A DNA stretch of 64,000 bases from Ignisphaera sp. GTDB lineage: Archaea; Thermoproteota; Thermoprotei_A; Sulfolobales; Ignisphaeraceae. The stretch lies in the NCBI GenBank assembly GCA_038735125.1, contig JAVYNU010000001.1, positions 186,001-250,000 of the forward strand, written 5' to 3'. The translations under genes were made by a program, and so were the position numbers. Position 1 is the stretch's first letter, and every line of letters begins with the position of its first letter. A model generated the notes under the pieces. The model was not told where the DNA came from. It did not search any database and worked only from the letters and a program-made list of their open reading frames with translations. Below are positions 1 to 64,000 of the stretch, in pieces.

Positions 1-201
1 CATGACTGCAAAACCGCTTTGCACTACTCCTATACTCCATAACTTTAAATACTACACAAATTTATAAAGTATTTCTATGGGTGCCAAGAGCCTCAAGCTC
101 GCAGCTTCTAAGAGTAGCTCAACCTCTTCAAGAAGTTCTTTGAATAAATCAAAAGCCTTCTCACAATGCTTTGTATGTTATAGCTTATTAGCAAATAATA
201 A
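1..201. other. Left-edge intergenic region
   Basis: No complete gene is visible. On the minus strand a TATA-like element (TATTTAAA, 44-51) would place a transcription start near 20-27, so a gene probably leaves the window to the left (GTG 25-27 or ATG 1-3), but too little is present to name it. Also on minus, 52-177 is open for about 40 codons, ends in TAG at 52-54 and encodes a Leu/Glu-rich helix. It is preceded in frame by TAA and has no start that keeps the helix, so it may be a gene remnant or chance. Confidence 0.35.
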
Positions 202-702
202 TCATTTAATATGTCCTACATGAACTGTGCTACTAATTTGTAGAATGGCTGGTTGTAGGCCAAGAAGTTCGAATGATTTTAGGACGTGTTCTATACATTG
301 TGTTTCACTGCAAACGCATTTCAGTAAATGTGAAGGGGTCTTCTTATCTGTTGAACCAAAGCGTGGAACTGCAACCTGCCAGCATCCTATGTCAATGAGT
401 GTTTCCGCGAATATTCTTTCCACATCATCCAATGTATTGGCATAGATCGTCAGAAGGGGTACTACCTCCTGCTTCGTTGTTAGGTAGTCTATGTGCCACC
501 AGAGCCTCTTTTTATCTCTTCTAAGATGGTGCTCCAGCCTTGCTCTAATGCCTCCAGAGCCTCTGGCAGAGCCGACATATCCGTAGAGACCAGAGTCTAT
601 GCAAGGTCTGTTGAGAGACTTTATATCTAGGCAGATGCGCTTTGAGACATTGATAACTAGGATGTAGATTCCAGGAGCACTCAGATCGCTCACTATCCTC
701 AC
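202..702 (-). CDS. DUF123 / GIY-YIG-like nuclease-fold protein
   Basis: A 166-residue protein. The N-terminal half carries the paired motifs of the GIY-YIG fold: GIYILVI at about residues 11-17 and GLYGYVGSARG at about 38-48, followed by a basic helix and WHIDYL. The Cys-rich C-terminal part (CVCSETQC) fits the archaeal DUF123 family, found alone or near endonuclease III genes. The biochemical role is not established; structure-specific nuclease activity is inferred from the fold. The start is GTG at 700-702; an AATATA element at about 728-733 is placed for a nearly leaderless transcript. It stands alone, and the next minus-strand gene is separated from it by RNA candidates. Confidence 0.75.
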   Translation of the reverse strand: MRIVSDLSAPGIYILVINVSKRICLDIKSLNRPCIDSGLYGYVGSARGSGGIRARLEHHLRRDKKRLWWHIDYLTTKQEVVPLLTIYANTLDDVERIFAETLIDIGCWQVAVPRFGSTDKKTPSHLLKCVCSETQCIEHVLKSFELLGLQPAILQISSTVHVGHIK

Positions 703-762
703 ACCAAAGATTTTGGCAATGTTGAAGCTATATTAGCAGAGAAAATGTTTTATACATATTAG

Positions 763-812
763 ATGATGAGTGACTTCAAATCGGATAGGTGAAGAGCTCC
801 ATCCCTTACTGA
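763..812 (+). ncRNA. C/D-box sRNA candidate
   Basis: Boxes in order: C box ATGATGA (763-769), D' CGGA (782-785), C' GTGAAGA (789-795), D CTGA (809-812). Spacing leaves two guides of about 12-13 nt (770-781 and 796-808), the usual archaeal layout for 2'-O-methylation guides. It lies between genes. The C and D boxes are perfect; the internal boxes each differ from consensus by one base, which is common. Targets were not determined. The nearest upstream TATA-like stretch (748-755) is too close to give a start before the C box, so the RNA may be processed from a longer transcript. Confidence 0.55.
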
Positions 813-824
813 AAAACTTTTATA
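811..824 (+). promoter_or_regulatory. BRE/TATA promoter for downstream ncRNA candidate
   Basis: An A-rich BRE-like stretch (811-817) joins TTTTATA (818-824). Archaeal spacing puts the transcription start at about 844-847, exactly where the GC-rich block begins. This sets the strand of the RNA candidate. Confidence 0.55.
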
Positions 825-843
825 CTCTGAAAACAATAATTAT

Positions 844-930
844 GGTTGCCCCGGTTGCCCGTGCAAAGCCCCCGATGTCCCGGGGATGTGATGCGCACGG
901 AGCGGGTCACCCCCGGCATTCTACCCACAA
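844..930 (+). ncRNA. Unassigned structured GC-rich RNA
   Basis: In this AT-rich genome, 844-916 is a strikingly GC-rich island with no credible protein in it. It folds into nested stems: CCGTGC (859-864) with GCACGG (895-900), enclosing CCCCG (870-874) with CGGGG (881-885) around a six-base loop, with asymmetric internal loops of 5 and 9 nt that include GUGAUG. Outer pairings are weak. GC islands in AT-rich hyperthermophiles are a known mark of structured RNAs. It lacks a T-arm, so it is not a tRNA, and it is far too short for SRP or RNase P RNA. An H/ACA-type guide is possible (ACA at about 927-929), but I could not form a convincing lower stem. The 3' end is a guess. Confidence 0.5.
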
Positions 931-945
931 AACTACTGCTCTAGC

Positions 946-1773
946 TCATGCCACTGTTTTGCATATTCTGATAGCATCTCTTTTTCCAATTCCAAGAACG
1001 TTCTTCGCAGATCCTTTGTTCACCGCCAGTTCGGCTAGATGAAAACTGTTTTTATATAGCACAATCTCACCCTCTTTAACTACGGAAAACACTTTCTCTA
1101 CCCTAGCCTCAAATCTCCTATTACCTATGAAAATCGATACTGTGTCCCCCAAGCTTAGGCCAAGAGCCTTAGACAAGTCGTCGAAGAACGCTGACAGCAT
1201 TACATTGCCAAACTTGTCTATGTATATCGCCTCCAATTCCAGGCATCTCTCATCTATTTTCTTCATTTTCATTGCTATTCCAGGTTCTTTTAAGCTATCA
1301 ACTGGTTGTGGAGAGCCAAAAGAATTTGGAGGTGTGCCGCATGCTAACCATGAGGCAACGGGTGTGAATATGTCTCTTCCGTGGAATGAACTTGAAACAG
1401 GTTTTCTGAAATACAAATCGTTTTCAAGAGCAAAGACAGCCTCTATACCATCATCTCTAGCCGCTAGAACTAAAACGCCGTTGTCTGGGCCAATAAAGTA
1501 GTAGTTTCTGGTTACTATGAGTAGAGGTCTTCTGGGGCTACCAACACCCGGATCTACAACAACGACAAATATCGTTCCAGCTGGGTAATACTTGTACGCC
1601 ATAAAGAGGGTTAGAGCGGCATGGTCTATGTCAAAGCTCGGAATAGAGTGTGTTATATCAACAACTCTTACATGGGGGCAAATATCTAGGGCAACGCCCT
1701 TCATAGCAGCTACATATGGATCCTCATATCCGAAGTCTGTCATCAAGACTATTACTCCACATGGCCTCCTCAA
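946..1773 (-). CDS. SAM hydrolase (adenosine-forming), DUF62 family
   Basis: A 275-residue protein of the S-adenosyl-L-methionine hydrolase/SAM hydroxide adenosyltransferase family, which splits SAM to adenosine and methionine. Family landmarks are present: TDFGYEDPYV near the start, DPGVGSPRRPL with the conserved Asp and Arg at about residues 73-82, and FHGRDIFTPVA with the conserved His at about 130. These supply the Asp-Arg-His set known for the family. The C-terminal beta domain (about 180-260) is complete. The start is TTG at 1771-1773, two bases after the stop of the upstream membrane-protein gene, so the two are probably co-transcribed. Its cellular purpose is unknown; SAM turnover control is an inference. 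Confidence 0.85.
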   Translation of the reverse strand: MRRPCGVIVLMTDFGYEDPYVAAMKGVALDICPHVRVVDITHSIPSFDIDHAALTLFMAYKYYPAGTIFVVVVDPGVGSPRRPLLIVTRNYYFIGPDNGVLVLAARDDGIEAVFALENDLYFRKPVSSSFHGRDIFTPVASWLACGTPPNSFGSPQPVDSLKEPGIAMKMKKIDERCLELEAIYIDKFGNVMLSAFFDDLSKALGLSLGDTVSIFIGNRRFEARVEKVFSVVKEGEIVLYKNSFHLAELAVNKGSAKNVLGIGKRDAIRICKTVA

Positions 1774-1775
1774 TT

Positions 1776-2369
1776 TTATGCACCAACAAAGAGCTCTCTT
1801 TCAAGCCCCTCTATAAGCGCTGCTATAAACAATATTGCCATGGATACGGCTACTAGGAAGAGGTAGTACTTAACCCTCTCCTTATCAATATTTCTCTTGA
1901 ACATGTATATCATTAGCTTTGACGAGGCTACAAACGTTATTGAATAGGATAGAAACTCGATGTATGTATGAGGAGAAATAAGGAGTATTGCAAGGGCTGT
2001 AGCAAGAGCTGTAAAGAGATCTACACCACCAATGCCCACAGTGGTTAGTTGCATCTCCACAGCTATTCTAAGAGCCCATGCAGTTGATAGCAACATCATA
2101 GGATATACAATAATGTTTAGAATAGGTATAGCAAGCATGACATTAACTTGTGCATTGTTACTAAATATAGCTAATGTGATTTCCCCCAAGCTACTAGCAC
2201 TGGCTATGCCCTCCATCCTCTTTATCTCATCCCTTAGCACATCTACAAGCTGTGGAGGAACATCTATGAAGAGGACAGCTATAGAGAAGAAGATTATTGT
2301 GGTCACCAAAACCGCTCCAATTATAGGCAAGTCATTTGCAAAATGACTTAAAATACCCATGTCACACAC
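1776..2369 (-). CDS. SpoIIM/DUF95-like integral membrane protein
   Basis: A 197-residue protein with about five hydrophobic segments (roughly residues 15-35, 75-100, 108-130, 140-152, 172-190). The motif IFSNNAQVNVML followed later by ISPHTYIEF resembles the SpoIIM/DUF95 family (N-rich loop; PHG/PHTxxE), a widespread archaeal membrane family of unclear function. GTG 2369 or ATG 2360 could be the start; the TATA element at 2395-2404 read on this strand favours a start at about 2372. It overlaps nothing and leads directly into the SAM hydrolase gene. Confidence 0.55.
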   Translation of the reverse strand: MCDMGILSHFANDLPIIGAVLVTTIIFFSIAVLFIDVPPQLVDVLRDEIKRMEGIASASSLGEITLAIFSNNAQVNVMLAIPILNIIVYPMMLLSTAWALRIAVEMQLTTVGIGGVDLFTALATALAILLISPHTYIEFLSYSITFVASSKLMIYMFKRNIDKERVKYYLFLVAVSMAILFIAALIEGLERELFVGA

Positions 2370-2394
2370 TCATTGACTGTTAAAAGCATTCAAA

Positions 2395-2404
2395 AGGTTT
2401 ATAT
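2395..2404. promoter_or_regulatory. Shared, overlapping TATA element for divergent genes
   Basis: GGTTTATATG reads as a TATA box in both directions. On minus it places a start near 2372 for the SpoIIM-like gene; on plus it places one near 2428, just before ATG 2435. One element could therefore serve both genes, or the true boxes overlap. Confidence 0.35.
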
Positions 2405-2434
2405 GCTATCATGGCTTGCACATACAAAGAAAAG

Positions 2435-2746
2435 ATGAGGATATTCAAGGACTTTTGCCTTAAAAACCTTGATAAGATTGGTATCGGCGAAAAGGCATTT
2501 TACTATATATGGAGATATATAGTGATAGAACTTGACAAACTAATACAGATATGCAAAATCGAAGATGATATAGCTGATAATTGTGGTAGAGAAAATTTGG
2601 CGAAGTTGCGCAAGGCAGGTAACAAACTCTTGTATGCTCAATATTCCTCTGTAAGCAATGAGGAGGTCATCGAAATTCTCCAAATTATTTGTAGATGTGT
2701 TGAAGAGTCTTGGCATAGGATAGAAGGTAAGTTAGAGATGTGCTAA
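2435..2746 (+). CDS. Small hypothetical alpha-helical protein
   Basis: I do not recognise this protein. The frame is open from ATG 2411 (111 codons), but the TATA element at 2395-2404 puts the transcript start near 2428, so ATG 2435 (MRIFKDF, 103 residues) is preferred. It is Cys-containing, Lys/Glu-rich and predicted mostly helical, without membrane segments. Its last codons overlap the end of the convergent NAC gene by four bases. Confidence 0.5.
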   Translation: MRIFKDFCLKNLDKIGIGEKAFYYIWRYIVIELDKLIQICKIEDDIADNCGRENLAKLRKAGNKLLYAQYSSVSNEEVIEILQIICRCVEESWHRIEGKLEMC

Positions 2747-3150
2747 CTTTTCTTTCTAAATCTTGTCTGGCCTATCTCAATAGCCTTTGCAATGTCGCCA
2801 CCAGCCTCAACAAGGAGTTTCCTAGCCTCCTCAGCCCCGATGCCAAGGTACTCAGCAACAAATTGAACATCTTCGCTCGAAATATTTACTATAGCTTGCT
2901 GGTTTGTGCCCTGGCCCACTACCTGGTTTGCTGCTTGTGGCAATTGCTCCTCCCTAGCCTTGCCAGCTATGTAAAACATTTTCTGTCCGCTAAACTCCAT
3001 TACCATAACCTCTGGATCTTCTATAACAATCCTCTTATCCTGCAACTCTATAACAGCTCTTTGAGCATTTTGTATCTGGTCTATCTTTATACCCATTCTC
3101 TTGAGTTGCTTCAACTGCTTTTGGAGCTCCCTTGGATTGACTGGAAACAT
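2743..3150 (-). CDS. nac: Nascent polypeptide-associated complex protein (archaeal NAC)
   Basis: A 135-residue archaeal NAC, a homodimeric ribosome-bound chaperone at the nascent-chain exit. The NAC beta-barrel domain starts at about residues 1-70 (MFPVNPRELQKQLKQLKRMG, then PEVMVMEFSGQKMFYIAG) and is followed by a Gln-rich linker. The C-terminal UBA domain (SSEDVQFVAEYLG, then GGDIAKAIE) covers about 92-130. ATG 3148-3150 is preferred over a longer frame because GAGGAG lies just upstream and the family starts here. It is convergent with the small upstream-strand gene and divergent from aCPSF2. Confidence 0.9.
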   Translation of the reverse strand: MFPVNPRELQKQLKQLKRMGIKIDQIQNAQRAVIELQDKRIVIEDPEVMVMEFSGQKMFYIAGKAREEQLPQAANQVVGQGTNQQAIVNISSEDVQFVAEYLGIGAEEARKLLVEAGGDIAKAIEIGQTRFRKKS

Positions 3151-3249
3151 TTTTCTCTCCTCATAATACTTAAATATTGTGAGAGTAAAATAATTTTGTT
3201 TAACTGCTTTAGCCACATCTAAATCTACTGTGATGGCGGTAAGAACATC

Positions 3250-4530
3250 ATGAGGCTAGAGCTACTGGTACTTGGGAGTGGTAGAGAGGTTGGTAGAGCT
3301 GCTATAGCTGTTAAAAGAGATTCTGACAATCAGTATCTTCTCTTTGACTATGGAATAAACTTTGATTTGGATGACAAGCCGGTTATGCCCCTGCCCATAC
3401 AGCCAAATAAAATCAGGGCTATATTTATTTCGCATGCCCACCTAGACCATGTTGGTGCTGCACCAATATTCTATGTATCGTCGACTCCCGCTATCTACTC
3501 AACTCTTTTAACAGCTCTACTAAGTAAAATAATGATTGCTGATATGCTTAGGCTCTCTGGATATTATTTGCCATTCGAGTATCTGGAGCTAGATACAATG
3601 ATAAACAACATAAAAAGCGTTTCCTATGGCGATACCATAGAGATAGACAGCGCCTTGGTCAAGGTCTTTAATGCTGGTCACATCCCTGGAAGTGCAATGT
3701 TTAGGGTGGAGTTCAAAGATGGGGGCTCGGTGCTGTATACAGGAGATGTTAATACAATTGACACTAGAGTGACCAAAGGTGCTCAGCTAAGTGGTTTAGA
3801 AGCTGATCTACTTATCATGGAGTCTACTTATGGTCTATACGACCATCCTTCTAGGGACAGAGTAGAGGAGCTATTCATAGAGACTGTGAAAAGTGTTGTT
3901 GAAGATGGTGGGATAGTGCTCATACCGGCATTCTCGCTTGGCAGAGCACAAGAGATTCTGGCTATTCTTGCAGATAGGATGCCACATTCAAATGTTTACT
4001 ATGATGGGATGGCAAGAGATATTCTAGAGCTGTTTCTGCAATTCAAAGAGTATGTGAATCAGTATCAACTCCTAGAAAAAGCTATGAGAATATTCACAGC
4101 TGTTAAAGGTTCTGATATGAGGAAGCAGATATGCAAAGAGAATGGCAGCATAATTGTGACGCCAGCGGGGATGCTAAAGGGTGGCCCGGCACAATACTAT
4201 GTTAAGAGGCTTTACAGCAATCCGAAGAACGCCATAATTCTTGTTAGCTACCAAGCACCACAAACACCTGGCAGAAAACTTTTGACGGAAGGTGTTCTCG
4301 AGGATGGGGGTCCGAGGGTAAAGGCAAAGGTTTTCTGGTTTGATTTCTCAAGCCATGCTGGGTCATCTAATCTAGTTGAGATTGTCAAGAGCATCAAGAA
4401 CTTGAAGAAGGTTGTTCTGGTACATGGAGGAGAAGACTCTGCTTACACACTTGGCTATAGAATAAAGGAGGCTACTGGAATAGATTTTGAGGTGCCTAAA
4501 ACAGGTGATAACCTAGTGCTCGAGCTCTAA
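3250..4530 (+). CDS. Beta-CASP ribonuclease, aCPSF2 type
   Basis: A 426-residue metallo-beta-lactamase/beta-CASP RNase. The zinc-binding motif SHAHLDH falls at residues 61-67, with further metal ligands in GHIPGSAMF (about 149) and YTGDVN (about 165) and the beta-CASP region beyond. The C-terminal motif WFDFSSHAG and VHGGEDS complete the active site. No N-terminal KH domains are present, which separates it from aCPSF1 (about 640 residues) and places it with aCPSF2/RNase J-like enzymes acting in RNA decay or 3'-end processing. ATG 3250 directly precedes the MBL fold. Confidence 0.88.
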   Translation: MRLELLVLGSGREVGRAAIAVKRDSDNQYLLFDYGINFDLDDKPVMPLPIQPNKIRAIFISHAHLDHVGAAPIFYVSSTPAIYSTLLTALLSKIMIADMLRLSGYYLPFEYLELDTMINNIKSVSYGDTIEIDSALVKVFNAGHIPGSAMFRVEFKDGGSVLYTGDVNTIDTRVTKGAQLSGLEADLLIMESTYGLYDHPSRDRVEELFIETVKSVVEDGGIVLIPAFSLGRAQEILAILADRMPHSNVYYDGMARDILELFLQFKEYVNQYQLLEKAMRIFTAVKGSDMRKQICKENGSIIVTPAGMLKGGPAQYYVKRLYSNPKNAIILVSYQAPQTPGRKLLTEGVLEDGGPRVKAKVFWFDFSSHAGSSNLVEIVKSIKNLKKVVLVHGGEDSAYTLGYRIKEATGIDFEVPKTGDNLVLEL

Positions 4531-4533
4531 ACG

Positions 4534-5388
4534 CTACACAACAACGTATTCTAGACCATGGCTCTTGGCAGCAGCTATGATGGCGTTCTTCATCTCACTC
4601 CTCATCTTCTCGATAACAACAAGCTGTGCATTAGGCGTCATCTCAATAGCCATTTCCGCAACGAGTTTCAAGTCTTCTACACTAAGCTCCTTTATAGCAT
4701 AATTTGGAATCATATGCCCATAACACTCGCCTTTTTCCAACGCTCTTCTGGTGAATAGTGGTGCATAGTGAGAGCCTCCAAATCCTATGGCTATTCTACA
4801 TGGAGGCTTATCCTTTAAGGAATAGAACACCTTAATATTATTTCCAATAGCTTTTGCAACAATCTCCTGCGCCACAACATCTCTCCATTCATTCTCGCTA
4901 CTGCCAATCTCAACAAACGTTATTGGTGTGCCTCTAACTGTTGGACCATGGTGTGTAACCTCATAGCTTACCGAGAACTTTGAGAGTGTGTTGTGGCTGT
5001 TCTTAGCTTTGTAGAGGTCTTGTAGTATAAGCCACATTAGAACTGGGTTGGAAAGCGATAGCGTCATTGGCTCACCGCCAAAATCGCTTCTCCTCCAGGG
5101 GTTTCCCGTCACATGGACAGTCAGACTTGGGATCCTGGCCTCCGATTGATGACGTGATGGAGCAATAAACATGTCGAAGCCTTTTAGACTCTCTAGACTA
5201 TTTAGGTATACTATCTCATCATTGAAGCCTAGGAAAAGAGCTTCAACATTGCCTAAAACACATTGCTTAGACACTTTGGCTCCATATACCCCTCTACCAA
5301 GATCGGTACACATAGCATTTTCAATAAGCTTCTCTACTATACCGATAGCTGCTAAATCGCTGAGCGAATATATTATAGCTATTTTCAT
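4534..5388 (-). CDS. dtdA: D-aminoacyl-tRNA deacylase, DTD2/GEK1 family
   Basis: A 284-residue enzyme that hydrolyses D-amino acids mischarged onto tRNA. Diagnostic segments: VTHHGPTVRGTP at about residues 153-164, FVEIGSSENEW, and GFGGSHYAPLFT near 205-216, followed by CYGHMIPNYAI. Length fits the archaeal DTD2 family, which uses zinc. ATG 5388 (MKIAIIYS) is chosen over GTG 5397 because the family starts with this beta strand; the promoter TATA (TTTTTAAA, about 5432-5439) is compatible. The stop is three bases from the convergent aCPSF2 stop. Confidence 0.88.
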   Translation of the reverse strand: MKIAIIYSLSDLAAIGIVEKLIENAMCTDLGRGVYGAKVSKQCVLGNVEALFLGFNDEIVYLNSLESLKGFDMFIAPSRHQSEARIPSLTVHVTGNPWRRSDFGGEPMTLSLSNPVLMWLILQDLYKAKNSHNTLSKFSVSYEVTHHGPTVRGTPITFVEIGSSENEWRDVVAQEIVAKAIGNNIKVFYSLKDKPPCRIAIGFGGSHYAPLFTRRALEKGECYGHMIPNYAIKELSVEDLKLVAEMAIEMTPNAQLVVIEKMRSEMKNAIIAAAKSHGLEYVVV

Positions 5389-5486
5389 TAGCCACACACT
5401 CTATAGACAAATAGACATAGGTTTAAAAACTGATAGACTACTGTGTAAAACCTCTTGATCAGTGCTTTGAGGCTGATGCCTACTCT

Positions 5487-6125
5487 ATGAACTATCAGGA
5501 CATTGTCAGCGACTCTCTATCGATTTTATTGCGCTATGCATCAAAACTTGGAATACCGCCTGAGAGTGCCTATGTTGCAAAGGCTATGAGGATGCTTAGA
5601 GATAAGGGAGTTTCTCTAACCCATCTACTGGCCGAGATTCTGCTATGCAAATATCTTGTTGAAAAGGGTTTCTCATGTGACATAGAGTCTACTGTAGGTG
5701 ATATGAAGTGCGATGTTTATGCCAAGAAAGACTCTGTTGACATATGCATAGAAATAATGTATTATACACTACCCCTAGATAGTATTGGTGAGTGGAGTAA
5801 ATCAATAATCTCTTCGCATATCAGAAAAATTATTAAGATATCGAGGAATAGAATAGCATTTGCAGCATTTGCATATCCGATTGGTCTTGTACCCATGATA
5901 CCGTCGGAGGTAATAGATTCCCCGACAAAAGATGCTGTCAATAGGATTCTAACCAAATATGGTCTATATGATGAAGTGCCGAATGTAAAAGACCTAGACT
6001 TTATCTCACCAATATACAAGATATATCTATTCGATTTACATACAAGAGAAGTGTATGAGCTTCTGCCAACGGCGACAAAAAATCTTCTTTTATTCTACGA
6101 GTCTATAACCGGGTTCAGTATTTGA
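5487..6125 (+). CDS. Conserved-looking hypothetical protein
   Basis: I do not assign a family. The protein is 212 residues and soluble. A helical N-terminus (about 1-60) is followed by an alpha/beta region with DMKCDVYA and VDICIEIMYY (about 72-93) that loosely resembles the D...E core of PD-(D/E)XK-like nucleases, but the expected lysine is not evident, so nuclease function is only a thought. It starts at ATG 5487 and ends 11 bases inside the 3' end of convergent ilvD. Confidence 0.6.
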   Translation: MNYQDIVSDSLSILLRYASKLGIPPESAYVAKAMRMLRDKGVSLTHLLAEILLCKYLVEKGFSCDIESTVGDMKCDVYAKKDSVDICIEIMYYTLPLDSIGEWSKSIISSHIRKIIKISRNRIAFAAFAYPIGLVPMIPSEVIDSPTKDAVNRILTKYGLYDEVPNVKDLDFISPIYKIYLFDLHTREVYELLPTATKNLLLFYESITGFSI

Positions 6126-7773
6126 ATATAGCACCTGTATTTGCCGAGGTTACAAGCATTGAATATCTTGATAGGTAGCCACTAAGCTTCTTCTCTATGG
6201 GTCTAAATCTGGATAGTCTTTCTCTAAGCTCATCCTCTGTTATCAATAAATCTATTCTCTTGTTCTTCAAATCAATTCTTATTCTATCCCCATTCTCAAC
6301 AACTCCTATGGGCCCACCCTCAGCTGCTTCTGGAGACACATGTCCGACTGCAATACCTCTTGTAGCGCCAGAGAATCTTCCATCAGTAACGAGAGCTACA
6401 TCCCTGTCGAGGCCCATTCCAACAAGTACAGATGTTGCTGTTAGCATTTCTCTCATTCCAGGCCCTCCCTTTGGACCCTCATATCTGATCACAACAACAT
6501 CTCCTTTAGATATATCACCATTCAATATAGCTTTAACAGCATCCTCTTCACAGTTAAACACCTTTGCAGTACCTTCAAAGAGGTAAAGATCTTCTGGCAC
6601 TGCAGAGATCTTTATCACAGCACCCTTCGGCGCTAAACTGCCCTTCAATATCATTATCCCTCCTCTACTCATATACGGATTCTCAACAGGTCTCACAACA
6701 TCTTCTCTTCTGTTGATGGCGGATGCTATTATTTCTCTAACCGTTTTTAAGGAAACTGTTAATCTATCTAGGTGTATGAGACCCTTCTTGGAAAGCTCCT
6801 TCATAACTACTGGAACTCCCCCAGCCTCGTGAAGATCTTGTACATGATATGGCCCTGCAGGACTTAGCTTGGCAATTGTTGGTGTTTTCTCGCTAATCTC
6901 ATCAAAGTCCTCTAAAGATAGCTCAACCCCTGCCTCATTCGCTATGGCCATTAAATGCAACACAGTGTTTGTTGAGCCTCCGAGAGCCATGTCAACTACT
7001 ATAGCGTCTAAGAATGCCTCTCTAGTCAATATCCTCCTCGCTGTTACCCCTCTCTTGACCAGCTCTACAATCATCATCCCAGTATATTTAGCTATTCTAA
7101 TTCTCTCTGCCGAAACAGCGGGTGCTGTTCCGTTCCCTGGTAGAGATATTCCCATAGCCTCTGAGAGAATATTCAAAGTATTTGCCGTGAACATTCCAGC
7201 ACAAGATCCTACCCCAGGACATGCAACATTCTCCAACTCGATAAGATCGTTATACGAGATTTTACCGCTTTTATAAGAGCCAACAGCTTCAAATACATCA
7301 TGCAAATCAACATCTCTACCCCTATATCTTCCAGCAAGCATAGGGCCTCCGGAAATGAATATAGCCGGTATGTCAAGTCTGGCTGCAGCCATTAGCATAC
7401 CAGGTATGATCTTGTCGCATGAAGCTATCAAGACAAGGCCATCGAATTGGTAAGCCTTTGCCATAATCTCAACAGAATCGGCTATAAGTTCTCTGGATGG
7501 GAGAGAATACTTCATACCTTCATGTCCCATTGCAATACCGTCACAAAGTCCAATAGTATTGAATTCCAGGGGTGTTCCACCAGCGATCCTAACACCAGTT
7601 TTTACAGCTTCTGCTATCTCCCTCAAGTGCTTGTGGCCCGGTATCACCTCATTCCAAGAGTTTGCAATGCCTATGATAGGTTTGGAAAGCTCCTCGTCTG
7701 TTAGCCCAAGAGCCTTGTATAAACATCTATGTGGCGTTCTTTCAATGCCTTCAACAGTTATCCTACTTCTCAT
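6115..7773 (-). CDS. ilvD: Dihydroxy-acid dehydratase
   Basis: Catalyses dehydration of 2,3-dihydroxy acids to 2-oxo acids, the step shared by Ile and Val synthesis. The family's Fe-S and active-site motifs are intact: GLCDGIAMGHEGM (about residues 75-87), IASCDKIIPGM (about 115-125) and GVGSCAGMFTANT (about 186-198), with the C-terminal SGATRG signature at about 460. Full length at about 552 residues. ATG 7773 is preferred to the upstream GTG at 7803: the family starts MRSR and this start overlaps the end of cimA by only 11 nt. It is the last gene of the minus-strand BCAA cluster. Confidence 0.95.
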   Translation of the reverse strand: MRSRITVEGIERTPHRCLYKALGLTDEELSKPIIGIANSWNEVIPGHKHLREIAEAVKTGVRIAGGTPLEFNTIGLCDGIAMGHEGMKYSLPSRELIADSVEIMAKAYQFDGLVLIASCDKIIPGMLMAAARLDIPAIFISGGPMLAGRYRGRDVDLHDVFEAVGSYKSGKISYNDLIELENVACPGVGSCAGMFTANTLNILSEAMGISLPGNGTAPAVSAERIRIAKYTGMMIVELVKRGVTARRILTREAFLDAIVVDMALGGSTNTVLHLMAIANEAGVELSLEDFDEISEKTPTIAKLSPAGPYHVQDLHEAGGVPVVMKELSKKGLIHLDRLTVSLKTVREIIASAINRREDVVRPVENPYMSRGGIMILKGSLAPKGAVIKISAVPEDLYLFEGTAKVFNCEEDAVKAILNGDISKGDVVVIRYEGPKGGPGMREMLTATSVLVGMGLDRDVALVTDGRFSGATRGIAVGHVSPEAAEGGPIGVVENGDRIRIDLKNKRIDLLITEDELRERLSRFRPIEKKLSGYLSRYSMLVTSANTGAIFKY

Positions 7774-9343
7774 GGCCAGTCCCACCTGACCACGGCTTAC
7801 CATGTTTTATGGTCTTTAAAACACTATAGTATTCTATACCGTCTATAAATGCTTTTGCAATAGCGTCGAATATGTTTAGTGAAAGTGCTTGGGTAGACCA
7901 TGTGTATAGACTGTTGCTAAAGTTTATTGTAACTCTAAACATTTTGTCTTGGATAAGCATGATCTCCATATTCATCCTAAGCTCATCATCTATGGCATAA
8001 ATCCTCTTCAACACATCGAATAACGCGCTAACCAGAGCTTTCACAGGATCCACATCAACAGCCTTACCCACAACATTATCAACATCAGCTATGCCTATCG
8101 AGGTTCCAGCAGAGCTTGAGAATATTGTCCAACTGATTTTGTTAATACCATCGCTTTTATAGCCAAGCTCTTTAAGAGCTATTAGAAGTGCTGATGCCGA
8201 TGCCTTATCGAATGTGTAGCCCTGCTTTTCAAGGTCTTTGATCCTTGTGATAATCCTCTTTATCCGTTCATCCCTCTTGTCAACCTCTATTCCAAATTCC
8301 TTAAGGAGAGCAACAATGTTGGCGGCCCCACTAAGCTCTGAAACAATAAATTTTCTTGTGTTGCCCACAAGCCCAGGATCTATGTGCTCATATGCTCTCG
8401 GGTTCTTCAAAACAGCGTCAACGTGGACCCCAGCTTTATGTGCAAATGCGAACTCCCCTACATAGGGCTGATATGGATTGGGAGAAATGCCAGTTATTCT
8501 ATAGACAAGCTGAGAGAGCTCTCTAAGCCTCTTCAGGCTATCATCATTTTTAAGTATGTGTAGACCCAGCTTATATCGAATAGATGGGATTATCTGGATC
8601 AGATCTGCATTACCTGTCCTCTCTCCAATGCCGTTGATAGTGCCTTGAACATGTCTAGCACCAGCGTATACAGCTATCAGCGTATTTGCAACAGCGCACC
8701 CCGAATCGTTGTGCATATGAACACCGACAACAGTTTTCACATTTCTAATAACATGCTTTACAATGTCGTAGACATCCCACGGCATCATACCCCCATTGGT
8801 ATCGGCAAGGACTAACACCCTAGCACCAGCTTCTTCAGCTACCTTAAGCACGCTCATTGCATATTCTGGATCCTCTTTGAACCCCTGGAAAAAGTGTTCA
8901 GCATCAAATATAACCTCTATTCCATGTCTCTTCAGATAGTCTATAGTATCGTAAATCATATCCAGATTCTCTTCCTTACTAGCCCTCAGAACCTCAAACA
9001 CATGAAGAGTCCATGACTTGCCAAAAATGACGGCTGTATCGACATCGGCTTTTATTATAGCCTCAACACTCTTATCTTGCGAAACAGGAACATCCTTTCT
9101 ACGTGTACTGCCAAAAGCTGCTATTCTAGAGTTTCTCAATCCATATTTTTTTATCTCTTTGAAGAACTCCTCATCCTTTGGATTGGAGCCTGGCCACCCA
9201 CCCTCTATATAGTCAAAGCCTAGGTCATCAAGGGCTAAAGCAATTCTTATCTTATCTTCTAGCGAAATAGATACACCTGCTGCTTGAGCACCATCTCTGA
9301 GTGTTGTATCTAGTACCTCAACCTCGGATTTCTAAACCACCAT
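7763..9343 (-). CDS. cimA: (R)-citramalate synthase-type acyltransferase, 5' end disrupted
   Basis: DRE-TIM metallolyase of the citramalate/2-isopropylmalate synthase family; the length of about 520 residues and the motifs DTTLRDGAQ, GGWPGSNPKD, HMHNDSGCAVAN, and ERTGNADLIQ fit the citramalate synthase subfamily (pyruvate plus acetyl-CoA, threonine-independent isoleucine). A C-terminal LeuA-dimer-like regulatory domain is present. The conserved frame runs upstream without a break from TTG 9139 to codon AAA 9331. It has no ATG/GTG/TTG there, because in-frame TAG (9332-9334) separates it from ATG 9343. A leaderless ATG at 9360 lies one base out of frame. The true N-terminus is therefore unclear. 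Confidence 0.82.
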
Positions 9344-9415
9344 TCACCCACGCTCACCATACAAAATTTTACGTTTTTTAAGTGTTTAAATAGTATGATA
9401 TTATGTTAGGGGCTT

Positions 9416-10731
<1,316 letters not shown>

Positions 10732-10754
<23 letters not shown>

Positions 10755-12462
10755 TGACTATCATCTCTCTGAAGCTACCACCTGGAGGAAGTGTTGGAAG
10801 AGCTTTTTCGTCCCTTTGAACAGGAACCCTGATAACCGCAGGCATATTCTCTCTAATAGCATTTTTCAAAGCTATCTCAAGATCTTCATATGACTGGGCA
10901 TCAAAGCCTAGCGCTCCAAAGCCTTGTGCAAGCTTTACAAAATCTGTTGCAGGCCCTATGTCCACAGCTATTATCCTCTTATTGAAGAAGAGGTCTTGAA
11001 CTTGTCTAACTAAGCCAAGCGTTCTATTATCGAACACAACAGCTATTACGGGTATGTTTTCGTCGACAGCTGTGCCAAGATTGTTCATCGTCATTAAGAA
11101 CGAGCCATCTCCATCTAGGTCAACAACAATTTTATCCGGCCTAGCAACCTTAGCACCGATGGCTGCTGGTAAGCCGAATCCCATTGTACCCATCCCGCCA
11201 GATGTTAAGAATGTTCTCGGTTCAAATACTTCCCAGAAGACCCCGGCCCACATCTGATGAGAGCCCACACCTGTTGTGACTATGGCGTCTCTAGGCAAAA
11301 TGTTTCTAATTGTCTTCATTATCTTCCATGGCTTCAAACCCTTTCCATCATCACGATAGTATATCTGCGAGTAGTACTCTTTGTATTCTATAACCTTTCT
11401 CAGCCATTCACTTCTATCTTTTTGGGAGCCCAACATGCTCACAGCTTTTATGAGTTCTCTTAGACCCTTTCTAACATCGGCTACAATATATGATTCTACA
11501 GGTAGATAGGAAGATAGCTTGTAGATGTCTGTAGGGTCGATGTTGATCAGTATCAACTTCTTTTTAGTGTCTATAACATCTCTGATATTCGGAATGGTTC
11601 TGTCGCTTAACCTAGCACCAACAACCAGAACCACATCAGCATCCATAAACGCTTTATTTGCTTCCGCCCTTCCGTAATAGCCCATCATACCTATGTACAG
11701 TGGGTAGTCATTGGGTATAGCTGATTTGCCTAGCAACGTTGAGACTATGGGCATTCTAAGCATTTCAGCCAAAGCGATTATCTCCTCTGTTGCAGGTGAC
11801 CAAACGGCCCCTGCCCCAACAAGCATTAAAGGTCTTTCAGCTTCGATCAATAGCCTCGCCGCTTTTTTAACCTTTTCAGGGTCTATAACCTCTGGAAACT
11901 CTCTATAGCCGTTAAACGATGTGCCATCGAACCATTCTATTTTATTTTCATCAACCTCTTCATTAAATAGATCTCTTGGAATATCCACGACAACAGGACC
12001 TGATCTTCCGGTTAACGCTATACGGATGGCGTTTCTAACCCATTTAGGTATATCCTCAGCGTTTCTCACTTGAACAACAAACTTCGTTATATTGGCTACA
12101 ACACCTGGTATATCAGCCTCTTGAAACGATAGCTTACCCAAAGCTGATCGAGGTACTTGACCAGTAATTGCAATAACTGGTGAATTATCCCAATATGCTG
12201 TTGCAAGACCTGTTACAAGATTTAACGCACCTGGACCCGATGTTGCTGTACAAAATCCTGGTCTTCCAGATGCTCTTGCAAACCCATCTGCTGCATGCGC
12301 TGCCCCCTGCTCATGCCTCATAAGAATAACTCTTATGTCATTGTTGGCCACATACTCTACCAATGCATCATAGAATGCCATATTGGATAGTCCTGGTATT
12401 CCAAAGATTACCTTTACTCCCTCTCTCTTCAGAGTCTCAGCTAGAAGCTTTGAACCCTTCAT
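10732..12462 (-). CDS. ilvB: Acetolactate synthase large subunit
   Basis: Thiamine-diphosphate enzyme condensing pyruvate with pyruvate or 2-oxobutyrate. The catalytic glutamate lies in RHEQGAAHAADG at about residues 49-60, with TSGPGALNLV after it; the ThDP/Mg motif GDGSFLMTMNNLGTAV appears at about 453-468, followed by VFDN. Full length, 576 residues. ATG 12462 is preferred over GTG 12471 because AGGTGAT lies four bases upstream of it. First gene of the minus BCAA operon, divergent from leuA across a 270-nt promoter region. Confidence 0.93.
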
Positions 12463-12471
12463 AGAAATCAC

Positions 12472-12729
12472 CTTATTAGAATCTTGATTGAGCCTTGTCC
12501 TACTGTTAACATGCTTACTTGGAATTCTGCGTTTTTATAATATTTTTCATAAGTCTTTTCTCCACTCAGCTGACTTGGAGTTCCATCACCTTCACCTCAC
12601 GCAAATTGTGTATCTAGCTATTTTTGTATGAGCAGGTTTTTAAATCTTTTAGCTACTTAAACAGGTTTAATGGTGCATAATAGCTTATATACCCTCTCAT
12701 TCCTCTTTTATTATAGCTAAATAGAAATA
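12472..12729. promoter_or_regulatory. Divergent promoter region ilvB / leuA
   Basis: 258 nt with no gene. It is AT-rich with several TATA-like stretches: TTATATA at about 12683-12689, well placed for a leuA transcript starting at about 12712, and TTTTTATAATA at about 12534-12544, which could serve ilvB on the other strand. No clear operator was recognised. Confidence 0.5.
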
Positions 12730-13917
12730 TTGGGAGGTGTGCTTATTGCTCCAACTCAAAACAGTTTAGACTACATCCGAAAAAGAGCTGAAAATAGAGT
12801 TGTTAGACTGCTAGACACCACATTGAGAGACGGAGAGCAGATGCCTGGAATTTCTCTGACAGTACATCAAAAAATTGAAATAGCTTTGGCTCTAAATGAG
12901 TTGGGTGTGGATTCGATAGAGGCAGGCTTTCCAATTACTAGCGAAGGAGAGTTCAAAGCGGTAAAGATGATAGCTAAAGAAGTTAGAGGCTCTGAGGTTA
13001 TAGCACTTGCAAGAGCAAATAAGCAGGATATAGATAAGGTCATAGAGGCTGAGGCTCCGGCTGTTCACACATTCATTGCCACCTCTGATCTCCATATGAG
13101 ATACAAGCTTAAGATGACCCCTGACCAGGTTATCGAGAGAGCTGTTTCAGCTGTTGAATATGCTAAGAGTCATGGACTGGTAGTAGAGTTTAGTGCTGAA
13201 GATGCGACCAGGTCCGATGTACAGTTCTTGGCGAAGGTGTTTCAAGCTGTTGTTGATGCTGGAGCGGATAGAATAGACATTGCAGACACAGTTGGCGTTG
13301 CGTATCCAAGTTATATGGCGTTTCTAGTATCATACATCAGATCTAATGTCAAGGGAAACTATATACTGAGTGTCCACTGTCATGACGATTTTGGTATGGC
13401 TGTTGCAAACAGTGTGACAGCCATTGAAAATGGGGCTGACCAGGTCCACGTCACAATGCTTGGAGTAGGTGAAAGAGCTGGAAATGCTGCATTAGAAGAG
13501 GTGGCATCTGCATTAGCATTTCTATATGGCTACAAGCTTAGAATAGACTTCAGTAAAATAAATAAGGTAGCAAAGATCGTGGCTAATCACTTTGGATTGG
13601 TTATACCGCCAAACAAAGCCATTGTAGGGGCAAACGCGTTTGCACACGAGTCGGGAATTCATGTTCATGGCGTTTTAAGCCACCCTCTAACATATGAGCC
13701 TATAGACCCCTCTGCTGTTGGTGCTGAGAGGAGAATTGTTATAGGCAAGCATAGTGGGAGACATGCGATAGAATATGTCATCAAGCAAATGGGTTTAGAG
13801 CCTAGAGAAGATGCTGTCAAAAGGATCTTGGATAGGGTGAAGAGTTTGGCAGACCAAGGAGTTAAAATCTCCTGGGATACAGTGATAAAGCTTGTAAAAG
13901 AGGAGTATGGGGTTTAA
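12730..13917 (+). CDS. leuA: 2-isopropylmalate synthase (LeuA family)
   Basis: A DRE-TIM acyltransferase of about 390 residues. Key motifs: LLDTTLRDGEQMPG at about residues 26-39, GFPITSEGEF, HCHDDFGMAVAN at about 217-228 (metal-binding His pair), and NAFAHESGIHVHG at about 299-311. It matches the archaeal isopropylmalate/homocitrate/citramalate synthase group without a long regulatory domain. Being paired with leuB, isopropylmalate synthase is most likely. Start uncertain: TTG 12730 precedes GGGAGGTG (12732-12739), and GTG 12739 overlaps it. Both keep the whole family core. It ends three bases before leuB. Confidence 0.88.
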   Translation: MGGVLIAPTQNSLDYIRKRAENRVVRLLDTTLRDGEQMPGISLTVHQKIEIALALNELGVDSIEAGFPITSEGEFKAVKMIAKEVRGSEVIALARANKQDIDKVIEAEAPAVHTFIATSDLHMRYKLKMTPDQVIERAVSAVEYAKSHGLVVEFSAEDATRSDVQFLAKVFQAVVDAGADRIDIADTVGVAYPSYMAFLVSYIRSNVKGNYILSVHCHDDFGMAVANSVTAIENGADQVHVTMLGVGERAGNAALEEVASALAFLYGYKLRIDFSKINKVAKIVANHFGLVIPPNKAIVGANAFAHESGIHVHGVLSHPLTYEPIDPSAVGAERRIVIGKHSGRHAIEYVIKQMGLEPREDAVKRILDRVKSLADQGVKISWDTVIKLVKEEYGV

Positions 13918-13920
13918 CAA

Positions 13921-14937
13921 GTGTTTAGGGTAGCGGTTATAGAGGGAGATGGTATAGGTCCTGAGATAATCGATGCTACTTTCAAGGTCTTGGCAAAACT
14001 TGTTGCCAAATACAGACTTGAAATAGAGTTTGTAAAGGTTGAGGCAGGAGATAACGCTGTTAGAAAGTATGGGGTTGCTGTTCCGGAAGAGTCTTGGAAA
14101 ACAATAAAGGGTTGTGACGCCATTTTAAAGGGTCCTGTAGGAGAGTCTGCAGGCGATGTTGTTGTCAAGATTAGAAGAGGTTTGGATCTCTACGCCAATA
14201 TAAGACCTTCGAAGGCTCTACCCGGTGTAAAGGCTTTGAAACCAAATATAGATCTTGTTATAGTTAGGGAAAATACAGAAGACGTTTACGTAAGAGCCGA
14301 GTATGTATTACCAGAAGATGTCTCTATAGCCATTCGTGTTATAAGTCGAAAAGCCTCTCAGAGAATTGCTAGAAAGGCATTTGAAATAGCCAAGGGTAGG
14401 AGAAAGAAAGTTACTGTTGTCCATAAAGCAAATGTTTTAACGGTTACAGATGGCTTGTTCAAGTCAACTGTTTATGACGTTGGAAGAAGGGAGTTTCCGG
14501 ATATTGAAATAGATGAGATGTATATTGATGCAGCTGTAATGGATATTGTTAGAAAACCTGAGAGATTCGATGTAATTGTAACAACAAATCTATATGGGGA
14601 TATCCTAAGCGATTTAGCTGCATATGTATCTGGCAGCATCGGCCTTGCAGCATCTGCTAACATAGGAGACGAAAAAGCTATGTTCGAGCCAATACATGGC
14701 GCGGCATTCGATATAGCTGGCAAGGGAATCGCAAACCCAACTGCAATGATGTTATCTGCTGCGTGGATGCTTAAATGGCTTGGGGAAAGGAGCAATAGTA
14801 GGAGCTATGTAGAGGCTGGAAAGGCCCTCGAAAAAGCAATTGAAGCTACATTAGCTGATGGAAAAATCCTCACACCCGATCTTGGAGGTAGTGCAACAAC
14901 AGCAGAATTTACAGAAGCTGTTATTTCGAGGCTTTAA
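13921..14937 (+). CDS. leuB: 3-isopropylmalate dehydrogenase family protein
   Basis: A 338-residue beta-decarboxylating dehydrogenase. Seen: EGDGIGPEI at residues 8-16, the substrate arginines around RRGLDLYANIRP (about 86-97), VRENTEDVYVRAEY (about 117-130), the signature NLYGDILSDLAA near 224-235 with catalytic Asp residues, and EPIHGAAFDIAGKGIANP at about 259-276. Adjacent leuA points to isopropylmalate dehydrogenase; homoisocitrate or isocitrate-type relatives cannot be excluded from motifs alone. Start is GTG 13921. It converges on hisI with a gap of five bases. Confidence 0.88.
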   Translation: MFRVAVIEGDGIGPEIIDATFKVLAKLVAKYRLEIEFVKVEAGDNAVRKYGVAVPEESWKTIKGCDAILKGPVGESAGDVVVKIRRGLDLYANIRPSKALPGVKALKPNIDLVIVRENTEDVYVRAEYVLPEDVSIAIRVISRKASQRIARKAFEIAKGRRKKVTVVHKANVLTVTDGLFKSTVYDVGRREFPDIEIDEMYIDAAVMDIVRKPERFDVIVTTNLYGDILSDLAAYVSGSIGLAASANIGDEKAMFEPIHGAAFDIAGKGIANPTAMMLSAAWMLKWLGERSNSRSYVEAGKALEKAIEATLADGKILTPDLGGSATTAEFTEAVISRL

Positions 14938-14942
14938 ACCAT

Positions 14943-15299
14943 TCAAAGAATCTCATTGTATCTCCTATAGAAACAACTAAAATTGCCTGTATGGCACATG
15001 GGTCCCATCGGCTTCACCAATACTAGTACCGCATCTTCATCACAATCAACTTTGACGTCAACAACAATCTGGAGGTTTCCGCTGGTCTCCCCTTTCAGCC
15101 AAAGCTTTTTTCTAGAGGTTGACCATAGGTGGAGATAGCCTGTTGTAAGTGTTTTTATCAAAGCCTCTTTATTCATGAAGCCTACCGACAACACCTCCTT
15201 TGTTTTGTAATCCTGTATAACAGCTACTACAGTATTGTCCTCGTGTCTAAACCTCAGCCTGCTAGCTATCTTTTCCGCCTCTTCGGTGCTGAGCCTCAC
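14943..15299 (-). CDS. hisI: Phosphoribosyl-AMP cyclohydrolase
   Basis: Third step of histidine synthesis; opens the purine ring of PR-AMP. A 118-residue stand-alone HisI with the diagnostic LWSTSRKKLWLKGETSG (about 60-76), the metal site in DVKVDCDEDAVLV (about 84-96) and CHTGNFSCFYR near the C-terminus. hisE is a separate gene, as usual in archaea. Last gene of the minus his operon; its start overlaps the end of hisH by 4 nt. Confidence 0.95.
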   Translation of the reverse strand: MRLSTEEAEKIASRLRFRHEDNTVVAVIQDYKTKEVLSVGFMNKEALIKTLTTGYLHLWSTSRKKLWLKGETSGNLQIVVDVKVDCDEDAVLVLVKPMGPMCHTGNFSCFYRRYNEIL

Positions 15300-15904
15300 G
15301 TTCTCAACCAGTTAAACACTGTTTTGAGAAACTCAGCCCCGTTTAAATGGCTTTTCTCTGGATGGAACTGAACAGCTATTACCCTATCTTTAAGTAGCAT
15401 TGACGGGATTTTGACATCGCCATACTCACTTATAAAGCATATGCTATCAACTTCATTAGTGTGAGCCATATAGCTATGCATGAAATACATGTATTTACCG
15501 TCAACACCTTGGAATAATCTACATTTATCATTTCCAACAAACCTGATCTTGTCCCACCCAATACGAGGCAACTTTAGTTTTGTGGGAACCCTATCTACAT
15601 AGCCTCTGAACCATCCGAGACCTTTGCTAGGCACCCCACCCTCCATGCTATATTCAAACATTATCTGCATACCTATGCATATGCCAAGAAATGCCATGCC
15701 GCTTTTCTTCATATCGTTTAGAACATCTGAATATTTTATGATATACCTTGAAACAGCTTTGAAGTTTCCAACACCTGGAAAAACAATTAGATCAACATTT
15801 CTTCTGGGCTCTACATCCACAAATACCTCGAATCCTGTTCTCCTCAATGCATTGGAAATGCTATAGAGATTTCCAACACCGTAATTAATAACAAGAGCCT
15901 TCAT
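15296..15904 (-). CDS. hisH: Imidazole glycerol-phosphate synthase, glutaminase subunit
   Basis: A 202-residue class I glutamine amidotransferase that feeds ammonia to HisF. Catalytic Cys in FLGICIGMQIMFEYS (Cys at about residue 76), His/Glu in VQFHPEKSHLNG (about 179-190), and the N-terminal strand INYGVGN that binds glutamine. ATG 15904 overlaps hisE by 4 nt. Partner HisF is encoded in the same operon. Confidence 0.95.
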   Translation of the reverse strand: MKALVINYGVGNLYSISNALRRTGFEVFVDVEPRRNVDLIVFPGVGNFKAVSRYIIKYSDVLNDMKKSGMAFLGICIGMQIMFEYSMEGGVPSKGLGWFRGYVDRVPTKLKLPRIGWDKIRFVGNDKCRLFQGVDGKYMYFMHSYMAHTNEVDSICFISEYGDVKIPSMLLKDRVIAVQFHPEKSHLNGAEFLKTVFNWLRT

Positions 15905-16185
15905 TTCTTCATCCTCTTCTCAAGTTCTGCACAAACATCTTCTAGAGAGACATTGTTTACAGCCATAAGCACCATCATATGGTAGACCAAGTCAGCCAAC
16001 TCCTCTACCAACCTCTTTCTATCCTCATATAAAGATGCTACTACAACCTCCACAGCCTCTTCACCAAGTTTTCTAGCCACATATCCCCTGCCCTTAGATG
16101 CAAGCTCGACTGTGTAGCTTCCCACAGGCCTCTTCTCTAACCTATCTAGCACAATCTTATATAGCCTTTCAAATGTTTCGCACAT
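15901..16185 (-). CDS. hisE: Phosphoribosyl-ATP pyrophosphohydrolase
   Basis: A 94-residue all-alpha MazG-like enzyme; second step of the pathway. It carries KLGEEAVEVVVAS and the acidic ELADLVYHMMVL helix that binds Mg2+. Monofunctional, separate from hisI. It overlaps hisD by 17 nt and hisH by 4 nt. Confidence 0.93.
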   Translation of the reverse strand: MCETFERLYKIVLDRLEKRPVGSYTVELASKGRGYVARKLGEEAVEVVVASLYEDRKRLVEELADLVYHMMVLMAVNNVSLEDVCAELEKRMKK

Positions 16186-17377
16186 GCCTCATCACAACAC
16201 TTTTTGCATGCAGTTCAAAGCCCTCATATCTAGCTAATGTTTCAACAGCCTCTAAAACATTCTTATCAATCTCCCTATCATCGAATAGAACTGCAACTGG
16301 CTTTAGAAAGTCGTAAACTGTTAGAGCTCCTCTAACCCTTGCCCATTTATTTGTCGGCAGAATGTGGTTTGGCCCAATATAATCTATTAGGGCTGGTGGT
16401 GAGTAGTTGTATGAGACTGCCCCGGCATTTCGAATTCTATTTAGAAGCTTGTCAGCGTCTCTTACATGGATTGATAGATGTTCTGGAGCAAACTCGTTAG
16501 CTATTTTCATAGCTTCATCAATTGAGTTGGCAACGTATATGTAGAAGCTGCCTTTAAGATCTCTGACCAGCTCCTCAACAGCTTGGGCAACCCTACTCGA
16601 GGTTGTCAATAGAACAACTGGACTATCCATACCATGTTCTGCCTGAGCTGCCATATCCATGGCAACCAACTTCGGGTCTGCGGACTCATCGGCAATGACA
16701 ACAAGTTCTGTTGGCCCCTCAACACCATCAATCTCGACAACGTCTCTAACAAGAGCTTTTGCGGCTTGTACATATATGTTTCCAGGGCCAACAATTTTAT
16801 CGACCTTCCTCACACTTTCTGTACCATATGCTAATGCCGCTATTATTTGTGCACCACCAACCCTGTATATATTCTCTACACCTATCAGCTGAGACACATA
16901 TATAGTTGCAGGATCTATACAGCCGGTTTTATTTGGTGGCGACGCCACCGCTATTCTACTTACCCCTGCCACCTTTGCCGGAACACCAGCCATCAGAAGC
17001 GTTGATGGATATGACTTTCTCCCGCCTGGCACATATACACCAATGCTTTCAATTGGCTTCCATATAATACCCATTCTAACCCCGCTTAATTGTATTTGGA
17101 AATCTTTTGGCTTAAACTCTTGATAGAAACGCATGAGGAGATCATATAATGTGTCTATGGCTCTTCTGACATCATTTTTAAGTTCCTCTAGACATTTGCT
17201 TCTAAGACTGGGGGTAAGCTCTACAGTATCGATATCTATACCGTCAAACCTCTTCGTATATTCTATTAATGCTTTATCACCTCTGTTCCTAACATCATCA
17301 ATTATCTGTTTAACGTAGTTCAGCACACTACTAATACTGTACTGGTTTTGCTGTGGGAGACCGTGTACAACTGTCAT
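16169..17377 (-). CDS. hisD: Histidinol dehydrogenase
   Basis: Zn-dependent, NAD+-linked four-electron oxidation of histidinol to histidine. It is 402 residues, at the short end for the family (about 430). Motifs: [15 protein letters not shown] (about 114-128), [12 protein letters not shown] (about 198-209), [15 protein letters not shown] with zinc ligands at about 239-253, and the C-terminal [10 protein letters not shown]. It overlaps hisF by 4 nt and hisE by 17 nt. Confidence 0.95.
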
Positions 17378-18126
17378 ATTCTCACCTCAACACCTCTCTC
17401 ATAGAGATATCTCTTAAGATCCATAATCCTTATAACACCATCGTGAAAAACGCCAGCGGCTAAAGCTGCATCAGCTTTGCCTGCTGTTAAAACCTCGTAG
17501 AAGTGCTCCATGCTCCCAGCCCCACCACTAGCTATGACAGGTATTGAGACGGCTTCTGAAACCCTCCTAGTCAACTCTATTTCATAGCCGATACGAGTTC
17601 CATCCCTGTCTATACTTGTTAAGAGTATTTCGCCTGCTCCAAGCCTCTCCACAGTCTTAGCCCATTCTATCGCATCTAGACCAGTATCAACGGTAGCTGA
17701 CTTCACAAAAACTATATATCTGCCCCCAATCTTTTTCGCATCTATTGCTACAACAATCGACTGAGAACCGAACTCATCACTAGCCACTTTAATCAAATCC
17801 GGGTTTTCAACAGCAGCTGTATTGATACTCACCTTATCGGCACCGCTTGAGAGAGCACTTGAAATGTCGTCAAGCGATCTTATGCCTCCTCCAACTGTCA
17901 ATGGTATGGATACCACGCTTGCCGTGTCTCTAACAACTCTAAACAGCGTTGCTCTATTCTCGAGAGAAGCTGAAATATCTAAGAAGACTATTTCGTCTGC
18001 ACCCTCCTCCTCATATCTAGCAGCAAGCTCTACAGGATCGCCCTTATCTCTTAGATTGACGAAGTTAACTCCTTTAACAACTCTACCATTTTTAACATCT
18101 AGACATGGAATTATCCTCTTAATCAC
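17374..18126 (-). CDS. hisF: Imidazole glycerol-phosphate synthase, cyclase subunit
   Basis: A 250-residue TIM barrel. Catalytic Asp residues are present: [13 protein letters not shown] (Asp at about 10) and [11 protein letters not shown] (Asp at about 130). The phosphate sites GGGIRSLDD and [11 protein letters not shown] are intact. Works with HisH to make IGP and AICAR. Four-base overlaps with hisB upstream and hisD downstream. Confidence 0.95.
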
Positions 18127-18707
18127 CTTAAAACACCCTTCAAACTCCTTACACCAGACCCAACAATTCTTGTCGAGTCATATAACGCCATTCCAAGACC
18201 TTTGAAAACGGCTTCAACGACGTGATGATCATTGAAACCCCTTAGCTTGACAACATGAATTGTTATACCAGCCCTCTTAGCTAGCGAATCTATAAAGTGC
18301 TGAACATTCTCAAGGGAAAGCCCGCCTATAGCCTCTCTCGAGAAGCTTAGATCTATAAATGCCCCACCCCTACCAGAGATGTCAACAGCTATAAGAACTA
18401 GTGCGTCATCCATTGGCACGATCTGGTGGGAAAACCTCTTTATACCCACTCTATCACCTAAGCACTTTTCTAGCGCACCCCCAATTACAATTGCAGAGTC
18501 CTCTACAATGTGATGATCGTCAACACTCTTCTTTTCCTCGGCATAAACCTTTGCTCTAGAGTTCATGTAGAGGAACATTGTTTCAAGCATATGGTTGAAG
18601 AATGGTATAGGTGTTGAAATCTCAATATCTCCTGGTTCATCTAGATTAAACTCAACAGCTATTTTAGTCTCTCTGGTTTCTCTATACTCTCTACACTCTC
18701 TAGACAA
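18123..18707 (-). CDS. hisB: Imidazoleglycerol-phosphate dehydratase
   Basis: A 194-residue monofunctional dehydratase with both Mn-binding repeats: DDHHIVED (about 62-69) and [13 protein letters not shown] (about 160-172). The phosphatase domain seen in enterobacterial HisB is absent, as is usual in archaea. It overlaps hisA by 8 nt and hisF by 4 nt. Confidence 0.95.
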
Positions 18708-19395
18708 CTTTCACACCCCATAACCTGCCATTATACAAGGCCATACCAACAATGGTATAGTCTATGCCAAAACTCTTCAGAGTCTGTAGATCGTGTATCG
18801 TTGAAACACCACCTGCATATTCCTTTAACCCCTTCACATAGCCTACAAATTCTCCTAGCCTCATATCAACACCTTTTTCACTACCCTCATTCTCTATGTA
18901 TGTAAATAAAACTCCTCTAACATCATAATTCCTGATCTCGTTCAATGCATCACCTAGCTTCATAGCCTCTCTACTCCATCCACCTATTCTCACGATATAG
19001 CTGTTGTCATAATCCAAGGCTATAATCACTTTATCTCCTCCCACAGCCTCTAGTATTCTTTCAAATTCTTTTCTAGCGGTAAAGAAAATTGTTGACACAA
19101 CCACAGCTGAAGCCCCATACGACAAAAGAGTTGATGCTTTATCTACAGACCTTACACCACCTCCAACCTGAATCCACTTAAAACCTATGCCACATAACCC
19201 CTTTACAATAGGTTCATTAGAGCCCGCACCTTCTGCTGCATCGAGATCAACAACATGCAGATATTCATAGCCCGCTTCATACAGCTTAGTAGCGATTTTT
19301 AATGGATCTCCAAGAAAGAGACCAGTTCCCCTAACACCTCTAACTCTTTTAACAGCACTACCACCACTCAAATCAATGCTTGGCATGACTATCAT
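18700..19395 (-). CDS. hisA: ProFAR isomerase
   Basis: A 231-residue TIM barrel related to HisF; isomerises ProFAR to PRFAR. Catalytic Asp in MPSIDLSGGSAVKRVRG (about residue 8) and the second in IALDYDNSYIVRIGG (about 127). The loop after the second Asp is diverged from typical DARDGKV/TDIxRDG text, but barrel phosphate motifs (VGGGVRS, AGGVSTIHDL) are kept. Operon position between hisG and hisB supports HisA. Overlaps hisG by 4 nt. Confidence 0.9.
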   Translation of the reverse strand: MIVMPSIDLSGGSAVKRVRGVRGTGLFLGDPLKIATKLYEAGYEYLHVVDLDAAEGAGSNEPIVKGLCGIGFKWIQVGGGVRSVDKASTLLSYGASAVVVSTIFFTARKEFERILEAVGGDKVIIALDYDNSYIVRIGGWSREAMKLGDALNEIRNYDVRGVLFTYIENEGSEKGVDMRLGEFVGYVKGLKEYAGGVSTIHDLQTLKSFGIDYTIVGMALYNGRLWGVKVV

Positions 19396-20258
19396 CTAAT
19401 CACCTTTTCAATGTCTACTACCACTATATCCCTAGCACCAAGATCTAGCACCTTTGACACAACCTCTGGAATCTCATCCTCGTTAACAACAGTTATAACC
19501 TCCCACACATTACCCTTGCTCAACCGCGTAACAGCTGGTGCAAGCATTGCAGGCAAGACCCTCAAAACCTTGTCCAAGCTCTCATCAGGAACGTTCATGA
19601 ATAGCATCTTCTTGTTCTTACCCTCTATAACCCCTCTGAACAATGTTACAACGAGTTTAATCATATCGGCATCTTTACTTGACTTCCAGTCTCTCCTAGC
19701 AATAACAACCGCCTGAGTCTCTAGAACAACATCTATAGGCTCCAAACCATGTATTCTCAATGTGGTGCCAGTACTCATAACATCTATAACAGCATCAGCA
19801 GCTCCAAGATATGGCATAACCTCTGCCGCACCACTTATTTTAACTATCCTAGCTTTCAAATTCTTTGAATTTGCATATCTTAATGCAATGTTATAGTATT
19901 TTGTCGCTATTCTAATTTCTCTACCACTTTTAACAATATCCTCCACACTCTCCACACCCCAGCTCCGTGGAACCGCAAACACTATCTTTGCTTTTCCAAA
20001 ATCTAACTCTAAAACCTCATCAACTTCAACACCACTTTCAACAACATAGTCATGCCCTGTTATACCTATTGAGGCTCCGCCACCCTCGATAATGTATGGA
20101 ATGTCCTCTGGTCTCACCATTATAATCTCAACGTTCTTCCAATTCGTTGGCACAATCAACGCCCTTTCATCAGCTGACAACAATTTGATTCCTGCGGCAT
20201 TAAGCAATTCAATTGCAGGTTGCTGTAGCCTTCCCTTATTTGGAATGGCTATTCTCAT
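19392..20258 (-). CDS. hisG: ATP phosphoribosyltransferase, long form
   Basis: First, feedback-controlled step of histidine synthesis. It is 288 residues, the HisG-L type with a C-terminal ACT-like domain (from about residue 210) that binds histidine, so no HisZ is needed. N-terminal RIAIPNKGRLQQPAIELL and the PRPP-binding stretch DAVIDVMSTGTTLRIHGL (about 157-174) are intact. Four-base overlaps with hisC and hisA. Confidence 0.95.
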   Translation of the reverse strand: MRIAIPNKGRLQQPAIELLNAAGIKLLSADERALIVPTNWKNVEIIMVRPEDIPYIIEGGGASIGITGHDYVVESGVEVDEVLELDFGKAKIVFAVPRSWGVESVEDIVKSGREIRIATKYYNIALRYANSKNLKARIVKISGAAEVMPYLGAADAVIDVMSTGTTLRIHGLEPIDVVLETQAVVIARRDWKSSKDADMIKLVVTLFRGVIEGKNKKMLFMNVPDESLDKVLRVLPAMLAPAVTRLSKGNVWEVITVVNEDEIPEVVSKVLDLGARDIVVVDIEKVIR

Positions 20259-21268
20259 GCAAGCTCCCTCAGCGACTCTATGAAGAGTTTAACCGAGTCT
20301 TCGTTTCCTATGCTAACTCTGTATAGGTCTTGTGCAATCCTCTTAATTGCTATGCCAAACTTTTTTAGATGGCTATCAAGCCTTCTATCATCCCTTATTA
20401 GCAGGAAGTTTGCATAGCTTCTATAAACCTTGAAGCCCATGCTCTTCAACTCCGAATACAAGTAATCTCGAAGCTGCTTAATCTTCTCAATTATTTTTAA
20501 GTGGTAATCCAAATTCTCGAGAGCTGCTATGCCAGCTGCAAGAGACGGTGTTGGTATGTCGAATGGTGTTAAAACCTTTGTAACACTATCTATAACACTC
20601 TTGTCTGCTATTATATAGCCTAGCCTGAAGCCAGCTAGGCAAAATGCTTTGCTCATGCTTCGCACAACAATAACATTTGGATACTCGTTTACATATCTAG
20701 CTACACTATATCCGCTAAACTCATAGTATGTCTCATCAACTATTACAAAACCCTTTGTGTTTAGTGCTATAGCCTCTAGGATTTTTCTATCCCCTTTTAT
20801 AATAGCGCTTCCAGTTGGATTGTTTGGATCCACAAGCACAACCAGGTGTGCATTCTTTGCCAGTTCAATTAGAAGATTCATGTCGACTGTCCATTCATCA
20901 TCATTTTCCTGCAGAGGTACTGTCACCATGTCTAGACCCATAAACCTGGCATAAACCTCTATCATACTGAAGGTGGGCTTAACAGAAAGTATTGTGTCGC
21001 CAGGGTCTGCAAGAGCCATGAAAAGCGTTCTCAAAGCGTTATCGGCACCTAGAAATGGATACACATTGTCAATGCTTACTTTATTGTACTCTGCTAGCAA
21101 GAGCCTAAACCGATTAAACATGTGTAAATTTGGATAGTAATTACATTGACTTAATGTAGACATAACAGCTTTTATAATGTGTTCAGGAGGATTATATAAA
21201 CACTCATTTAGATGCATTCTGTAAGGCTCTCCAGCCTCCTCATATCTATAGTTTTGAGATTCTAGCAC
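20255..21268 (-). CDS. hisC: Histidinol-phosphate aminotransferase
   Basis: PLP enzyme of fold type I, 337 residues. Seen: HLNECLYNPP near the N-terminus, VDPNNPTGSAI at about 147-157, and the PLP lysine in RSMSKAFCLAGFRLGY at about 213-228. First gene of the histidine operon. The start GTG 21268 follows the family closely. The frame is open a little further up to TAG without a standard start. A TTTTAAA element (about 21354-21360) probably drives the operon, giving a leader of about 60 nt. Confidence 0.93.
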   Translation of the reverse strand: MLESQNYRYEEAGEPYRMHLNECLYNPPEHIIKAVMSTLSQCNYYPNLHMFNRFRLLLAEYNKVSIDNVYPFLGADNALRTLFMALADPGDTILSVKPTFSMIEVYARFMGLDMVTVPLQENDDEWTVDMNLLIELAKNAHLVVLVDPNNPTGSAIIKGDRKILEAIALNTKGFVIVDETYYEFSGYSVARYVNEYPNVIVVRSMSKAFCLAGFRLGYIIADKSVIDSVTKVLTPFDIPTPSLAAGIAALENLDYHLKIIEKIKQLRDYLYSELKSMGFKVYRSYANFLLIRDDRRLDSHLKKFGIAIKRIAQDLYRVSIGNEDSVKLFIESLRELA

Positions 21269-21433
21269 CCTCTTTTTTAGCCTTCCAATTACATCTATAT
21301 ATGCAATCTAAGATCCCTTCAATCAACTTTCTAACCAATAGTATTTGCCGCAATTTAAAAGCTTATCACCATATCAGTTTTGATTAGAATAAAAGTATAT
21401 ATTTTTAGAAAGGTTATACATTTCTGTGAGAAA

Positions 21434-21724
21434 ATGTCTTCTAAAGAACTAACACGTGAAGAATTAATAGATATTATACTTGCTAACAACATGCTTGAAC
21501 AATTTGTGGAGTGGCTTAGGCTAAGGGGTGTAGACAACGATATTATATCCCTAAGGGATATAGACCATAGATATTTATATGAATTTGCTATTGAGAAGAA
21601 ACTGCTTATAGAGGGAGATGATGCTGGTCAGGATTATAAGGATGCTGATCAAGATTTTGAGGATTTGTTGAAAAAGAAGATTGCACTAAGCTTAAAGCCC
21701 AGGAAAATCAGGAGAAAAACTTGA
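21434..21724 (+). CDS. Small acidic/basic hypothetical protein
   Basis: Not recognised. 96 residues from ATG 21434 (MSSKELTREEL). An upstream extension to 21380 is unlikely because the TATA-like GTATATATTT at about 21397-21406 predicts a transcript start near 21430. It has a helical N-terminus, an acidic middle with repeated D-Q-D-pairs (DAGQDYKDADQDFED) and a very basic tail (KPRKIRRK) that could bind nucleic acid. No membrane segment. It is divergent from hisC. Confidence 0.55.
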   Translation: MSSKELTREELIDIILANNMLEQFVEWLRLRGVDNDIISLRDIDHRYLYEFAIEKKLLIEGDDAGQDYKDADQDFEDLLKKKIALSLKPRKIRRKT

Positions 21725-21786
21725 ATTATCCTCACCTCTTCTCAAGATCCTGTTTTTTAAATTATAGCTAATATTATCAAATAGTT

Positions 21787-22035
21787 TTATGTGCTCTTGT
21801 AGAACCTTGCATAATGTGCATATATATCACGAGGAACAATGGTAATGGCGTTTGTCGGGCATTTAACTATACATGCTCTACATCCAACACAGGCATCTGG
21901 GTTTACAGGCACAGATTTTTTGTTTATGATTGCAAATACCTTGTTGGGGCATGCCGCATAACACTGGGCACACCCAATGCATTTTGATGTGTCTACCTGT
22001 ACCTTGTAGCCTGGCAACCGCCTATACCTCAACAA
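21787..22035 (-). CDS. Two-[4Fe-4S] ferredoxin
   Basis: An 82-residue polyferredoxin with two classical cluster motifs, CIGCAQCYAACP (about 18-29) and CVGCRACIVKCP (about 48-59). It lacks a thioredoxin-like or long N-terminal extension. It overlaps the end of the DUF362 gene by 14 nt, so the pair is co-translated; it may transfer electrons to or from that protein. Cytoplasmic. Confidence 0.85.
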   Translation of the reverse strand: MLRYRRLPGYKVQVDTSKCIGCAQCYAACPNKVFAIINKKSVPVNPDACVGCRACIVKCPTNAITIVPRDIYAHYARFYKST

Positions 22036-22957
22036 TCTCGTATTCTATGTTTCCAAGGCCTTTTTTATAGGCAGCTTCTACTTGGATGTACGGATCTTTG
22101 CCGTGTATCACAAGGAATTTGTTGTCCCCCGGCTTTAAGCCAGCTTTCTCTCCTATTGATCCTGGTACAACAGGAGCGTTATTTATTAAATCGAGTGTTG
22201 CTTTCTCTAGTGCCACAATATCCTCTGACGCTAATATCCCTATATCTGGGACTATCGGGATATCGGACCAAGGTGCACAATCACATGTTGGCTGGACATC
22301 AAGCACATAGTTAATGTGAAAAACCTTGTTCGGTTTGTTTAAGACCACTCCATGAACTGCATCAGCTAAGCCTTCTTGGAATGCTCTGCCAATCTGATCC
22401 TCCTTCTCCAGATTGTGTATAGCCGATCTTGTGTTGGGACCTGTGCACCCCATAGCAATATTCTTTATGGCTCCTCCGTAACCAGATGATGGATGCCCCT
22501 TCGAATGTGCAAAGTTTATCAGCACATCTGCGTAGTAAACAGCTGAGCCAACCTCTATCTCTGGCACCCTCAAAGGATTTGGTACACGAACCTTTATCAG
22601 ATCTGTTTCCTTTATACCGGAAACAGGCAATGCAATTGCTCCTAGAGTCTCATAGTTGTAGCCATTCTCTAGACCAACTAAGATATGCTTTAATCCCCAC
22701 GTATCTGTAATGAATGGTATTCCACCAAGCTTTTTAACATAGTCAACCAATATCCTCACAAATATCGGTCTAATTGTTCTATACCCGCCATGATCCATAT
22801 CACCTACATGAATCTTTATAGCTACTATGTATCCTGGTTGAATCATGTTTTTTAGTGTGCTAGCCTCTAGCAAGTTCATGAATCTATATGGCAGTGAAGC
22901 TGCTTTATCAAGTCTATCTAGCTGTGCCTTGGCAAACAATACCTTTGATCTTGCCAT
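22022..22957 (-). CDS. DUF362 family protein
   Basis: A 311-residue DUF362 protein, a family often fused or linked to 2x[4Fe-4S] ferredoxins. Recognisable: AIKIHVGDMDHGGYRTIRP (about 46-64), FITDTWGL, HSKGHPSSGYGGAIKNIAMG (about 152-171) and the Cys-containing DVQPTCDCAPW near 225. Function unestablished. Here the ferredoxin is a separate overlapping downstream gene. TATA TTTATAA at about 23014-23020 on minus precedes it. Confidence 0.8.
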   Translation of the reverse strand: MARSKVLFAKAQLDRLDKAASLPYRFMNLLEASTLKNMIQPGYIVAIKIHVGDMDHGGYRTIRPIFVRILVDYVKKLGGIPFITDTWGLKHILVGLENGYNYETLGAIALPVSGIKETDLIKVRVPNPLRVPEIEVGSAVYYADVLINFAHSKGHPSSGYGGAIKNIAMGCTGPNTRSAIHNLEKEDQIGRAFQEGLADAVHGVVLNKPNKVFHINYVLDVQPTCDCAPWSDIPIVPDIGILASEDIVALEKATLDLINNAPVVPGSIGEKAGLKPGDNKFLVIHGKDPYIQVEAAYKKGLGNIEYEIVEV

Positions 22958-23044
22958 GATTTATCACCATAATATTGTAATTGTAATTGCTTGGAACAAA
23001 CAGTTTTGGATTTGCTCTTATAAATTTTTGGTCTATGAATTTCT

Positions 23045-25207
23045 CTAACCTCTATTTCTCATCTTCCTCGCTTCTTCAACTATTTTCTTCCCCCATCCAT
23101 CGCCAAACAGCCTAACCACAAGATGCTCTTTATTTATAACATCTTCAATATTTCTAATACCATTGTTTATCATGATCCTTGCCCTTACCCTGCCAACATA
23201 TCGTATTTTGACAAGCTCTAGAGCATCTTCCTTTACGCCCTGTTCAACCCTCTCAACTAACTTGAAAAGCTCTTTCGAGTGTGATTGCATATTAAGTGTG
23301 TTCGCTATTACAGCAGCTGAGTATGTTAGCCACTCCCCATTTTCTTTAATTACCCTTAGATCCCCTGCCTCTATACCATATTTCTCGATTATCCTCCTTT
23401 CTGGAACCTCATTCACCCAATCAGTCAGTATAAGCCCTATCATAGCACCCCTCACCCAATCTATCTTACGATCTGCAAACATCTGCTCTAGCTCCTCATC
23501 AGGCAATTGCTTAGATATGGCATAGCTTTCTATCAAGTCATAGTAGGCTTTTCTTGCACCCCTTCCAACGTTAACGTCGCTAAAGTCTGGTGTCATACCA
23601 ATTAGCGAGAGGTAGTAAAGCTCTGAGACCTTCTCAGCTCTTCTAAGTCCCTCAACTATTATTGCCGCTGTTAACGGGTCTATATAGAGCATTGAGGTCA
23701 CAGTCCCTAACTTGGTTGCCTCATATAAGCTGGTATTTGCAATCCTTCTGCTTCTAACCATATTGAGCTCCTCTAACAACTCTAAAATCTTAGATATCTT
23801 CTTACTGAGGACATCCCTGCCCATCTTCATAGCGGCAAAGGTATTGGAGAAGAAAACCATTATGTCATTCAACGTGCTGGCCTCTCCAGAGGCTATAACA
23901 GCTAGGACATGTCTTCTCAAAGCCGATTCGCTTAGCAATGTAGAGGTTATAGGCTCTGGAACGCTTCTTATGTAGTACTCAGCCTCCCTAGCATTTCTAA
24001 TATCCTTAGCCACGATAACAATTCCGTAGGGGTCGTACTGGGGCCTCCCAGCCCTCCCAGCAAGCTGTTTGTATTCTAAAACACTTATCTTCTCTCTCCC
24101 ACCCCCGCTATAGTAATAGGAGTTTATTATCACAACACGTGCTGGTAGGTTAACCCCCATTGCAAGTGTTGGCGTTGCGGATAGGTACTTAATTATCCTA
24201 TCTCTAAAAGCTTTCTCAATAACCCTCCTTGCCTCGGGAGTTAAACCAGCATGATGATAAGAAACGCCACATCTTATTAGATGCTCAAGCTTCTCATATT
24301 CAAAATCTGGAAGTTCCGTTCTCATTTCCTGGACTAGCAATTCCAGCCTCTTCTTATCATCATTATTCAAGCAACTGCATACAACATCCTTGTATTGTTC
24401 AGCCAACTCTTCAACACCTTTCCTCGAGTACTTGAATTCTAAAACGTTGAACCCCTCCTTAATGGCTCTCTCAATCCAATATCGCGTAACATCATCTACA
24501 ATCACAGGAGATCCATTGCTGTTCAATTCCCTTGGAAAAAACATTATGAAAGAACCATCACTTGTTTTGTATGTTGGCACTTCATATAGCTTCACTGGTC
24601 TCCAAGATGATTTAACCAGCTTGGCATTTAACCATGATGCAAGCTCTTCAGGATTTCCAATAGTTGCTGAAAGCCCTATCACTTGAATACCCAGGATCTT
24701 AGCCCTAGTCGCTATCATCTCGACTATATGCCCCCTACTTTCATCACCAAGCATATGAAGCTCGTCAATGACAATCAAACCCACATTCTTTATCCAAGGC
24801 GGTCTCCTCCTCAAAATAGAGTCTAGCCTCTCATATGTCGTGACAATTATGTTGTATTGACCAAGCCTCTTCACCTCCTCTTCAGTAACCTCATAATCCC
24901 CCATCGATATAGCTACTTTTGCACCGTATTTCTCCCAGAAGGAAAACTCATTATATTTCTCGTAAGCAAGGGCCTTCAAAGGCGTTGTATATATACCTTT
25001 AAAACCATTCAAAAAGGCATTCACAAGAGCTATCTCGCCAATCAACGTCTTACCGCTTGCCGTAGGAGCACACACAACAATGTTACCTCCTCTTAGGAAC
25101 CCCGTTTTCAAGGCCTCTATCTGGGGAGGTGTGAAACTTGAGTATCCCTTCTCCTTCAAACCATCAATTATAATATCCCTAAGCACAATTCTATAATCAT
25201 CTAACAT
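23045..25207 (-). CDS. hel308: Hel308/Hjm superfamily 2 DNA helicase
   Basis: A 720-residue 3'-5' ATP-dependent helicase acting at stalled replication forks. Walker A APTASGKT at about residues 47-54, DELH at 148-151, SAT motif LSATIGNPEEL, motif VI QLAGRAGRPQYDPYG (about 390-404), then winged-helix, ratchet and C-terminal helix-hairpin-helix domains (YVGRVRARIMINNGI, about 672-686). ATG 25207 is preferred to TTG 25219: TATA ATATATTTATA at about 25238-25248 puts transcription just upstream and the family begins there. Confidence 0.93.
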   Translation of the reverse strand: MLDDYRIVLRDIIIDGLKEKGYSSFTPPQIEALKTGFLRGGNIVVCAPTASGKTLIGEIALVNAFLNGFKGIYTTPLKALAYEKYNEFSFWEKYGAKVAISMGDYEVTEEEVKRLGQYNIIVTTYERLDSILRRRPPWIKNVGLIVIDELHMLGDESRGHIVEMIATRAKILGIQVIGLSATIGNPEELASWLNAKLVKSSWRPVKLYEVPTYKTSDGSFIMFFPRELNSNGSPVIVDDVTRYWIERAIKEGFNVLEFKYSRKGVEELAEQYKDVVCSCLNNDDKKRLELLVQEMRTELPDFEYEKLEHLIRCGVSYHHAGLTPEARRVIEKAFRDRIIKYLSATPTLAMGVNLPARVVIINSYYYSGGGREKISVLEYKQLAGRAGRPQYDPYGIVIVAKDIRNAREAEYYIRSVPEPITSTLLSESALRRHVLAVIASGEASTLNDIMVFFSNTFAAMKMGRDVLSKKISKILELLEELNMVRSRRIANTSLYEATKLGTVTSMLYIDPLTAAIIVEGLRRAEKVSELYYLSLIGMTPDFSDVNVGRGARKAYYDLIESYAISKQLPDEELEQMFADRKIDWVRGAMIGLILTDWVNEVPERRIIEKYGIEAGDLRVIKENGEWLTYSAAVIANTLNMQSHSKELFKLVERVEQGVKEDALELVKIRYVGRVRARIMINNGIRNIEDVINKEHLVVRLFGDGWGKKIVEEARKMRNRG

Positions 25208-25326
25208 CGATGAACTCAAAACAAGCCCCTTTTAATGCCTATAAATATATTTTTGATAAGCTTATTAGCTGTACTCTTCAAAAGCTAGCAGAATACCAAA
25301 CCATTATACCGGTGCAGGTATGGCAT

Positions 25327-26874
25327 ATGAGAACAATGTATAAGATTGTTATCGTGTTAATAGCATTGCTCGTAACATCTTTTGCACTTATGTATTTTAT
25401 TTATGTAGGATATGATCAAATCGGTTCTGAAATAGCTAAGGAATGGTGTAGCGAAAGAAACTTGAATGTATCTAACGATGCTCTATGTATAGACGAGCTC
25501 AACTCAATGCATAGTATTATATCACAGAGTTTAACCTTAGCTCTATTCTTTTTAGTGATAGCATTGACTGTTATCAGTATGGAGTGGCGAACAGGAGCGG
25601 CCATACTTGCGGCCATGCCCCTGCTAATTCTTGGTATAGTCCCGCCGCAGTACCTAATAAACGCTGTTTCATGGGATCTCATACTGTTTTTGATTGGGTC
25701 TATGGTTCTAAGCGGAATTTTAAGAGAGCTTGGAGTCTTTCGATACTTGGCTCTAAGGATTGTGGAGGTCTCTAGGAGCAACACTGTTATTTTATTGGTT
25801 CTAATCTCGCTTATGGCATTCATTCTATCTGCTGTTTTAGGTGAGGTAACAAGCATAATATATGTTACCATGCTTATACTTGAAATAGGTGCGATAATCC
25901 ATCTAGATGTCACACCACTAATAATACTATCTGTATTGGCTACAAACACAGGCAGTGTTGCACTACCTATAGGCAATCCTATTGGTGTTTACCTCCTATT
26001 CAGAACAGATATGAGTGTCACACAATTCATCAGAAATTCTTTTCCGCTTGCCATCATAGATCTTGTGGTGCTGTTAATAGCTATAATGCTTGTCGAAAAA
26101 TCTATAGTGAGGGAATTGAGAAAGAGATTGGAGAAATCGAAACATAGAATAGAGGCTTATATAACACGCCATAGAATAGAGTTGAGTAGCAACAATGTTG
26201 CGAATCACATGCCTAAGAGGGTTCTTCTAGGTTTGATAATACTAAGTCTATTTATATTAACAGTTGCTTTAAACGATTTTATTGTTGAGGCCTTGACAAA
26301 CATTTTCAAGACATATATCGAACCACATGCCTTTCTATCCTTTATTCCGTATATATACATAGTAGTAACCTTGATAACTGCTATCCCATTAAGTGAAGTT
26401 TCAAAGTTTGTTGAAAGGTCTGTCGAATGGCCTTCTCTACTCTTCTTCATATTCCTGTTTATGTTTGGCTACATGCTTACATACACTGGTGTGATGGCCA
26501 AGCTCGCCTATGCTTTCTCACGTTTAAGCACTGCCCCAATAGCGCTTTTATCCATAATGCTGTTTTCATCAAGTCTACTCAGCTCTATACTTGATAATCT
26601 GTCTGTCATAGTAGCTTTTACACCTATAGCAATGACCTTCAATAGCATAGGACTTGTCAATAGTTCAATATACTTCGCATTACTTTTTGGAGGTGTTTTC
26701 GGAGGAAACTACACACCCGTGGGATCCACAGCCAATATAATTGCTGTTTCCCTAGCCGAAAAGAGAAAAATCAAGATTTCGTGGGGAAAGTGGCTCAAGA
26801 TAGCCTTGATCACAACAACACTTCAAATTTTGATTGCGCTTGCATGGCTCTATATAATTAGCTATGTGCTATAA
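25327..26874 (+). CDS. ArsB/NhaD/SLC13-like ion transporter
   Basis: A membrane protein with about 11-13 hydrophobic segments, belonging to the ion transporter superfamily (ArsB/NhaD/CitMHS). Typical re-entrant signatures occur twice: ATNTGSVALPIGNP (about 200-213 from this start) and the C-terminal GGVFGGNYTPVGSTAN (about 457-472), with SSILDNLSVIVAF between. Substrate cannot be told from sequence; Na+/H+ exchange or anion export are both possible. The frame is open from 25210, but a CTATAAATATA promoter at about 25237-25247 predicts a start after about 25265, so ATG 25327 or 25336 is more likely. Confidence 0.8.
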   Translation: MRTMYKIVIVLIALLVTSFALMYFIYVGYDQIGSEIAKEWCSERNLNVSNDALCIDELNSMHSIISQSLTLALFFLVIALTVISMEWRTGAAILAAMPLLILGIVPPQYLINAVSWDLILFLIGSMVLSGILRELGVFRYLALRIVEVSRSNTVILLVLISLMAFILSAVLGEVTSIIYVTMLILEIGAIIHLDVTPLIILSVLATNTGSVALPIGNPIGVYLLFRTDMSVTQFIRNSFPLAIIDLVVLLIAIMLVEKSIVRELRKRLEKSKHRIEAYITRHRIELSSNNVANHMPKRVLLGLIILSLFILTVALNDFIVEALTNIFKTYIEPHAFLSFIPYIYIVVTLITAIPLSEVSKFVERSVEWPSLLFFIFLFMFGYMLTYTGVMAKLAYAFSRLSTAPIALLSIMLFSSSLLSSILDNLSVIVAFTPIAMTFNSIGLVNSSIYFALLFGGVFGGNYTPVGSTANIIAVSLAEKRKIKISWGKWLKIALITTTLQILIALAWLYIISYVL

Positions 26875-27294
26875 GTGATAATCTACAGCTTTTTGCTGCG
26901 TCTGTTGCTGTTGTTGCGGTGGCTGTACTGGTGGTGGCAACCCCATTTCTCTCGAAAGTAGCGAGATTATTGGTAGGGTATAGCTGTAGACGGCCGCTAT
27001 CAGCGGGTATGGTATACTGCCCTTCTGAAACTCTTCGCTGAGCATTTTAGCCTCGTCAGCATTTATAGGCGAGACCATTACAACTCCCTTCAAATCTATG
27101 GATGCTACTGGAGGGTTGCAATCGATTTTTATCACAAAGCCAAACATGTAGTTATTGTCTCTTTTCTCTGGCTTCCCAAACATTATATTCATGTTTATGT
27201 TTAGCTGTGGAACAGGCTCTAAACTGTATCTCTCTGCCCTCACACTATCTATTCTAAAACCTAGATTAGGCAATACATTCACCTCATTTACCAC
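26869..27294 (-). CDS. SecB-like chaperone-fold protein
   Basis: A 141-residue protein resembling the SecB fold: beta-rich N-terminus (LGFRIDSVRAERYS, then NINMNIMFG and YMFGFVIKID), followed by the SecB-like helix region with YPLIAAVYSYTLPIISLLSREMG, close in pattern to the bacterial F-P-x-hydrophobic...GFPPL segment, and LPPPV. The tail is Pro/Gln-rich (PPQQQQQTQQK). Function is inferred; archaeal SecB-like proteins are poorly studied. Second of a two-gene unit: its start overlaps the end of the upstream 113-residue gene by 11 nt. Confidence 0.5.
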   Translation of the reverse strand: MVNEVNVLPNLGFRIDSVRAERYSLEPVPQLNINMNIMFGKPEKRDNNYMFGFVIKIDCNPPVASIDLKGVVMVSPINADEAKMLSEEFQKGSIPYPLIAAVYSYTLPIISLLSREMGLPPPVQPPQQQQQTQQKAVDYHL

Positions 27295-27625
27295 TAGCTA
27301 CCTCCTTGTTTCTCTGGTTAATAGGTATAAATGTTATTGCATAAACATCTTCTCTCGGCGATTCAGCCCTCAAAACAATACCTTTGTTAATTTCTGTCCT
27401 TATTATTAACTCGTTCAATGTTTTCACATCATTTACCTCCACATAGCTGGGAGAGCTATTACCACATATATTGTCGAAATACTTCTTCAATTCAATGTCA
27501 CTAACAATATTATTGCATCCGTTTAGGTAATTCGCTATTCTTCGCAATATCTCATTGACATTCTTCCCATAGATTACATAAGCTTGGTATCTCGAAATAA
27601 CGTTATCATCAACAATCATAAACAT
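27284..27625 (-). CDS. Hypothetical protein upstream of SecB-like gene
   Basis: Not recognised. 113 residues starting at ATG 27625 (MFMIVDDNVISRY) or ATG 27619. The frame stays open upstream to 28018, but that part is the antisense of a real plus-strand gene and is discarded. Alpha/beta, soluble, two Cys (NGCNN, NICGN). The stop overlaps the start of the SecB-like gene, so they are co-expressed and may interact. Confidence 0.6.
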   Translation of the reverse strand: MFMIVDDNVISRYQAYVIYGKNVNEILRRIANYLNGCNNIVSDIELKKYFDNICGNSSPSYVEVNDVKTLNELIIRTEINKGIVLRAESPREDVYAITFIPINQRNKEVASGK

Positions 27626-27692
27626 CTCATCCTGTGAAAAACAGTTTTGTATAAAGATATAAAGCCTTTTGATAAACAAATTATATGAGACC

Positions 27693-28010
27693 ATGTCAGA
27701 TGATATAAATAAAAAGATGTTTGAAGTTCCTAGCGATATGCTGAAAGAGATTGAAGAGTACGAAGAAAGTATTCGAGGACGTAAATCCAGTAAAAAGGGA
27801 AAGTATCCAAGTAATGAAGATGTAGTGGAAGCTATAAAAACTGTGACAGGGGGTGTTATCAACAGATTCAACATTGATGCGCTCTTCGACAGCGTAAAAC
27901 AGTATTTAGAGGAACATGGTTTTGACACATCTGCCTTAAATGAGTCTAGATTCTGGAGGCTTGTATCAAATTTGGTTAAGAAGAACATTTTGAGAAGCGA
28001 ACTTGAGTAG
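27693..28010 (+). CDS. Hypothetical small protein
   Basis: Not recognised. 105 residues from ATG 27693 (MSDDINKKMFEVP). A TATA-like GATATAAAG at 27655-27663 gives a start near 27685, so the longer TTG 27669 start is disfavoured. It is charged, with a basic linker (RGRKSSKKGKYP) at about 30-41, and the C-terminal 60 residues look like a small helical, possibly winged-helix-like domain (FWRLVSNLVKKNILR). DNA binding is possible but not shown. Divergent from the SecB-like unit. Confidence 0.5.
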   Translation: MSDDINKKMFEVPSDMLKEIEEYEESIRGRKSSKKGKYPSNEDVVEAIKTVTGGVINRFNIDALFDSVKQYLEEHGFDTSALNESRFWRLVSNLVKKNILRSELE

Positions 28011-28216
28011 GGTGTCATGCCAATTTACATAGTCGCTTTGTTGTAACACCAGATGCTACGTAGCATAAATGATTCGATAGGTGAAGAGACTTTCAGTGCC
28101 CAGCGATCTACCTAACCATGGTCTTTACTTATCAGAAGAGAGTTTCATGTGTCGAGTCATACAAACTTTTACTAAGCTTGAACTTGAAAACATCTGAAGC
28201 CTTTACAGGGTGGTGA

Positions 28217-28681
28217 ATGAATTTGAGCATTGTGCTAGATGACTTGGATAAAGCAATTATAAATATGCTTATAGAAGATTGTAGTAGAAGTGTTAGAGAT
28301 ATTGCAAAAGCTGTTGGAAAATCACCATCGCTTGTTTTGAAAAGGGTTAGGAGACTCTACGATGTAGGATTGATAAAACGTTGTGAGGCTTCTATAGACT
28401 ATTCAAAGCTTGGATATAATCTTATGGCGCTTATACTACTTAAAGTTGATGGAGCACACATAGAAGATGTCGAGCGTGAATTAGCCAAAGAGTCGAGGGT
28501 TAGAGGGGTCTATGACGTAACTGGAGAGTACGACATAGCCATTCTAGCATTATTCAAAGATGTTAATGATCTAAATTCATTCATTAAACGAATCTTGAAG
28601 AACCCATACATCAAAGAGAGTGTGACCAGCGTTATATTTAAAGCTATTAAAGATGAGAAAAACATAGAGTATTTTAAGTGA
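28217..28681 (+). CDS. Lrp/AsnC-family transcription regulator
   Basis: A 154-residue regulator: N-terminal helix-turn-helix (DDLDKAIINMLIEDCSRSVR, then DIAKAVGKSPSLVLKRVRRL, about 8-47) and a C-terminal RAM ligand-binding domain (about 70-145) with VRGVYDVTGEYDIAILALF. Such proteins form octamers sensing amino acids. ATG 28217 follows a purine-rich GGGTGGTGA. TATA-like CTTTTAC at about 28167-28173. A perfect 14-bp palindrome lies 150 nt upstream at 28053-28066. Its stop codon is part of the C box of the sRNA candidate that follows. Confidence 0.85.
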   Translation: MNLSIVLDDLDKAIINMLIEDCSRSVRDIAKAVGKSPSLVLKRVRRLYDVGLIKRCEASIDYSKLGYNLMALILLKVDGAHIEDVERELAKESRVRGVYDVTGEYDIAILALFKDVNDLNSFIKRILKNPYIKESVTSVIFKAIKDEKNIEYFK

Positions 28682-28726
28682 TGAGTGTGGTGGGCTCTGA
28701 TAGATGATGTCATGAATCCTCACTGA
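28678..28726 (+). ncRNA. C/D-box sRNA candidate overlapping lrp stop
   Basis: C box GTGATGA (28678-28684), D' CTGA (28697-28700), C' GATGATG (28703-28709), D CTGA (28723-28726). Both C and both D boxes match consensus; guides are 28685-28696 and 28710-28722, 12 and 13 nt. The C box includes the lrp stop codon, and the RNA ends 18 bases before the start of the helicase gene, so it may be released from an lrp-helicase transcript. Methylation targets not determined. Confidence 0.65.
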
Positions 28727-28743
28727 TTTTCATGGTGATAATT

Positions 28744-31700
28744 ATGAATATTATTGACAGTGAAAGATTCCTTCACGACCTTGGATATGACTACATAAAA
28801 GAGGTTGAACCTTCTCTCGAACCACCGATAACACACATAGCTTTTAAGGATGTTGTACCTGAGTTCAAAGAACATGGTATTTGGCTTGCAGATAAGCCTC
28901 TCTATGAGCATCAATATAAAGCACTAGAATCTCTAATGAGGGGAGAAAACCTAGTCCTTATTTCTGGAACAGGCTCTGGCAAGACAGAGGCATGGTTTCT
29001 ATACTTCTATAAGAGATTTAAAGAGGGCAAATTCAAGACAATAGCTGTTTACCCAACACTTGCTCTTGCAAACGACCAGATCAATAGAATATCTATTTAC
29101 TGCAAAGCAATTGGTGCAAAAGCGGTGCAACTTGATGCAGTTAACAGAGATGAGATGACAAAAAGATTTGGTGTTCAAGGCGTTAGAAAAGCTGTTGGCG
29201 AAGCTGATATAGTTATTACAAACCCTGCTTTTCTCTTTCATGAACTAAAAAAATATTTGGTTAGACCCCAGTCCTCACTTCTCTATAGCCTATTTAAAAA
29301 GGTTAACATGATTATATTTGATGAGCTTGATTTCTATACCCCCAGAGGTATAGCATTACTCCTTGCTCTTATTGAAATTCTTGCAGAAACAAGTGATGAA
29401 AAACCGCAGATAGTTGTTTTAACAGCCACGTTAGCTAATCCTGATGAGATGTGTACATATCTTAGGGAGAAAACCGGAAGAGTCTGTAGCATTGTAGAAG
29501 GAAAACCGTTTAGAGTTGAAAATAGACTTTACATAATCTTAGGAAAGGATCTATATAGTGCTTGGAATAAGCTAAGAGAGGTAAAAAACATTATTACGAA
29601 AAAAGAGGTTCCAGAGGATATCGTTAGGGCGTTAGAGGACTTCGATTTCTTCAAAAAGAACGCGTACAAGGTCCTTCAATTCCTTGAGGCACTTGGCATA
29701 CAGACCCCCTCTATCTCTCTAAACATATATGAGATCTTATCAAAGTACTCTACAGACCATGGCGTTACACTTGTCTTCGCAAAAAGCATTGCAAGAGCAG
29801 AAGAGATAGCAAAAACCCTAAGAGAGAGCATAGGGGATAAGGTTGCGGCACACCACCACCTAATATCAAAGGATCTAAGAAAAACCATTGAAGATAAGGC
29901 AAGAAGGGGAGAGATAAAAATCGTTGTAAGCCCAAGAACACTTATGCAAGGGATAGACATAGGGACAATAGTTAGGGTTGTGCACATAGGTCTGCCAGAG
30001 AATGTCAGGGAATATCTCCAGAGAGAGGGTAGAAAAGGAAGACGCAGAGAAATACCATTTACAGAGACCATTGTAATACCATCTTCGCGATGGGACTGGG
30101 AGCTACTCTCTAAAGGATTCCAAGCATTCGAGAAATGGCTTTCACTACCCCTAGAAAAAACTGTTATAAATCCTAGAAACAAATACATCGCATTATTTAA
30201 AGGTATTGCAAAAATCCTTTCGCCTTGGTACAAATCAGAACTTACAAAAGAAGAATATGAAACCTTGGCAAGTATTGGTGTCATTAGGAAAGACAATTCT
30301 GTGAGCATTAGAAGAGCTCAATGGATTTGGGAGAGAATAAACTTCTACGAGTTTGGACCACCATATGGAATCAAAAGGTATTTGGAGCATGGAGAGGGCT
30401 CTATAAGGCCTCTCGAGCCTATAGGACATTGCGACCTTGTTGAAAGATTTCAGATAGGTTGTCTAGACCCATCTGAAGATGCTATGGTTATCAGGATTGA
30501 TAGTGGTAAGAGCTCAAGGATTGTGAGAAGCGTTGTTGAAAAACCATTATCAAAGATAAACATATTTTCTCACGATGCATTAGCAGAGGCTTTTGAGGAG
30601 TACAAATATATTAAGATGAGGTGGGGAGAGGAGGCATCATTTCTAAGAGATATAGCAAGGGGTAAGCTACATAGCTATGTCCTAGCAATTGTATACACAC
30701 CTAGAAGTGGGTTTGGAGAGCTGAAGAAAATTCCTAATAGGGTTCTATGGCATTTAATATCAAGTAAGCCGAGAATTGCTAGAGCAGGTGATAGATACTT
30801 TGTAACTTATGATAGGAAGGTTATATATGTTCCTGTTAGCACATTTGGAGAATATAGAGATTTCACCTATGGCATGCTCTTTGACGTTGACGACAGAGAG
30901 GATTCAACATTACTTAGAATGGGTTTAGCATTTCTCATGATAGTTCTTAGAAAAGTGTTTGGAATACCATTTGAAACTATTATGTATAGCGTTGAGAAGA
31001 TTGGTGAGAAGAAATTCTTCTCTCTTCACGAGCCTGAGGCGGCCGGGCTTTTGGAAAACATTGATTGGATTGGCGTTAGGAAAGCTTTGGAGGGATACAA
31101 GCCAGATGATCTTGATATTGTACTTCTCTCACAACTAGATGAAATAGCATACAGTGATTTGATTAATCTGGGAATAGATTTTACTGTGTTAAGAGATGTT
31201 GCTATGAGGATAGTTGACTATATCACATTGAAGAATAAAATGAGGGCCATGTTTGGTGGAAGAAGGATTATTGTTTCAAAGCCAAGTAAGGCACTTAGAT
31301 ACATTTCTTTAGAGGCTCTCTCCCTTGTTTTAGAGGAAGAGCCATTGCCAAAGGTATTGACAGGGTTGGCATACTTTGATGGAGAAGAGGAGAATGTTGC
31401 TGCTGATATATATATAAAGTATCCATTTACCCCTCCACCTAAGTCTCTGAGGGAATTTGAAGAGAGAATTGAGGAGGCAATATACTACTCCGACTTTAAA
31501 TTAATAGTCTATGATAAGGAGACTCTAAGCAATGAACTAAAGATGGCAAACTTGAAGAGGTTGGCCACCATAGTCAAGGAAAATGCTATTGAGGTGAGGC
31601 AAGAGATAACTAAGCTAGGTATTGACGCCCCATCGTTGCTGACCATAGCTGAAAGCCTTAGTATCGAAGATCCTGCTTTCCAAGATTCTACCTCAAAGTT

Positions 31701-31851
31701 TCTAGAGGCGTATAAAACTCTACATGAAGGGAAAGACGAGAATCTGTTAGGAATCTCTATGGATAAGTTAAAGGATTTTGTTATGGCGAGGGCAAAAATT
31801 GTTTATTTAACACATCTAGTCATCTCTTCAATTAATCCTCCCCCATTATAA
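28744..31851 (+). CDS. Large DExH-box superfamily 2 helicase
   Basis: A 1,035-1,036-residue protein. Walker A SGTGSGKT at residues 74-81, motif II FDELDFY near 195, motif III TATLANP, motif VI YLQREGRKGRRRE near 425. N-terminal preamble includes the Q-motif-like LYEHQYKALE. The first 450 residues resemble Lhr/Hrq1-like and DUF1998-type helicases; the long C-terminal half has no zinc-cysteine cluster and I cannot assign it. Substrate (DNA or RNA) is unknown. ATG 28744 (MNIIDSERF) is preferred to ATG 28732. Directly downstream of lrp and an sRNA. Confidence 0.8.
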   Translation: MNIIDSERFLHDLGYDYIKEVEPSLEPPITHIAFKDVVPEFKEHGIWLADKPLYEHQYKALESLMRGENLVLISGTGSGKTEAWFLYFYKRFKEGKFKTIAVYPTLALANDQINRISIYCKAIGAKAVQLDAVNRDEMTKRFGVQGVRKAVGEADIVITNPAFLFHELKKYLVRPQSSLLYSLFKKVNMIIFDELDFYTPRGIALLLALIEILAETSDEKPQIVVLTATLANPDEMCTYLREKTGRVCSIVEGKPFRVENRLYIILGKDLYSAWNKLREVKNIITKKEVPEDIVRALEDFDFFKKNAYKVLQFLEALGIQTPSISLNIYEILSKYSTDHGVTLVFAKSIARAEEIAKTLRESIGDKVAAHHHLISKDLRKTIEDKARRGEIKIVVSPRTLMQGIDIGTIVRVVHIGLPENVREYLQREGRKGRRREIPFTETIVIPSSRWDWELLSKGFQAFEKWLSLPLEKTVINPRNKYIALFKGIAKILSPWYKSELTKEEYETLASIGVIRKDNSVSIRRAQWIWERINFYEFGPPYGIKRYLEHGEGSIRPLEPIGHCDLVERFQIGCLDPSEDAMVIRIDSGKSSRIVRSVVEKPLSKINIFSHDALAEAFEEYKYIKMRWGEEASFLRDIARGKLHSYVLAIVYTPRSGFGELKKIPNRVLWHLISSKPRIARAGDRYFVTYDRKVIYVPVSTFGEYRDFTYGMLFDVDDREDSTLLRMGLAFLMIVLRKVFGIPFETIMYSVEKIGEKKFFSLHEPEAAGLLENIDWIGVRKALEGYKPDDLDIVLLSQLDEIAYSDLINLGIDFTVLRDVAMRIVDYITLKNKMRAMFGGRRIIVSKPSKALRYISLEALSLVLEEEPLPKVLTGLAYFDGEEENVAADIYIKYPFTPPPKSLREFEERIEEAIYYSDFKLIVYDKETLSNELKMANLKRLATIVKENAIEVRQEITKLGIDAPSLLTIAESLSIEDPAFQDSTSKFLEAYKTLHEGKDENLLGISMDKLKDFVMARAKIVYLTHLVISSINPPPL

Positions 31852-31899
31852 CTAAAATTTATTAGGCTTTACAAATAGTAGTCTTGTATATCACTATAG

Positions 31900-32481
31900 G
31901 TGAAGTTATTGAGTAGAACAGTCTCATTCAAGCGTCTTGACAGCTCTTCACGGCATGGAATATATCTTTACAATCCTGAAACTGAAGCATGGGAACTCCT
32001 AAGAAGTGATGGAAATGCCTTTGAACCACTTGGAAAGGGTGTATATGTTATATATTTTGACAATGCGAGATGCTCTGCATGCAAAAGATATGATGAAATT
32101 TGGTATCCATTTGTTGAAAAATGGGCCAAGGAGAAGGATAAGGACACTAAATTTGTTATAGTATTCTGTGAATGGTTTGCGAGAGAATGCAAATCCTCTG
32201 CAGCTGCTGAATCATTTAAGAAATTCGATGTTCATGCATCGCCAACAACAATTGTTCTATATGCTGACGACAGTAATGCCATTAAATATCAGGAGAAGTA
32301 TGAGGGAGTAATGTATGAGTTCGAACTTAAGCTCATTCTCGAAAAATTCGTTGAAAGAGCGCTCAAGGCTATGAGAGGAGAAAAAGTATCCCCACCAATA
32401 TCGAAAGAGAGTGGCAAGTCCCTAGAAGATCTCATAATGCAGATATTAAAGGCTTTGACGCTGGGCGAGAAGAAGGACTAA
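31900..32481 (+). CDS. Thioredoxin-fold protein with CSAC motif
   Basis: A 193-residue protein with a central thioredoxin-like domain: beta strand YVIYFDNARCSACKRYDEIW holds the redox motif CSAC at about residues 58-61 (CxxC), and ASPTTIVLY at about 110-118 supplies the cis-Pro. The N-terminal 45 residues are unusual and the C-terminus is helical. No signal peptide, so it is cytoplasmic. Likely a disulfide oxidoreductase; partner unknown. Start GTG 31900. Its stop overlaps the convergent Lrp gene by 4 nt. Confidence 0.7.
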   Translation: MKLLSRTVSFKRLDSSSRHGIYLYNPETEAWELLRSDGNAFEPLGKGVYVIYFDNARCSACKRYDEIWYPFVEKWAKEKDKDTKFVIVFCEWFARECKSSAAAESFKKFDVHASPTTIVLYADDSNAIKYQEKYEGVMYEFELKLILEKFVERALKAMRGEKVSPPISKESGKSLEDLIMQILKALTLGEKKD

Positions 32482-32933
32482 TCTATGTAGAACCCCTTCT
32501 CTATGTCTTTTATAGTCTTCAGCACTATGGCTGGGCAAACCCTTTTCACTCCATCTAATTCTCCTATCTCTTTATGTATCTTAGCCATCTCCTCTTCATC
32601 TCTAGCCCATATAATGGTCATTAATGGGTGGTCACCTGTTGTTAGCCACAGACCCTTTACATAGTATCTACTTTTGATATTCTCGATTACACTAAACAAC
32701 TTGTCAGGATCCACATCAATTCCTGTTAAAGAGATTACTCTGAACCCTAGACTTCGAGGGTCAACAACTATTGTATATCTCTTTATAACTCTATTCTCAA
32801 GCTTTTTAACCCTCTTAATAACAGCCACATCGCTTAATCCAATCTCCTTTGCAAGCTCTGTATAGGTTATCCTAGCATTTTCGGATAGCCGCTCAATTAT
32901 CTTCTTATCTTTCTCATCAAGCTCCTCACCCAT
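32478..32933 (-). CDS. Lrp/AsnC-family transcription regulator (second)
   Basis: A 151-residue protein with a helix-turn-helix (LDEKDKKIIERLSENARITY, then TELAKEIGLSDVAVIKRVKK) and a RAM-like sensor domain (about 70-145) containing GLWLTTGDHPLMTIIWA. ATG 32933 is preferred to ATG 32984; it overlaps the upstream gene's stop by 8 nt and GAGAG lies just ahead. Translationally coupled to the hypothetical gene 32926-33246. Confidence 0.82.
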   Translation of the reverse strand: MGEELDEKDKKIIERLSENARITYTELAKEIGLSDVAVIKRVKKLENRVIKRYTIVVDPRSLGFRVISLTGIDVDPDKLFSVIENIKSRYYVKGLWLTTGDHPLMTIIWARDEEEMAKIHKEIGELDGVKRVCPAIVLKTIKDIEKGFYID

Positions 32934-33246
32934 TTCTCTCAACACCCCTGACTTTGAATATCCCAATTCTCCGCGGCTCGTCATATTGCTCTGGCTCTAA
33001 AATTTTATCTAGATGTGCTTCTATACCCAGGTCTTTAAGCACATATGCAAAGTCCTCAATCCAGTCATTTACGCCACATGTATAGCAAAAATGACCTTCA
33101 AATGCAACCCACACCTCATCCCCTTCTATCTTCAGTACTTTAGCATTAGACTCTTTTCCTCTATAACTATTATATATCTCTATAGCTTCTTTCAGTAAAT
33201 TGTCTAGATCCTTATTACCTATTCTAAATTTATTATTTTGAATCAT
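32926..33246 (-). CDS. Hypothetical protein with CxxC-containing core
   Basis: Unassigned. 106 residues from ATG 33246 (MIQNNKFRIG), supported by GGAGG six bases upstream; the frame is open further up to 33324 but lacks a ribosome-binding site there. The core EVWVAFEGHFCYTCGVNDW has a single CYTC motif that could bind metal or act in redox. Ends inside the start of the Lrp gene, suggesting that Lrp controls or senses something linked to it. Confidence 0.6.
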   Translation of the reverse strand: MIQNNKFRIGNKDLDNLLKEAIEIYNSYRGKESNAKVLKIEGDEVWVAFEGHFCYTCGVNDWIEDFAYVLKDLGIEAHLDKILEPEQYDEPRRIGIFKVRGVERNG

Positions 33247-33362
33247 TTTTAGCCTCCAAATATTTTTTCTTATCTTGCTTTTAGACTTTTTCAATTTGAA
33301 TACATTGCCTATATTTTGTCTCAAATAAGATGCTATAAGCCAGATGTTTTGAGAAAAATTGT

Positions 33363-34571
33363 TTAGAGCTCTTGGGCTAGTTTTTCAACACCTTCTCTCA
33401 ATCTCTCTATATTGTCTAGCAATCTACCACTTCTAAATTCTATAACATCCACTACTTTGAATCCCGCTGACTGCAGAACAGTTGCAATCTTCTTTCCTGC
33501 TACAGCCCCCCAACCATAATTAGATGCTACAAGAACTTTTTTATTCTTTGGGGTCTTGGCTATTAAAAGCTCTATTAAATACTTCGCATAGGGAAACACA
33601 TCTGCATCATATGTCGCTGTAGCTAATACCACTGCTTCTGCATCCAGAAGATCCCCAAGCATATCACTTACAAGATCTCTGTGTACATCTGTGAACTTAT
33701 AAATTCTAATTGTATTGAAGAGTTTTGAGGCTTCGCTAACAATAGTATCGATCATCTCTTTTATGAAGCCGTACATCGATGTGTACACAACCACAAGCTT
33801 TCCTTTAACACCTTTTCTGCTTGACCAAGATTCATATAGCTCAACTATTTTTTGAGCATTTCTCCACAAAGGTCCATGTGCTGGTGCAACAATTTTTGTC
33901 CTTTCGATAACCTCTCCAAGTTTCTGCATTGCTTTAGCGACCCAGTCTATGTAATGACCAATTATATCTGCAAAATACTTTTGTGCATACCATAAAAACC
34001 TTTCCTGCTCTTCTCTTGGCATATCATCGAAGAATATAGAGGATGGTATTCCGAATGATCCAAAAGCATCACATGTGAATAACACCTCATTGTTATATAG
34101 GCTAACTATGGTCTCGGGCCAGTGAAGCCATGGAACATGGTAAAACTTTATTGTGCTATTACCAACCTTCATCTCCGTTTCAGATGCAATGGGATAAAAG
34201 TTTACGTCGACACCATAGAAACTCTTTATCAAATCCCTTGTAAGCGGATGTCCAACGATCTTCGCTTTATTGCTTAAATGGGGTATTAATTGCTTTAGCG
34301 AGCCGCTATGATCAGGCTCCATATGATGTACAATAAGATATTCGATGTCTTTTAAATCGACAAATTTTCTTAACTCCTCTAAAAACATTTCACCATAGCT
34401 ATACTTCCAGCCATCAACAAGTATTGTCGCATTTTGCTCCAATATTAGATAGGCATTGTATGTAACTCCCTCTGGTATCTCCCACAATGATTCAAAATAC
34501 CATGTCTCATCATCTTGAAGTTGAAGTAAAATGATGTTGTCCTTAATCTTGTTACTGTAGATTTTAACCAT
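33363..34571 (-). CDS. fprA: A-type flavoprotein (flavodiiron protein)
   Basis: A 402-residue O2- or NO-reducing enzyme. The N-terminal metallo-beta-lactamase domain carries the diiron ligands HHMEPDHSG (H-x-E-x-D-H, residues about 81-89), HVPWLHWPET (about 142-151) and FTCDAFGSFG. The C-terminal flavodoxin domain begins at about residue 255 with VVVYTSMYGF for FMN, and VLVASNYGWGAVAG near 345. It detoxifies O2 in anaerobes, with electrons from rubredoxin or ferredoxin. ATG 34571 opens the domain correctly. Stands alone, divergent from the CDF exporter. Confidence 0.92.
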   Translation of the reverse strand: MVKIYSNKIKDNIILLQLQDDETWYFESLWEIPEGVTYNAYLILEQNATILVDGWKYSYGEMFLEELRKFVDLKDIEYLIVHHMEPDHSGSLKQLIPHLSNKAKIVGHPLTRDLIKSFYGVDVNFYPIASETEMKVGNSTIKFYHVPWLHWPETIVSLYNNEVLFTCDAFGSFGIPSSIFFDDMPREEQERFLWYAQKYFADIIGHYIDWVAKAMQKLGEVIERTKIVAPAHGPLWRNAQKIVELYESWSSRKGVKGKLVVVYTSMYGFIKEMIDTIVSEASKLFNTIRIYKFTDVHRDLVSDMLGDLLDAEAVVLATATYDADVFPYAKYLIELLIAKTPKNKKVLVASNYGWGAVAGKKIATVLQSAGFKVVDVIEFRSGRLLDNIERLREGVEKLAQEL

Positions 34572-34725
34572 GGATCTACCCCAAAGATTATTAAAAGATT
34601 TTCAGACACTAACAATTAAGCACGCCATATATAAAAATGTATCACCTAGTGCCATACTTCTCAATCTCCAACAAATTTAAATCAGATACAAGTTTATAAT
34701 CCCAACAAACTATTTTGTCATAAAG

Positions 34726-35631
34726 GTGTACTCTGAAGAAATGCACCATATATATGCCTCATTTGTTATCAATGCTGCGACATTGATCCTAAAAGTAATT
34801 GGTTTTATTGGCACGAACTCAGCTTCCCTTATAGCTGATATAATAAATGATTGTGGCGATACAATTGGACTGGGGTTGATAATTTTTGGTGTGATTATTG
34901 CTAATAGAAAGAAAAATACTATTGCATATCCTTTTGGGATGAGCAGAGCTCTTTACGTCATTGGCTTAATATCTGTATCCATTATAGGTGGTTTTCTATT
35001 TGCAACATCATTCATAAACTCTATCTATGCTTTCACAAGCCATAGAGCAATAAATTCTAATCCCAGATCAATAACACTTGTTCTAATAGCTTTAATACTG
35101 AATAGTTCTAACATTATGTTCATATTCAAAGCAAGGAAAGGCTTTGACATTGCAACAGCCGTTACCTTACTGGATGGCTTTGCTGATATAAGTGGTAATC
35201 TGATAGCTTTCATATCCATTGCTACAGCAAATCCTATTATTGATTCAATTGGAAGCTTTATTATAACTATAATTGTTTTGATGTCCTCCATAGCGGTTGG
35301 TTATAGGTACTATCTAATGCTGATAGGTAGGGCGCCACCTAAAGAAGAGATGCTAAAAATGGTCAATGCTGCTTTATCTGTTCCAGGGGTGTTAGATGTT
35401 AATGAATTGAGAGCCGTTATGCTAACAGAAGATGAGTATCTGGTTATTCTCGAAGTTGAGGTAGGAGAAGACACCAAGATAAAGGATATAGAGGCCTTCA
35501 ACAGACAAATAGAGATGAAAATTAGAAAAGCTGTTCCAAGAGCAAAACATGTAGTCATAGAATTTGTGTCCAAAAGAAAGGAGCCTCCAACATACAGAAA
35601 GATAATAGAGGAAATAAAAGGTTTGAGATAG
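34726..35631 (+). CDS. Cation diffusion facilitator metal exporter
   Basis: A 301-residue CDF (cation efflux) protein with six predicted transmembrane helices in about residues 10-195 and a cytoplasmic C-terminal domain (about 205-290). The metal site is built from DIINDCGD in TM2 (about 38-45) and LLDGFADISGN in TM5 (about 147-157). It lacks the His-rich loop of Zn-specific members, so Zn, Fe or Mn cannot be told apart. Start GTG 34726 fits a leaderless transcript from TATA TTTATAA (about 34692-34698); ATG 34741 is the alternative. Confidence 0.88.
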   Translation: MYSEEMHHIYASFVINAATLILKVIGFIGTNSASLIADIINDCGDTIGLGLIIFGVIIANRKKNTIAYPFGMSRALYVIGLISVSIIGGFLFATSFINSIYAFTSHRAINSNPRSITLVLIALILNSSNIMFIFKARKGFDIATAVTLLDGFADISGNLIAFISIATANPIIDSIGSFIITIIVLMSSIAVGYRYYLMLIGRAPPKEEMLKMVNAALSVPGVLDVNELRAVMLTEDEYLVILEVEVGEDTKIKDIEAFNRQIEMKIRKAVPRAKHVVIEFVSKRKEPPTYRKIIEEIKGLR

Positions 35632-35752
35632 TGCTATAGATCTAGACAAAACCCTCTATTCCATATAGAAGATTGTATATGTCATAGCTATGATCACAAC
35701 AATTAAATGTAGATAAATGAGGAATAACCCCAAACAGCTCCCTATTATAACA
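35632..35752. other. Convergent intergenic gap
   Basis: About 120 nt of AT-rich sequence between two convergent genes. No RNA motif, repeat or reading frame of note. Confidence 0.5.
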
Positions 35753-36547
35753 CTATTGTAACATCTTTGCGGTATCCTCTACACTTGCACCCCTATGTAT
35801 AATCTCTCTAAGCGCCTTAACCAACTTCTCAGGGTCTTTCGACTTAAAGATTTTTCTACCAAATGCTATCCCAGACAACCCAGCTTCCACAGCTATTTTC
35901 GCCAACCTTAAAACATCAATTGGAGATGCTGCTTCTCCTCCGGCTAAGACAATAGGGGTATTTGCCGATGCCCTAACCACTTCCATCATAAACTTTGTGT
36001 CTGGAGGCAGATACGCTTTAACCATATCAGCACCAAGTTCTATAGCAATTCTCACAGCCCTTAGCACACCCTCTGGATCATCAAAACTCTTGAACCTATC
36101 TAAAGATGGAAAAACTTCTACCACACATGGGATCCCACATCTATCAGCTGAGTCACAAATCCTGCTCACAGCCTCAATGCTTGTTGACTCATATTTTCCA
36201 CCAACATATAAGGATGCTATAACAGCATCAGCACCAAAAGAAGCAGCTGTTTCAACGCCATAGGTATGTGCTTCGATTAGCCCCCTATCCCTATTAAATA
36301 GTGAAAGAGCTGTAACCCTAGCTATAATCCCTACCCTGCCAGCAATTTCCTTATAGACCCTTTTGATGATACCCAGTTGAAGAATTAGTGCATCGGCACC
36401 CCCTCTAACAACTGCTTTCACAATACCAAAAATATCCTCAAGCCCCTCAACCATTCCATAGCCTCCATGATCAAGCGCCACTATAAGAGCTTTTTCTGTA
36501 TCAGGATTCAATATCCTATGCAACCTTATGTATTTGCCCACATACAT
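35753..36547 (-). CDS. DhnA/FbaB-type class I aldolase
   Basis: A 264-residue TIM barrel of the archaeal class I fructose-bisphosphate aldolase / ADH-synthase (2-amino-3,7-dideoxy-D-threo-hept-6-ulosonate synthase) family. VALDHGGYGM at about 22-31 and the Schiff-base lysine in GADMVKAYLPPDT at about 168-180 are present, as is the phosphate motif VLAGGEA, GIAFGRKIFKS. FBP aldolase and the shikimate-route enzyme cannot be separated from motifs. ATG 36547 (MYVGKYIRLHRI) is the usual family start; the frame is open to 36616. Lies just downstream of the tRNA-Asp gene on the same strand. Confidence 0.8.
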   Translation of the reverse strand: MYVGKYIRLHRILNPDTEKALIVALDHGGYGMVEGLEDIFGIVKAVVRGGADALILQLGIIKRVYKEIAGRVGIIARVTALSLFNRDRGLIEAHTYGVETAASFGADAVIASLYVGGKYESTSIEAVSRICDSADRCGIPCVVEVFPSLDRFKSFDDPEGVLRAVRIAIELGADMVKAYLPPDTKFMMEVVRASANTPIVLAGGEAASPIDVLRLAKIAVEAGLSGIAFGRKIFKSKDPEKLVKALREIIHRGASVEDTAKMLQ

Positions 36548-36638
36548 GTTTAAGCCCTTTAGCATGCTACAAAAGATCGAAACTAGTTTAGATCCGAAAT
36601 ATGGATATGCCAGCAACTGAATATATAAATTAATAATT

Positions 36639-37166
36639 TGGCGCCGCGGCCGGGATTTGAACCCGGGTCACGGGCTTTCTATATGTCCCCTCCCCGCCTT
36701 GTTTTCTAAATCTAAATTTTTTCTTACAGCGCTTATAAATGTTTCTATCTTGCTTCTAATATCCTTGTCATTTATCCTTATCTGACAAATTCCGAATATA
36801 TTTCTACGTCTTATCTTTTTCACCTTTCTCCTATATGGATATATCTTGATATGATCATAATCAACACCTATTTTTCTATGCCAGAATTCCACTATATCAG
36901 GAACGGCGATTTGAGCTACTTCGAGGTTGAACGTTATATAAATAAATCTTATTACGCGGTATCCCTAACTCGTTTATAAGAAAATCGTAAACTATCTTGA
37001 TTATCTGTGGATCAGTATTGGTGAACGTAAACCTACCTTGATTTTTATACTTTTGTTTACCAAAACTCCCTTCAGCTACTATAAGTCCAGCAACAAATAA
37101 TGAAGAGGGCGGCGGGGAGGGGGCATATGACAGGCCCGCATAATAGCCGGGCTATACTACCGCGGC
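36639..37166 (-). tRNA. tRNA-Asp (GUC) split by a 451-nt BHB intron
   Basis: Exon 1 is 37128-37166 (39 nt, acceptor GCCGCGG). Exon 2 is 36639-36676, with T-arm CCGGG-TTCAAAT-CCCGG, acceptor CCGCGGC, discriminator G and an encoded CCA (36639-36641). Joined, they give the anticodon stem CGGGC/GCCCG and loop CTGTCAA, anticodon GUC. The intron is 36677-37127, between nucleotides 37 and 38. The junction forms a textbook bulge-helix-bulge: stem CGGGC/GCCCG, four-bp helix CTGT/ATAG, bulges CAT and AAA, each cleaved after the second base. The intron ends pair over about 16 bp (TATG...CCCCTCCCCGCC with its complement). A TATA-like element at about 37186-37192 precedes the gene. Confidence 0.93.
36668..37127 (-). 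pseudogene. LAGLIDADG homing endonuclease frame inside the tRNA-Asp intron, frameshifted
   Basis: Read 5' to 3' on minus, the first frame (37127 to stop TGA 36897-36899) encodes LFVAGLIVAEGSF (37062-37100), a clear LAGLIDADG helix, then GRFTFTNTDPQIIKIVYDF and LGIPRNKIYLY. At about 36935 the homology moves to the +1 frame, ITFNLEVAQIAV, EFWHRKIGVDYD, and RRNIFGICQIRINDKDIRSK, ending at TGA 36668-36670 in exon 2. Joined, it makes a single-motif endonuclease of about 150 residues. No ATG/GTG/TTG precedes the LAGLIDADG part in the intron. Most likely a recently damaged endonuclease gene; a sequencing error or an unusual expression route are alternatives. Confidence 0.8.
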
Positions 37167-37247
37167 ACTAACTTTATTGTTATTGTTTTAAGCTTAAAAG
37201 TTTTTATTGAAAAGATTTTGAATTAAAGCCGTCTTTGGTTAAGGTCT

Positions 37248-38243
37248 ATGAGTGTTATTGTAGTTTCTGACTGGGATGCTGATGGGATTGTGTCTGCAGC
37301 TGAGATAATTTATTCCCAGGAAACAGCTGGTCTCTATCCTATTAAGTCCAAGGCAAAGGTATACACATATCCATCAACACCAAAAACGATTCTTTCTCTC
37401 CTAAGTAATATGGGTAGCTTTAAATCTCAAAACAAAAACTATGTGGTTATTCTCGATATAGCCTTTAACGTAAATGTTGATAAGTTCTTAGCACATTTAA
37501 AGAATTTGAATAGTTACGTTGTTTATGTTGATCATCACCTATCTACACATATCCACTATAAGGACATTGAAAAAAAGGTTAACGAACTTATTGTTGGAAA
37601 ATCGCCAGTAGCACTAATTGTCTACACATTTCTGAGATCTATTGGGGTCAGGCTTACACCAAGAATAGAAAGCTTTGTCAATGTCGTTTCCGTCATTGAG
37701 GGTGGCAAAAGATATGAGAACAAGAAGTTGATTAAATTGCTTGTCGAGATAACAAAGTATATATCGGCTACCAGAAACAAGGATTTGTGGGAAAAGTTTG
37801 TTAGATGGATTAGTTCGCCTCTACCCTATGTGGCGATACCTTTCCAGATAAATGATTACATAAATGCCTATATAGATAAAAGTAAGCCTCTATGCAATGA
37901 GAAGGAAATTGCTGAAGAGCTTGCTGTAGGCTCTAGTAGGGTATTTAATTATCGAGTTGCAAGAATAAAGTCTCTGCCAAGGCAATGCAGATTCTCAGCT
38001 ATAGTATCATCATTATACCGACTATTGAAAAGCCCAACAATTGTTTATAATGAAGAGAAAAAGTTGGTGGCAATAAAGACTAGAGACGATAAGGCATTTG
38101 CAATATCGATGAGCCTATATAAACAGGGCTATGCCGAAGACGTCACAGGACATGAAAGACTGGCAATAGCTAGGCTAAGAAACGATATCGACTACAACTC
38201 GCTTCTAACAATTCTTAGAAAAATCCTAATGGAAGTTGGATAG
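37248..38243 (+). CDS. DHH-family phosphoesterase (RecJ/Cdc45-like)
   Basis: A 331-residue DHH-superfamily protein. Motif I is VVSDWDADGI (residues 4-13), a third aspartate lies in VVILDIAFN (about 67-75), and the DHH motif itself is YVVYVDHHLS (about 93-102). Such proteins in archaea include RecJ-like exonucleases and the Cdc45 homologue that binds GINS/MCM; others are nanoRNases. The intact metal ligands suggest an active phosphoesterase, but the exact role cannot be set from sequence. It is flanked on both sides by intron-containing tRNA genes on the opposite strand. Confidence 0.75.
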   Translation: MSVIVVSDWDADGIVSAAEIIYSQETAGLYPIKSKAKVYTYPSTPKTILSLLSNMGSFKSQNKNYVVILDIAFNVNVDKFLAHLKNLNSYVVYVDHHLSTHIHYKDIEKKVNELIVGKSPVALIVYTFLRSIGVRLTPRIESFVNVVSVIEGGKRYENKKLIKLLVEITKYISATRNKDLWEKFVRWISSPLPYVAIPFQINDYINAYIDKSKPLCNEKEIAEELAVGSSRVFNYRVARIKSLPRQCRFSAIVSSLYRLLKSPTIVYNEEKKLVAIKTRDDKAFAISMSLYKQGYAEDVTGHERLAIARLRNDIDYNSLLTILRKILMEVG

Positions 38244-38249
38244 TTTTAA

Positions 38250-38362
38250 TGGGCCCGCCGGGATTCGAACCCGGGACCACGGGGATCTCCGCCTATAGGT
38301 CCCGAGTCGGGCACGGATAGTTCCGTGTACCCCGCATCCTAGCCAAGCTAGACTACGGGCCC
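38250..38362 (-). tRNA. tRNA-Pro (CGG) with two introns
   Basis: Exons: 38329-38362 (acceptor GGGCCCG to U32), 38301-38305 (U33 to G37: TCGGG), 38250-38285 (U38 to discriminator A; T-arm CCGGG-TTCGAAT-CCCGG; acceptor CGGGCCC). CCA is not encoded. Intron 1 (38306-38328, 23 nt, site 32/33) sits in CGGG/CCCG with bulges GTA and ACT above a CACGG/CCGTG hairpin. Intron 2 (38286-38300, 15 nt, site 37/38) sits in a BHB whose central helix UUCG/CGGA includes U32 and U33, so it is complete only after intron 1 is removed. Loop after splicing is UUCGGGU, anticodon CGG. Promoter TTTTATT at about 38386-38392. Confidence 0.9.
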
Positions 38363-38528
38363 AACTATATTATATTAAAATGGCAATAAAAGTGTTTTCA
38401 TCATAAACGCACTAACGCTACCTAGATGTATGCCAACACCTCGGCTTTTGTTAATATCGATAATCTATGTATCATTAAAATATAAATATTGTTTTACCTC
38501 TATTAGCTACTTAACTGAGAATTGGAGG

Positions 38529-38957
38529 ATGAGACAATTGGCAAAAAGGAGAAGCAAATGGCGTAGAACAACTGCGGTCATGAAAAAGCTCATGCAAGAA
38601 GCTAGGAAGACTAGGGCTTATCAAAGTCTACAGCAATGCCCTGTGTGTGGAGATCCGCACGGCCTCTCAATAGAGATTAAGCAAGATAAAAGTAGTGGAA
38701 GGAAAAGTGCCTATGTAAGATGTTCATCATGTAGGTTTGAGTATCAGTTTGATACAATACCATCTATAGCCGATGAATTCTGGATTTATTCAAAACTGCT
38801 AGACATGGTCTACTCAGGAACAATCAAACCTGCCCAACCTAAACCAGCAGAAGCTGCTGAAGTCTCTGAACCCGTTGCTGAGGAGATTCACATGGAGGTT
38901 GAAGAAGTTGAAGAAGATGAGGAATCATCAAATATCGAGGTAGTTGAGGAGGAGTAG
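38529..38957 (+). CDS. Elf1-like zinc-ribbon transcription elongation factor
   Basis: 142 residues from ATG 38529 (MRQLAKRRSKWRRTT); GGAGG lies immediately before it, so TTG 38538 is a real alternative with better spacing. A basic N-terminus is followed by a zinc ribbon, CPVCGDPHGL and VRCSSCRFEY (about 38-41 and 66-69), typical of archaeal Elf1/TFIIS-like elongation factors that ride RNA polymerase. The C-terminal 40 residues are extremely acidic (EEVEEDEESSNIEVVEEE). The last 70 nt overlap the convergent GTPase gene in antisense. Confidence 0.8.
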   Translation: MRQLAKRRSKWRRTTAVMKKLMQEARKTRAYQSLQQCPVCGDPHGLSIEIKQDKSSGRKSAYVRCSSCRFEYQFDTIPSIADEFWIYSKLLDMVYSGTIKPAQPKPAEAAEVSEPVAEEIHMEVEEVEEDEESSNIEVVEEE

Positions 38958-40015
38958 AGCGTTAGCAGTTCCAAATAATTTGTGCCAAATAAAGAATCAA
39001 ATACCTTTAAAGCTGCTCTTACGGCTGACCACACATTTATTTTGTGAAGAGCGCTAATCTCAATCACTCTGCTATACCCCATGTCCTCTATAATCTTTCT
39101 ACGCTTCTCCAATAACTGTTTATCAACCTTATCAATTTTGTTAAATACAACAATTATCCTATCCTTCCCAACCAAACTTTCAATAGTGGTCAAGACTGTT
39201 AATTGCTGTTCAAAAGTGTAATAAGAGTCTAGAGAGGGATCCATAAAGTATAGTACAACAGCTTTTAGATTCCTTAACGCTGCCACAGCTCTCTTCTCAA
39301 TTTCGTTCATCTCCTCCAAAGGTCTATCTAAAATGCCTGGCGTGTCCATAACTTGTATAACCAGCTCCCCGAGCTTTATATGACCCATTATAACGTTTTT
39401 TGTTGTGAAGGGATATGGCGAAATAAGAGGCTTTGCTGTGGAGACAACATTGACAAAGGTTGATTTCCCGACTTGCGGCATTCCAGCAACTATTATTAGG
39501 GGTTTACTGAAGTCTATGCAAGGGGTGTTTCTGGCAACATAGGATATGCCTTTTGTTATGTTAATCAACCTGAATTTTCTCTTTATAACAGAGATAACCC
39601 TACCGACAAACTCTTGCGATATTTTCTTTGCGTTTGAGCCACTGTTCAAAATCTTTTCACGGTAATCCTTCCACATACTAGAGATTATTTTTACGGTGAC
39701 TGAAGCCTGTTTTCTCAATTCATCGTAGTGTCCTTGTGTAGCTATATCAAGTAACTCGGCATAGAAAGGATCGAGGCTCTCTTTTGGAGGTAGCCTAGCT
39801 ATTTTGCCAAGCGTTGTTGCCGCAAATTGAAAAACTCTCTCAGACTTTAGCATGTATCGGAATGCCCTTCTTTTCTCTGGCGATATCATTGCAATGGATC
39901 TTGGTATGGTAACATCCTCTACATAGATTTCTAAAATCCTCTTCTTAATTGAATCAAGCGACAATGGTTCAATGCGTATATAGTCTGATAAACACCTTAA
40001 AGCTTCATTCTCCAT
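38888..40015 (-). CDS. Nog1-type GTPase (Obg/TRAFAC)
   Basis: A 375-residue GTPase related to NOG1, which in eukaryotes acts in 60S ribosome assembly. N-terminal helical bundle (about 1-165), then G1 GMPQVGKST (about 177-185), G2 PFTTK, G3 DTPGILDRP (about 216-224), G4 NKIDKVD (about 290-296) and G5 SALHK (about 322-326). The archaeal form lacks the eukaryotic C-terminal extension. The last 22 residues are low-complexity Ser/Thr (SSSTTS, then SSSSSTSSTS) and are encoded antisense to the Elf1 acidic tail. Confidence 0.85.
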   Translation of the reverse strand: MENEALRCLSDYIRIEPLSLDSIKKRILEIYVEDVTIPRSIAMISPEKRRAFRYMLKSERVFQFAATTLGKIARLPPKESLDPFYAELLDIATQGHYDELRKQASVTVKIISSMWKDYREKILNSGSNAKKISQEFVGRVISVIKRKFRLINITKGISYVARNTPCIDFSKPLIIVAGMPQVGKSTFVNVVSTAKPLISPYPFTTKNVIMGHIKLGELVIQVMDTPGILDRPLEEMNEIEKRAVAALRNLKAVVLYFMDPSLDSYYTFEQQLTVLTTIESLVGKDRIIVVFNKIDKVDKQLLEKRRKIIEDMGYSRVIEISALHKINVWSAVRAALKVFDSLFGTNYLELLTLYSSSTTSIFDDSSSSSTSSTSM

Positions 40016-40033
40016 TTCTCCTTAGCACCATGA

Positions 40034-40085
40034 TCAGAGGTCGTGGTTATGTCACTAAATCCTCTCCGCGGAGCTCTTTCATCAT
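40034..40085 (-). ncRNA. C/D-box sRNA candidate
   Basis: On minus: C box ATGATGA (40079-40085), D' CGGA (about 40065-40068), a weak C' GTGACAT (about 40049-40055), D CTGA (40034-40037). The guide before D is AACCACGACCT; the guide before D' is AAGAGCTCCG. The D' region lies in the palindrome CTCCGCGGAG. A TATAT element at 40111-40115 lies about 25 nt upstream of the C box, consistent with an independent transcript. C and D boxes are perfect, the internal pair weak. Confidence 0.5.
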
Positions 40086-40136
40086 CGGCTCCTCTTCTAT
40101 ATGTATAGGTTATATGCCCTGAAAAGCTAAATTAGT

Positions 40137-40958
40137 TTATTGCTTGCATTTCGAGAATATAATGTTTGTTGAGTTAAGTGGAGAATATCCCGCTTCGCCA
40201 GACAAGTCAACCAGAACCTTGTAGAGACACCACCCAGCTTTATTAGCTAGTCTCACCAATTCATCAAGACTATAAACATGTAGCTCAAAATGGGAGTTCC
40301 CCAAGAATACGAGATTGTTTCCATCTCTTCTATAGAAATCTTGCTTTATAAGAACATTACCTGTTGCAGGGTTATACAAAGTCTTTTCAATCACCACAAT
40401 ATTGTCGTACTCCAAAGCTCTTTTTGCAATTCCAAGGACATATTGAGATATGGACAAGTACTCCTTGTTTATAGCATCAGCAATTATAAGCACTGCTTTA
40501 TCTGACGACACTTCGTACGTCATTGAAAATATTCTAGCATCTGTTTCCTCGTCATAGTATCCTAATACTGAGGACCACACAAATATTATTGATGCGAATG
40601 GTTTATATTTCCCCACGCATTTGCTAAGCTCCCTAGCATCACAAAGCAAAAAAATCGCCTTGTCTTTTAAGCCCTTTTCACTAGCTCTTTTATTAGCTAT
40701 ATCAACATATACAGGTGATATATCAATGCCGATTACATCAAAGCCCATTTCAGCAAGTGGAAGAGATATTCTGCCTGTTCCACAGCCTACATCAAGTATC
40801 TTACCCTTGTCAAAACCAAGCATATACAGCTGTTTAGCTATGCCCTTAGCTATTCTCCTACCCCTCAGCATCATCGGCCTCGAATCCATTACAAGTCTAA
40901 AAAGCTCTCCCTTCTCAACGAAATACTTGTATATCATCTCGTCACTGTTTAATCTCAA
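40137..40958 (-). CDS. Class I SAM-dependent methyltransferase
   Basis: A 273-residue Rossmann methyltransferase. SAM motif [18 protein letters not shown] (about residues 54-70), acidic loop [14 protein letters not shown] (about 75-88), and motif [15 protein letters not shown] and [15 protein letters not shown]. Similar to small-molecule or ubiE-like methyltransferases; substrate unknown. Start is TTG 40958 (leaderless from TTTTAAAT at about 40984-40991) or ATG 40937. Divergent from the PAPS-reductase-like gene. Confidence 0.82.
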
Positions 40959-41006
40959 TGAGTTCTACCCAATAGTTAATGCTAGATTTAAAAGCCTAAT
41001 AAAAGT

Positions 41007-41159
41007 ATGTATTTAGCGAGAATCGTAAAGGAGCCAAGCTGGGTATACATTATCAGCATTATAGAAAGCCTAAAAGATGGTGAACTATGGGAAGGAGAAT
41101 TTTTTGGCCAAAAACCAAAAAATTTTATTGGTGTCCCAACTGTAATGTGCCTCTTCTAG
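41007..41159 (+). CDS. Possible 50-residue small ORF upstream of PAPS-reductase-like gene
   Basis: ATG 41007 to TAG 41157-41159, in a different frame from the large gene that starts at 41087 and overlapping its first 73 nt. The start lies about 20 nt after a TTTAAAA element (40987-40993), close to the predicted transcript start. Its text (ARIVKEPSWVYIISIIESLK, then DGELWEGEF) looks protein-like. It may be a small protein or a leader that couples translation. Could also be chance. Confidence 0.3.
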   Translation: MYLARIVKEPSWVYIISIIESLKDGELWEGEFFGQKPKNFIGVPTVMCLF

Positions 41160-43159
41160 AGCCTGTCTGTCCCATATGCAAGTCAAGAGCTATAAGAATA
41201 TCTCTTTCAGATCCTGGAGATGCGAGACTGGCATTCGATAGAGACTATATATTGCTTCGGAAAGCCTATAAAAATGAATTCCATACTGAAAAAGGAATTG
41301 AAATTCTCCTAGGAAACTCTATTATGTTGTTGAACAAGGCCCCATATTATGATGAGATGAAGGAGGTTTATGTTGATGGTGTTCAAATAGGTCGACTCTA
41401 TTTTGAACCGTTTCTTCGAACATGGAGATTCAGACTTTCCAAGGTAGGTGCACTGCGAGTTCTAGACAGAGATTCCGATATCGTTGAAAAAGTTGTTGTA
41501 GATAAGGCGAGGTATAATCCCTTAGATGTTATTCGCATTGATAAGGATATCGAGAAATACAAACAGGTCTTGCTGATGAGAAGAAACGGCGATGTAGTGG
41601 GGTTGGGCTATTCTAAGGGGAAAGGAAAGCTGATAGTACATAGTTGGTGGGGGGAGGGAAAGGTATTCAATGGCTTTGAGGCAAAGTCCACCCTAAATGA
41701 TGTTATGAAGGTAAATGAAGAACATCTAAACATAGTTGAGGCTCGATCTAAAAAAGTCATTGCATTAATTGTCGAAAAAATGGGCAAACCTGTTGTAGCT
41801 TCTTTTAGCGGTGGAAAGGATAGCATGGTAGCATTACATTTGACTGTAAGCCTTGGACTCGAACCTATTGTATTGTTTAACAATACTGGAATTGAACTTC
41901 CAGAAACATATGAAACAGTACATAGAGTTGCTGAAGACCTTGGCCTAAAATTAGTTGAGGCAACAGCAGAGAACAAGTTTTGGAGCGCTGTATACAATTT
42001 TGGTGTTCCGGGACGTGATTATAGATGGTGTTGCAAAATATGCAAGCTTGCACCACTTGCCAGGGTAGTCAAAAGTTTTTGGTCTAGTGGAGCCCTAAAC
42101 ATTGTTGGTCAAAGAGCTTTTGAATCCATTGATAGGGCACGAAGTCCAATGCTATGGAGACTGAGATGGGCACCGCAAATGCTCAACTTATCACCTATAA
42201 ATGACTGGTCTCAGTTTGAGGTCTGGCTCTATATTTACAGAAAGAAGCTCTATGCCAATCCACTCTACTTCATGGGATATGAAAGAATAGGGTGCTTTAT
42301 GTGTCCTGCATCAACACTAGCTGAACTAGAGCTTGTTTCCCAGACCCATCCAGATCTTTGGACGAAATGGCTTGAGGTATTGGAGTATTGGAGACGGAGG
42401 CTAGATTTACCAAAGGAGTGGATAGAGTATGGATTGTGGAGATGGAACGCACCCGCAAGATATAGAACCCTAATGGCTAAGAGATTAAAGGTAGAAGATA
42501 GAATAGATAATTGGAGGAGGTCTTTTAACAACATGTTAAACCCGAGAATATCCAACATTAAAAGAGATGAAAACAAAATAGTAATAAGCTTTGACGAGTC
42601 CATAGATAGTCGTTCTATTGAGTATCAATACACAGTGATAAATCCAGTAAATGTTTATACTGATAAAGATGGTATAACTATTGAATGGCTTGATGGAAAG
42701 ACCAAGGTTTATAATAACAAGATTATATTTGAATTCAGCAATGAGAAAAGCATAGAGAAGCTCATAGATTTGCTGAAGCTATTGTATAGATGGAGGATTT
42801 GTGCAGGATGCAGATCTTGTGAAGCTAATTGCCCTACCCATGCAATACAAGTAATAGAAATGGATGGCAGACCCGCCCCAGTGGTCAAAAACAAGAACAA
42901 GTGCATAAGATGTAAACTCTGTTTGTATAACTGCCCCGTTGCAGAGGTTTTTGTTGAACATGTTGTTGCGCCTCTAATATTTAATGATGCCGAGGCTTGG
43001 AGAAGATCAAGCAGAGAACATCACAATGTGGTACTCAAAAAGATTAAGAGTTTCGTTAAGACAGGCCTAAATGCCTCATCAATGTCTATGTCAAGCAATA
43101 TCAACAAGAATAGACAGGATTATGCCCTACCAACTTCACTACAAGAGTTTTTCTCATAG
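41087..43159 (+). CDS. PAPS-reductase-like PP-loop protein with zinc ribbon and ferredoxin domain
   Basis: A 690-residue fusion. The N-terminal zinc ribbon is WCPNCNVPL, then CPICKSRA (about 17-40), followed by a PUA-like region (about 100-220). A PP-loop ATPase motif ASFSGGKDSMVALHL (about 240-254) is followed by the CysH-like RDYRWCCKICKLAPL (about 308-322) and GCFMCPAST (about 404-412). The C-terminus has two [4Fe-4S] motifs, CAGCRSCEANCP (about 567-578) and CIRCKLCLYNCP (about 606-617). This architecture is known in archaea and annotated as a phosphoadenosine-phosphosulfate reductase, but the PUA part suggests a sulfur transfer to RNA or another thiolation. Substrate unproven. A 187-residue gene follows 18 nt later. 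Confidence 0.8.
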   Translation: MGRRIFWPKTKKFYWCPNCNVPLLEPVCPICKSRAIRISLSDPGDARLAFDRDYILLRKAYKNEFHTEKGIEILLGNSIMLLNKAPYYDEMKEVYVDGVQIGRLYFEPFLRTWRFRLSKVGALRVLDRDSDIVEKVVVDKARYNPLDVIRIDKDIEKYKQVLLMRRNGDVVGLGYSKGKGKLIVHSWWGEGKVFNGFEAKSTLNDVMKVNEEHLNIVEARSKKVIALIVEKMGKPVVASFSGGKDSMVALHLTVSLGLEPIVLFNNTGIELPETYETVHRVAEDLGLKLVEATAENKFWSAVYNFGVPGRDYRWCCKICKLAPLARVVKSFWSSGALNIVGQRAFESIDRARSPMLWRLRWAPQMLNLSPINDWSQFEVWLYIYRKKLYANPLYFMGYERIGCFMCPASTLAELELVSQTHPDLWTKWLEVLEYWRRRLDLPKEWIEYGLWRWNAPARYRTLMAKRLKVEDRIDNWRRSFNNMLNPRISNIKRDENKIVISFDESIDSRSIEYQYTVINPVNVYTDKDGITIEWLDGKTKVYNNKIIFEFSNEKSIEKLIDLLKLLYRWRICAGCRSCEANCPTHAIQVIEMDGRPAPVVKNKNKCIRCKLCLYNCPVAEVFVEHVVAPLIFNDAEAWRRSSREHHNVVLKKIKSFVKTGLNASSMSMSSNINKNRQDYALPTSLQEFFS

Positions 43160-43177
43160 GATACAAGGTAAGATCCT

Positions 43178-43741
43178 ATGAGACCATCTCAAAAATTTTT
43201 GGAGGAGGCGAGCAAGAGGGTAGAACCCTTATATGCTCAAGGATTTTTTTATGTATCTCTCAATTACATATCCTACTACATTGTATTTGACTATAACGAT
43301 CCTCTGGGATACTACGACACTATAGTGAAAAGCCAAGAGCTCTTTGACGAAGAGATTACAAAGCTTTTAACGAATATGCAGCAGTTTCTAGATGCTGAGA
43401 CTGTTAAGGTAAATAATGTGAAGGTTTCCCCAAGGGTTATTATGATAGATATTGGGTTTAGGAAGAATAGGAAAAACCCATACATAGTTTTCTTGGTAAG
43501 GTTTCGAGCTCCTATAAGAAAAGGGTTGAACATATATGAAAATATATATGAAAGTGAAACAGCAGAGTATGACTACGTGGCTTACTGGGTTTTTCCACCA
43601 AGTTCAAAGATTCTGAAAGTAAGATTTGGAGAAGGAGGAGAGAAGTGGGATATTGTAGGAGACAATGTCTTAGTTATATATGGTTGGAAAGGAATGAAAA
43701 CTAGTGGCTATGAGTACATAGAGTTCGAACTTACGGATTAG
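43178..43741 (+). CDS. Hypothetical beta-rich protein
   Basis: Unassigned. 187 residues, soluble, aromatic-rich, with alternating strands (YVSLNYISYYIVFD, then KNPYIVFLVRFRAPI, and YVAYWVFPPS). It has no cysteines. Lies between the PAPS-reductase-like and polyprenol-kinase-like genes with gaps of 18 and 4 nt, so it is in one transcription unit with them. Role unknown. Confidence 0.6.
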   Translation: MRPSQKFLEEASKRVEPLYAQGFFYVSLNYISYYIVFDYNDPLGYYDTIVKSQELFDEEITKLLTNMQQFLDAETVKVNNVKVSPRVIMIDIGFRKNRKNPYIVFLVRFRAPIRKGLNIYENIYESETAEYDYVAYWVFPPSSKILKVRFGEGGEKWDIVGDNVLVIYGWKGMKTSGYEYIEFELTD

Positions 43742-43745
43742 CGAG

Positions 43746-44492
43746 ATGGTGTTGATGAACTCAATTCAATCTGAGGTTGTAAGAAAAATCCTACACACAA
43801 TATTTACACTTTTGTTGTTGTTACCTCTTTCTACTCCTTATAAGAGTCTAGTTAGCAACATGTTTTGCGGTGTAGATCCAACACTATTAACATATTCTAT
43901 ACTTCTTTTTGTATCAGCGTTCATCAATACTATTCAAATAAAAATGCCTTATATACGTATGATATTGCTCAATATGTTTAGGGACTATAGAAAAAAGATT
44001 TTAGAATATATATCCTCATCGCAAGCAAACACCCCATTGAGTGAGCTTGCCAAAGAGTTAGATGGGATTTTTAGTAGATATGAAGATCATTTGATCAGTT
44101 TTATTGACAAAATTGAAAGAGATTATGAAAAAAGATATGGCTATGTTAGCATAACATTTGCTTTGTTGTCAATATTTCTAAGTTATGTTCTATGGGGAGT
44201 CGATGTCTATATAGGGATACTGGCATTAGCAATAACAGATAGCATTACCTCTATTGTAACAATACTTGACAGAAGGGGCAGAAAATTGTTTAAGCATAGT
44301 ATAAAGTCCTATGCTATAGCATTTCTCGTATTTGCCTCCATCTTGGTTCTCTTAACAAGAAATGCTTTCATATCGATTCTGATTTCTGCAATATCTGTAG
44401 TTATAGAAATGCTTAGCCCCGAGGATAATCTGACTATCCCATTGGTAACAACACTTGCATTCTCCGCTTTAAAAGGATTTTTCTTGACCTAA
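43746..44492 (+). CDS. Dolichol/phytol kinase-like membrane protein
   Basis: A 248-residue membrane protein with about five to seven hydrophobic segments. The pattern VVRKILHTIFTLLLLLPLS (R-K-x-x-H near residues 10-28), ALAITDSITSIVTILDRRGRK (about 158-178), KHSIKSYAIAF and the C-terminal EMLSPEDNLTIPLV (about 219-232) match CTP-dependent polyprenol kinases of the SEC59/VTE5/archaeal DolK group. It probably phosphorylates a polyprenol or geranylgeraniol. A 60-residue cytoplasmic insertion (about 80-135) is unusual. Confidence 0.6.
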   Translation: MVLMNSIQSEVVRKILHTIFTLLLLLPLSTPYKSLVSNMFCGVDPTLLTYSILLFVSAFINTIQIKMPYIRMILLNMFRDYRKKILEYISSSQANTPLSELAKELDGIFSRYEDHLISFIDKIERDYEKRYGYVSITFALLSIFLSYVLWGVDVYIGILALAITDSITSIVTILDRRGRKLFKHSIKSYAIAFLVFASILVLLTRNAFISILISAISVVIEMLSPEDNLTIPLVTTLAFSALKGFFLT

Positions 44493-44536
44493 GTTTTTAA
44501 ATCTCCTTTAGCTAATATCGAAATGTGTGAAGAGTT

Positions 44537-44887
44537 ATGAGCGATAAAACATCTTCACAACAGGAACTAGTTGATATAGAATATTTCAAGAAAATCGATC
44601 TTAGAGTAGGTGTTGTGAAGTATGCAGAGAAAGTACCTGGAGCTAAGAAGTTACTAAGACTATTGGTCGACATAGGTTCAGAAACCCGGCAGATAATCGC
44701 TGGCTTAGCTGAGTGGTATAAACCAGAGGATCTCATAGGGAAACAAGTAATTATTGTGGTTAATCTAAAGCCAAAGAAGATCATGAATTATGAGAGCCAA
44801 GGAATGTTGCTAGCTACATGTGATGGAGATAAACCACTGCTGGCTACCGTAGATGGTGTTGCGAAGCCTGGTTCAAGGCTTTGCTAA
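44537..44887 (+). CDS. metG2: Methionyl-tRNA synthetase beta subunit (tRNA-binding OB fold)
   Basis: A 116-residue OB-fold protein of the Trbp111/EMAPII/MetRS C-terminal family: FKKIDLRVGVVKYAEKVPGA (about 15-34), then RQIIAGLAEWYKPEDLIGKQ, VVNLKPKKIMNYESQGMLLA and PGSRLC at the end. Stand-alone in archaea; assists tRNA binding by MetRS, whose catalytic gene is not in this window. Sits just before ileS. Confidence 0.85.
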   Translation: MSDKTSSQQELVDIEYFKKIDLRVGVVKYAEKVPGAKKLLRLLVDIGSETRQIIAGLAEWYKPEDLIGKQVIIVVNLKPKKIMNYESQGMLLATCDGDKPLLATVDGVAKPGSRLC

Positions 44888-44959
44888 CATTCAATGCAAT
44901 GCTTAAAATTTATATTATTCAACCTATTTTAAAGAGTCTATCTCTTAGTCTATGCGGGG

Positions 44960-47929
44960 GTGGTAACATTATCTAGCACACCATCTATTAAGGGCAGATA
45001 CGAACCTTCAAAAGTTGAACAGTGGGTTTTAGAGTTTTGGAAACTAAATAGAATCTATGATAAGGTTAAGAATGAGGGTTGTTCTCAGAACACACAGCTA
45101 TTTAGATTTCTAGAGGGGCCGCCAACAGCCAATGGCTTTATGCATGTTGGTCATGCAAGAGGAAGGACATTCAAGGATGTGGTATTGAGATATAGCAGAA
45201 TGCGTGGATATTGTGTATGGGATCAAGCTGGCTGGGATACACAAGGATTGCCTGTAGAGCTTGAGGTTGAGAAAAACCTCAGGTTTAAGTCAAAGAAAGA
45301 CATAGAGATGTACGGCATAGACAAGTTTATTCACGAGTGTCAAAAACTTGTTGACTACTATATTAGTCATTGGCGCAAAGCCAGCGAACGCCTAGGACTC
45401 TGGCTCGATTACGATAAAGCCTATGAGACTAGGCATCCAAAATATGTAGAAACTGTATGGAGACTACTCAAACATAGTTGGGAGAGAGGACTTCTCTATG
45501 AGGACTATAGAGTAATACCTGTGTGCCCAAGATGTGAAACAGCTTTGAGTTCACATGAGGTTGCATTGGGTTATAAGCTTGTCAAGGATCCCAGCCTCTA
45601 TTTTAAGGTTAGACTAGTTGATGATGATGTATACCTCGTTGCGTGGACGACCACACCATGGACCATAATAGCCAACGAAGCCTTAGCTGTTCATCCAAAT
45701 GAGAAGTACGTTAAAATTAGGATTGGCAATGAGTATTGGATAGTTGCAGAAAAAAGATTAAAGCCGTTTATCGACGAGGTTAAGATAAGCGACTTTGAAG
45801 TTATTGAAACATTTCCTGGGTCAATGCTATTCAATAAGAAGTATGTTCACCCATTGTTAGAGGAGGTGCCCACACATAAACTCCATGAGCCCTCAAATCA
45901 CAGAATCTTAGTGGCTGAATGGGTTAGCATGGAAGATGGTACAGGGATAGTCCACATAGCACCTGCTCATGGTCCAGAAGATTATGAGCTCAGTAAAAAA
46001 TATGGCCTCATTGTTTTCAAACCAATTCAAAAGAACGGTTTGTTCACTGAGGAAGCTGGGAAATATAGTGGGAAATGGTTCAAGGATGTGAATAAAGATG
46101 TTATAGAGGATCTCAGAAGGAAAGGCCTTCTTGTTTACGCTGGTGAGATAGAACATGAATATCCACATTGCTGGCGATGTGAAACACCACTAATGTACTA
46201 TGCTGATAGACAGTGGTTCCTAAGAATAGACCCTATAAAGAATGCGATGATAGAGGAAAACCGAAAGATTGTGTGGCACCCAGACTGGGCTGGGAAGAGA
46301 TTTGAGGATTGGATAACCAATGCAAGAGACTGGTGTATATCGAGAGAGAGATATTGGGGGACTCCCCTACCAATATGGACATGTTCAAAATGTGGCTATA
46401 GAATAGCCGTGGGAAGTATTGAGGAGCTAGAGAAACTCAGTGAAACCAAGGTCATAGATGTTCACAGACCTTGGATAGACAAAATTGTTTTGAGGTGCCC
46501 TAAATGTGGAGCAGAGATGTATAGAGAGCCTTTTGTCGTTGACGTCTGGATGGATAGTGGGATGGCTCACACGGCAGCGCTTAATCAAATAGGTAAGTAT
46601 GATATGTTTGAAAAGCTGTTCCCGTATGACTGGATCACAGAAGCAATTGACCAAACAAGAGGTTGGTTCTACACACTTTTATTCACATCTGTTTCGCTAT
46701 ATGGTGTAGCACCCTATAAAAAGGTTCTATGTCAGGGACACGTCCTAGATAAGTATGGTAAGAAGATGAGTAAGAGCAGAGGAAATGTAATTTGGGCTCT
46801 AGATTTTATGGAAAAGAAAGGAGCTGATATATTAAGACTTTATCTAACATCGAAAGCCGCTCCATGGGATAACATTAATTTTGATCCCGATGAAGCTGAA
46901 GACATAAGATCGTCACTGAATATACTATGGAATGCAACTAACTTTGCTGATACGTATATGTCACTAGATAAGTGGAATGCTGATAACATCTACGAAGATA
47001 TTAAATATCTTATGCCCGAAGACCATTGGGTACTATACGAAACAAGTAATCTAATAAATTTGGTAGAGAAAGCTATTGAAGAGAACGATTTACACATTGC
47101 TTCAAGAACTATTCTGAACTTCATCACAGAAACGCTTAGCCACCGCTATATAACTATTATAAGACCTAGGGTATGGATCGAGGGGGAGGCAAAAGAGAAG
47201 AGAGCAGCATATGCAACACTATTCTTAGTGCTCTCAACTCTCTACAAGATCCTAGCGCCTTTTGCTCCATTCATCTCAGAATACCTATACCAAGCATTTA
47301 CAAGGAAATATGACAACAGAATTTCTAAGGAGAGTGTCCACCTAGAGAAATGGCCTAAACTGAATATTGAAATAGATAAGGGTTTGTGGGGTGCAGTCAA
47401 CAACATGTTTGTAATAGCTGATGAGATTCTAACATTGCGTGCCACACATAATGTAAAGAGAAGATGGCCTTTAAAGAAGGTTTGGATAAGGATAAATAGC
47501 GATGAAGAATATGTTATAGTGAATAAAGTGAAGCATATCATCCAGATATACGCAAATATAAAAGATGTTGAAGTTGGAAACAACACACTTTATATTGATC
47601 CAAAAGCTGTCAAGGTGTGTGAAAAGCCTTACGAAACGTTTGTAGATATCACATTAGATGAAGACACGGTTCTCGAGGGTCTGGCTAGAGACTTCATTAG
47701 AAGGGTACAGATGTATAGAAAAGAGCTTAATTTACCTGTAGACCATGTAATACAAGAAATTGTTGTCTATTCCCCATCAGAGCTGGTTGCCAAGGCCATA
47801 GAAAGACATAGCAAATATATAGCAAATGAGGTAAGAGCTGCTAAATTAATAGTATCATCAACTAAACCTGAAGGTGCAATTCATTGGAGTATAGAAGAAA
47901 ATGATGTGTATGTTCTAGTAAAGACCTAG
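44960..47929 (+). CDS. ileS: Isoleucyl-tRNA synthetase
   Basis: Class Ia synthetase, 989 residues. HIGH-type motif HVGHARG near residue 62, KMSKSRGN near 601, editing CP1 domain between with WTTTPWTIIANEALAV (about 233-248) and HIAPAHGPEDYEL. Zinc-type CxxC pairs occur at about 192 (CPRCE), 404 (CWRCE) and 475 (CSKCG). The C-terminal anticodon-binding domain is complete for the archaeal/eukaryal type. Start GTG 44960 follows a G-rich stretch. Confidence 0.95.
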   Translation: MVTLSSTPSIKGRYEPSKVEQWVLEFWKLNRIYDKVKNEGCSQNTQLFRFLEGPPTANGFMHVGHARGRTFKDVVLRYSRMRGYCVWDQAGWDTQGLPVELEVEKNLRFKSKKDIEMYGIDKFIHECQKLVDYYISHWRKASERLGLWLDYDKAYETRHPKYVETVWRLLKHSWERGLLYEDYRVIPVCPRCETALSSHEVALGYKLVKDPSLYFKVRLVDDDVYLVAWTTTPWTIIANEALAVHPNEKYVKIRIGNEYWIVAEKRLKPFIDEVKISDFEVIETFPGSMLFNKKYVHPLLEEVPTHKLHEPSNHRILVAEWVSMEDGTGIVHIAPAHGPEDYELSKKYGLIVFKPIQKNGLFTEEAGKYSGKWFKDVNKDVIEDLRRKGLLVYAGEIEHEYPHCWRCETPLMYYADRQWFLRIDPIKNAMIEENRKIVWHPDWAGKRFEDWITNARDWCISRERYWGTPLPIWTCSKCGYRIAVGSIEELEKLSETKVIDVHRPWIDKIVLRCPKCGAEMYREPFVVDVWMDSGMAHTAALNQIGKYDMFEKLFPYDWITEAIDQTRGWFYTLLFTSVSLYGVAPYKKVLCQGHVLDKYGKKMSKSRGNVIWALDFMEKKGADILRLYLTSKAAPWDNINFDPDEAEDIRSSLNILWNATNFADTYMSLDKWNADNIYEDIKYLMPEDHWVLYETSNLINLVEKAIEENDLHIASRTILNFITETLSHRYITIIRPRVWIEGEAKEKRAAYATLFLVLSTLYKILAPFAPFISEYLYQAFTRKYDNRISKESVHLEKWPKLNIEIDKGLWGAVNNMFVIADEILTLRATHNVKRRWPLKKVWIRINSDEEYVIVNKVKHIIQIYANIKDVEVGNNTLYIDPKAVKVCEKPYETFVDITLDEDTVLEGLARDFIRRVQMYRKELNLPVDHVIQEIVVYSPSELVAKAIERHSKYIANEVRAAKLIVSSTKPEGAIHWSIEENDVYVLVKT

Positions 47930-47934
47930 ACCCG

Positions 47935-48525
47935 GTGATACTCCAGACAATGAAGCTTTATAGAATGCCTGATGAATTAAGAAAAAGGCTTTCAGCACCT
48001 CAATTATTTAACAAAAATTTAATATTATTAAAGGGACCTAGAGAATATGTGGCTACCATACTTAAATCTATTTTCTATGACAAACTACAAGATGTTTATG
48101 TAGTGGGAGACTATACTTGTGAGACATTCTTGCTTCATGTAGGCACGCCAAGAATGTGTATAATAGACGGAAATATTATGAGAAAGCCGCATAAGTCAGA
48201 ACACATGTTAAATTATTTTGAGTACGTAGCTAGGTGCTGCAATCCAAGAGGTTCAATATCAGTTGATTGCATGACTGTTATCAGAGATTCTATGGAAAGG
48301 CCAAAAAGCCTCGTAATAGTGGATGGCGAAGAAGATTTGCTTGCCTTGGCTTTACAAACAACCCTTCTAAGAGGTTATGTAGTCTATGGTCTACCTAATG
48401 AAGGTGTTGCCATAGCTGATGTCACACACTCTAATATTGAAGCAATAAATATATTCTCCGAATTTCAGCTTTACGAGACATACAGTTTTTGTGTAGAGAG
48501 GACAAAAACTTATGGTAAATTATAA
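47935..48525 (+). CDS. GTP-dependent dephospho-CoA kinase (DUF359)
   Basis: A 196-residue protein with DUF359 landmarks: VVGDYTCETFL (about 56-66), MCIIDGNIMRKP (about 74-85), NPRGSISVDC (about 103-112) and IVDGEEDLLALAL then VVYGLPNEGVAIADV (about 128-165). The family phosphorylates dephospho-CoA with GTP, completing archaeal CoA synthesis. Start GTG 47935 or ATG 47950. Six bases after ileS; it overlaps the next gene by 14 nt. Confidence 0.85.
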   Translation: MILQTMKLYRMPDELRKRLSAPQLFNKNLILLKGPREYVATILKSIFYDKLQDVYVVGDYTCETFLLHVGTPRMCIIDGNIMRKPHKSEHMLNYFEYVARCCNPRGSISVDCMTVIRDSMERPKSLVIVDGEEDLLALALQTTLLRGYVVYGLPNEGVAIADVTHSNIEAINIFSEFQLYETYSFCVERTKTYGKL

Positions 48526-49177
48526 TGATGTTGTAATAGGTTTTATAGAGAGATTTAAAATAAATGCGAGTAACATTGATGAACTTTGCTATGAATTCTA
48601 TGCACTATTCAAAGACGATGCTATTTCAGTTGCCATAGAGAGGCCTAGCTGCTCAAGAATTGTCATAATAGGGAAGGATTTTGAGGTAAGGGTGTATATA
48701 TCACCAAATGGCGAAGGAACTTTAGCAACATTTATAAACACCAAAAACAATATTCAAACCGTTGCAGGTAACTTTAAAAGGTTCTTGATATCCTTAAATA
48801 AGATCCTACTATCTTTAGCAAATATTGTAGAAGAGCCAACAATTATACTTCGAATGATTATAGCGCCAAAATTGGAGTCTGCAGCTCATGTACTACAAGC
48901 TTTCAGGGATTTGGGCATGGTTGTAGAAACCATTGATAAAAAATTCATAAATGATTTTAATGTGACAATTATTAAAGGTTTCTACATAGGAAAGAATCTG
49001 AGGAAACATCAAACAACAGTTTCTATGATAACAAATGAGAGAACCGAAATTGGCATAACTATAGAATCAAAAGTACATCTAGAGACTCTATATAGAGATA
49101 ATGTGCTCCACGAATTAATTGTAGAGCTATATAACGTGTTAACATATTTTGAGAAATCGTTAACAAGCAAAGAATAA
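48512..49177 (+). CDS. Hypothetical protein downstream of DPCK
   Basis: Unassigned. 221 residues, mixed alpha/beta, with no membrane segments and no obvious catalytic motif. Start ATG 48512 overlaps the end of the dephospho-CoA kinase by 14 nt, so the two are translationally coupled. Role unknown. Confidence 0.6.
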   Translation: MVNYNDVVIGFIERFKINASNIDELCYEFYALFKDDAISVAIERPSCSRIVIIGKDFEVRVYISPNGEGTLATFINTKNNIQTVAGNFKRFLISLNKILLSLANIVEEPTIILRMIIAPKLESAAHVLQAFRDLGMVVETIDKKFINDFNVTIIKGFYIGKNLRKHQTTVSMITNERTEIGITIESKVHLETLYRDNVLHELIVELYNVLTYFEKSLTSKE

Positions 49178-49359
49178 TTTCTCAGTAGGTTCTTTTCTAT
49201 AGATACCTCTAATGAAAATCAAATCTAAAAGGCTTCACACTGATAAGTTTGCGTTAGCCATTTTACTAAGCATTGTTTGAATTCATTGTAAAAATGTTTA
49301 TAAATTTCTTCCTTAATCATCAAAGAAGTGGAGCTCAGAGGTTTTATATGTGAAAGGAA
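49178..49359 (+). promoter_or_regulatory. Upstream region of the hyp cluster
   Basis: About 180 AT-rich nt. TTTATAAATTT at about 49299-49309 is a strong TATA box for the hyp operon, giving a transcript start at about 49328 and a leader of about 30 nt. No RNA motif recognised. Confidence 0.5.
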
Positions 49360-49758
49360 ATGCATGAATGGGCTTTGGCAGAATCCATTATTTTAACAAT
49401 TACAGAGAAAGCTAAAAGCGAGAACAAGAATGTCATTGATAGTGTTGAGATAGTTGTTGGAGAGCTGCAGGGGATAGATATTGAAGTTTTTGAGTTTGCG
49501 CTCAATGAATTGAGGAATCTTGCAAAAGAGGAGAACAACGTTATTATAAAGAATTTTAGAATTGTTGAGGAAAAGGCAAGTTTTAGATGCAATAGATGTG
49601 GCTATGTCTGGAGGCTAGATGACACAAGCCTAAGTGCTGAGGCTAGAGAATCCATACATTTTATACCCGAGGCTGCGCATGGGTTTATACAATGTCCTAA
49701 ATGCGGTTCTCATGATTTTGAAATAGTTAGTGGCAGAGGGGTTTATATAAGGTTGTGA
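49360..49758 (+). CDS. hypA: Hydrogenase nickel-insertion protein HypA
   Basis: A 132-residue nickel chaperone. The essential MHEWALAESI N-terminus (Ni site at His2) is intact. The zinc domain has CNRCGYVW (about 73-80) and CPKCGSHDFEI (about 110-120), separated by about 33 residues as in Thermococcus HypA, which has a long linker. First gene of a three-gene cluster for [NiFe] hydrogenase maturation. Confidence 0.93.
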   Translation: MHEWALAESIILTITEKAKSENKNVIDSVEIVVGELQGIDIEVFEFALNELRNLAKEENNVIIKNFRIVEEKASFRCNRCGYVWRLDDTSLSAEARESIHFIPEAAHGFIQCPKCGSHDFEIVSGRGVYIRL

Positions 49759-49761
49759 GCT

Positions 49762-50535
49762 GTGGTTGATATGACAATAGACCCTAGGACAGCTGCTATA
49801 AAGAAGAATTTAGAGAAATTTGATGCATTTGTTGCTGTAATGAGCTCTAAGGGTGGAGTTGGAAAAACATTTTCAGTAGCTGTACTAGCCTACATACTAG
49901 CAAATAATTATGATGTTACTGTCTCTCTGTTGGACATGGATTTAACAAATCCAACTCTTCACATGGTTCTAGGTCTAGATATGAAAAGTATTAAAATAGA
50001 GGAAGAGAAGGGTATAAAACCATTCAAAGTTTCTGCAAAAACAGAGTTGATGACCATGGCATACTTTGTACAAGAATCTTCTATACCTCTTAGAGGAAAA
50101 GAGATTGAGAATGCTGTTAGAGAGATCCTCTCCATAACTAAATGGAATGGCGACATACTTTTCATTGACATGCCACCAGGGTTCTCAGATTCCCATCTCG
50201 AATTCCTCCGATTGTTTACATTATCTAAGACACTGATAATCCTGATTACAACACCCCAGCTGTTAGCACTCAAATCTGTAGAAAAACTTGCAAACAGTCT
50301 ACTACAAGAGAGGGCTCCTATTACTGGCATCATGGGTAATATGTGCATGGATATGTCCGAGACCGAGAAAATACGTAAAATGGCGACACAACTCAACTTA
50401 GATTATCTTGGTTGCATACCATATATAGCCGATATTGAGAACTACTACGGATCTAGGCTGGCTGAAATAATACATCGTATTGAGCCATCAATTAAAAGAG
50501 CTGTAGAGGTTATTGCTAAGCGTGGTAAAAGATGA
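49762..50535 (+). CDS. hypB: ATPase-type HypB (Mrp/MinD family)
   Basis: A 257-residue deviant-Walker P-loop ATPase: SSKGGVGKT at about residues 28-36, DMDLTNPTLHMVLG near 61-74 and FIDMPPGFSD (about 137-146). By sequence it is Mrp/MinD/NBP35-like, but next to hypA it matches the archaeal ATPase-type HypB described from Thermococcus kodakarensis, which partners HypA for nickel transfer. It lacks the CxxC and GTPase motifs of bacterial HypB. Fe-S scaffold ATPase is the alternative. Start GTG 49762 or ATG 49771. Confidence 0.8.
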   Translation: MVDMTIDPRTAAIKKNLEKFDAFVAVMSSKGGVGKTFSVAVLAYILANNYDVTVSLLDMDLTNPTLHMVLGLDMKSIKIEEEKGIKPFKVSAKTELMTMAYFVQESSIPLRGKEIENAVREILSITKWNGDILFIDMPPGFSDSHLEFLRLFTLSKTLIILITTPQLLALKSVEKLANSLLQERAPITGIMGNMCMDMSETEKIRKMATQLNLDYLGCIPYIADIENYYGSRLAEIIHRIEPSIKRAVEVIAKRGKR

Positions 50536-51026
50536 TAAAAAAGCTTAGTGTTAAAGATGCTTGTGAGTTTCTACGCAATATAATATCATCTAAGTATTTG
50601 ATGGTGTGCATAGGCACATTTCTAAGAGGAGACGACAGGGCTTGTTTAGAGTTTTGCAACCTTCTCAAAAAATACAATATCTATGATAACATTGTTGAAT
50701 GCGAATTTGGCTTAGAGAATTGCGTATATGAAGTTAAGGAGAGGAACTCTAATAATATTGCTATTTGCGATGCTGCAATCTCAAATTCTATTGAACCCGG
50801 CTTTATTGTTTCACTCGATTTGGAGGATGTTAATGAGGATGTCGTTTTTACATCAACGCATTCAATCCCATTAACACTCTCAATAAAATTACTTAGAGAA
50901 AACATTTCTAAGGGCGACATCAAGCTCTTTGGCATTGTTGTAGAGAACCTCGATTTTGGAACAGAGCTAAGCCCTGTGGTTTCAAAAACAATCAATGAAA
51001 TTATAGATTGCTTAATGAAATCCTAG
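50532..51026 (+). CDS. Hydrogenase maturation protease (HycI/HyaD family)
   Basis: A 164-residue endopeptidase that trims the hydrogenase large subunit after nickel insertion. MVCIGTFLRGDDRAC (about 24-38) holds the Asp nickel ligand of the family, and TSTHSIPLTL (about 111-120) holds the conserved His. Coupled to hypB by a 4-nt overlap. No hydrogenase structural gene is in the window. Confidence 0.85.
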   Translation: MIKKLSVKDACEFLRNIISSKYLMVCIGTFLRGDDRACLEFCNLLKKYNIYDNIVECEFGLENCVYEVKERNSNNIAICDAAISNSIEPGFIVSLDLEDVNEDVVFTSTHSIPLTLSIKLLRENISKGDIKLFGIVVENLDFGTELSPVVSKTINEIIDCLMKS

Positions 51027-51036
51027 GTAATTTACA

Positions 51037-52185
51037 CTAATATTCAAATAACTTGTATAGTTCTAGCAAAATGTTTGCCAACACCTTTTCATGTTTATCG
51101 AAATACTCTAGATTTTTTGCCTCGAATTCAATAGTTCGATGCCTTGTCAATAGACTTATAATACGACCGTATATTGAATTGGAAATGGTTTCCCATAAAA
51201 GCTTCTTTATGTAGTATTGTTTTCTAAGCTCTTTAGCCATGTTGTATAAACTATTCACAGCTTTTCTATCCTCTCTAATGATCAAATCTGATAACATTTT
51301 TGATGTAGAAGATATTGCATATAGACCTCCCCCACTAATGCTCTTTACCATAGCCACTGCATCTCCTATACAAATACTTTTACCTTTTTTACTAAAGAAT
51401 TCAATGGGATAGCCTATTAGTACATTACCTCCATAGAAACTGCTGACATGCTCTTTTACATCAACCCCAACTGTGTTGCTGAAGAATTTGACAACCTTTG
51501 TGTATATAGCTAATGATGGAAACCCCTCACCAGCATAGCCTATAACAGCCTTTCCATCGCCGAATGGCACAAGCCATGCAAACCCATAGCCAAATATATG
51601 CGGATCTATGTAAATATATAGAGTGTGTTCATCGAGCAAAGCTCCTCTTATAACATAATCCCTTTGAATTGCATGCAAGGAAGTAGAAAAGGATTTGCAT
51701 CCAATTTTTGCTGAAAGCGTACCAGGGTAGCCTTCAGCCACAACAACTTTGTCAAAGAGTTGTCTTTTAGTCGTAGCATTATTTCGATCATAAATCTCCA
51801 CCTCGGTGCCGGCAGATTCTTCATTAATTTCCAAGACTGTTGACATGGGATTTATTGGCACGCCCAACTCTTTTACATGTTGAATCAATGCAATTTCATG
51901 TGCATATCTATCGATTTTATAAGCAACAAATCCTCTAAAACGAATATTGATTTGCGAAATCTTTCCATGTATACTGAGATAGAAAGCGACTTTATTGTAT
52001 CTGCTAACAACAAAGTTGTTTGCATATGGCATATTCTCCAATGTAGACCTTGATACAATACCTGTACAATGCGCTCTTGGAAAGCTATCTCTTCTTTCAA
52101 ATATGGTGACATTAACACCTTTTGTTATTAAATGATATGCTGAGAGCAAACCTGAGATTCCTGCTCCAATAACAGCCACATCCAT
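51037..52185 (-). CDS. Geranylgeranyl reductase-like FAD protein
   Basis: A 382-residue FAD-dependent oxidoreductase. GxGxxG motif in VIGAGISGLLSAYHL (residues 5-19), the CTGIVS active-region signature typical of archaeal geranylgeranyl reductases (about 38-43), and VPFGDGKAVIGYAGEGFPS followed by CIGDAVAMVKSISGGGLY (about 275-292). It likely saturates isoprenoid double bonds in ether lipids, menaquinone or dolichol; the substrate is uncertain. ATG 52185 is preferred because GAGATGA lies five bases upstream. Confidence 0.75.
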   Translation of the reverse strand: MDVAVIGAGISGLLSAYHLITKGVNVTIFERRDSFPRAHCTGIVSRSTLENMPYANNFVVSRYNKVAFYLSIHGKISQINIRFRGFVAYKIDRYAHEIALIQHVKELGVPINPMSTVLEINEESAGTEVEIYDRNNATTKRQLFDKVVVAEGYPGTLSAKIGCKSFSTSLHAIQRDYVIRGALLDEHTLYIYIDPHIFGYGFAWLVPFGDGKAVIGYAGEGFPSLAIYTKVVKFFSNTVGVDVKEHVSSFYGGNVLIGYPIEFFSKKGKSICIGDAVAMVKSISGGGLYAISSTSKMLSDLIIREDRKAVNSLYNMAKELRKQYYIKKLLWETISNSIYGRIISLLTRHRTIEFEAKNLEYFDKHEKVLANILLELYKLFEY

Positions 52186-52383
52186 TAAAATCATCTCTGT
52201 CAACAACTTCCGTTGTAAACCAGAGATAAGAGGTTAAGAGATTTAGCTTTATTCTATTGTAACCCCAATTGATTTAATAGCAACAATTATATTGCAGATT
52301 AAAGCAACTTTCATTACAATATTTCAAGCAATAAATAAACCATATTATGTAATGTCTAAAAACCGCACTCGAGGGATTAGCAT
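52186..52383. other. Divergent intergenic region
   Basis: About 200 nt, AT-rich, separating the divergent flavoprotein and peptidase genes. Only generic TATA-like stretches; no repeat or RNA structure recognised. Confidence 0.5.
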
Positions 52384-54114
52384 ATGAAGATAATCGATAT
52401 GGCGTCAACCCTAGCTGGTAATTTTTCCATTATCGAAATGAAAGAGATTGTAACTACGTTAGCTAAGTTCCACAGGATACAGGGATCTGATGAGCTTAGA
52501 TACGCTGCAGAGTATATCTATAGCACCTTGAGGCAGCTCAGCACATTTGATGTAAAAAGACATGTTTTTTCATATGGAGAATCCTATGGTTTACACGATC
52601 CAGTTGTAGGGTGGAATTTAAGTAAATGCGAAGCTGAAGTTGTGGAACCTACACATATACTTCTCTCATCATCTCTCTACACCAAAAATTGTGCTGTTGC
52701 CCATTCCCCGCCAGGCACTGTGGAAGGCGAAGTAATCTACGTGGGCAAGGGCGATAATGAATCTCTATTGAATGAGGATAAAGTAAGAAACAAGATTGTT
52801 CTAAGCTATGGTAATCCATATATTGTCTACACAAGATTTTCAAAAGCTGGTGCCATAGGGTTCTTATTCTATAAGAAGGGTATCAACGACTCGGCTACTC
52901 CATACCTAACACTTTTTCTTACACCAGCTGAGGCATCAAATTATACAGCCCCTGCTGCTGCCATACCGAGAAAAAACGTCAACAAGATTCTGTCTTATTT
53001 AGAGAGAGGAGAGAAAGTTGTTGCGAGAATAGATGTTGAATCCAAGTTTGTGGCAAATGCTGACATAGTTGTGGTAGAGGCATCACTCAACGATAATGAT
53101 TACAACGAGGAGATGCATATATTTGCTCATTATTGTCACCCCAGCCATGAGATAAATGACAATGTAAGTGGAGCAGCAACATTAATGGAAACAGTTTTAT
53201 CTTTAGACCGGCTGATTTCCAAGGGCCACATAAAGCACATTGCTAAAAAAGGCATATCTTTTTTATGGTTCCCAGAATACTATGGTACACTACCATTTCT
53301 TATGAAGAGGGTTCTTGATGAGGAAAAACACATCTCTTTTGGAATAAATCTAGATATGATTGGCGAAAAACAAGAAATAACTAAATCGACTCTAAATCTC
53401 ATACTTCCACCCTACTTCATCTCGAATCCTATATATGAATCACTCATAACAAAGATACTAATCGATGTACTATCAACGAGCAACCCATCTTTCAACAAAG
53501 TGGCTAATATCATTAGATATAGATTCGATGTACTACCATACGAAGGTGGTAGCGACCATGACATATACCTGCAATTCTCAATACCATCAGTAATGCTGAA
53601 CCAATGGCCTGACATATATTATCATACAGACGAAGACGATATACACAAATTTGATTTTGAAATTGCTAAAGCAATTGGAACTTCGATAGGTGTTTTCTCG
53701 TGGATAGTACTAGCTGATTTGCCAAAAGAATCTTTTCTTGATGTGTATAAAGGTTTCAGAAATGGGTATAGCAGACTCAAGCTATGTGACACAAATAGCA
53801 ATTTGCAAGTCGAAAGCTTTGGGAACAATCATAATGAAAAATATGTGTATGTAGGACCTAAGGGTGTCCTAAGCCTAAGATATATAATGCGAAGACTTCA
53901 CAACAAGCTTGAAGAAATAATGAAGCTGACAGAAGACGATTTTACAAACTTCTTGCTCACAAGATACATACCGTTACTACTTATGATCAAACCACGTACT
54001 ATAGATGAAATAAGAGAAGGTATTTGGAATGAATACTGCAAAGACGTTGACCCTAGAACACTATGGAAGATAATCAATATATTAAAAGAGTTGAATCTTG
54101 TGAAGCCTATTTGA
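52384..54114 (+). CDS. M28-type metallopeptidase (DUF4910-like)
   Basis: A 576-residue zinc aminopeptidase-like protein. Metal-site motifs in order: HYCHPSHEINDNVSGAATLM (about 248-267, His and bridging Asp), WFPEYYGT (general-base Glu), NLDMIGE (about 322-328) and the C-terminal YYHTDEDDIHKFD (His ligand, about 412-424). An N-terminal PA-like region (about 110-215) and a C-terminal helical domain that resembles a winged helix (about 530-575) are seen. No signal peptide, so intracellular. Physiological substrate unknown. Confidence 0.75.
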   Translation: MKIIDMASTLAGNFSIIEMKEIVTTLAKFHRIQGSDELRYAAEYIYSTLRQLSTFDVKRHVFSYGESYGLHDPVVGWNLSKCEAEVVEPTHILLSSSLYTKNCAVAHSPPGTVEGEVIYVGKGDNESLLNEDKVRNKIVLSYGNPYIVYTRFSKAGAIGFLFYKKGINDSATPYLTLFLTPAEASNYTAPAAAIPRKNVNKILSYLERGEKVVARIDVESKFVANADIVVVEASLNDNDYNEEMHIFAHYCHPSHEINDNVSGAATLMETVLSLDRLISKGHIKHIAKKGISFLWFPEYYGTLPFLMKRVLDEEKHISFGINLDMIGEKQEITKSTLNLILPPYFISNPIYESLITKILIDVLSTSNPSFNKVANIIRYRFDVLPYEGGSDHDIYLQFSIPSVMLNQWPDIYYHTDEDDIHKFDFEIAKAIGTSIGVFSWIVLADLPKESFLDVYKGFRNGYSRLKLCDTNSNLQVESFGNNHNEKYVYVGPKGVLSLRYIMRRLHNKLEEIMKLTEDDFTNFLLTRYIPLLLMIKPRTIDEIREGIWNEYCKDVDPRTLWKIINILKELNLVKPI

Positions 54115-54222
54115 TATGTGAAGGATTGTTGCAGATCATTTTCTCTTTAATTTTCAAGATGAATTAGAGGCAAACACCTTAATTAAGATGTTGCTCTTCA
54201 TTGTAATCTGATACCACTAGCT
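54115..54222. other. Convergent intergenic gap
   Basis: About 100 nt between convergent genes; no motif recognised. Confidence 0.5.
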
Positions 54223-54966
54223 CTAGGAAATGCTGCCACATACAGGGCAACGTGGATTGCGCTTGATTTCTATGCTTCTAAACTCCATTGAGTAGAGATC
54301 TACTATCAGAAGTCTGCCGTAGAGAGGGTGACCAGTATTTGTAATGAGTTTTATTGCTTCGGCTGCTTGTAGAACTCCTAAAGCACCTGGTGTAACACCT
54401 ATAACGGGCAGAGGATTTCTAACATCGCTTCTTCTGGTTTGTCTTAGAGGTCTTATGCAGTGTAGACACGGTGTTTTGCCTGGTATTATTGTTGTGATTT
54501 GTCCATACCATCCCTCTACACCTGCATGAATCAATGGTTTTCTGTACTTGACACAAAGCTCATTTAAGAGAAGTCTGTCATCCCAGTTATCCAATGCATC
54601 TACAACAACATCGGCTATTTTCACAATTTCCTCTCCGAATTCTCTGTCAAATGCTCTATTGTAACACTCCACTCGTATTCTAGGATAGATTTCTTTAATT
54701 TTCTCACACACCACCTCAGCCTTGGGTTTTCCAATATCAGAATCTTTATATAGAATCTGCCTATTGAGATTGGACAACTCTACATACTCCTTGTCAACAA
54801 CTATTAATCTACCAACACCTGCATAAGCTAGATATGTTAGCACCACTGAGCCAAGTCCACCAGCACCAACAACTAGAACAGTTGCATTTTTCAGCTTCTC
54901 CTGCCCCTCTACACCAAACAGTCTTATCTGCCTATCATATCTAGAAATCTCGTATCCATCTAACAT
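54223..54966 (-). CDS. moeB: E1-like ThiF/MoeB/HesA adenylyltransferase
   Basis: 247 residues from ATG 54966. Activates a ubiquitin-like sulfur carrier by C-terminal adenylation. ATP motif VVGAGGLGSVVLTYLAYAG (about 28-46), RQI arginine finger region in YDRQIRLFG, LSNLNRQILY, and DALDNWDDRLLLNE; the zinc ligands are CLHCIRP and CPVCGS at the end. The conserved catalytic Cys region follows CLHC. MoeB, ThiF and UbaA-type roles cannot be separated; linked Mo cofactor genes nearby favour MoeB. Upstream extension to 55029 is doubtful because of the TATA at about 55035. Confidence 0.85.
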   Translation of the reverse strand: MLDGYEISRYDRQIRLFGVEGQEKLKNATVLVVGAGGLGSVVLTYLAYAGVGRLIVVDKEYVELSNLNRQILYKDSDIGKPKAEVVCEKIKEIYPRIRVECYNRAFDREFGEEIVKIADVVVDALDNWDDRLLLNELCVKYRKPLIHAGVEGWYGQITTIIPGKTPCLHCIRPLRQTRRSDVRNPLPVIGVTPGALGVLQAAEAIKLITNTGHPLYGRLLIVDLYSMEFRSIEIKRNPRCPVCGSIS

Positions 54967-55088
54967 ATTTCCACAGCCCGTTGTCCACAAAACCTTTTTT
55001 ACAGGGGTATTTGGTTTGTTATTCATCATAGCTTAAATTTTTATTACGTTTCAACAAAAATTGAAATGTTGTATCTATGTGATAGTAC

Positions 55089-56687
55089 ATGATTTTTGTT
55101 GGGACGCTTGAAATAGTATTTAATAAACCTTTAAGTAATGAGATGGCCAAGGATGTTAAAAATCTAGTTGAATTTCTCAATAGAGACTATCTTAAGAGGG
55201 GGGCCAAGAGGCCAGAAGATGCTGCAACAATAAAAGAGTATAGCATATCATCAAATATTATATCAATGAGGATAGAGACGGGCAGTAGGGTTAGACCAGA
55301 CGAGGCCTCGCTTCGTATAAAAAATGCTTTTGCAAATAATCTAGGGCCTAAGTACAAGATCGGCGTTCGTGACATTATTTTAAAGGATGTTAAAATAGTT
55401 ATAGAAGGTAAGATTAGCATATCATTGAGGCTACCATTTATTCGGAACATTAGCGTAGAAGGAGACAAGAGTGTAATTGAGCTCTCAGAGCTTCATGAAG
55501 AAGATTTGAAGAAGCCTCTATTTCTGCGCCTAATCAGATTAATAGAGGAGAAGGAGAAGAGAGTAAAATGGGGTGGAAAAGCTGAGCACTGGATTCTTAT
55601 AAAAAGCAGTGGTACCAAGATTGAAAAGCCTATAGCTGAGGATCCAAATAAGATCCTAGAGGATATCGGATGGATAAAGAGGATGAGCATAGGACAGTGG
55701 CTCTATACACCACCAATAACACATCTTCTAAATGCTCTCAAAAAACTGTTTTTAGATGAGGTTGTAAAACCACTAGGCTTTCAGGAAGCCATATTCCCAA
55801 AGATGTATCCACTTGAAGTTGGCTTGAAAACAGGCCATTTAAGGGGCGTTATAAACTCCATGGTATTTGCTTCACTGCCAAGAAGCTATGATATTTCAGA
55901 ATACGAAGAGCTTATAGATAATATGTATGTAATGGATGAAATTGATCCTCAAGAGCTCCAAAAATATTTGAGATCTCCATCCTATTTTCTATGTTTTGCT
56001 CAATGCGAGCCCTTCTACTGGTTTTTTGAGAACGAAATAGTCGACGACTCTACCCTGCCAATAAAATGGTTTGATATGAGTGGCCCATCATTTAGATGGG
56101 AATCTGGAGGAATACACGGTATTGAGAGGGTTATAGAGTTTCATAGAATAGAGGTTGTGTGGTTGGGCAAACCAGAACAAGTCATAGATATTAGGAATAA
56201 GCTTTTAGAAAACTATGAGAGGCTCATGGACAAGGTTCTAGATCTAGAATGGAGAATGGCGTGGGTAACACCATGGTTCTATGAGCAAAGCGGTCTTGTA
56301 GAAGAAGAGAAGAGAGAGATAAACATCAATGTGCCAGGAACAATTGACTTTGAGGCGTGGCTTCCATATAAAGGGCCTAGAGAAGATAATAAAAACTGGC
56401 TTGAAATAGGAAATATCTCTATTCATGGCACAAAATTCACAGAACCTTTTAGAATAAGGCACAACAAAGGCGAGACTCTTTGGACTGGTTGTTCTGGTTT
56501 TGGAAGTGAAAGATGGCTATTAGCCTTGCTTGCACAAAAGGGTTTTGACATTGATAACTGGCCTAAGAAATTTGTAGAATATGTTAAAGAGACCCCATTC
56601 CCGCAATCAATATCCACGGTGAGTTATCCAAAAACAAAAGAAGGAAAGTTGCTTCTAGAAAAGATAATGTCTCGATTCAAATGGTGA
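55089..56687 (+). CDS. serS: Seryl-tRNA synthetase, type 2 (methanogen-type)
   Basis: A 532-residue class II synthetase of the rare zinc-dependent kind. N-terminal domain (1-170) with ISMRIETGSRVRPDEASLRI, then the class II core. Zinc ligands correspond to those of the Methanosarcina enzyme: Cys306 in CFAQCEPFY, Glu355 in EFHRIE and Cys468 in TGCSGFGSERW, which also supplies motif 3. Motif 2 is in the region SGPSFRWESGGIHGIERV. No coiled-coil tRNA arm of ordinary SerRS is present. Such enzymes are best known from methanogens; see findings. Confidence 0.88.
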   Translation: MIFVGTLEIVFNKPLSNEMAKDVKNLVEFLNRDYLKRGAKRPEDAATIKEYSISSNIISMRIETGSRVRPDEASLRIKNAFANNLGPKYKIGVRDIILKDVKIVIEGKISISLRLPFIRNISVEGDKSVIELSELHEEDLKKPLFLRLIRLIEEKEKRVKWGGKAEHWILIKSSGTKIEKPIAEDPNKILEDIGWIKRMSIGQWLYTPPITHLLNALKKLFLDEVVKPLGFQEAIFPKMYPLEVGLKTGHLRGVINSMVFASLPRSYDISEYEELIDNMYVMDEIDPQELQKYLRSPSYFLCFAQCEPFYWFFENEIVDDSTLPIKWFDMSGPSFRWESGGIHGIERVIEFHRIEVVWLGKPEQVIDIRNKLLENYERLMDKVLDLEWRMAWVTPWFYEQSGLVEEEKREININVPGTIDFEAWLPYKGPREDNKNWLEIGNISIHGTKFTEPFRIRHNKGETLWTGCSGFGSERWLLALLAQKGFDIDNWPKKFVEYVKETPFPQSISTVSYPKTKEGKLLLEKIMSRFKW

Positions 56688-56694
56688 ATAGAAC

Positions 56695-57375
56695 ATGGGT
56701 TTACTGTATCAAGAAGCTGTAAAAAGACCATTACTACAGGTAGCACTGGATCTCATAGATTTGAATGCGGCCATAGATGTTGCCATAAAGTCTGTGAATG
56801 CTGATGTTGATATCGTAGAGATTGGGACTCCACTAGTAAAATCCTTTGGATTGCATGCACTACGAGAAATAAGGAAGATTGCAAGAGAAAAAATTGTTTT
56901 AGCAGATCTGAAAACAGTTGATGCCATGGCCCTTGAATTCAATCCGTATGCAAATGAAGGTGCCAACGCTGTTACAATTCTTGGAATTGTAGAAGATGAT
57001 ATAATCAAAGATGCTGTAGAGCTTTGTAGGAGCCTTGGGGTAGACCTAGTCGTTGATTTAATATACGTTCAAAATCCTATTGACAGAGCATTTAGGCTGG
57101 CTAGCTACGGGGTGAATATAGTTAATCTACATATAGGTGTTGATGTACAGAGAAAAAGAGGTTTATCAGCAAAGCAATTACTACGTGAAGTAGAAGAGAT
57201 ATCGCAGAGCGATATTTTAGTGTCTGTAGCGGGCGGTATAAAACATGCTGATATAGATACATTCATTCAGAGTGGTGCAAAAATAATAGTGATGGGCTCT
57301 GCAATAACGAAAAGCCCTGATCCATATGAGGCTACTAAGAAAGCTGTTGAAATAATTAGAAAACAATATACATAG
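56695..57375 (+). CDS. 3-Hexulose-6-phosphate synthase
   Basis: A 226-residue barrel of the OMP-decarboxylase superfamily. LLQVALDLIDLNAAI (about 13-27), EIGTPL, and the active-site VLADLKTVDAM (about 68-78) with the HPS-type Lys/Asp set; GGIKHADIDTF and VMGSAIT close the phosphate site. In archaea without the oxidative pentose pathway, HPS with its isomerase makes ribulose 5-phosphate from fructose 6-phosphate. The isomerase (PHI) is not in this window. Eight bases after serS. Confidence 0.88.
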   Translation: MGLLYQEAVKRPLLQVALDLIDLNAAIDVAIKSVNADVDIVEIGTPLVKSFGLHALREIRKIAREKIVLADLKTVDAMALEFNPYANEGANAVTILGIVEDDIIKDAVELCRSLGVDLVVDLIYVQNPIDRAFRLASYGVNIVNLHIGVDVQRKRGLSAKQLLREVEEISQSDILVSVAGGIKHADIDTFIQSGAKIIVMGSAITKSPDPYEATKKAVEIIRKQYT

Positions 57376-57443
57376 CGTTATAATGGTTAAAGTATTAACC
57401 CGATAAAGTCTCTAACTATCATTTTATAGGTGGGAAATTGCCG

Positions 57444-57785
57444 ATGAACTCAGATGAAATGAAAAAGAAGGTAATAGATGTTTTGAGGAATGTTTATGAC
57501 CCGGAGATACCAATTAATGTTTACGACCTTGGGCTAGTCTATTCGATAAACATTGATGGGAATAGAATAGATGTTACAGTAGGTCTAACATCTCCGTTTT
57601 GCCCAGTAGCGCATCTTGTTGCTAAACAAGCTGAAGATGCTTTAAAGAACGCATTTCCAGATAAAGAAGTCCATGTTAAATTGGATCTTGAAAAGGTCTG
57701 GAATCCATCAATGATGACTGAAGAAGGGAAGAAATTGTTTAAGATACTGTATGGTTACGACCCTTCCGAGCTCATTCAAAGGTAG
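57444..57785 (+). CDS. DUF59/MIP18-family Fe-S assembly protein
   Basis: A 113-residue protein with the DUF59 core: YDPEIPINVYDLGLVYSI (about 16-33), VTVGLTSPFCPVAHLV with its conserved Cys (about 45-60) and EKVWNPSMMTEEGK near the end. The family (SufT/PaaD/CIA2 relatives) assists Fe-S cluster maturation. ATG 57444 follows GGTGGG at a better distance than TTG 57438. Confidence 0.82.
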   Translation: MNSDEMKKKVIDVLRNVYDPEIPINVYDLGLVYSINIDGNRIDVTVGLTSPFCPVAHLVAKQAEDALKNAFPDKEVHVKLDLEKVWNPSMMTEEGKKLFKILYGYDPSELIQR

Positions 57786-57842
57786 CATTAACATTTTTAT
57801 TAGAGCTATAGCTATAGAGATTCTTGTGCAAGGTGCTAAAAC

Positions 57843-58445
57843 ATGTCATATGAAAGATTAGTAACAGGTGCGACAGCTGTTGGCATTAAGACTGATTCTG
57901 GTGTGGTTCTAGGAGCTGAAAGAAGGATTAGTTATGGAGGGTACATTGTTAGCAGAGCAGGTAAAAAAGTCTTTAGGGTAGGGGATAGAATGGCCATGGC
58001 TGCTGCAGGGCTCGTTGGTGATATGCAGACATTGCATAGAATACTAAATGCTGAAATAATGTACAGAGAGCTGGTTACATCATCGAAAATAAGTGTTAGA
58101 GCAGCTGCTAAACTGCTTTCAGCGATTCTATATAGCTATAAGCTAATGCCATTTATATCTGAAATAATTTTTGGGGGATATGATGAAAATGGTTATCACC
58201 TCTATGTTCTAGATCCCGTAGGCTCTGTAATTGAGGATGACTATGCTGCTGTGGGAACAGGTGCACCAATATCGATAGGTATAATAGAAGCTGAATATAA
58301 GAAAGAGCTGGACCTAGAGAATGCAATGGAGCTCGCAATTAGAGCTATAAGAGCTGCTATATCAAGAGATGCTGTCTCTGGTGACGGTATTGATGTTATT
58401 GCCGTAACAAAGAATGGTGTAGTGGAGAAGAGCATAACTCTATAG
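57843..58445 (+). CDS. psmB: 20S proteasome beta subunit, predicted inactive
   Basis: A 200-residue proteasome beta-fold subunit: GVVLGAERRISYGGYI (about 20-35), AGLVGDMQTLHRI and GTGAPISIGIIE are typical. The catalytic N-terminal threonine seen as TG-TTTVG in active subunits reads TG-ATAVG here (residues 8-14): Thr1 is Ala, while Glu17- and Lys33-equivalents are kept. It is therefore probably a non-catalytic beta partner that assembles with an active beta subunit encoded elsewhere, as reported for other crenarchaea. ATG 57843; short propeptide of about eight residues if any. Confidence 0.85.
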   Translation: MSYERLVTGATAVGIKTDSGVVLGAERRISYGGYIVSRAGKKVFRVGDRMAMAAAGLVGDMQTLHRILNAEIMYRELVTSSKISVRAAAKLLSAILYSYKLMPFISEIIFGGYDENGYHLYVLDPVGSVIEDDYAAVGTGAPISIGIIEAEYKKELDLENAMELAIRAIRAAISRDAVSGDGIDVIAVTKNGVVEKSITL

Positions 58446-58459
58446 CGCTGAGAACAGTA

Positions 58460-59116
58460 ATGAAATTCCTAATAGAAAGCGCGAAAAAGGCACAGACATT
58501 TCTAAGTTCGCGTATCCTTATAGCCTCTCTGGGTATCGATATAAATAATATAAATGTTGTTGGAGGGGCTGACGTTAGCTACAAAAAAGATTGGGGCTGC
58601 GCAACAGTCGTGGCATATAACATTAAAAGTGATAGCATATTATCTTATGCAACATATTGCGACAAGGTTTCTGTACCCTATATACCAGGTTTCCTAGCTT
58701 TTAGAGAAGCCCCTTTGATAATCAAGGCCCTAAATAAATTGCTAAACAAAGTTCGCATAGAGGTTTTGTTCGTTAATGGTCATGGCCTTGCCCATCCAAG
58801 AAGATTTGGCATAGCCTCTCATATAGGCCTAGTATTTAACATGCCTTCAATTGGTATAGCAAAGAAATTGCTCTATGGAGACATAGTTTTACGCGATGGC
58901 AGAGAAGCTATAGTTGTCGAAAATAGTGTTGTTGGCTATGTTCTCACCAACAATTCGCATAGGATATATGTAACCATCGGCCATAGAATAACAGCTGATG
59001 AAGCAGCAAGCCTTGCTATGAGGACATGGAAAAAGGTTTATGCGCTACCCGAACCAATAAGACTGGCGGATGAAATATCGCGAAAAGAGGTTAGAAGATT
59101 AGCAACAGATCTTTGA
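58460..59116 (+). CDS. nfi: Endonuclease V
   Basis: A 218-residue inosine-specific endonuclease (DNA and possibly RNA). Motifs: GGADVSYKKD (about 34-43, catalytic Asp), YIPGFLAFREAP (about 74-85, Glu), VLFVNGHGLAHPRRFGIASH (about 100-119, Asp replaced by Asn in this part: see text NGHG rather than DGxG) and GIAKKLLYG (about 132-140). Binding wedge PYIPGF present. The Asn for Asp at the third metal position deserves a check. Overlaps the convergent moeA by 18 nt. Confidence 0.85.
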   Translation: MKFLIESAKKAQTFLSSRILIASLGIDINNINVVGGADVSYKKDWGCATVVAYNIKSDSILSYATYCDKVSVPYIPGFLAFREAPLIIKALNKLLNKVRIEVLFVNGHGLAHPRRFGIASHIGLVFNMPSIGIAKKLLYGDIVLRDGREAIVVENSVVGYVLTNNSHRIYVTIGHRITADEAASLAMRTWKKVYALPEPIRLADEISRKEVRRLATDL

Positions 59117-61087
59117 ACCCATATTTTCGGCTGCCTCATAACCTTTAAAACTATTTACAAGATCCCTTGCCTCTGAGCTGGCTAGAGCCTCAATGAATTT
59201 CTGTATAAACCTCTTTTCCAAGCTTCTAGCATTTATTGCGAAGTCATAGAGCTCCCAAGTCAGCGGTATGTAGTCCAGGCCATAGCTTTCAGCTGCATAC
59301 TCGCTACAAATACCAACATCAGCCCTATTCTGGGCAATTGCAGCCGCCACACCACTATGTGTAGAAACCTCATACCAATACCCATTAACCCTTCTAGTTA
59401 AATCATTGAAGCCCAGCCCAAGTTGCTTGGAAAGATCCATAAACAGTTTGTCGATATATGCTCTTGTTCCAGAGCCCCTATTCCTGTTGACAAACCTTAT
59501 ATCATCTCTTAGCACATCATCAAATCCCTTAATGTTTTTGGGATTGCCCTTTCTAAACGCCAACACCAATCTTCTTTTATAACCTCTTACCAGAACTACG
59601 CTACTCTTTAATTTTTCATCGCTTTTTATGAATGGCATATTGTATTCGCCGGAAACATGATCAAAGAGATGAATTGGTGCAATATCTATGTAACCTTTCC
59701 TGAGAAGCTCAAGCCCCTTATAAGATCCTATAAAACTCAGAGAAGTTTTCTGAATTAAATTGAATTTAGATAGCAATACTGTTAACAATATATCGTGGCT
59801 TCCAGCTATCACAGCCTCTTTATCTCTTTCTCCAACTGGTATAATCTCTACCTCTTCTCCTTCTTCAATATAGTCCTTTTCCTCCCTCAGCACGGCTATG
59901 CCATCTGCTTTCAACAATGATGAGACGCTACCTGACGGAGCCGATAACAGGATCGCGTATCTTCTTCCACCAACAAAACTTAGAATTACTGGGACGTACC
60001 ATGTTCTCCCAATGTCTTTTCTCACCTTGAATGTTGTTAAGGCCTTTATGAATTTAATTGACGGTTCCAAACCTTCAAGCCTTTCCAAGATAGGTCTGAG
60101 AAATGTTGCCGCAACTGTGAGTGCCGAAAGTGGGAAACCTGGTAAGCCAAACAAGAACTTACCCTCTCTTGTTACAGCTACAACCGTTGGTTTTCCAGGT
60201 TTTACCTTAAGTCCATGAACAATTATCTCCCCTAGCCTCTCAAATACCCTATAGGTCACATCTTCTTCGCCTGCTGAGGTTCCCCCTGATGTGACAATAA
60301 CATCGTATTTACCTACCAAATCGCTTAGCACTGCATATACATGGTCTTCATTATCAGGTAATATGCCATAGTATTCAGCTTCGATACCAATAGACCTCAG
60401 ATAAGATGTTACTGCATAGCCATTACTATCATAGATTTTTCCTACAGCCAGGTCCTTTCCAGGTGATTCCAATTCATTGCCAATAGATACAACCACGACT
60501 CTAGGCTTTCTATACACCTTGACATACTTGATTCCCAAAGCGGCTAAAACCCCTATCTCTAGATATGAGAGTCTAGAGCCTCTATGTAACACTATTTCGC
60601 CAAGTGCTATATCGCTTCCTGCATATGATATGTTCTCCCCCGGGAAAACACCCCTGTATATGGTTACCTCATCGTTTTCCCTATCAACGTACTCCTCCAT
60701 TACAATACCGTCTGCACCCCTAGGCACAATCGCGCCAGTATCTATGGCAGCCGCAACCCCCTCGCCAATTTCGATTGAGGGGACATCGCCTATCGAGATT
60801 TTGCCTATTACCTTCAACTTCGCTGGATGGAGCTCATCAACACCCTCTACAGATTTAATGGAGACTGCATATCCGTCAACCTCAGATCTATCAAAAGGTG
60901 GATAGTCTATTGGAGCAAAAATATCTTCAGCCAAAACTCTGTTATAAGCATGGGATATATCTACAGTCTCTACACCAAGAGGTTTCAACAAATTTAGTTC
61001 TTCAAGTCTTGAAATAGCATCCTCGATGGATAGCAACGTATGGAATATCTTTCTTTTTTTATAATTCTTCACAATATTTTCACCCAT
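59099..61087 (-). CDS. moeA: MoeA fused to periplasmic-binding-protein-like domain
   Basis: A 662-residue protein. Residues about 1-405 are a full MoeA (molybdopterin molybdenumtransferase): DYPPFDRSEVDGYAVS, TGAIVPRGADGIVMEEY, SGGTSAGEEDVTYRVF, and GKPTVVAVT with FGLPGFPLSAL. After a hinge at about 410 follows a 230-residue PBP/LysR-substrate-like domain (about 430-655) with NRNRGSGTRAYID and THSGVAAAIAQNRADVGICSEYAAE. The domain pair is known in archaea; it may bind molybdate or tungstate for the insertion reaction. Start ATG 61087 overlaps the other moeA by 19 nt. Confidence 0.9.
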   Translation of the reverse strand: MGENIVKNYKKRKIFHTLLSIEDAISRLEELNLLKPLGVETVDISHAYNRVLAEDIFAPIDYPPFDRSEVDGYAVSIKSVEGVDELHPAKLKVIGKISIGDVPSIEIGEGVAAAIDTGAIVPRGADGIVMEEYVDRENDEVTIYRGVFPGENISYAGSDIALGEIVLHRGSRLSYLEIGVLAALGIKYVKVYRKPRVVVVSIGNELESPGKDLAVGKIYDSNGYAVTSYLRSIGIEAEYYGILPDNEDHVYAVLSDLVGKYDVIVTSGGTSAGEEDVTYRVFERLGEIIVHGLKVKPGKPTVVAVTREGKFLFGLPGFPLSALTVAATFLRPILERLEGLEPSIKFIKALTTFKVRKDIGRTWYVPVILSFVGGRRYAILLSAPSGSVSSLLKADGIAVLREEKDYIEEGEEVEIIPVGERDKEAVIAGSHDILLTVLLSKFNLIQKTSLSFIGSYKGLELLRKGYIDIAPIHLFDHVSGEYNMPFIKSDEKLKSSVVLVRGYKRRLVLAFRKGNPKNIKGFDDVLRDDIRFVNRNRGSGTRAYIDKLFMDLSKQLGLGFNDLTRRVNGYWYEVSTHSGVAAAIAQNRADVGICSEYAAESYGLDYIPLTWELYDFAINARSLEKRFIQKFIEALASSEARDLVNSFKGYEAAENMGSKICC

Positions 61088-62286
61088 ATCCTATCACCCT
61101 TGTCAAAACCTTCAACATTTCTGGGAACAACAAGCAACGCATTTGAAATAAGTAGCGATTTTAATACTCCAGAGCCGTGGAGAAGCACAGGTTCAACGCA
61201 TAATTCATCTCCACATTTCGATATCCTTGCTCTAACAAATGTATCGTATCCTATGGAGCCACTCACCTTCTTTGTTGCTGAGGCTGGAACCTCGACAAAC
61301 ATGTCATCAAGTATTCCTAGCGCTTTAAATAGAAAGTTGAGTACTATGACATTCAAAGCTATATATGCAGCTACGGGAAAGCCTGAAAGAAGGAAGATAG
61401 GTTTATTCTCTACAACAACTATAGATGTTGGCCTACCAGGCTTTATAGCAAGACCTCTTGTAATTATTATCGGATTTTTGCCGACATTAATAACAGCATT
61501 AAAGGTTTTATCTTGGTCACTAGGACCTGTGCCACCAGTAATCACCAAGGCTTGGTTTTCGTTAAGGGCCTTTAGTATTACATCCCCTATCTGCTTTTCA
61601 TCATCTTTGATAATACCATACCATTTAGTGTTTATAAAATGATATTTTGAGAGGGTGGTTCGTACAAGTACTGAGGTTGAGTCAAGTATCAAGCCTTCTT
61701 CGTATGCTCTAATACCGTATGCTGGTTCCACAACCTCGGAGCCTGTTGCAATAACTCCTATAGAGACCTTTTCGAAAACCTTTATCTTTGTTATTCCAAG
61801 GGCCGAGAATATCGCTACATGCACGGGTTTTATTATTTCCCCTTTTGACGCTATCTTCTCTCCTGCTTTAATGTCTTCTCCTCTTCTAGAAACGTTGGCA
61901 TATTTTGATAGTGGTCTTGTCACATAAATTGTGTTGTTATCCCTTGTAACATCCTCTATCATTACCACGGCATCGGCTCCTACAGGCATTTTCTGTCCTG
62001 TAACAACGGGTATTGCTTCATCACACGAGTTTAGTGTATCGCTAAACTGTATCTTCAATGGTATTGGATTGTGTGGAGAAGCTGATGACACAGCCTCACT
62101 ACATATTGCATAACCGTCAACAGCGCTTCTATCAAATGGTGGAAGGTCTATAGGCGCATAAATATCTTCGGCTAGCACCATACCAACGGCATTATCTAAT
62201 TCAACTTCTGTAAATCCTGGCTCTAACTTAACATGCTGTAATAGCAATTTCAAGGCTTCTTCAACGGACTTATACTGGTATGACAT
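61069..62286 (-). CDS. moeA: MoeA, second copy
   Basis: A 405-residue MoeA: PIDLPPFDRSAVDGYA (about 41-56), TGQKMPVGADAVVMIEDV, RRGEDIKAGEKI, ITGGTGPSDQDKTFNAV and KPGRPTSIVVV with LLSGFPVAAYIAL. Upstream of and overlapping the fused moeA. Tandem divergent MoeA copies in archaea are often thought to separate molybdenum and tungsten loading, but that is inference. A minus-strand start near 62286 (ATG) is at the family N-terminus. Confidence 0.92.
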   Translation of the reverse strand: MSYQYKSVEEALKLLLQHVKLEPGFTEVELDNAVGMVLAEDIYAPIDLPPFDRSAVDGYAICSEAVSSASPHNPIPLKIQFSDTLNSCDEAIPVVTGQKMPVGADAVVMIEDVTRDNNTIYVTRPLSKYANVSRRGEDIKAGEKIASKGEIIKPVHVAIFSALGITKIKVFEKVSIGVIATGSEVVEPAYGIRAYEEGLILDSTSVLVRTTLSKYHFINTKWYGIIKDDEKQIGDVILKALNENQALVITGGTGPSDQDKTFNAVINVGKNPIIITRGLAIKPGRPTSIVVVENKPIFLLSGFPVAAYIALNVIVLNFLFKALGILDDMFVEVPASATKKVSGSIGYDTFVRARISKCGDELCVEPVLLHGSGVLKSLLISNALLVVPRNVEGFDKGDRIWVKIL

Positions 62287-62380
62287 ACCATCATTCCAGA
62301 GAGACTATGATCAAATCAAAACAGCTTCTTGTGCAACCAATATAAATTTATTTTTGGATAAACTTGGATTATATAGTTAA

Positions 62381-62428
62381 ATGATGATGTAGCTGAGCTC
62401 TGAATAGTGATGTACCCGGATTGTCTGA
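62381..62428 (+). ncRNA. C/D-box sRNA candidate
   Basis: C box ATGATGA (62381-62387), D' CTGA (62400-62403), C' GTGATGT (62407-62413), D CTGA (62425-62428). Guides: 62388-62399 (TGTAGCTGAGCT) and 62414-62424 (ACCCGGATTGT). TATA-like TATAAATTTA at about 62341-62350 predicts a start near 62372, just before the C box. All four boxes are good. The complement of the first guide contains AGCUCAGC, a frequent tRNA D-arm sequence, so a tRNA target is possible. Ends six bases before the nth stop, on the other strand. Confidence 0.7.
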
Positions 62429-62433
62429 TACAT

Positions 62434-63132
62434 TCATTTACCCAAATCAGCTTTTTTGTAGTAACTGCATAAATCTCTTAGCGCACACTCATTACATAGA
62501 GGTTTCCTAGCCCTACAGACTTTCCTTCCATGCTCTATCAACAAAATGTGCAATTTCATCAAAACATCAACATCATTATGAGTTTCTGAGACAACCCTCT
62601 TTCTTATATTCTCATAACCCTCATTTTCAAGTGCTAAACCCATTCTTGTTAAAACTCTTCTGATGTGAGCATCTATGGGAAATGTCGGTTTTCTTAGCAC
62701 AGCTAATAGATACACATCAGCTGTTTTAGGCCCTACACCGCGTATTTGCATCAGAATTTTTCGTGCTTCATCAACATCTAGCATGGGGAGCTTGCTAACA
62801 ATATCTTCATTGCTCTTGAACCACTTAGCTAATTCATATATTGTTTCTGCCCTTCTCTTGGCAATCCCAGCAACCCTAATAGCATTTATAATAGTCTCAA
62901 CTGGAGTTCGAAGAACCCTTTCCGGTTCTATTATGCCATCAAGATCTCTTCTCAAATTGTTTAAAGCGCGCATAGCATTTCTATCACTTGTATTCTGGCT
63001 CAAAACAATCCCAATCAAAATCTCAAAGTGATTTATCTGATTATCTTTGGAAATCATATGCAAAACAATATATTCATCCTTATTCGGTCTATAGACGCTC
63101 TCTAATCTTTTTAAAATCTCGTATAAATTCAT
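62434..63132 (-). CDS. nth: Endonuclease III (DNA glycosylase/AP lyase)
   Basis: A 232-residue HhH-GPD repair enzyme for oxidised pyrimidines. The helix-hairpin-helix IRGVGPKTADVYLLA (about 133-147) holds the catalytic Lys; FPIDAHIRRVLTRMG (about 155-169) holds the Asp; the [4Fe-4S] loop CRARKPLCNECALRDLC (C-x6-C-x2-C-x5-C, about 206-222) is intact. ATG 63132. The neighbouring DUF123-type gene is far away at the left edge. Confidence 0.93.
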   Translation of the reverse strand: MNLYEILKRLESVYRPNKDEYIVLHMISKDNQINHFEILIGIVLSQNTSDRNAMRALNNLRRDLDGIIEPERVLRTPVETIINAIRVAGIAKRRAETIYELAKWFKSNEDIVSKLPMLDVDEARKILMQIRGVGPKTADVYLLAVLRKPTFPIDAHIRRVLTRMGLALENEGYENIRKRVVSETHNDVDVLMKLHILLIEHGRKVCRARKPLCNECALRDLCSYYKKADLGK

Positions 63133-63305
63133 GTCCTAGACACAAAACCTTTCAGTAGTTAAATGATATAAATATGTTATATGCTATAATATTATAGAAA
63201 TTAGCTGGGTACGTATTAGAAGCTAATTATTTTATTCATTTTTATTATACAAGCATAAAACAGATATATTTTTAGCGTGGAAACTCGATATATGAGGATA
63301 GAAAT

Positions 63306-64000
63306 ATGTCTAGGCAAATGATGTCAGTAGCAATAGTGGTTCCAACCTATAACGAAGTCGAAAATATAGGCATTCTGCTTGGAGAGATAAACAAGAATAT
63401 TCCCACAGACGTTGATTATGAAATAGTGGTTGTCGATGATAATAGCCCTGATGGTACCTGGAAAAAGGCTATTGAGCTACTCAGAAACAACATGATTGTT
63501 GTTAGAAGAGTTGGGTTAAAAGGTCTTTCAACAGCTGTTATAGATGGCATAATTTTTTCTTCTAAGGAATATGCACTTGTGCTTGATGCTGATTTACAGC
63601 ATCCGCCAGAATACATAAAAGATATGATTTCCGAGGCAAGAAAAACCGATGCCGATGTAGTAATTGGCTCGAGATATATGAAAGGTGGGGGTGTTGCTGG
63701 GTGGTCAAAAACAAGGCTACTAATATCTAAGACGGCAACACTTATAGCGAAGCTGTTTCTGCCATCGGTACGAAGGATATCTGACCCGATGTCAGGTTTC
63801 TTCATGGTTAAGAGGAGAATTGTTTTAGAGAATCTATCGAAGTTAAACCCATACGGCTTCAAAATACTTCTAGAGATTCTAGAACGATGCAACCCAAAAA
63901 TTGTTGCTGAGGTGCCATACATCTTTAGACCACGAATCTATGGAAAAAGTAAACTTGGAACAAAAACTATAATTCAATACATTCTCCATGTAATGAAATT
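63306..64000 (+). CDS. Dolichyl-phosphate-sugar synthase (GT2), cut by right edge
   Basis: Partial gene: ATG 63306 and 231 codons to the window end without a stop. Family 2 glycosyltransferase of the DPM1 group: VVPTYNEVENIGILL (about 10-24), VVVDDNSPDGTW (about 43-54), the donor-binding LVLDADLQHPPEY (about 92-104), IGSRYMKGG and the DPMSGFFMVKRR stretch (about 160-171), then FRPRIYGKSKLG. It transfers mannose or glucose to dolichyl phosphate for lipid-linked glycans. The C-terminal part (possible membrane domain) is missing. Confidence 0.85.
   Translation, partial: MSRQMMSVAIVVPTYNEVENIGILLGEINKNIPTDVDYEIVVVDDNSPDGTWKKAIELLRNNMIVVRRVGLKGLSTAVIDGIIFSSKEYALVLDADLQHPPEYIKDMISEARKTDADVVIGSRYMKGGGVAGWSKTRLLISKTATLIAKLFLPSVRRISDPMSGFFMVKRRIVLENLSKLNPYGFKILLEILERCNPKIVAEVPYIFRPRIYGKSKLGTKTIIQYILHVMK

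What the first reader, a model, noticed from the sequence alone, without database searches (positions are those of the whole stretch)
36639..37166. tRNA-Asp gene split by a 451-nt intron that encodes a LAGLIDADG homing endonuclease
Archaeal tRNA introns are usually 10-120 nt. Here the halves of tRNA-Asp(GUC) are separated by 451 nt, with a perfect bulge-helix-bulge (stem CGGGC/GCCCG, helix CTGT/ATAG, bulges CAT and AAA) at the standard 37/38 site, and the insert encodes a recognisable LAGLIDADG protein (LFVAGLIVAEGSF, then GRFTFTNTD, GICQIRIND). In archaea such endonucleases are well known in rRNA introns; a tRNA gene as the host is to my knowledge unusual and would make tRNA introns mobile. 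The encoded CCA and complete stems suggest the tRNA remains functional.
Basis: partly seen in the sequence, partly recalled or inferred. Interest (0 to 1): 0.85.

Follow-up and report, generated by a model that had tools for sequence, protein, structure and literature searches.

The report
Homing intron inside archaeal tRNA-Asp gene
The only aspartate tRNA gene of a heat-loving archaeon is interrupted by a 451-base spliceable intron that carries the now broken gene of a DNA-cutting "homing" enzyme; intact relatives sit at exactly the same spot in other archaea, so some tRNA introns look like invading selfish elements, and they sit at the site where other species have their tRNA gene split in two.

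Summary
Confirmed, with one correction and an extension. Window c37166-36639 is the only tRNA-Asp(GUC) of a 99.9%-complete genome (probably Ignisphaera), interrupted at 37/38 by a 451-nt bulge-helix-bulge intron. The intron holds a single-motif LAGLIDADG gene, but here it is a pseudogene: two frameshifts (-1, -2 nt) relative to relatives. Intact homologues (47-62% identity) occupy the same site in an Acidilobaceae and a Desulfurococcales MAG; each of the three carriers has a close relative with the same flanks (84-99% identity) and a precisely empty site. 133 of 214 genomes in the order have the uninterrupted site. This is the signature of a homing intron in a tRNA gene.

It is not isolated: I found LAGLIDADG introns in tRNA-Phe (5 genomes), tRNA-Trp (2) and initiator tRNA-Met (2). 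The tRNA-Asp site is exactly where Aeropyrum pernix and Thermosphaera aggregans have split tRNA-Asp genes, for which Chan et al. (2011) postulated an unknown site-specific mobile element. The A. pernix joining stem resembles that of the Acidilobaceae homing intron, making this intron a candidate for that element. No RNA or cleavage data were available. I found no prior report in the open library.

The parts
37128..37166 (-). tRNA-Asp(GUC) exon 1 (positions 1-37)
   Evidence: Spliced sequence called tRNA-Asp by ARAGORN; 100% own-genome match of both halves only here
36677..37127 (-). 451-nt BHB intron at position 37/38
   Evidence: exact empty site in sister species G005
36639..36676 (-). tRNA-Asp exon 2 (positions 38-76) with encoded CCA
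37111..37127 (-). 5' strand of the GC clamp next to the BHB (TATGCCCCCTCCCCGCC); it holds the ancestral ATG start codon of the HEG at 37126-37124
   Evidence: Pairs with 36687-36698; the ATG is conserved in G114
36687..36698 (-). 3' strand of the GC clamp (GGCGGGGAGGGG)
36948..37103 (-). HEG N-terminal piece in one frame, with the LAGLIDADG motif LFVAGLIVAEGSF
   Evidence: Pfam PF14528 22.9 bits, cut-off 22.5
37095..37097 (-). First frameshift: T-run one base shorter than in G114
36946..36947 (-). Second frameshift: two bases missing relative to G114, between these positions
   Evidence: Frame comparison
36668..36946 (-). HEG C-terminal piece in the second frame; its stop TGA (36670-36668) lies in exon 2 of the tRNA
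   Evidence: same stop in G114 and G031
36732..36746 (-). Promoter-like BRE/TATA motif AGAAACATTTATAAG, beginning 70 nt before the 3' splice site (tentative)
   Evidence: Best match of the own-genome tRNA promoter matrix in the intron; no transcript data

Best explanation
The locus is an essential, single-copy tRNA-Asp(GUC) gene colonised by a homing intron. Shown by sequence: a BHB intron at 37/38 holding a single-motif LAGLIDADG gene, homologous elements at the identical site in three families of the order, and precise empty sites in close relatives. Inferred mechanism: the enzyme, presumably a homodimer, cuts the near-palindromic anticodon arm (CGGGCCTGTCAAGCCCG) of uninterrupted tRNA-Asp alleles; double-strand-break repair copies the intron in; the tRNA splicing endonuclease and RtcB ligase remove it from the RNA, so the host is unharmed. 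Once the site is filled, selection on the enzyme relaxes. In this genome the gene has already decayed by two frameshifts while the spliceable ends persist. Shorter introns with similar end stems, and possibly the split tRNA-Asp of A. pernix and relatives, are plausible later stages (inference).
For: Exact tRNA/BHB anatomy. Sole tRNA-Asp in a 99.9% complete genome. LAGLIDADG_3 match, I-DmoI as best solved-structure sequence match (E=0.016), weak profile match to an ORF in an LSU rRNA gene (E=7e-6). Intact homologues in 567- and 448-nt introns at the same tRNA-Asp site in two other families. Purifying selection: silent differences 0.77-0.87 per site, replacement 0.23-0.34. Empty sites with 84-99% identical flanks in three relatives. 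133/214 genomes with an uninterrupted site, 3/214 with the HEG. Independent LAGLIDADG introns in tRNA-Phe, -Trp and -iMet.
Against: No cleavage, transposition or RNA data. LAGLIDADG similarity is modest (E about 1e-4) and two AlphaFold models found no LAGLIDADG structure in the PDB (shallow alignments). Presence/absence shows gain or loss, not the direction or the homing mechanism itself. Frameshifts could be assembly errors.
Confidence: 0.85

Rival explanations
1. The tRNA-Asp of HEG carriers is already functionally split: the 3' half is transcribed from a promoter inside the 3' end of the HEG, and the halves are joined in trans over the GC clamp, as shown for A. pernix. This would add to the best explanation rather than replace it.
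For: Best promoter-matrix match lies 64-70 nt before the 3' splice site in all three tRNA-Asp HEG introns, the same place as in A. pernix (62 nt); higher than expected from synonymous codons, P=0.013-0.037; tRNA-hosted HEG introns score above SSU rRNA HEG introns in that interval. A. pernix precedent by northern blot (PMC3218864).
Against: Per-intron shuffle P only 0.05-0.23; by tRNA family the control comparison gives P=0.053; three of the four tRNA-Phe copies tested have only weak matches. The motif overlaps conserved codons.
Confidence: 0.35
2. The endonuclease is still functional in the window organism: the frameshifts are assembly errors, or the protein is made by frameshifting or from a circular intron, in which the C-terminal frame runs on into the motif frame.
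For: Both shifts lie in A/T-rich low-complexity runs; the C-terminal frame continues across the circular junction into the LAGLIDADG frame (sequence); archaeal rRNA introns are known to circularise (memory).
Against: Two separate shifts, one of 2 nt; no start codon in the motif-bearing frame; broken HEGs are common in related tRNA introns (G107, G108, G109, G013, G016).
Confidence: 0.15
3. An old, vertically inherited long intron that happened to acquire coding sequence, not a mobile element.
For: Ordinary short introns at the same tRNA-Asp site are common in the order (14-55 nt), so the site has a history of introns.
Against: Exact empty sites in close relatives of all three carriers; sporadic distribution; LAGLIDADG identity; separate HEG lineages in other tRNA introns.
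Confidence: 0.06
4. Chance ORF or artefact: the halves are unrelated and the insert only resembles LAGLIDADG.
For: Weak Pfam score and broken frame in the window.
Against: Intact homologues at the same tRNA site in two other families, with conserved protein and saturated silent sites.
Confidence: 0.01

Closest known systems
Archaeal rRNA BHB introns with LAGLIDADG genes (I-DmoI type; 16S/23S introns of Desulfurococcales and Thermoproteales)
   Same: BHB ends, LAGLIDADG gene in the intron, precise insertion in a highly conserved RNA gene, sporadic presence
   Different: Host is a tRNA gene; the tRNA-Asp HEG is a short single-motif protein of about 150 aa whose stop codon lies in the downstream tRNA exon
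Ordinary archaeal tRNA introns at 37/38
   Same: Site, BHB junction, removal presumably by the tRNA splicing endonuclease
   Different: Published sizes 11-129 nt without an encoded protein (PMC3218864, PMC4090602); here 448-567 nt with a HEG
[quoted passage not shown] 2011, PMC3218864)
   Same: Same tRNA, same 37/38 site, GC joining stem next to the BHB; stem of A. pernix similar to that of the G031 HEG intron (P=0.002)
   Different: Split genes carry no HEG; halves shown to be separate transcripts in A. pernix; transcripts here unknown
Group I introns with homing endonuclease genes in bacterial and organellar tRNA genes
   Same: Intron in the anticodon loop of a tRNA gene; homing principle
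   Different: No group I ribozyme here (no Rfam match); BHB ends processed by proteins instead

Membership tests
Archaeal BHB tRNA intron | Two 3-nt bulges separated by a 4-bp helix at the exon/intron junctions | tested here: met
   CTGT/ATAG helix, bulges CA^T and AA^A; pairing-compatible in 37/37 introns at the site
Archaeal BHB tRNA intron | Precise excision gives a functional tRNA | not testable with these tools
   Spliced sequence is a complete tRNA-Asp and is the only one in the genome, but there are no RNA data
LAGLIDADG homing endonuclease | LAGLIDADG motif with terminal acidic residue, family profile match | tested here: met
   FVAGLIVAEGSF; PF14528 22.9 bits, cut-off 22.5, for the window piece; homologues 21.2 bits, just below the cut-off
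LAGLIDADG homing endonuclease | LAGLIDADG fold | tested here: inconclusive
   AlphaFold models pLDDT 77-81 with an alpha-beta pattern of the expected kind, but no LAGLIDADG structure among the PDB matches listed; shallow alignments
LAGLIDADG homing endonuclease | Intact open reading frame in this genome | tested here: not met
   Two frameshifts in the window copy; intact in G031 and G114
Homing (mobile) intron | Precise intron-minus alleles of the same site in close relatives | tested here: met
   G005, G112 and G094 with 84-99% identical flanks
Homing (mobile) intron | Endonuclease cuts the intron-minus allele | not testable with these tools
   Needs a biochemical assay
Group I intron | Catalytic core detectable by covariance model | tested here: not met
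   No Rfam match in the window; BHB ends instead
Split (trans-spliced) tRNA gene | Separate transcript for the 3' half from its own promoter | tested here: inconclusive
   Promoter-like motif at the right distance, no transcript data

The most novel reading that the evidence does not exclude
LAGLIDADG homing introns recurrently invade archaeal tRNA genes and are a source of both short tRNA introns and split tRNA genes: the 3' codons of the endonuclease double as a promoter for the 3' tRNA half, so an HEG-bearing tRNA is already a two-transcript gene, and loss of the HEG leaves an A. pernix-type split tRNA or a short intron.
Probability: 0.35. Interest if true: 0.92.

Novelty: new variant of a known kind. 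Interest (0 to 1): 0.82.

Why it matters
Where archaeal tRNA introns and split tRNAs come from is an old dispute (ancestral or late). Papers in the open library give tRNA introns as 11-129 nt and mention no encoded endonuclease, and Chan et al. inferred an unknown mobile element that targets exactly the 37/38 site of tRNA-Asp. A homing intron at that very site, seen as empty, intact and decayed forms, supplies a concrete candidate and makes the late-origin model testable by enzyme assay and RNA mapping. It also warns that standard gene finders miss such tRNAs (ARAGORN and Rfam defaults both did here).

Tried and rejected
Structure route: two AlphaFold models of the intact HEGs and two Foldseek searches of the PDB gave no LAGLIDADG hit among those listed; treated as inconclusive because the alignments hold 2-4 sequences. 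Search for HEG remnants in the 121-187 nt Acidilobaceae introns: no credible hit. First peptide-pattern scan of genome contigs found nothing; a two-sequence alignment then found the two MAGs. Viral contigs gave only one 27% hit; phages and plasmids none. Group I intron: rejected. My first reading of the second frameshift (an extra C near 36938) was wrong; the frames show a 2-nt deletion at 36947/36946. ARAGORN's label tRNA-Ser(aga) for the window locus and for L046 is an artefact of intron placement. Circular-intron translation of the window HEG: in frame but untestable, kept only within a rival.

Full report
Observation. On the minus strand, 37166-36639, lie the halves of a tRNA-Asp(GUC) separated by 451 nt. 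The spliced 77-mer folds as a complete tRNA with encoded CCA. Default ARAGORN and Rfam do not see it. The junction is a canonical BHB: CGGGC/GCCCG, CTGT/ATAG, bulges CA^T and AA^A, then a GC clamp of 12-15 bp. The unconstrained fold at 37 C prefers a slightly shifted pairing by 2.7 kcal/mol; at 85 C the two are equal. Across 37 tRNA-Asp introns at this site the intron side of the 4-bp helix takes six sequences, all able to pair with CTGT.

The gene is needed. The genome (1.81 Mb, 12 contigs, 99.9% complete) has 46 other tRNA loci, none of them tRNA-Asp; one that ARAGORN labels Ser(aga) is by inspection an intron-bearing tRNA-Glu(CUC). A search with the spliced sequence finds only the two exons at 100%. 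So the two halves must be joined for the cell to live (inference). The organism is probably an Ignisphaera: congener G009 is one contig of 1,875,953 bp, which I recall as the I. aggregans chromosome (memory).

The encoded protein. Two pieces in different frames match one LAGLIDADG protein. Against G114 the window lacks one T at c37097-37095 and two bases at 36947/36946, and there is no start codon in the motif-bearing frame. The window copy is a pseudogene unless the assembly is wrong.

Homologues. In G031 (Acidilobaceae MAG, JALVZQ010000008) and G114 (Desulfurococcales MAG, JAMOPC010000494) intact ORFs of 155 and 151 aa sit in 567- and 448-nt introns at 37/38 of tRNA-Asp. All three ORFs end on the TGA of exon 2 (...GCCCGTGA). 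In G114 and the window the ancestral start is intron nt 2-4. Pairwise identity is 62% (window/G114), 47% (window/G031) and 51% (G114/G031); silent sites are saturated and replacement sites are not. The tRNA-Asp family was found in 3 of 214 genomes of the order; wider scans (229 genomes of the class, 398 of the phylum) added only weak matches, among them ones in SSU and LSU rRNA genes.

Empty sites. 133 of 214 genomes have uninterrupted GGGCCTGTCRNGCCC; the three carriers have none. Each carrier has a close relative with the same flanks and an exact empty site: G112 for G114 (flanks 96-99% identical), G094 for G031 (93-98%), G005 for the window (84-91%, same neighbours: aldolase-like and DHH-family genes). 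The window exons are identical to those of congener G006 but differ at two bases from the closer relative G005, which would fit exon co-conversion; the evidence is weak.

Other introns at the same site. Introns range from 14 to 567 nt. Close to G114, genomes G113 (36 nt) and G109 (49 nt) have introns with a stem like that of G114 (P=0.001 each, shuffled controls); the G031 stem resembles those of A. pernix (P=0.002) and of Acidilobaceae G096 and G098 (P=0.0005). The stems are C-rich and short, so this is support rather than proof of homology.

Split tRNA-Asp. G041 and G126 match, by coordinates, the A. pernix and T. aggregans loci of Chan et al. 2011 (PMC3218864, Table 1). Those authors showed separate halves joined at 37/38 in A. 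[quoted passage not shown] The homing intron described here fits that description. A promoter matrix from 47 own-genome tRNA upstream regions finds its best match 64-70 nt before the 3' splice site in all three HEG introns, and at 62-67 nt in A. pernix, G085, G095 and G098 (G096 at 76 nt, G084 none). The motif overlaps codons for IENF/IETF; given the protein, synonymous codons would score this well with P=0.013-0.037. As a control, nine SSU rRNA HEG introns score lower in that interval (mean 1.2 against 5.6 for 11 tRNA HEG introns; rank test P=0.017 by copy, 0.053 by family). I regard the promoter as suggestive only.

Generality. Among 40 regions holding mostly compact LAGLIDADG ORFs of the order (two of them fetched twice), many were in rRNA genes, but several were in tRNA genes: tRNA-Phe(GAA) near 30/31 (633-670 nt, five genomes; the window genome has a 48-nt intron there), tRNA-Trp (716-749 nt, two genomes, upstream of its second intron) and the T-loop of tRNA-iMet near 59/60 (732-735 nt, two genomes). 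These HEGs have two motifs and strong Pfam support (E to 2e-15), so they appear to be separate captures. Intact: Phe in G106 and G139, Trp in both. Broken: Phe in G107, G108 and G109, iMet in both. Position 59/60 of tRNA-iMet is where Thermofilum pendens has a permuted gene (PMC3218864). The survey was limited to the strongest matches of one Pfam model, so the true number is likely higher. Host isotypes other than Asp and Phe were assigned by inspection.

Literature. Open-library searches gave no report of a homing endonuclease in an archaeal tRNA intron; papers give intron sizes of 11-129 nt (PMC3218864, PMC4090602) or 11-175 nt (PMC2738675) and link endonucleases to rRNA introns (PMC2738675, PMC4496867). 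Subscription journals were not searched.

Verdict. A real, decayed homing intron in an essential tRNA gene; a new host class for a known mechanism, with a testable link to the origin of split tRNAs.

Noticed in passing
L161, L169, L181, L188, L201 (genomes G106, G139, G108, G107, G109): tRNA-Phe(GAA) genes with 633-670 nt introns near 30/31 that hold a two-motif LAGLIDADG gene (intact in G106 and G139, broken in the other three).
   Followed up: partly
L173, L184 (G139, G138): tRNA genes, by inspection tRNA-Trp, with a 716-749 nt LAGLIDADG intron upstream of a second, C/D-box-like intron.
   Followed up: partly
L166, L170 (G013, G016): Initiator-tRNA-like genes interrupted in the T-loop (about 59/60) by 732-735 nt introns with broken LAGLIDADG genes; the same position as the permuted tRNA-iMet of Thermofilum pendens.
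   Followed up: partly
L093-L097 (G084, G085, G095, G096, G098): Acidilobaceae tRNA-Asp genes with 126-187 nt inserts resembling the split A. pernix gene, four of them with a promoter-like motif before the 3' half: probable further split tRNA-Asp genes.
   Followed up: partly
L100, L101 (G117, G118): tRNA-Asp 5' halves with no 3' half within 1.3 kb downstream on either strand; possibly widely split genes.
   Followed up: no
window 38250-38362 (-): A second intron-bearing tRNA near the finding (46.5 bits); ARAGORN says Leu(CAG), but the sequence fits tRNA-Pro(CGG) with two introns.
   Followed up: no
L043 (G000:C1:47396-47470): Partial tRNA-Arg(CCU)-like copy with a damaged acceptor stem and no CCA: probable remnant of an integration site.
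   Followed up: no
L175 (G114:C214): Multi-intron initiator-tRNA-like gene directly followed by a LAGLIDADG ORF that lies between two tRNA-3'-end-like sequences (GGGGCCCCGCCACCA and GGGGGCCTCGCCACCA).
   Followed up: no
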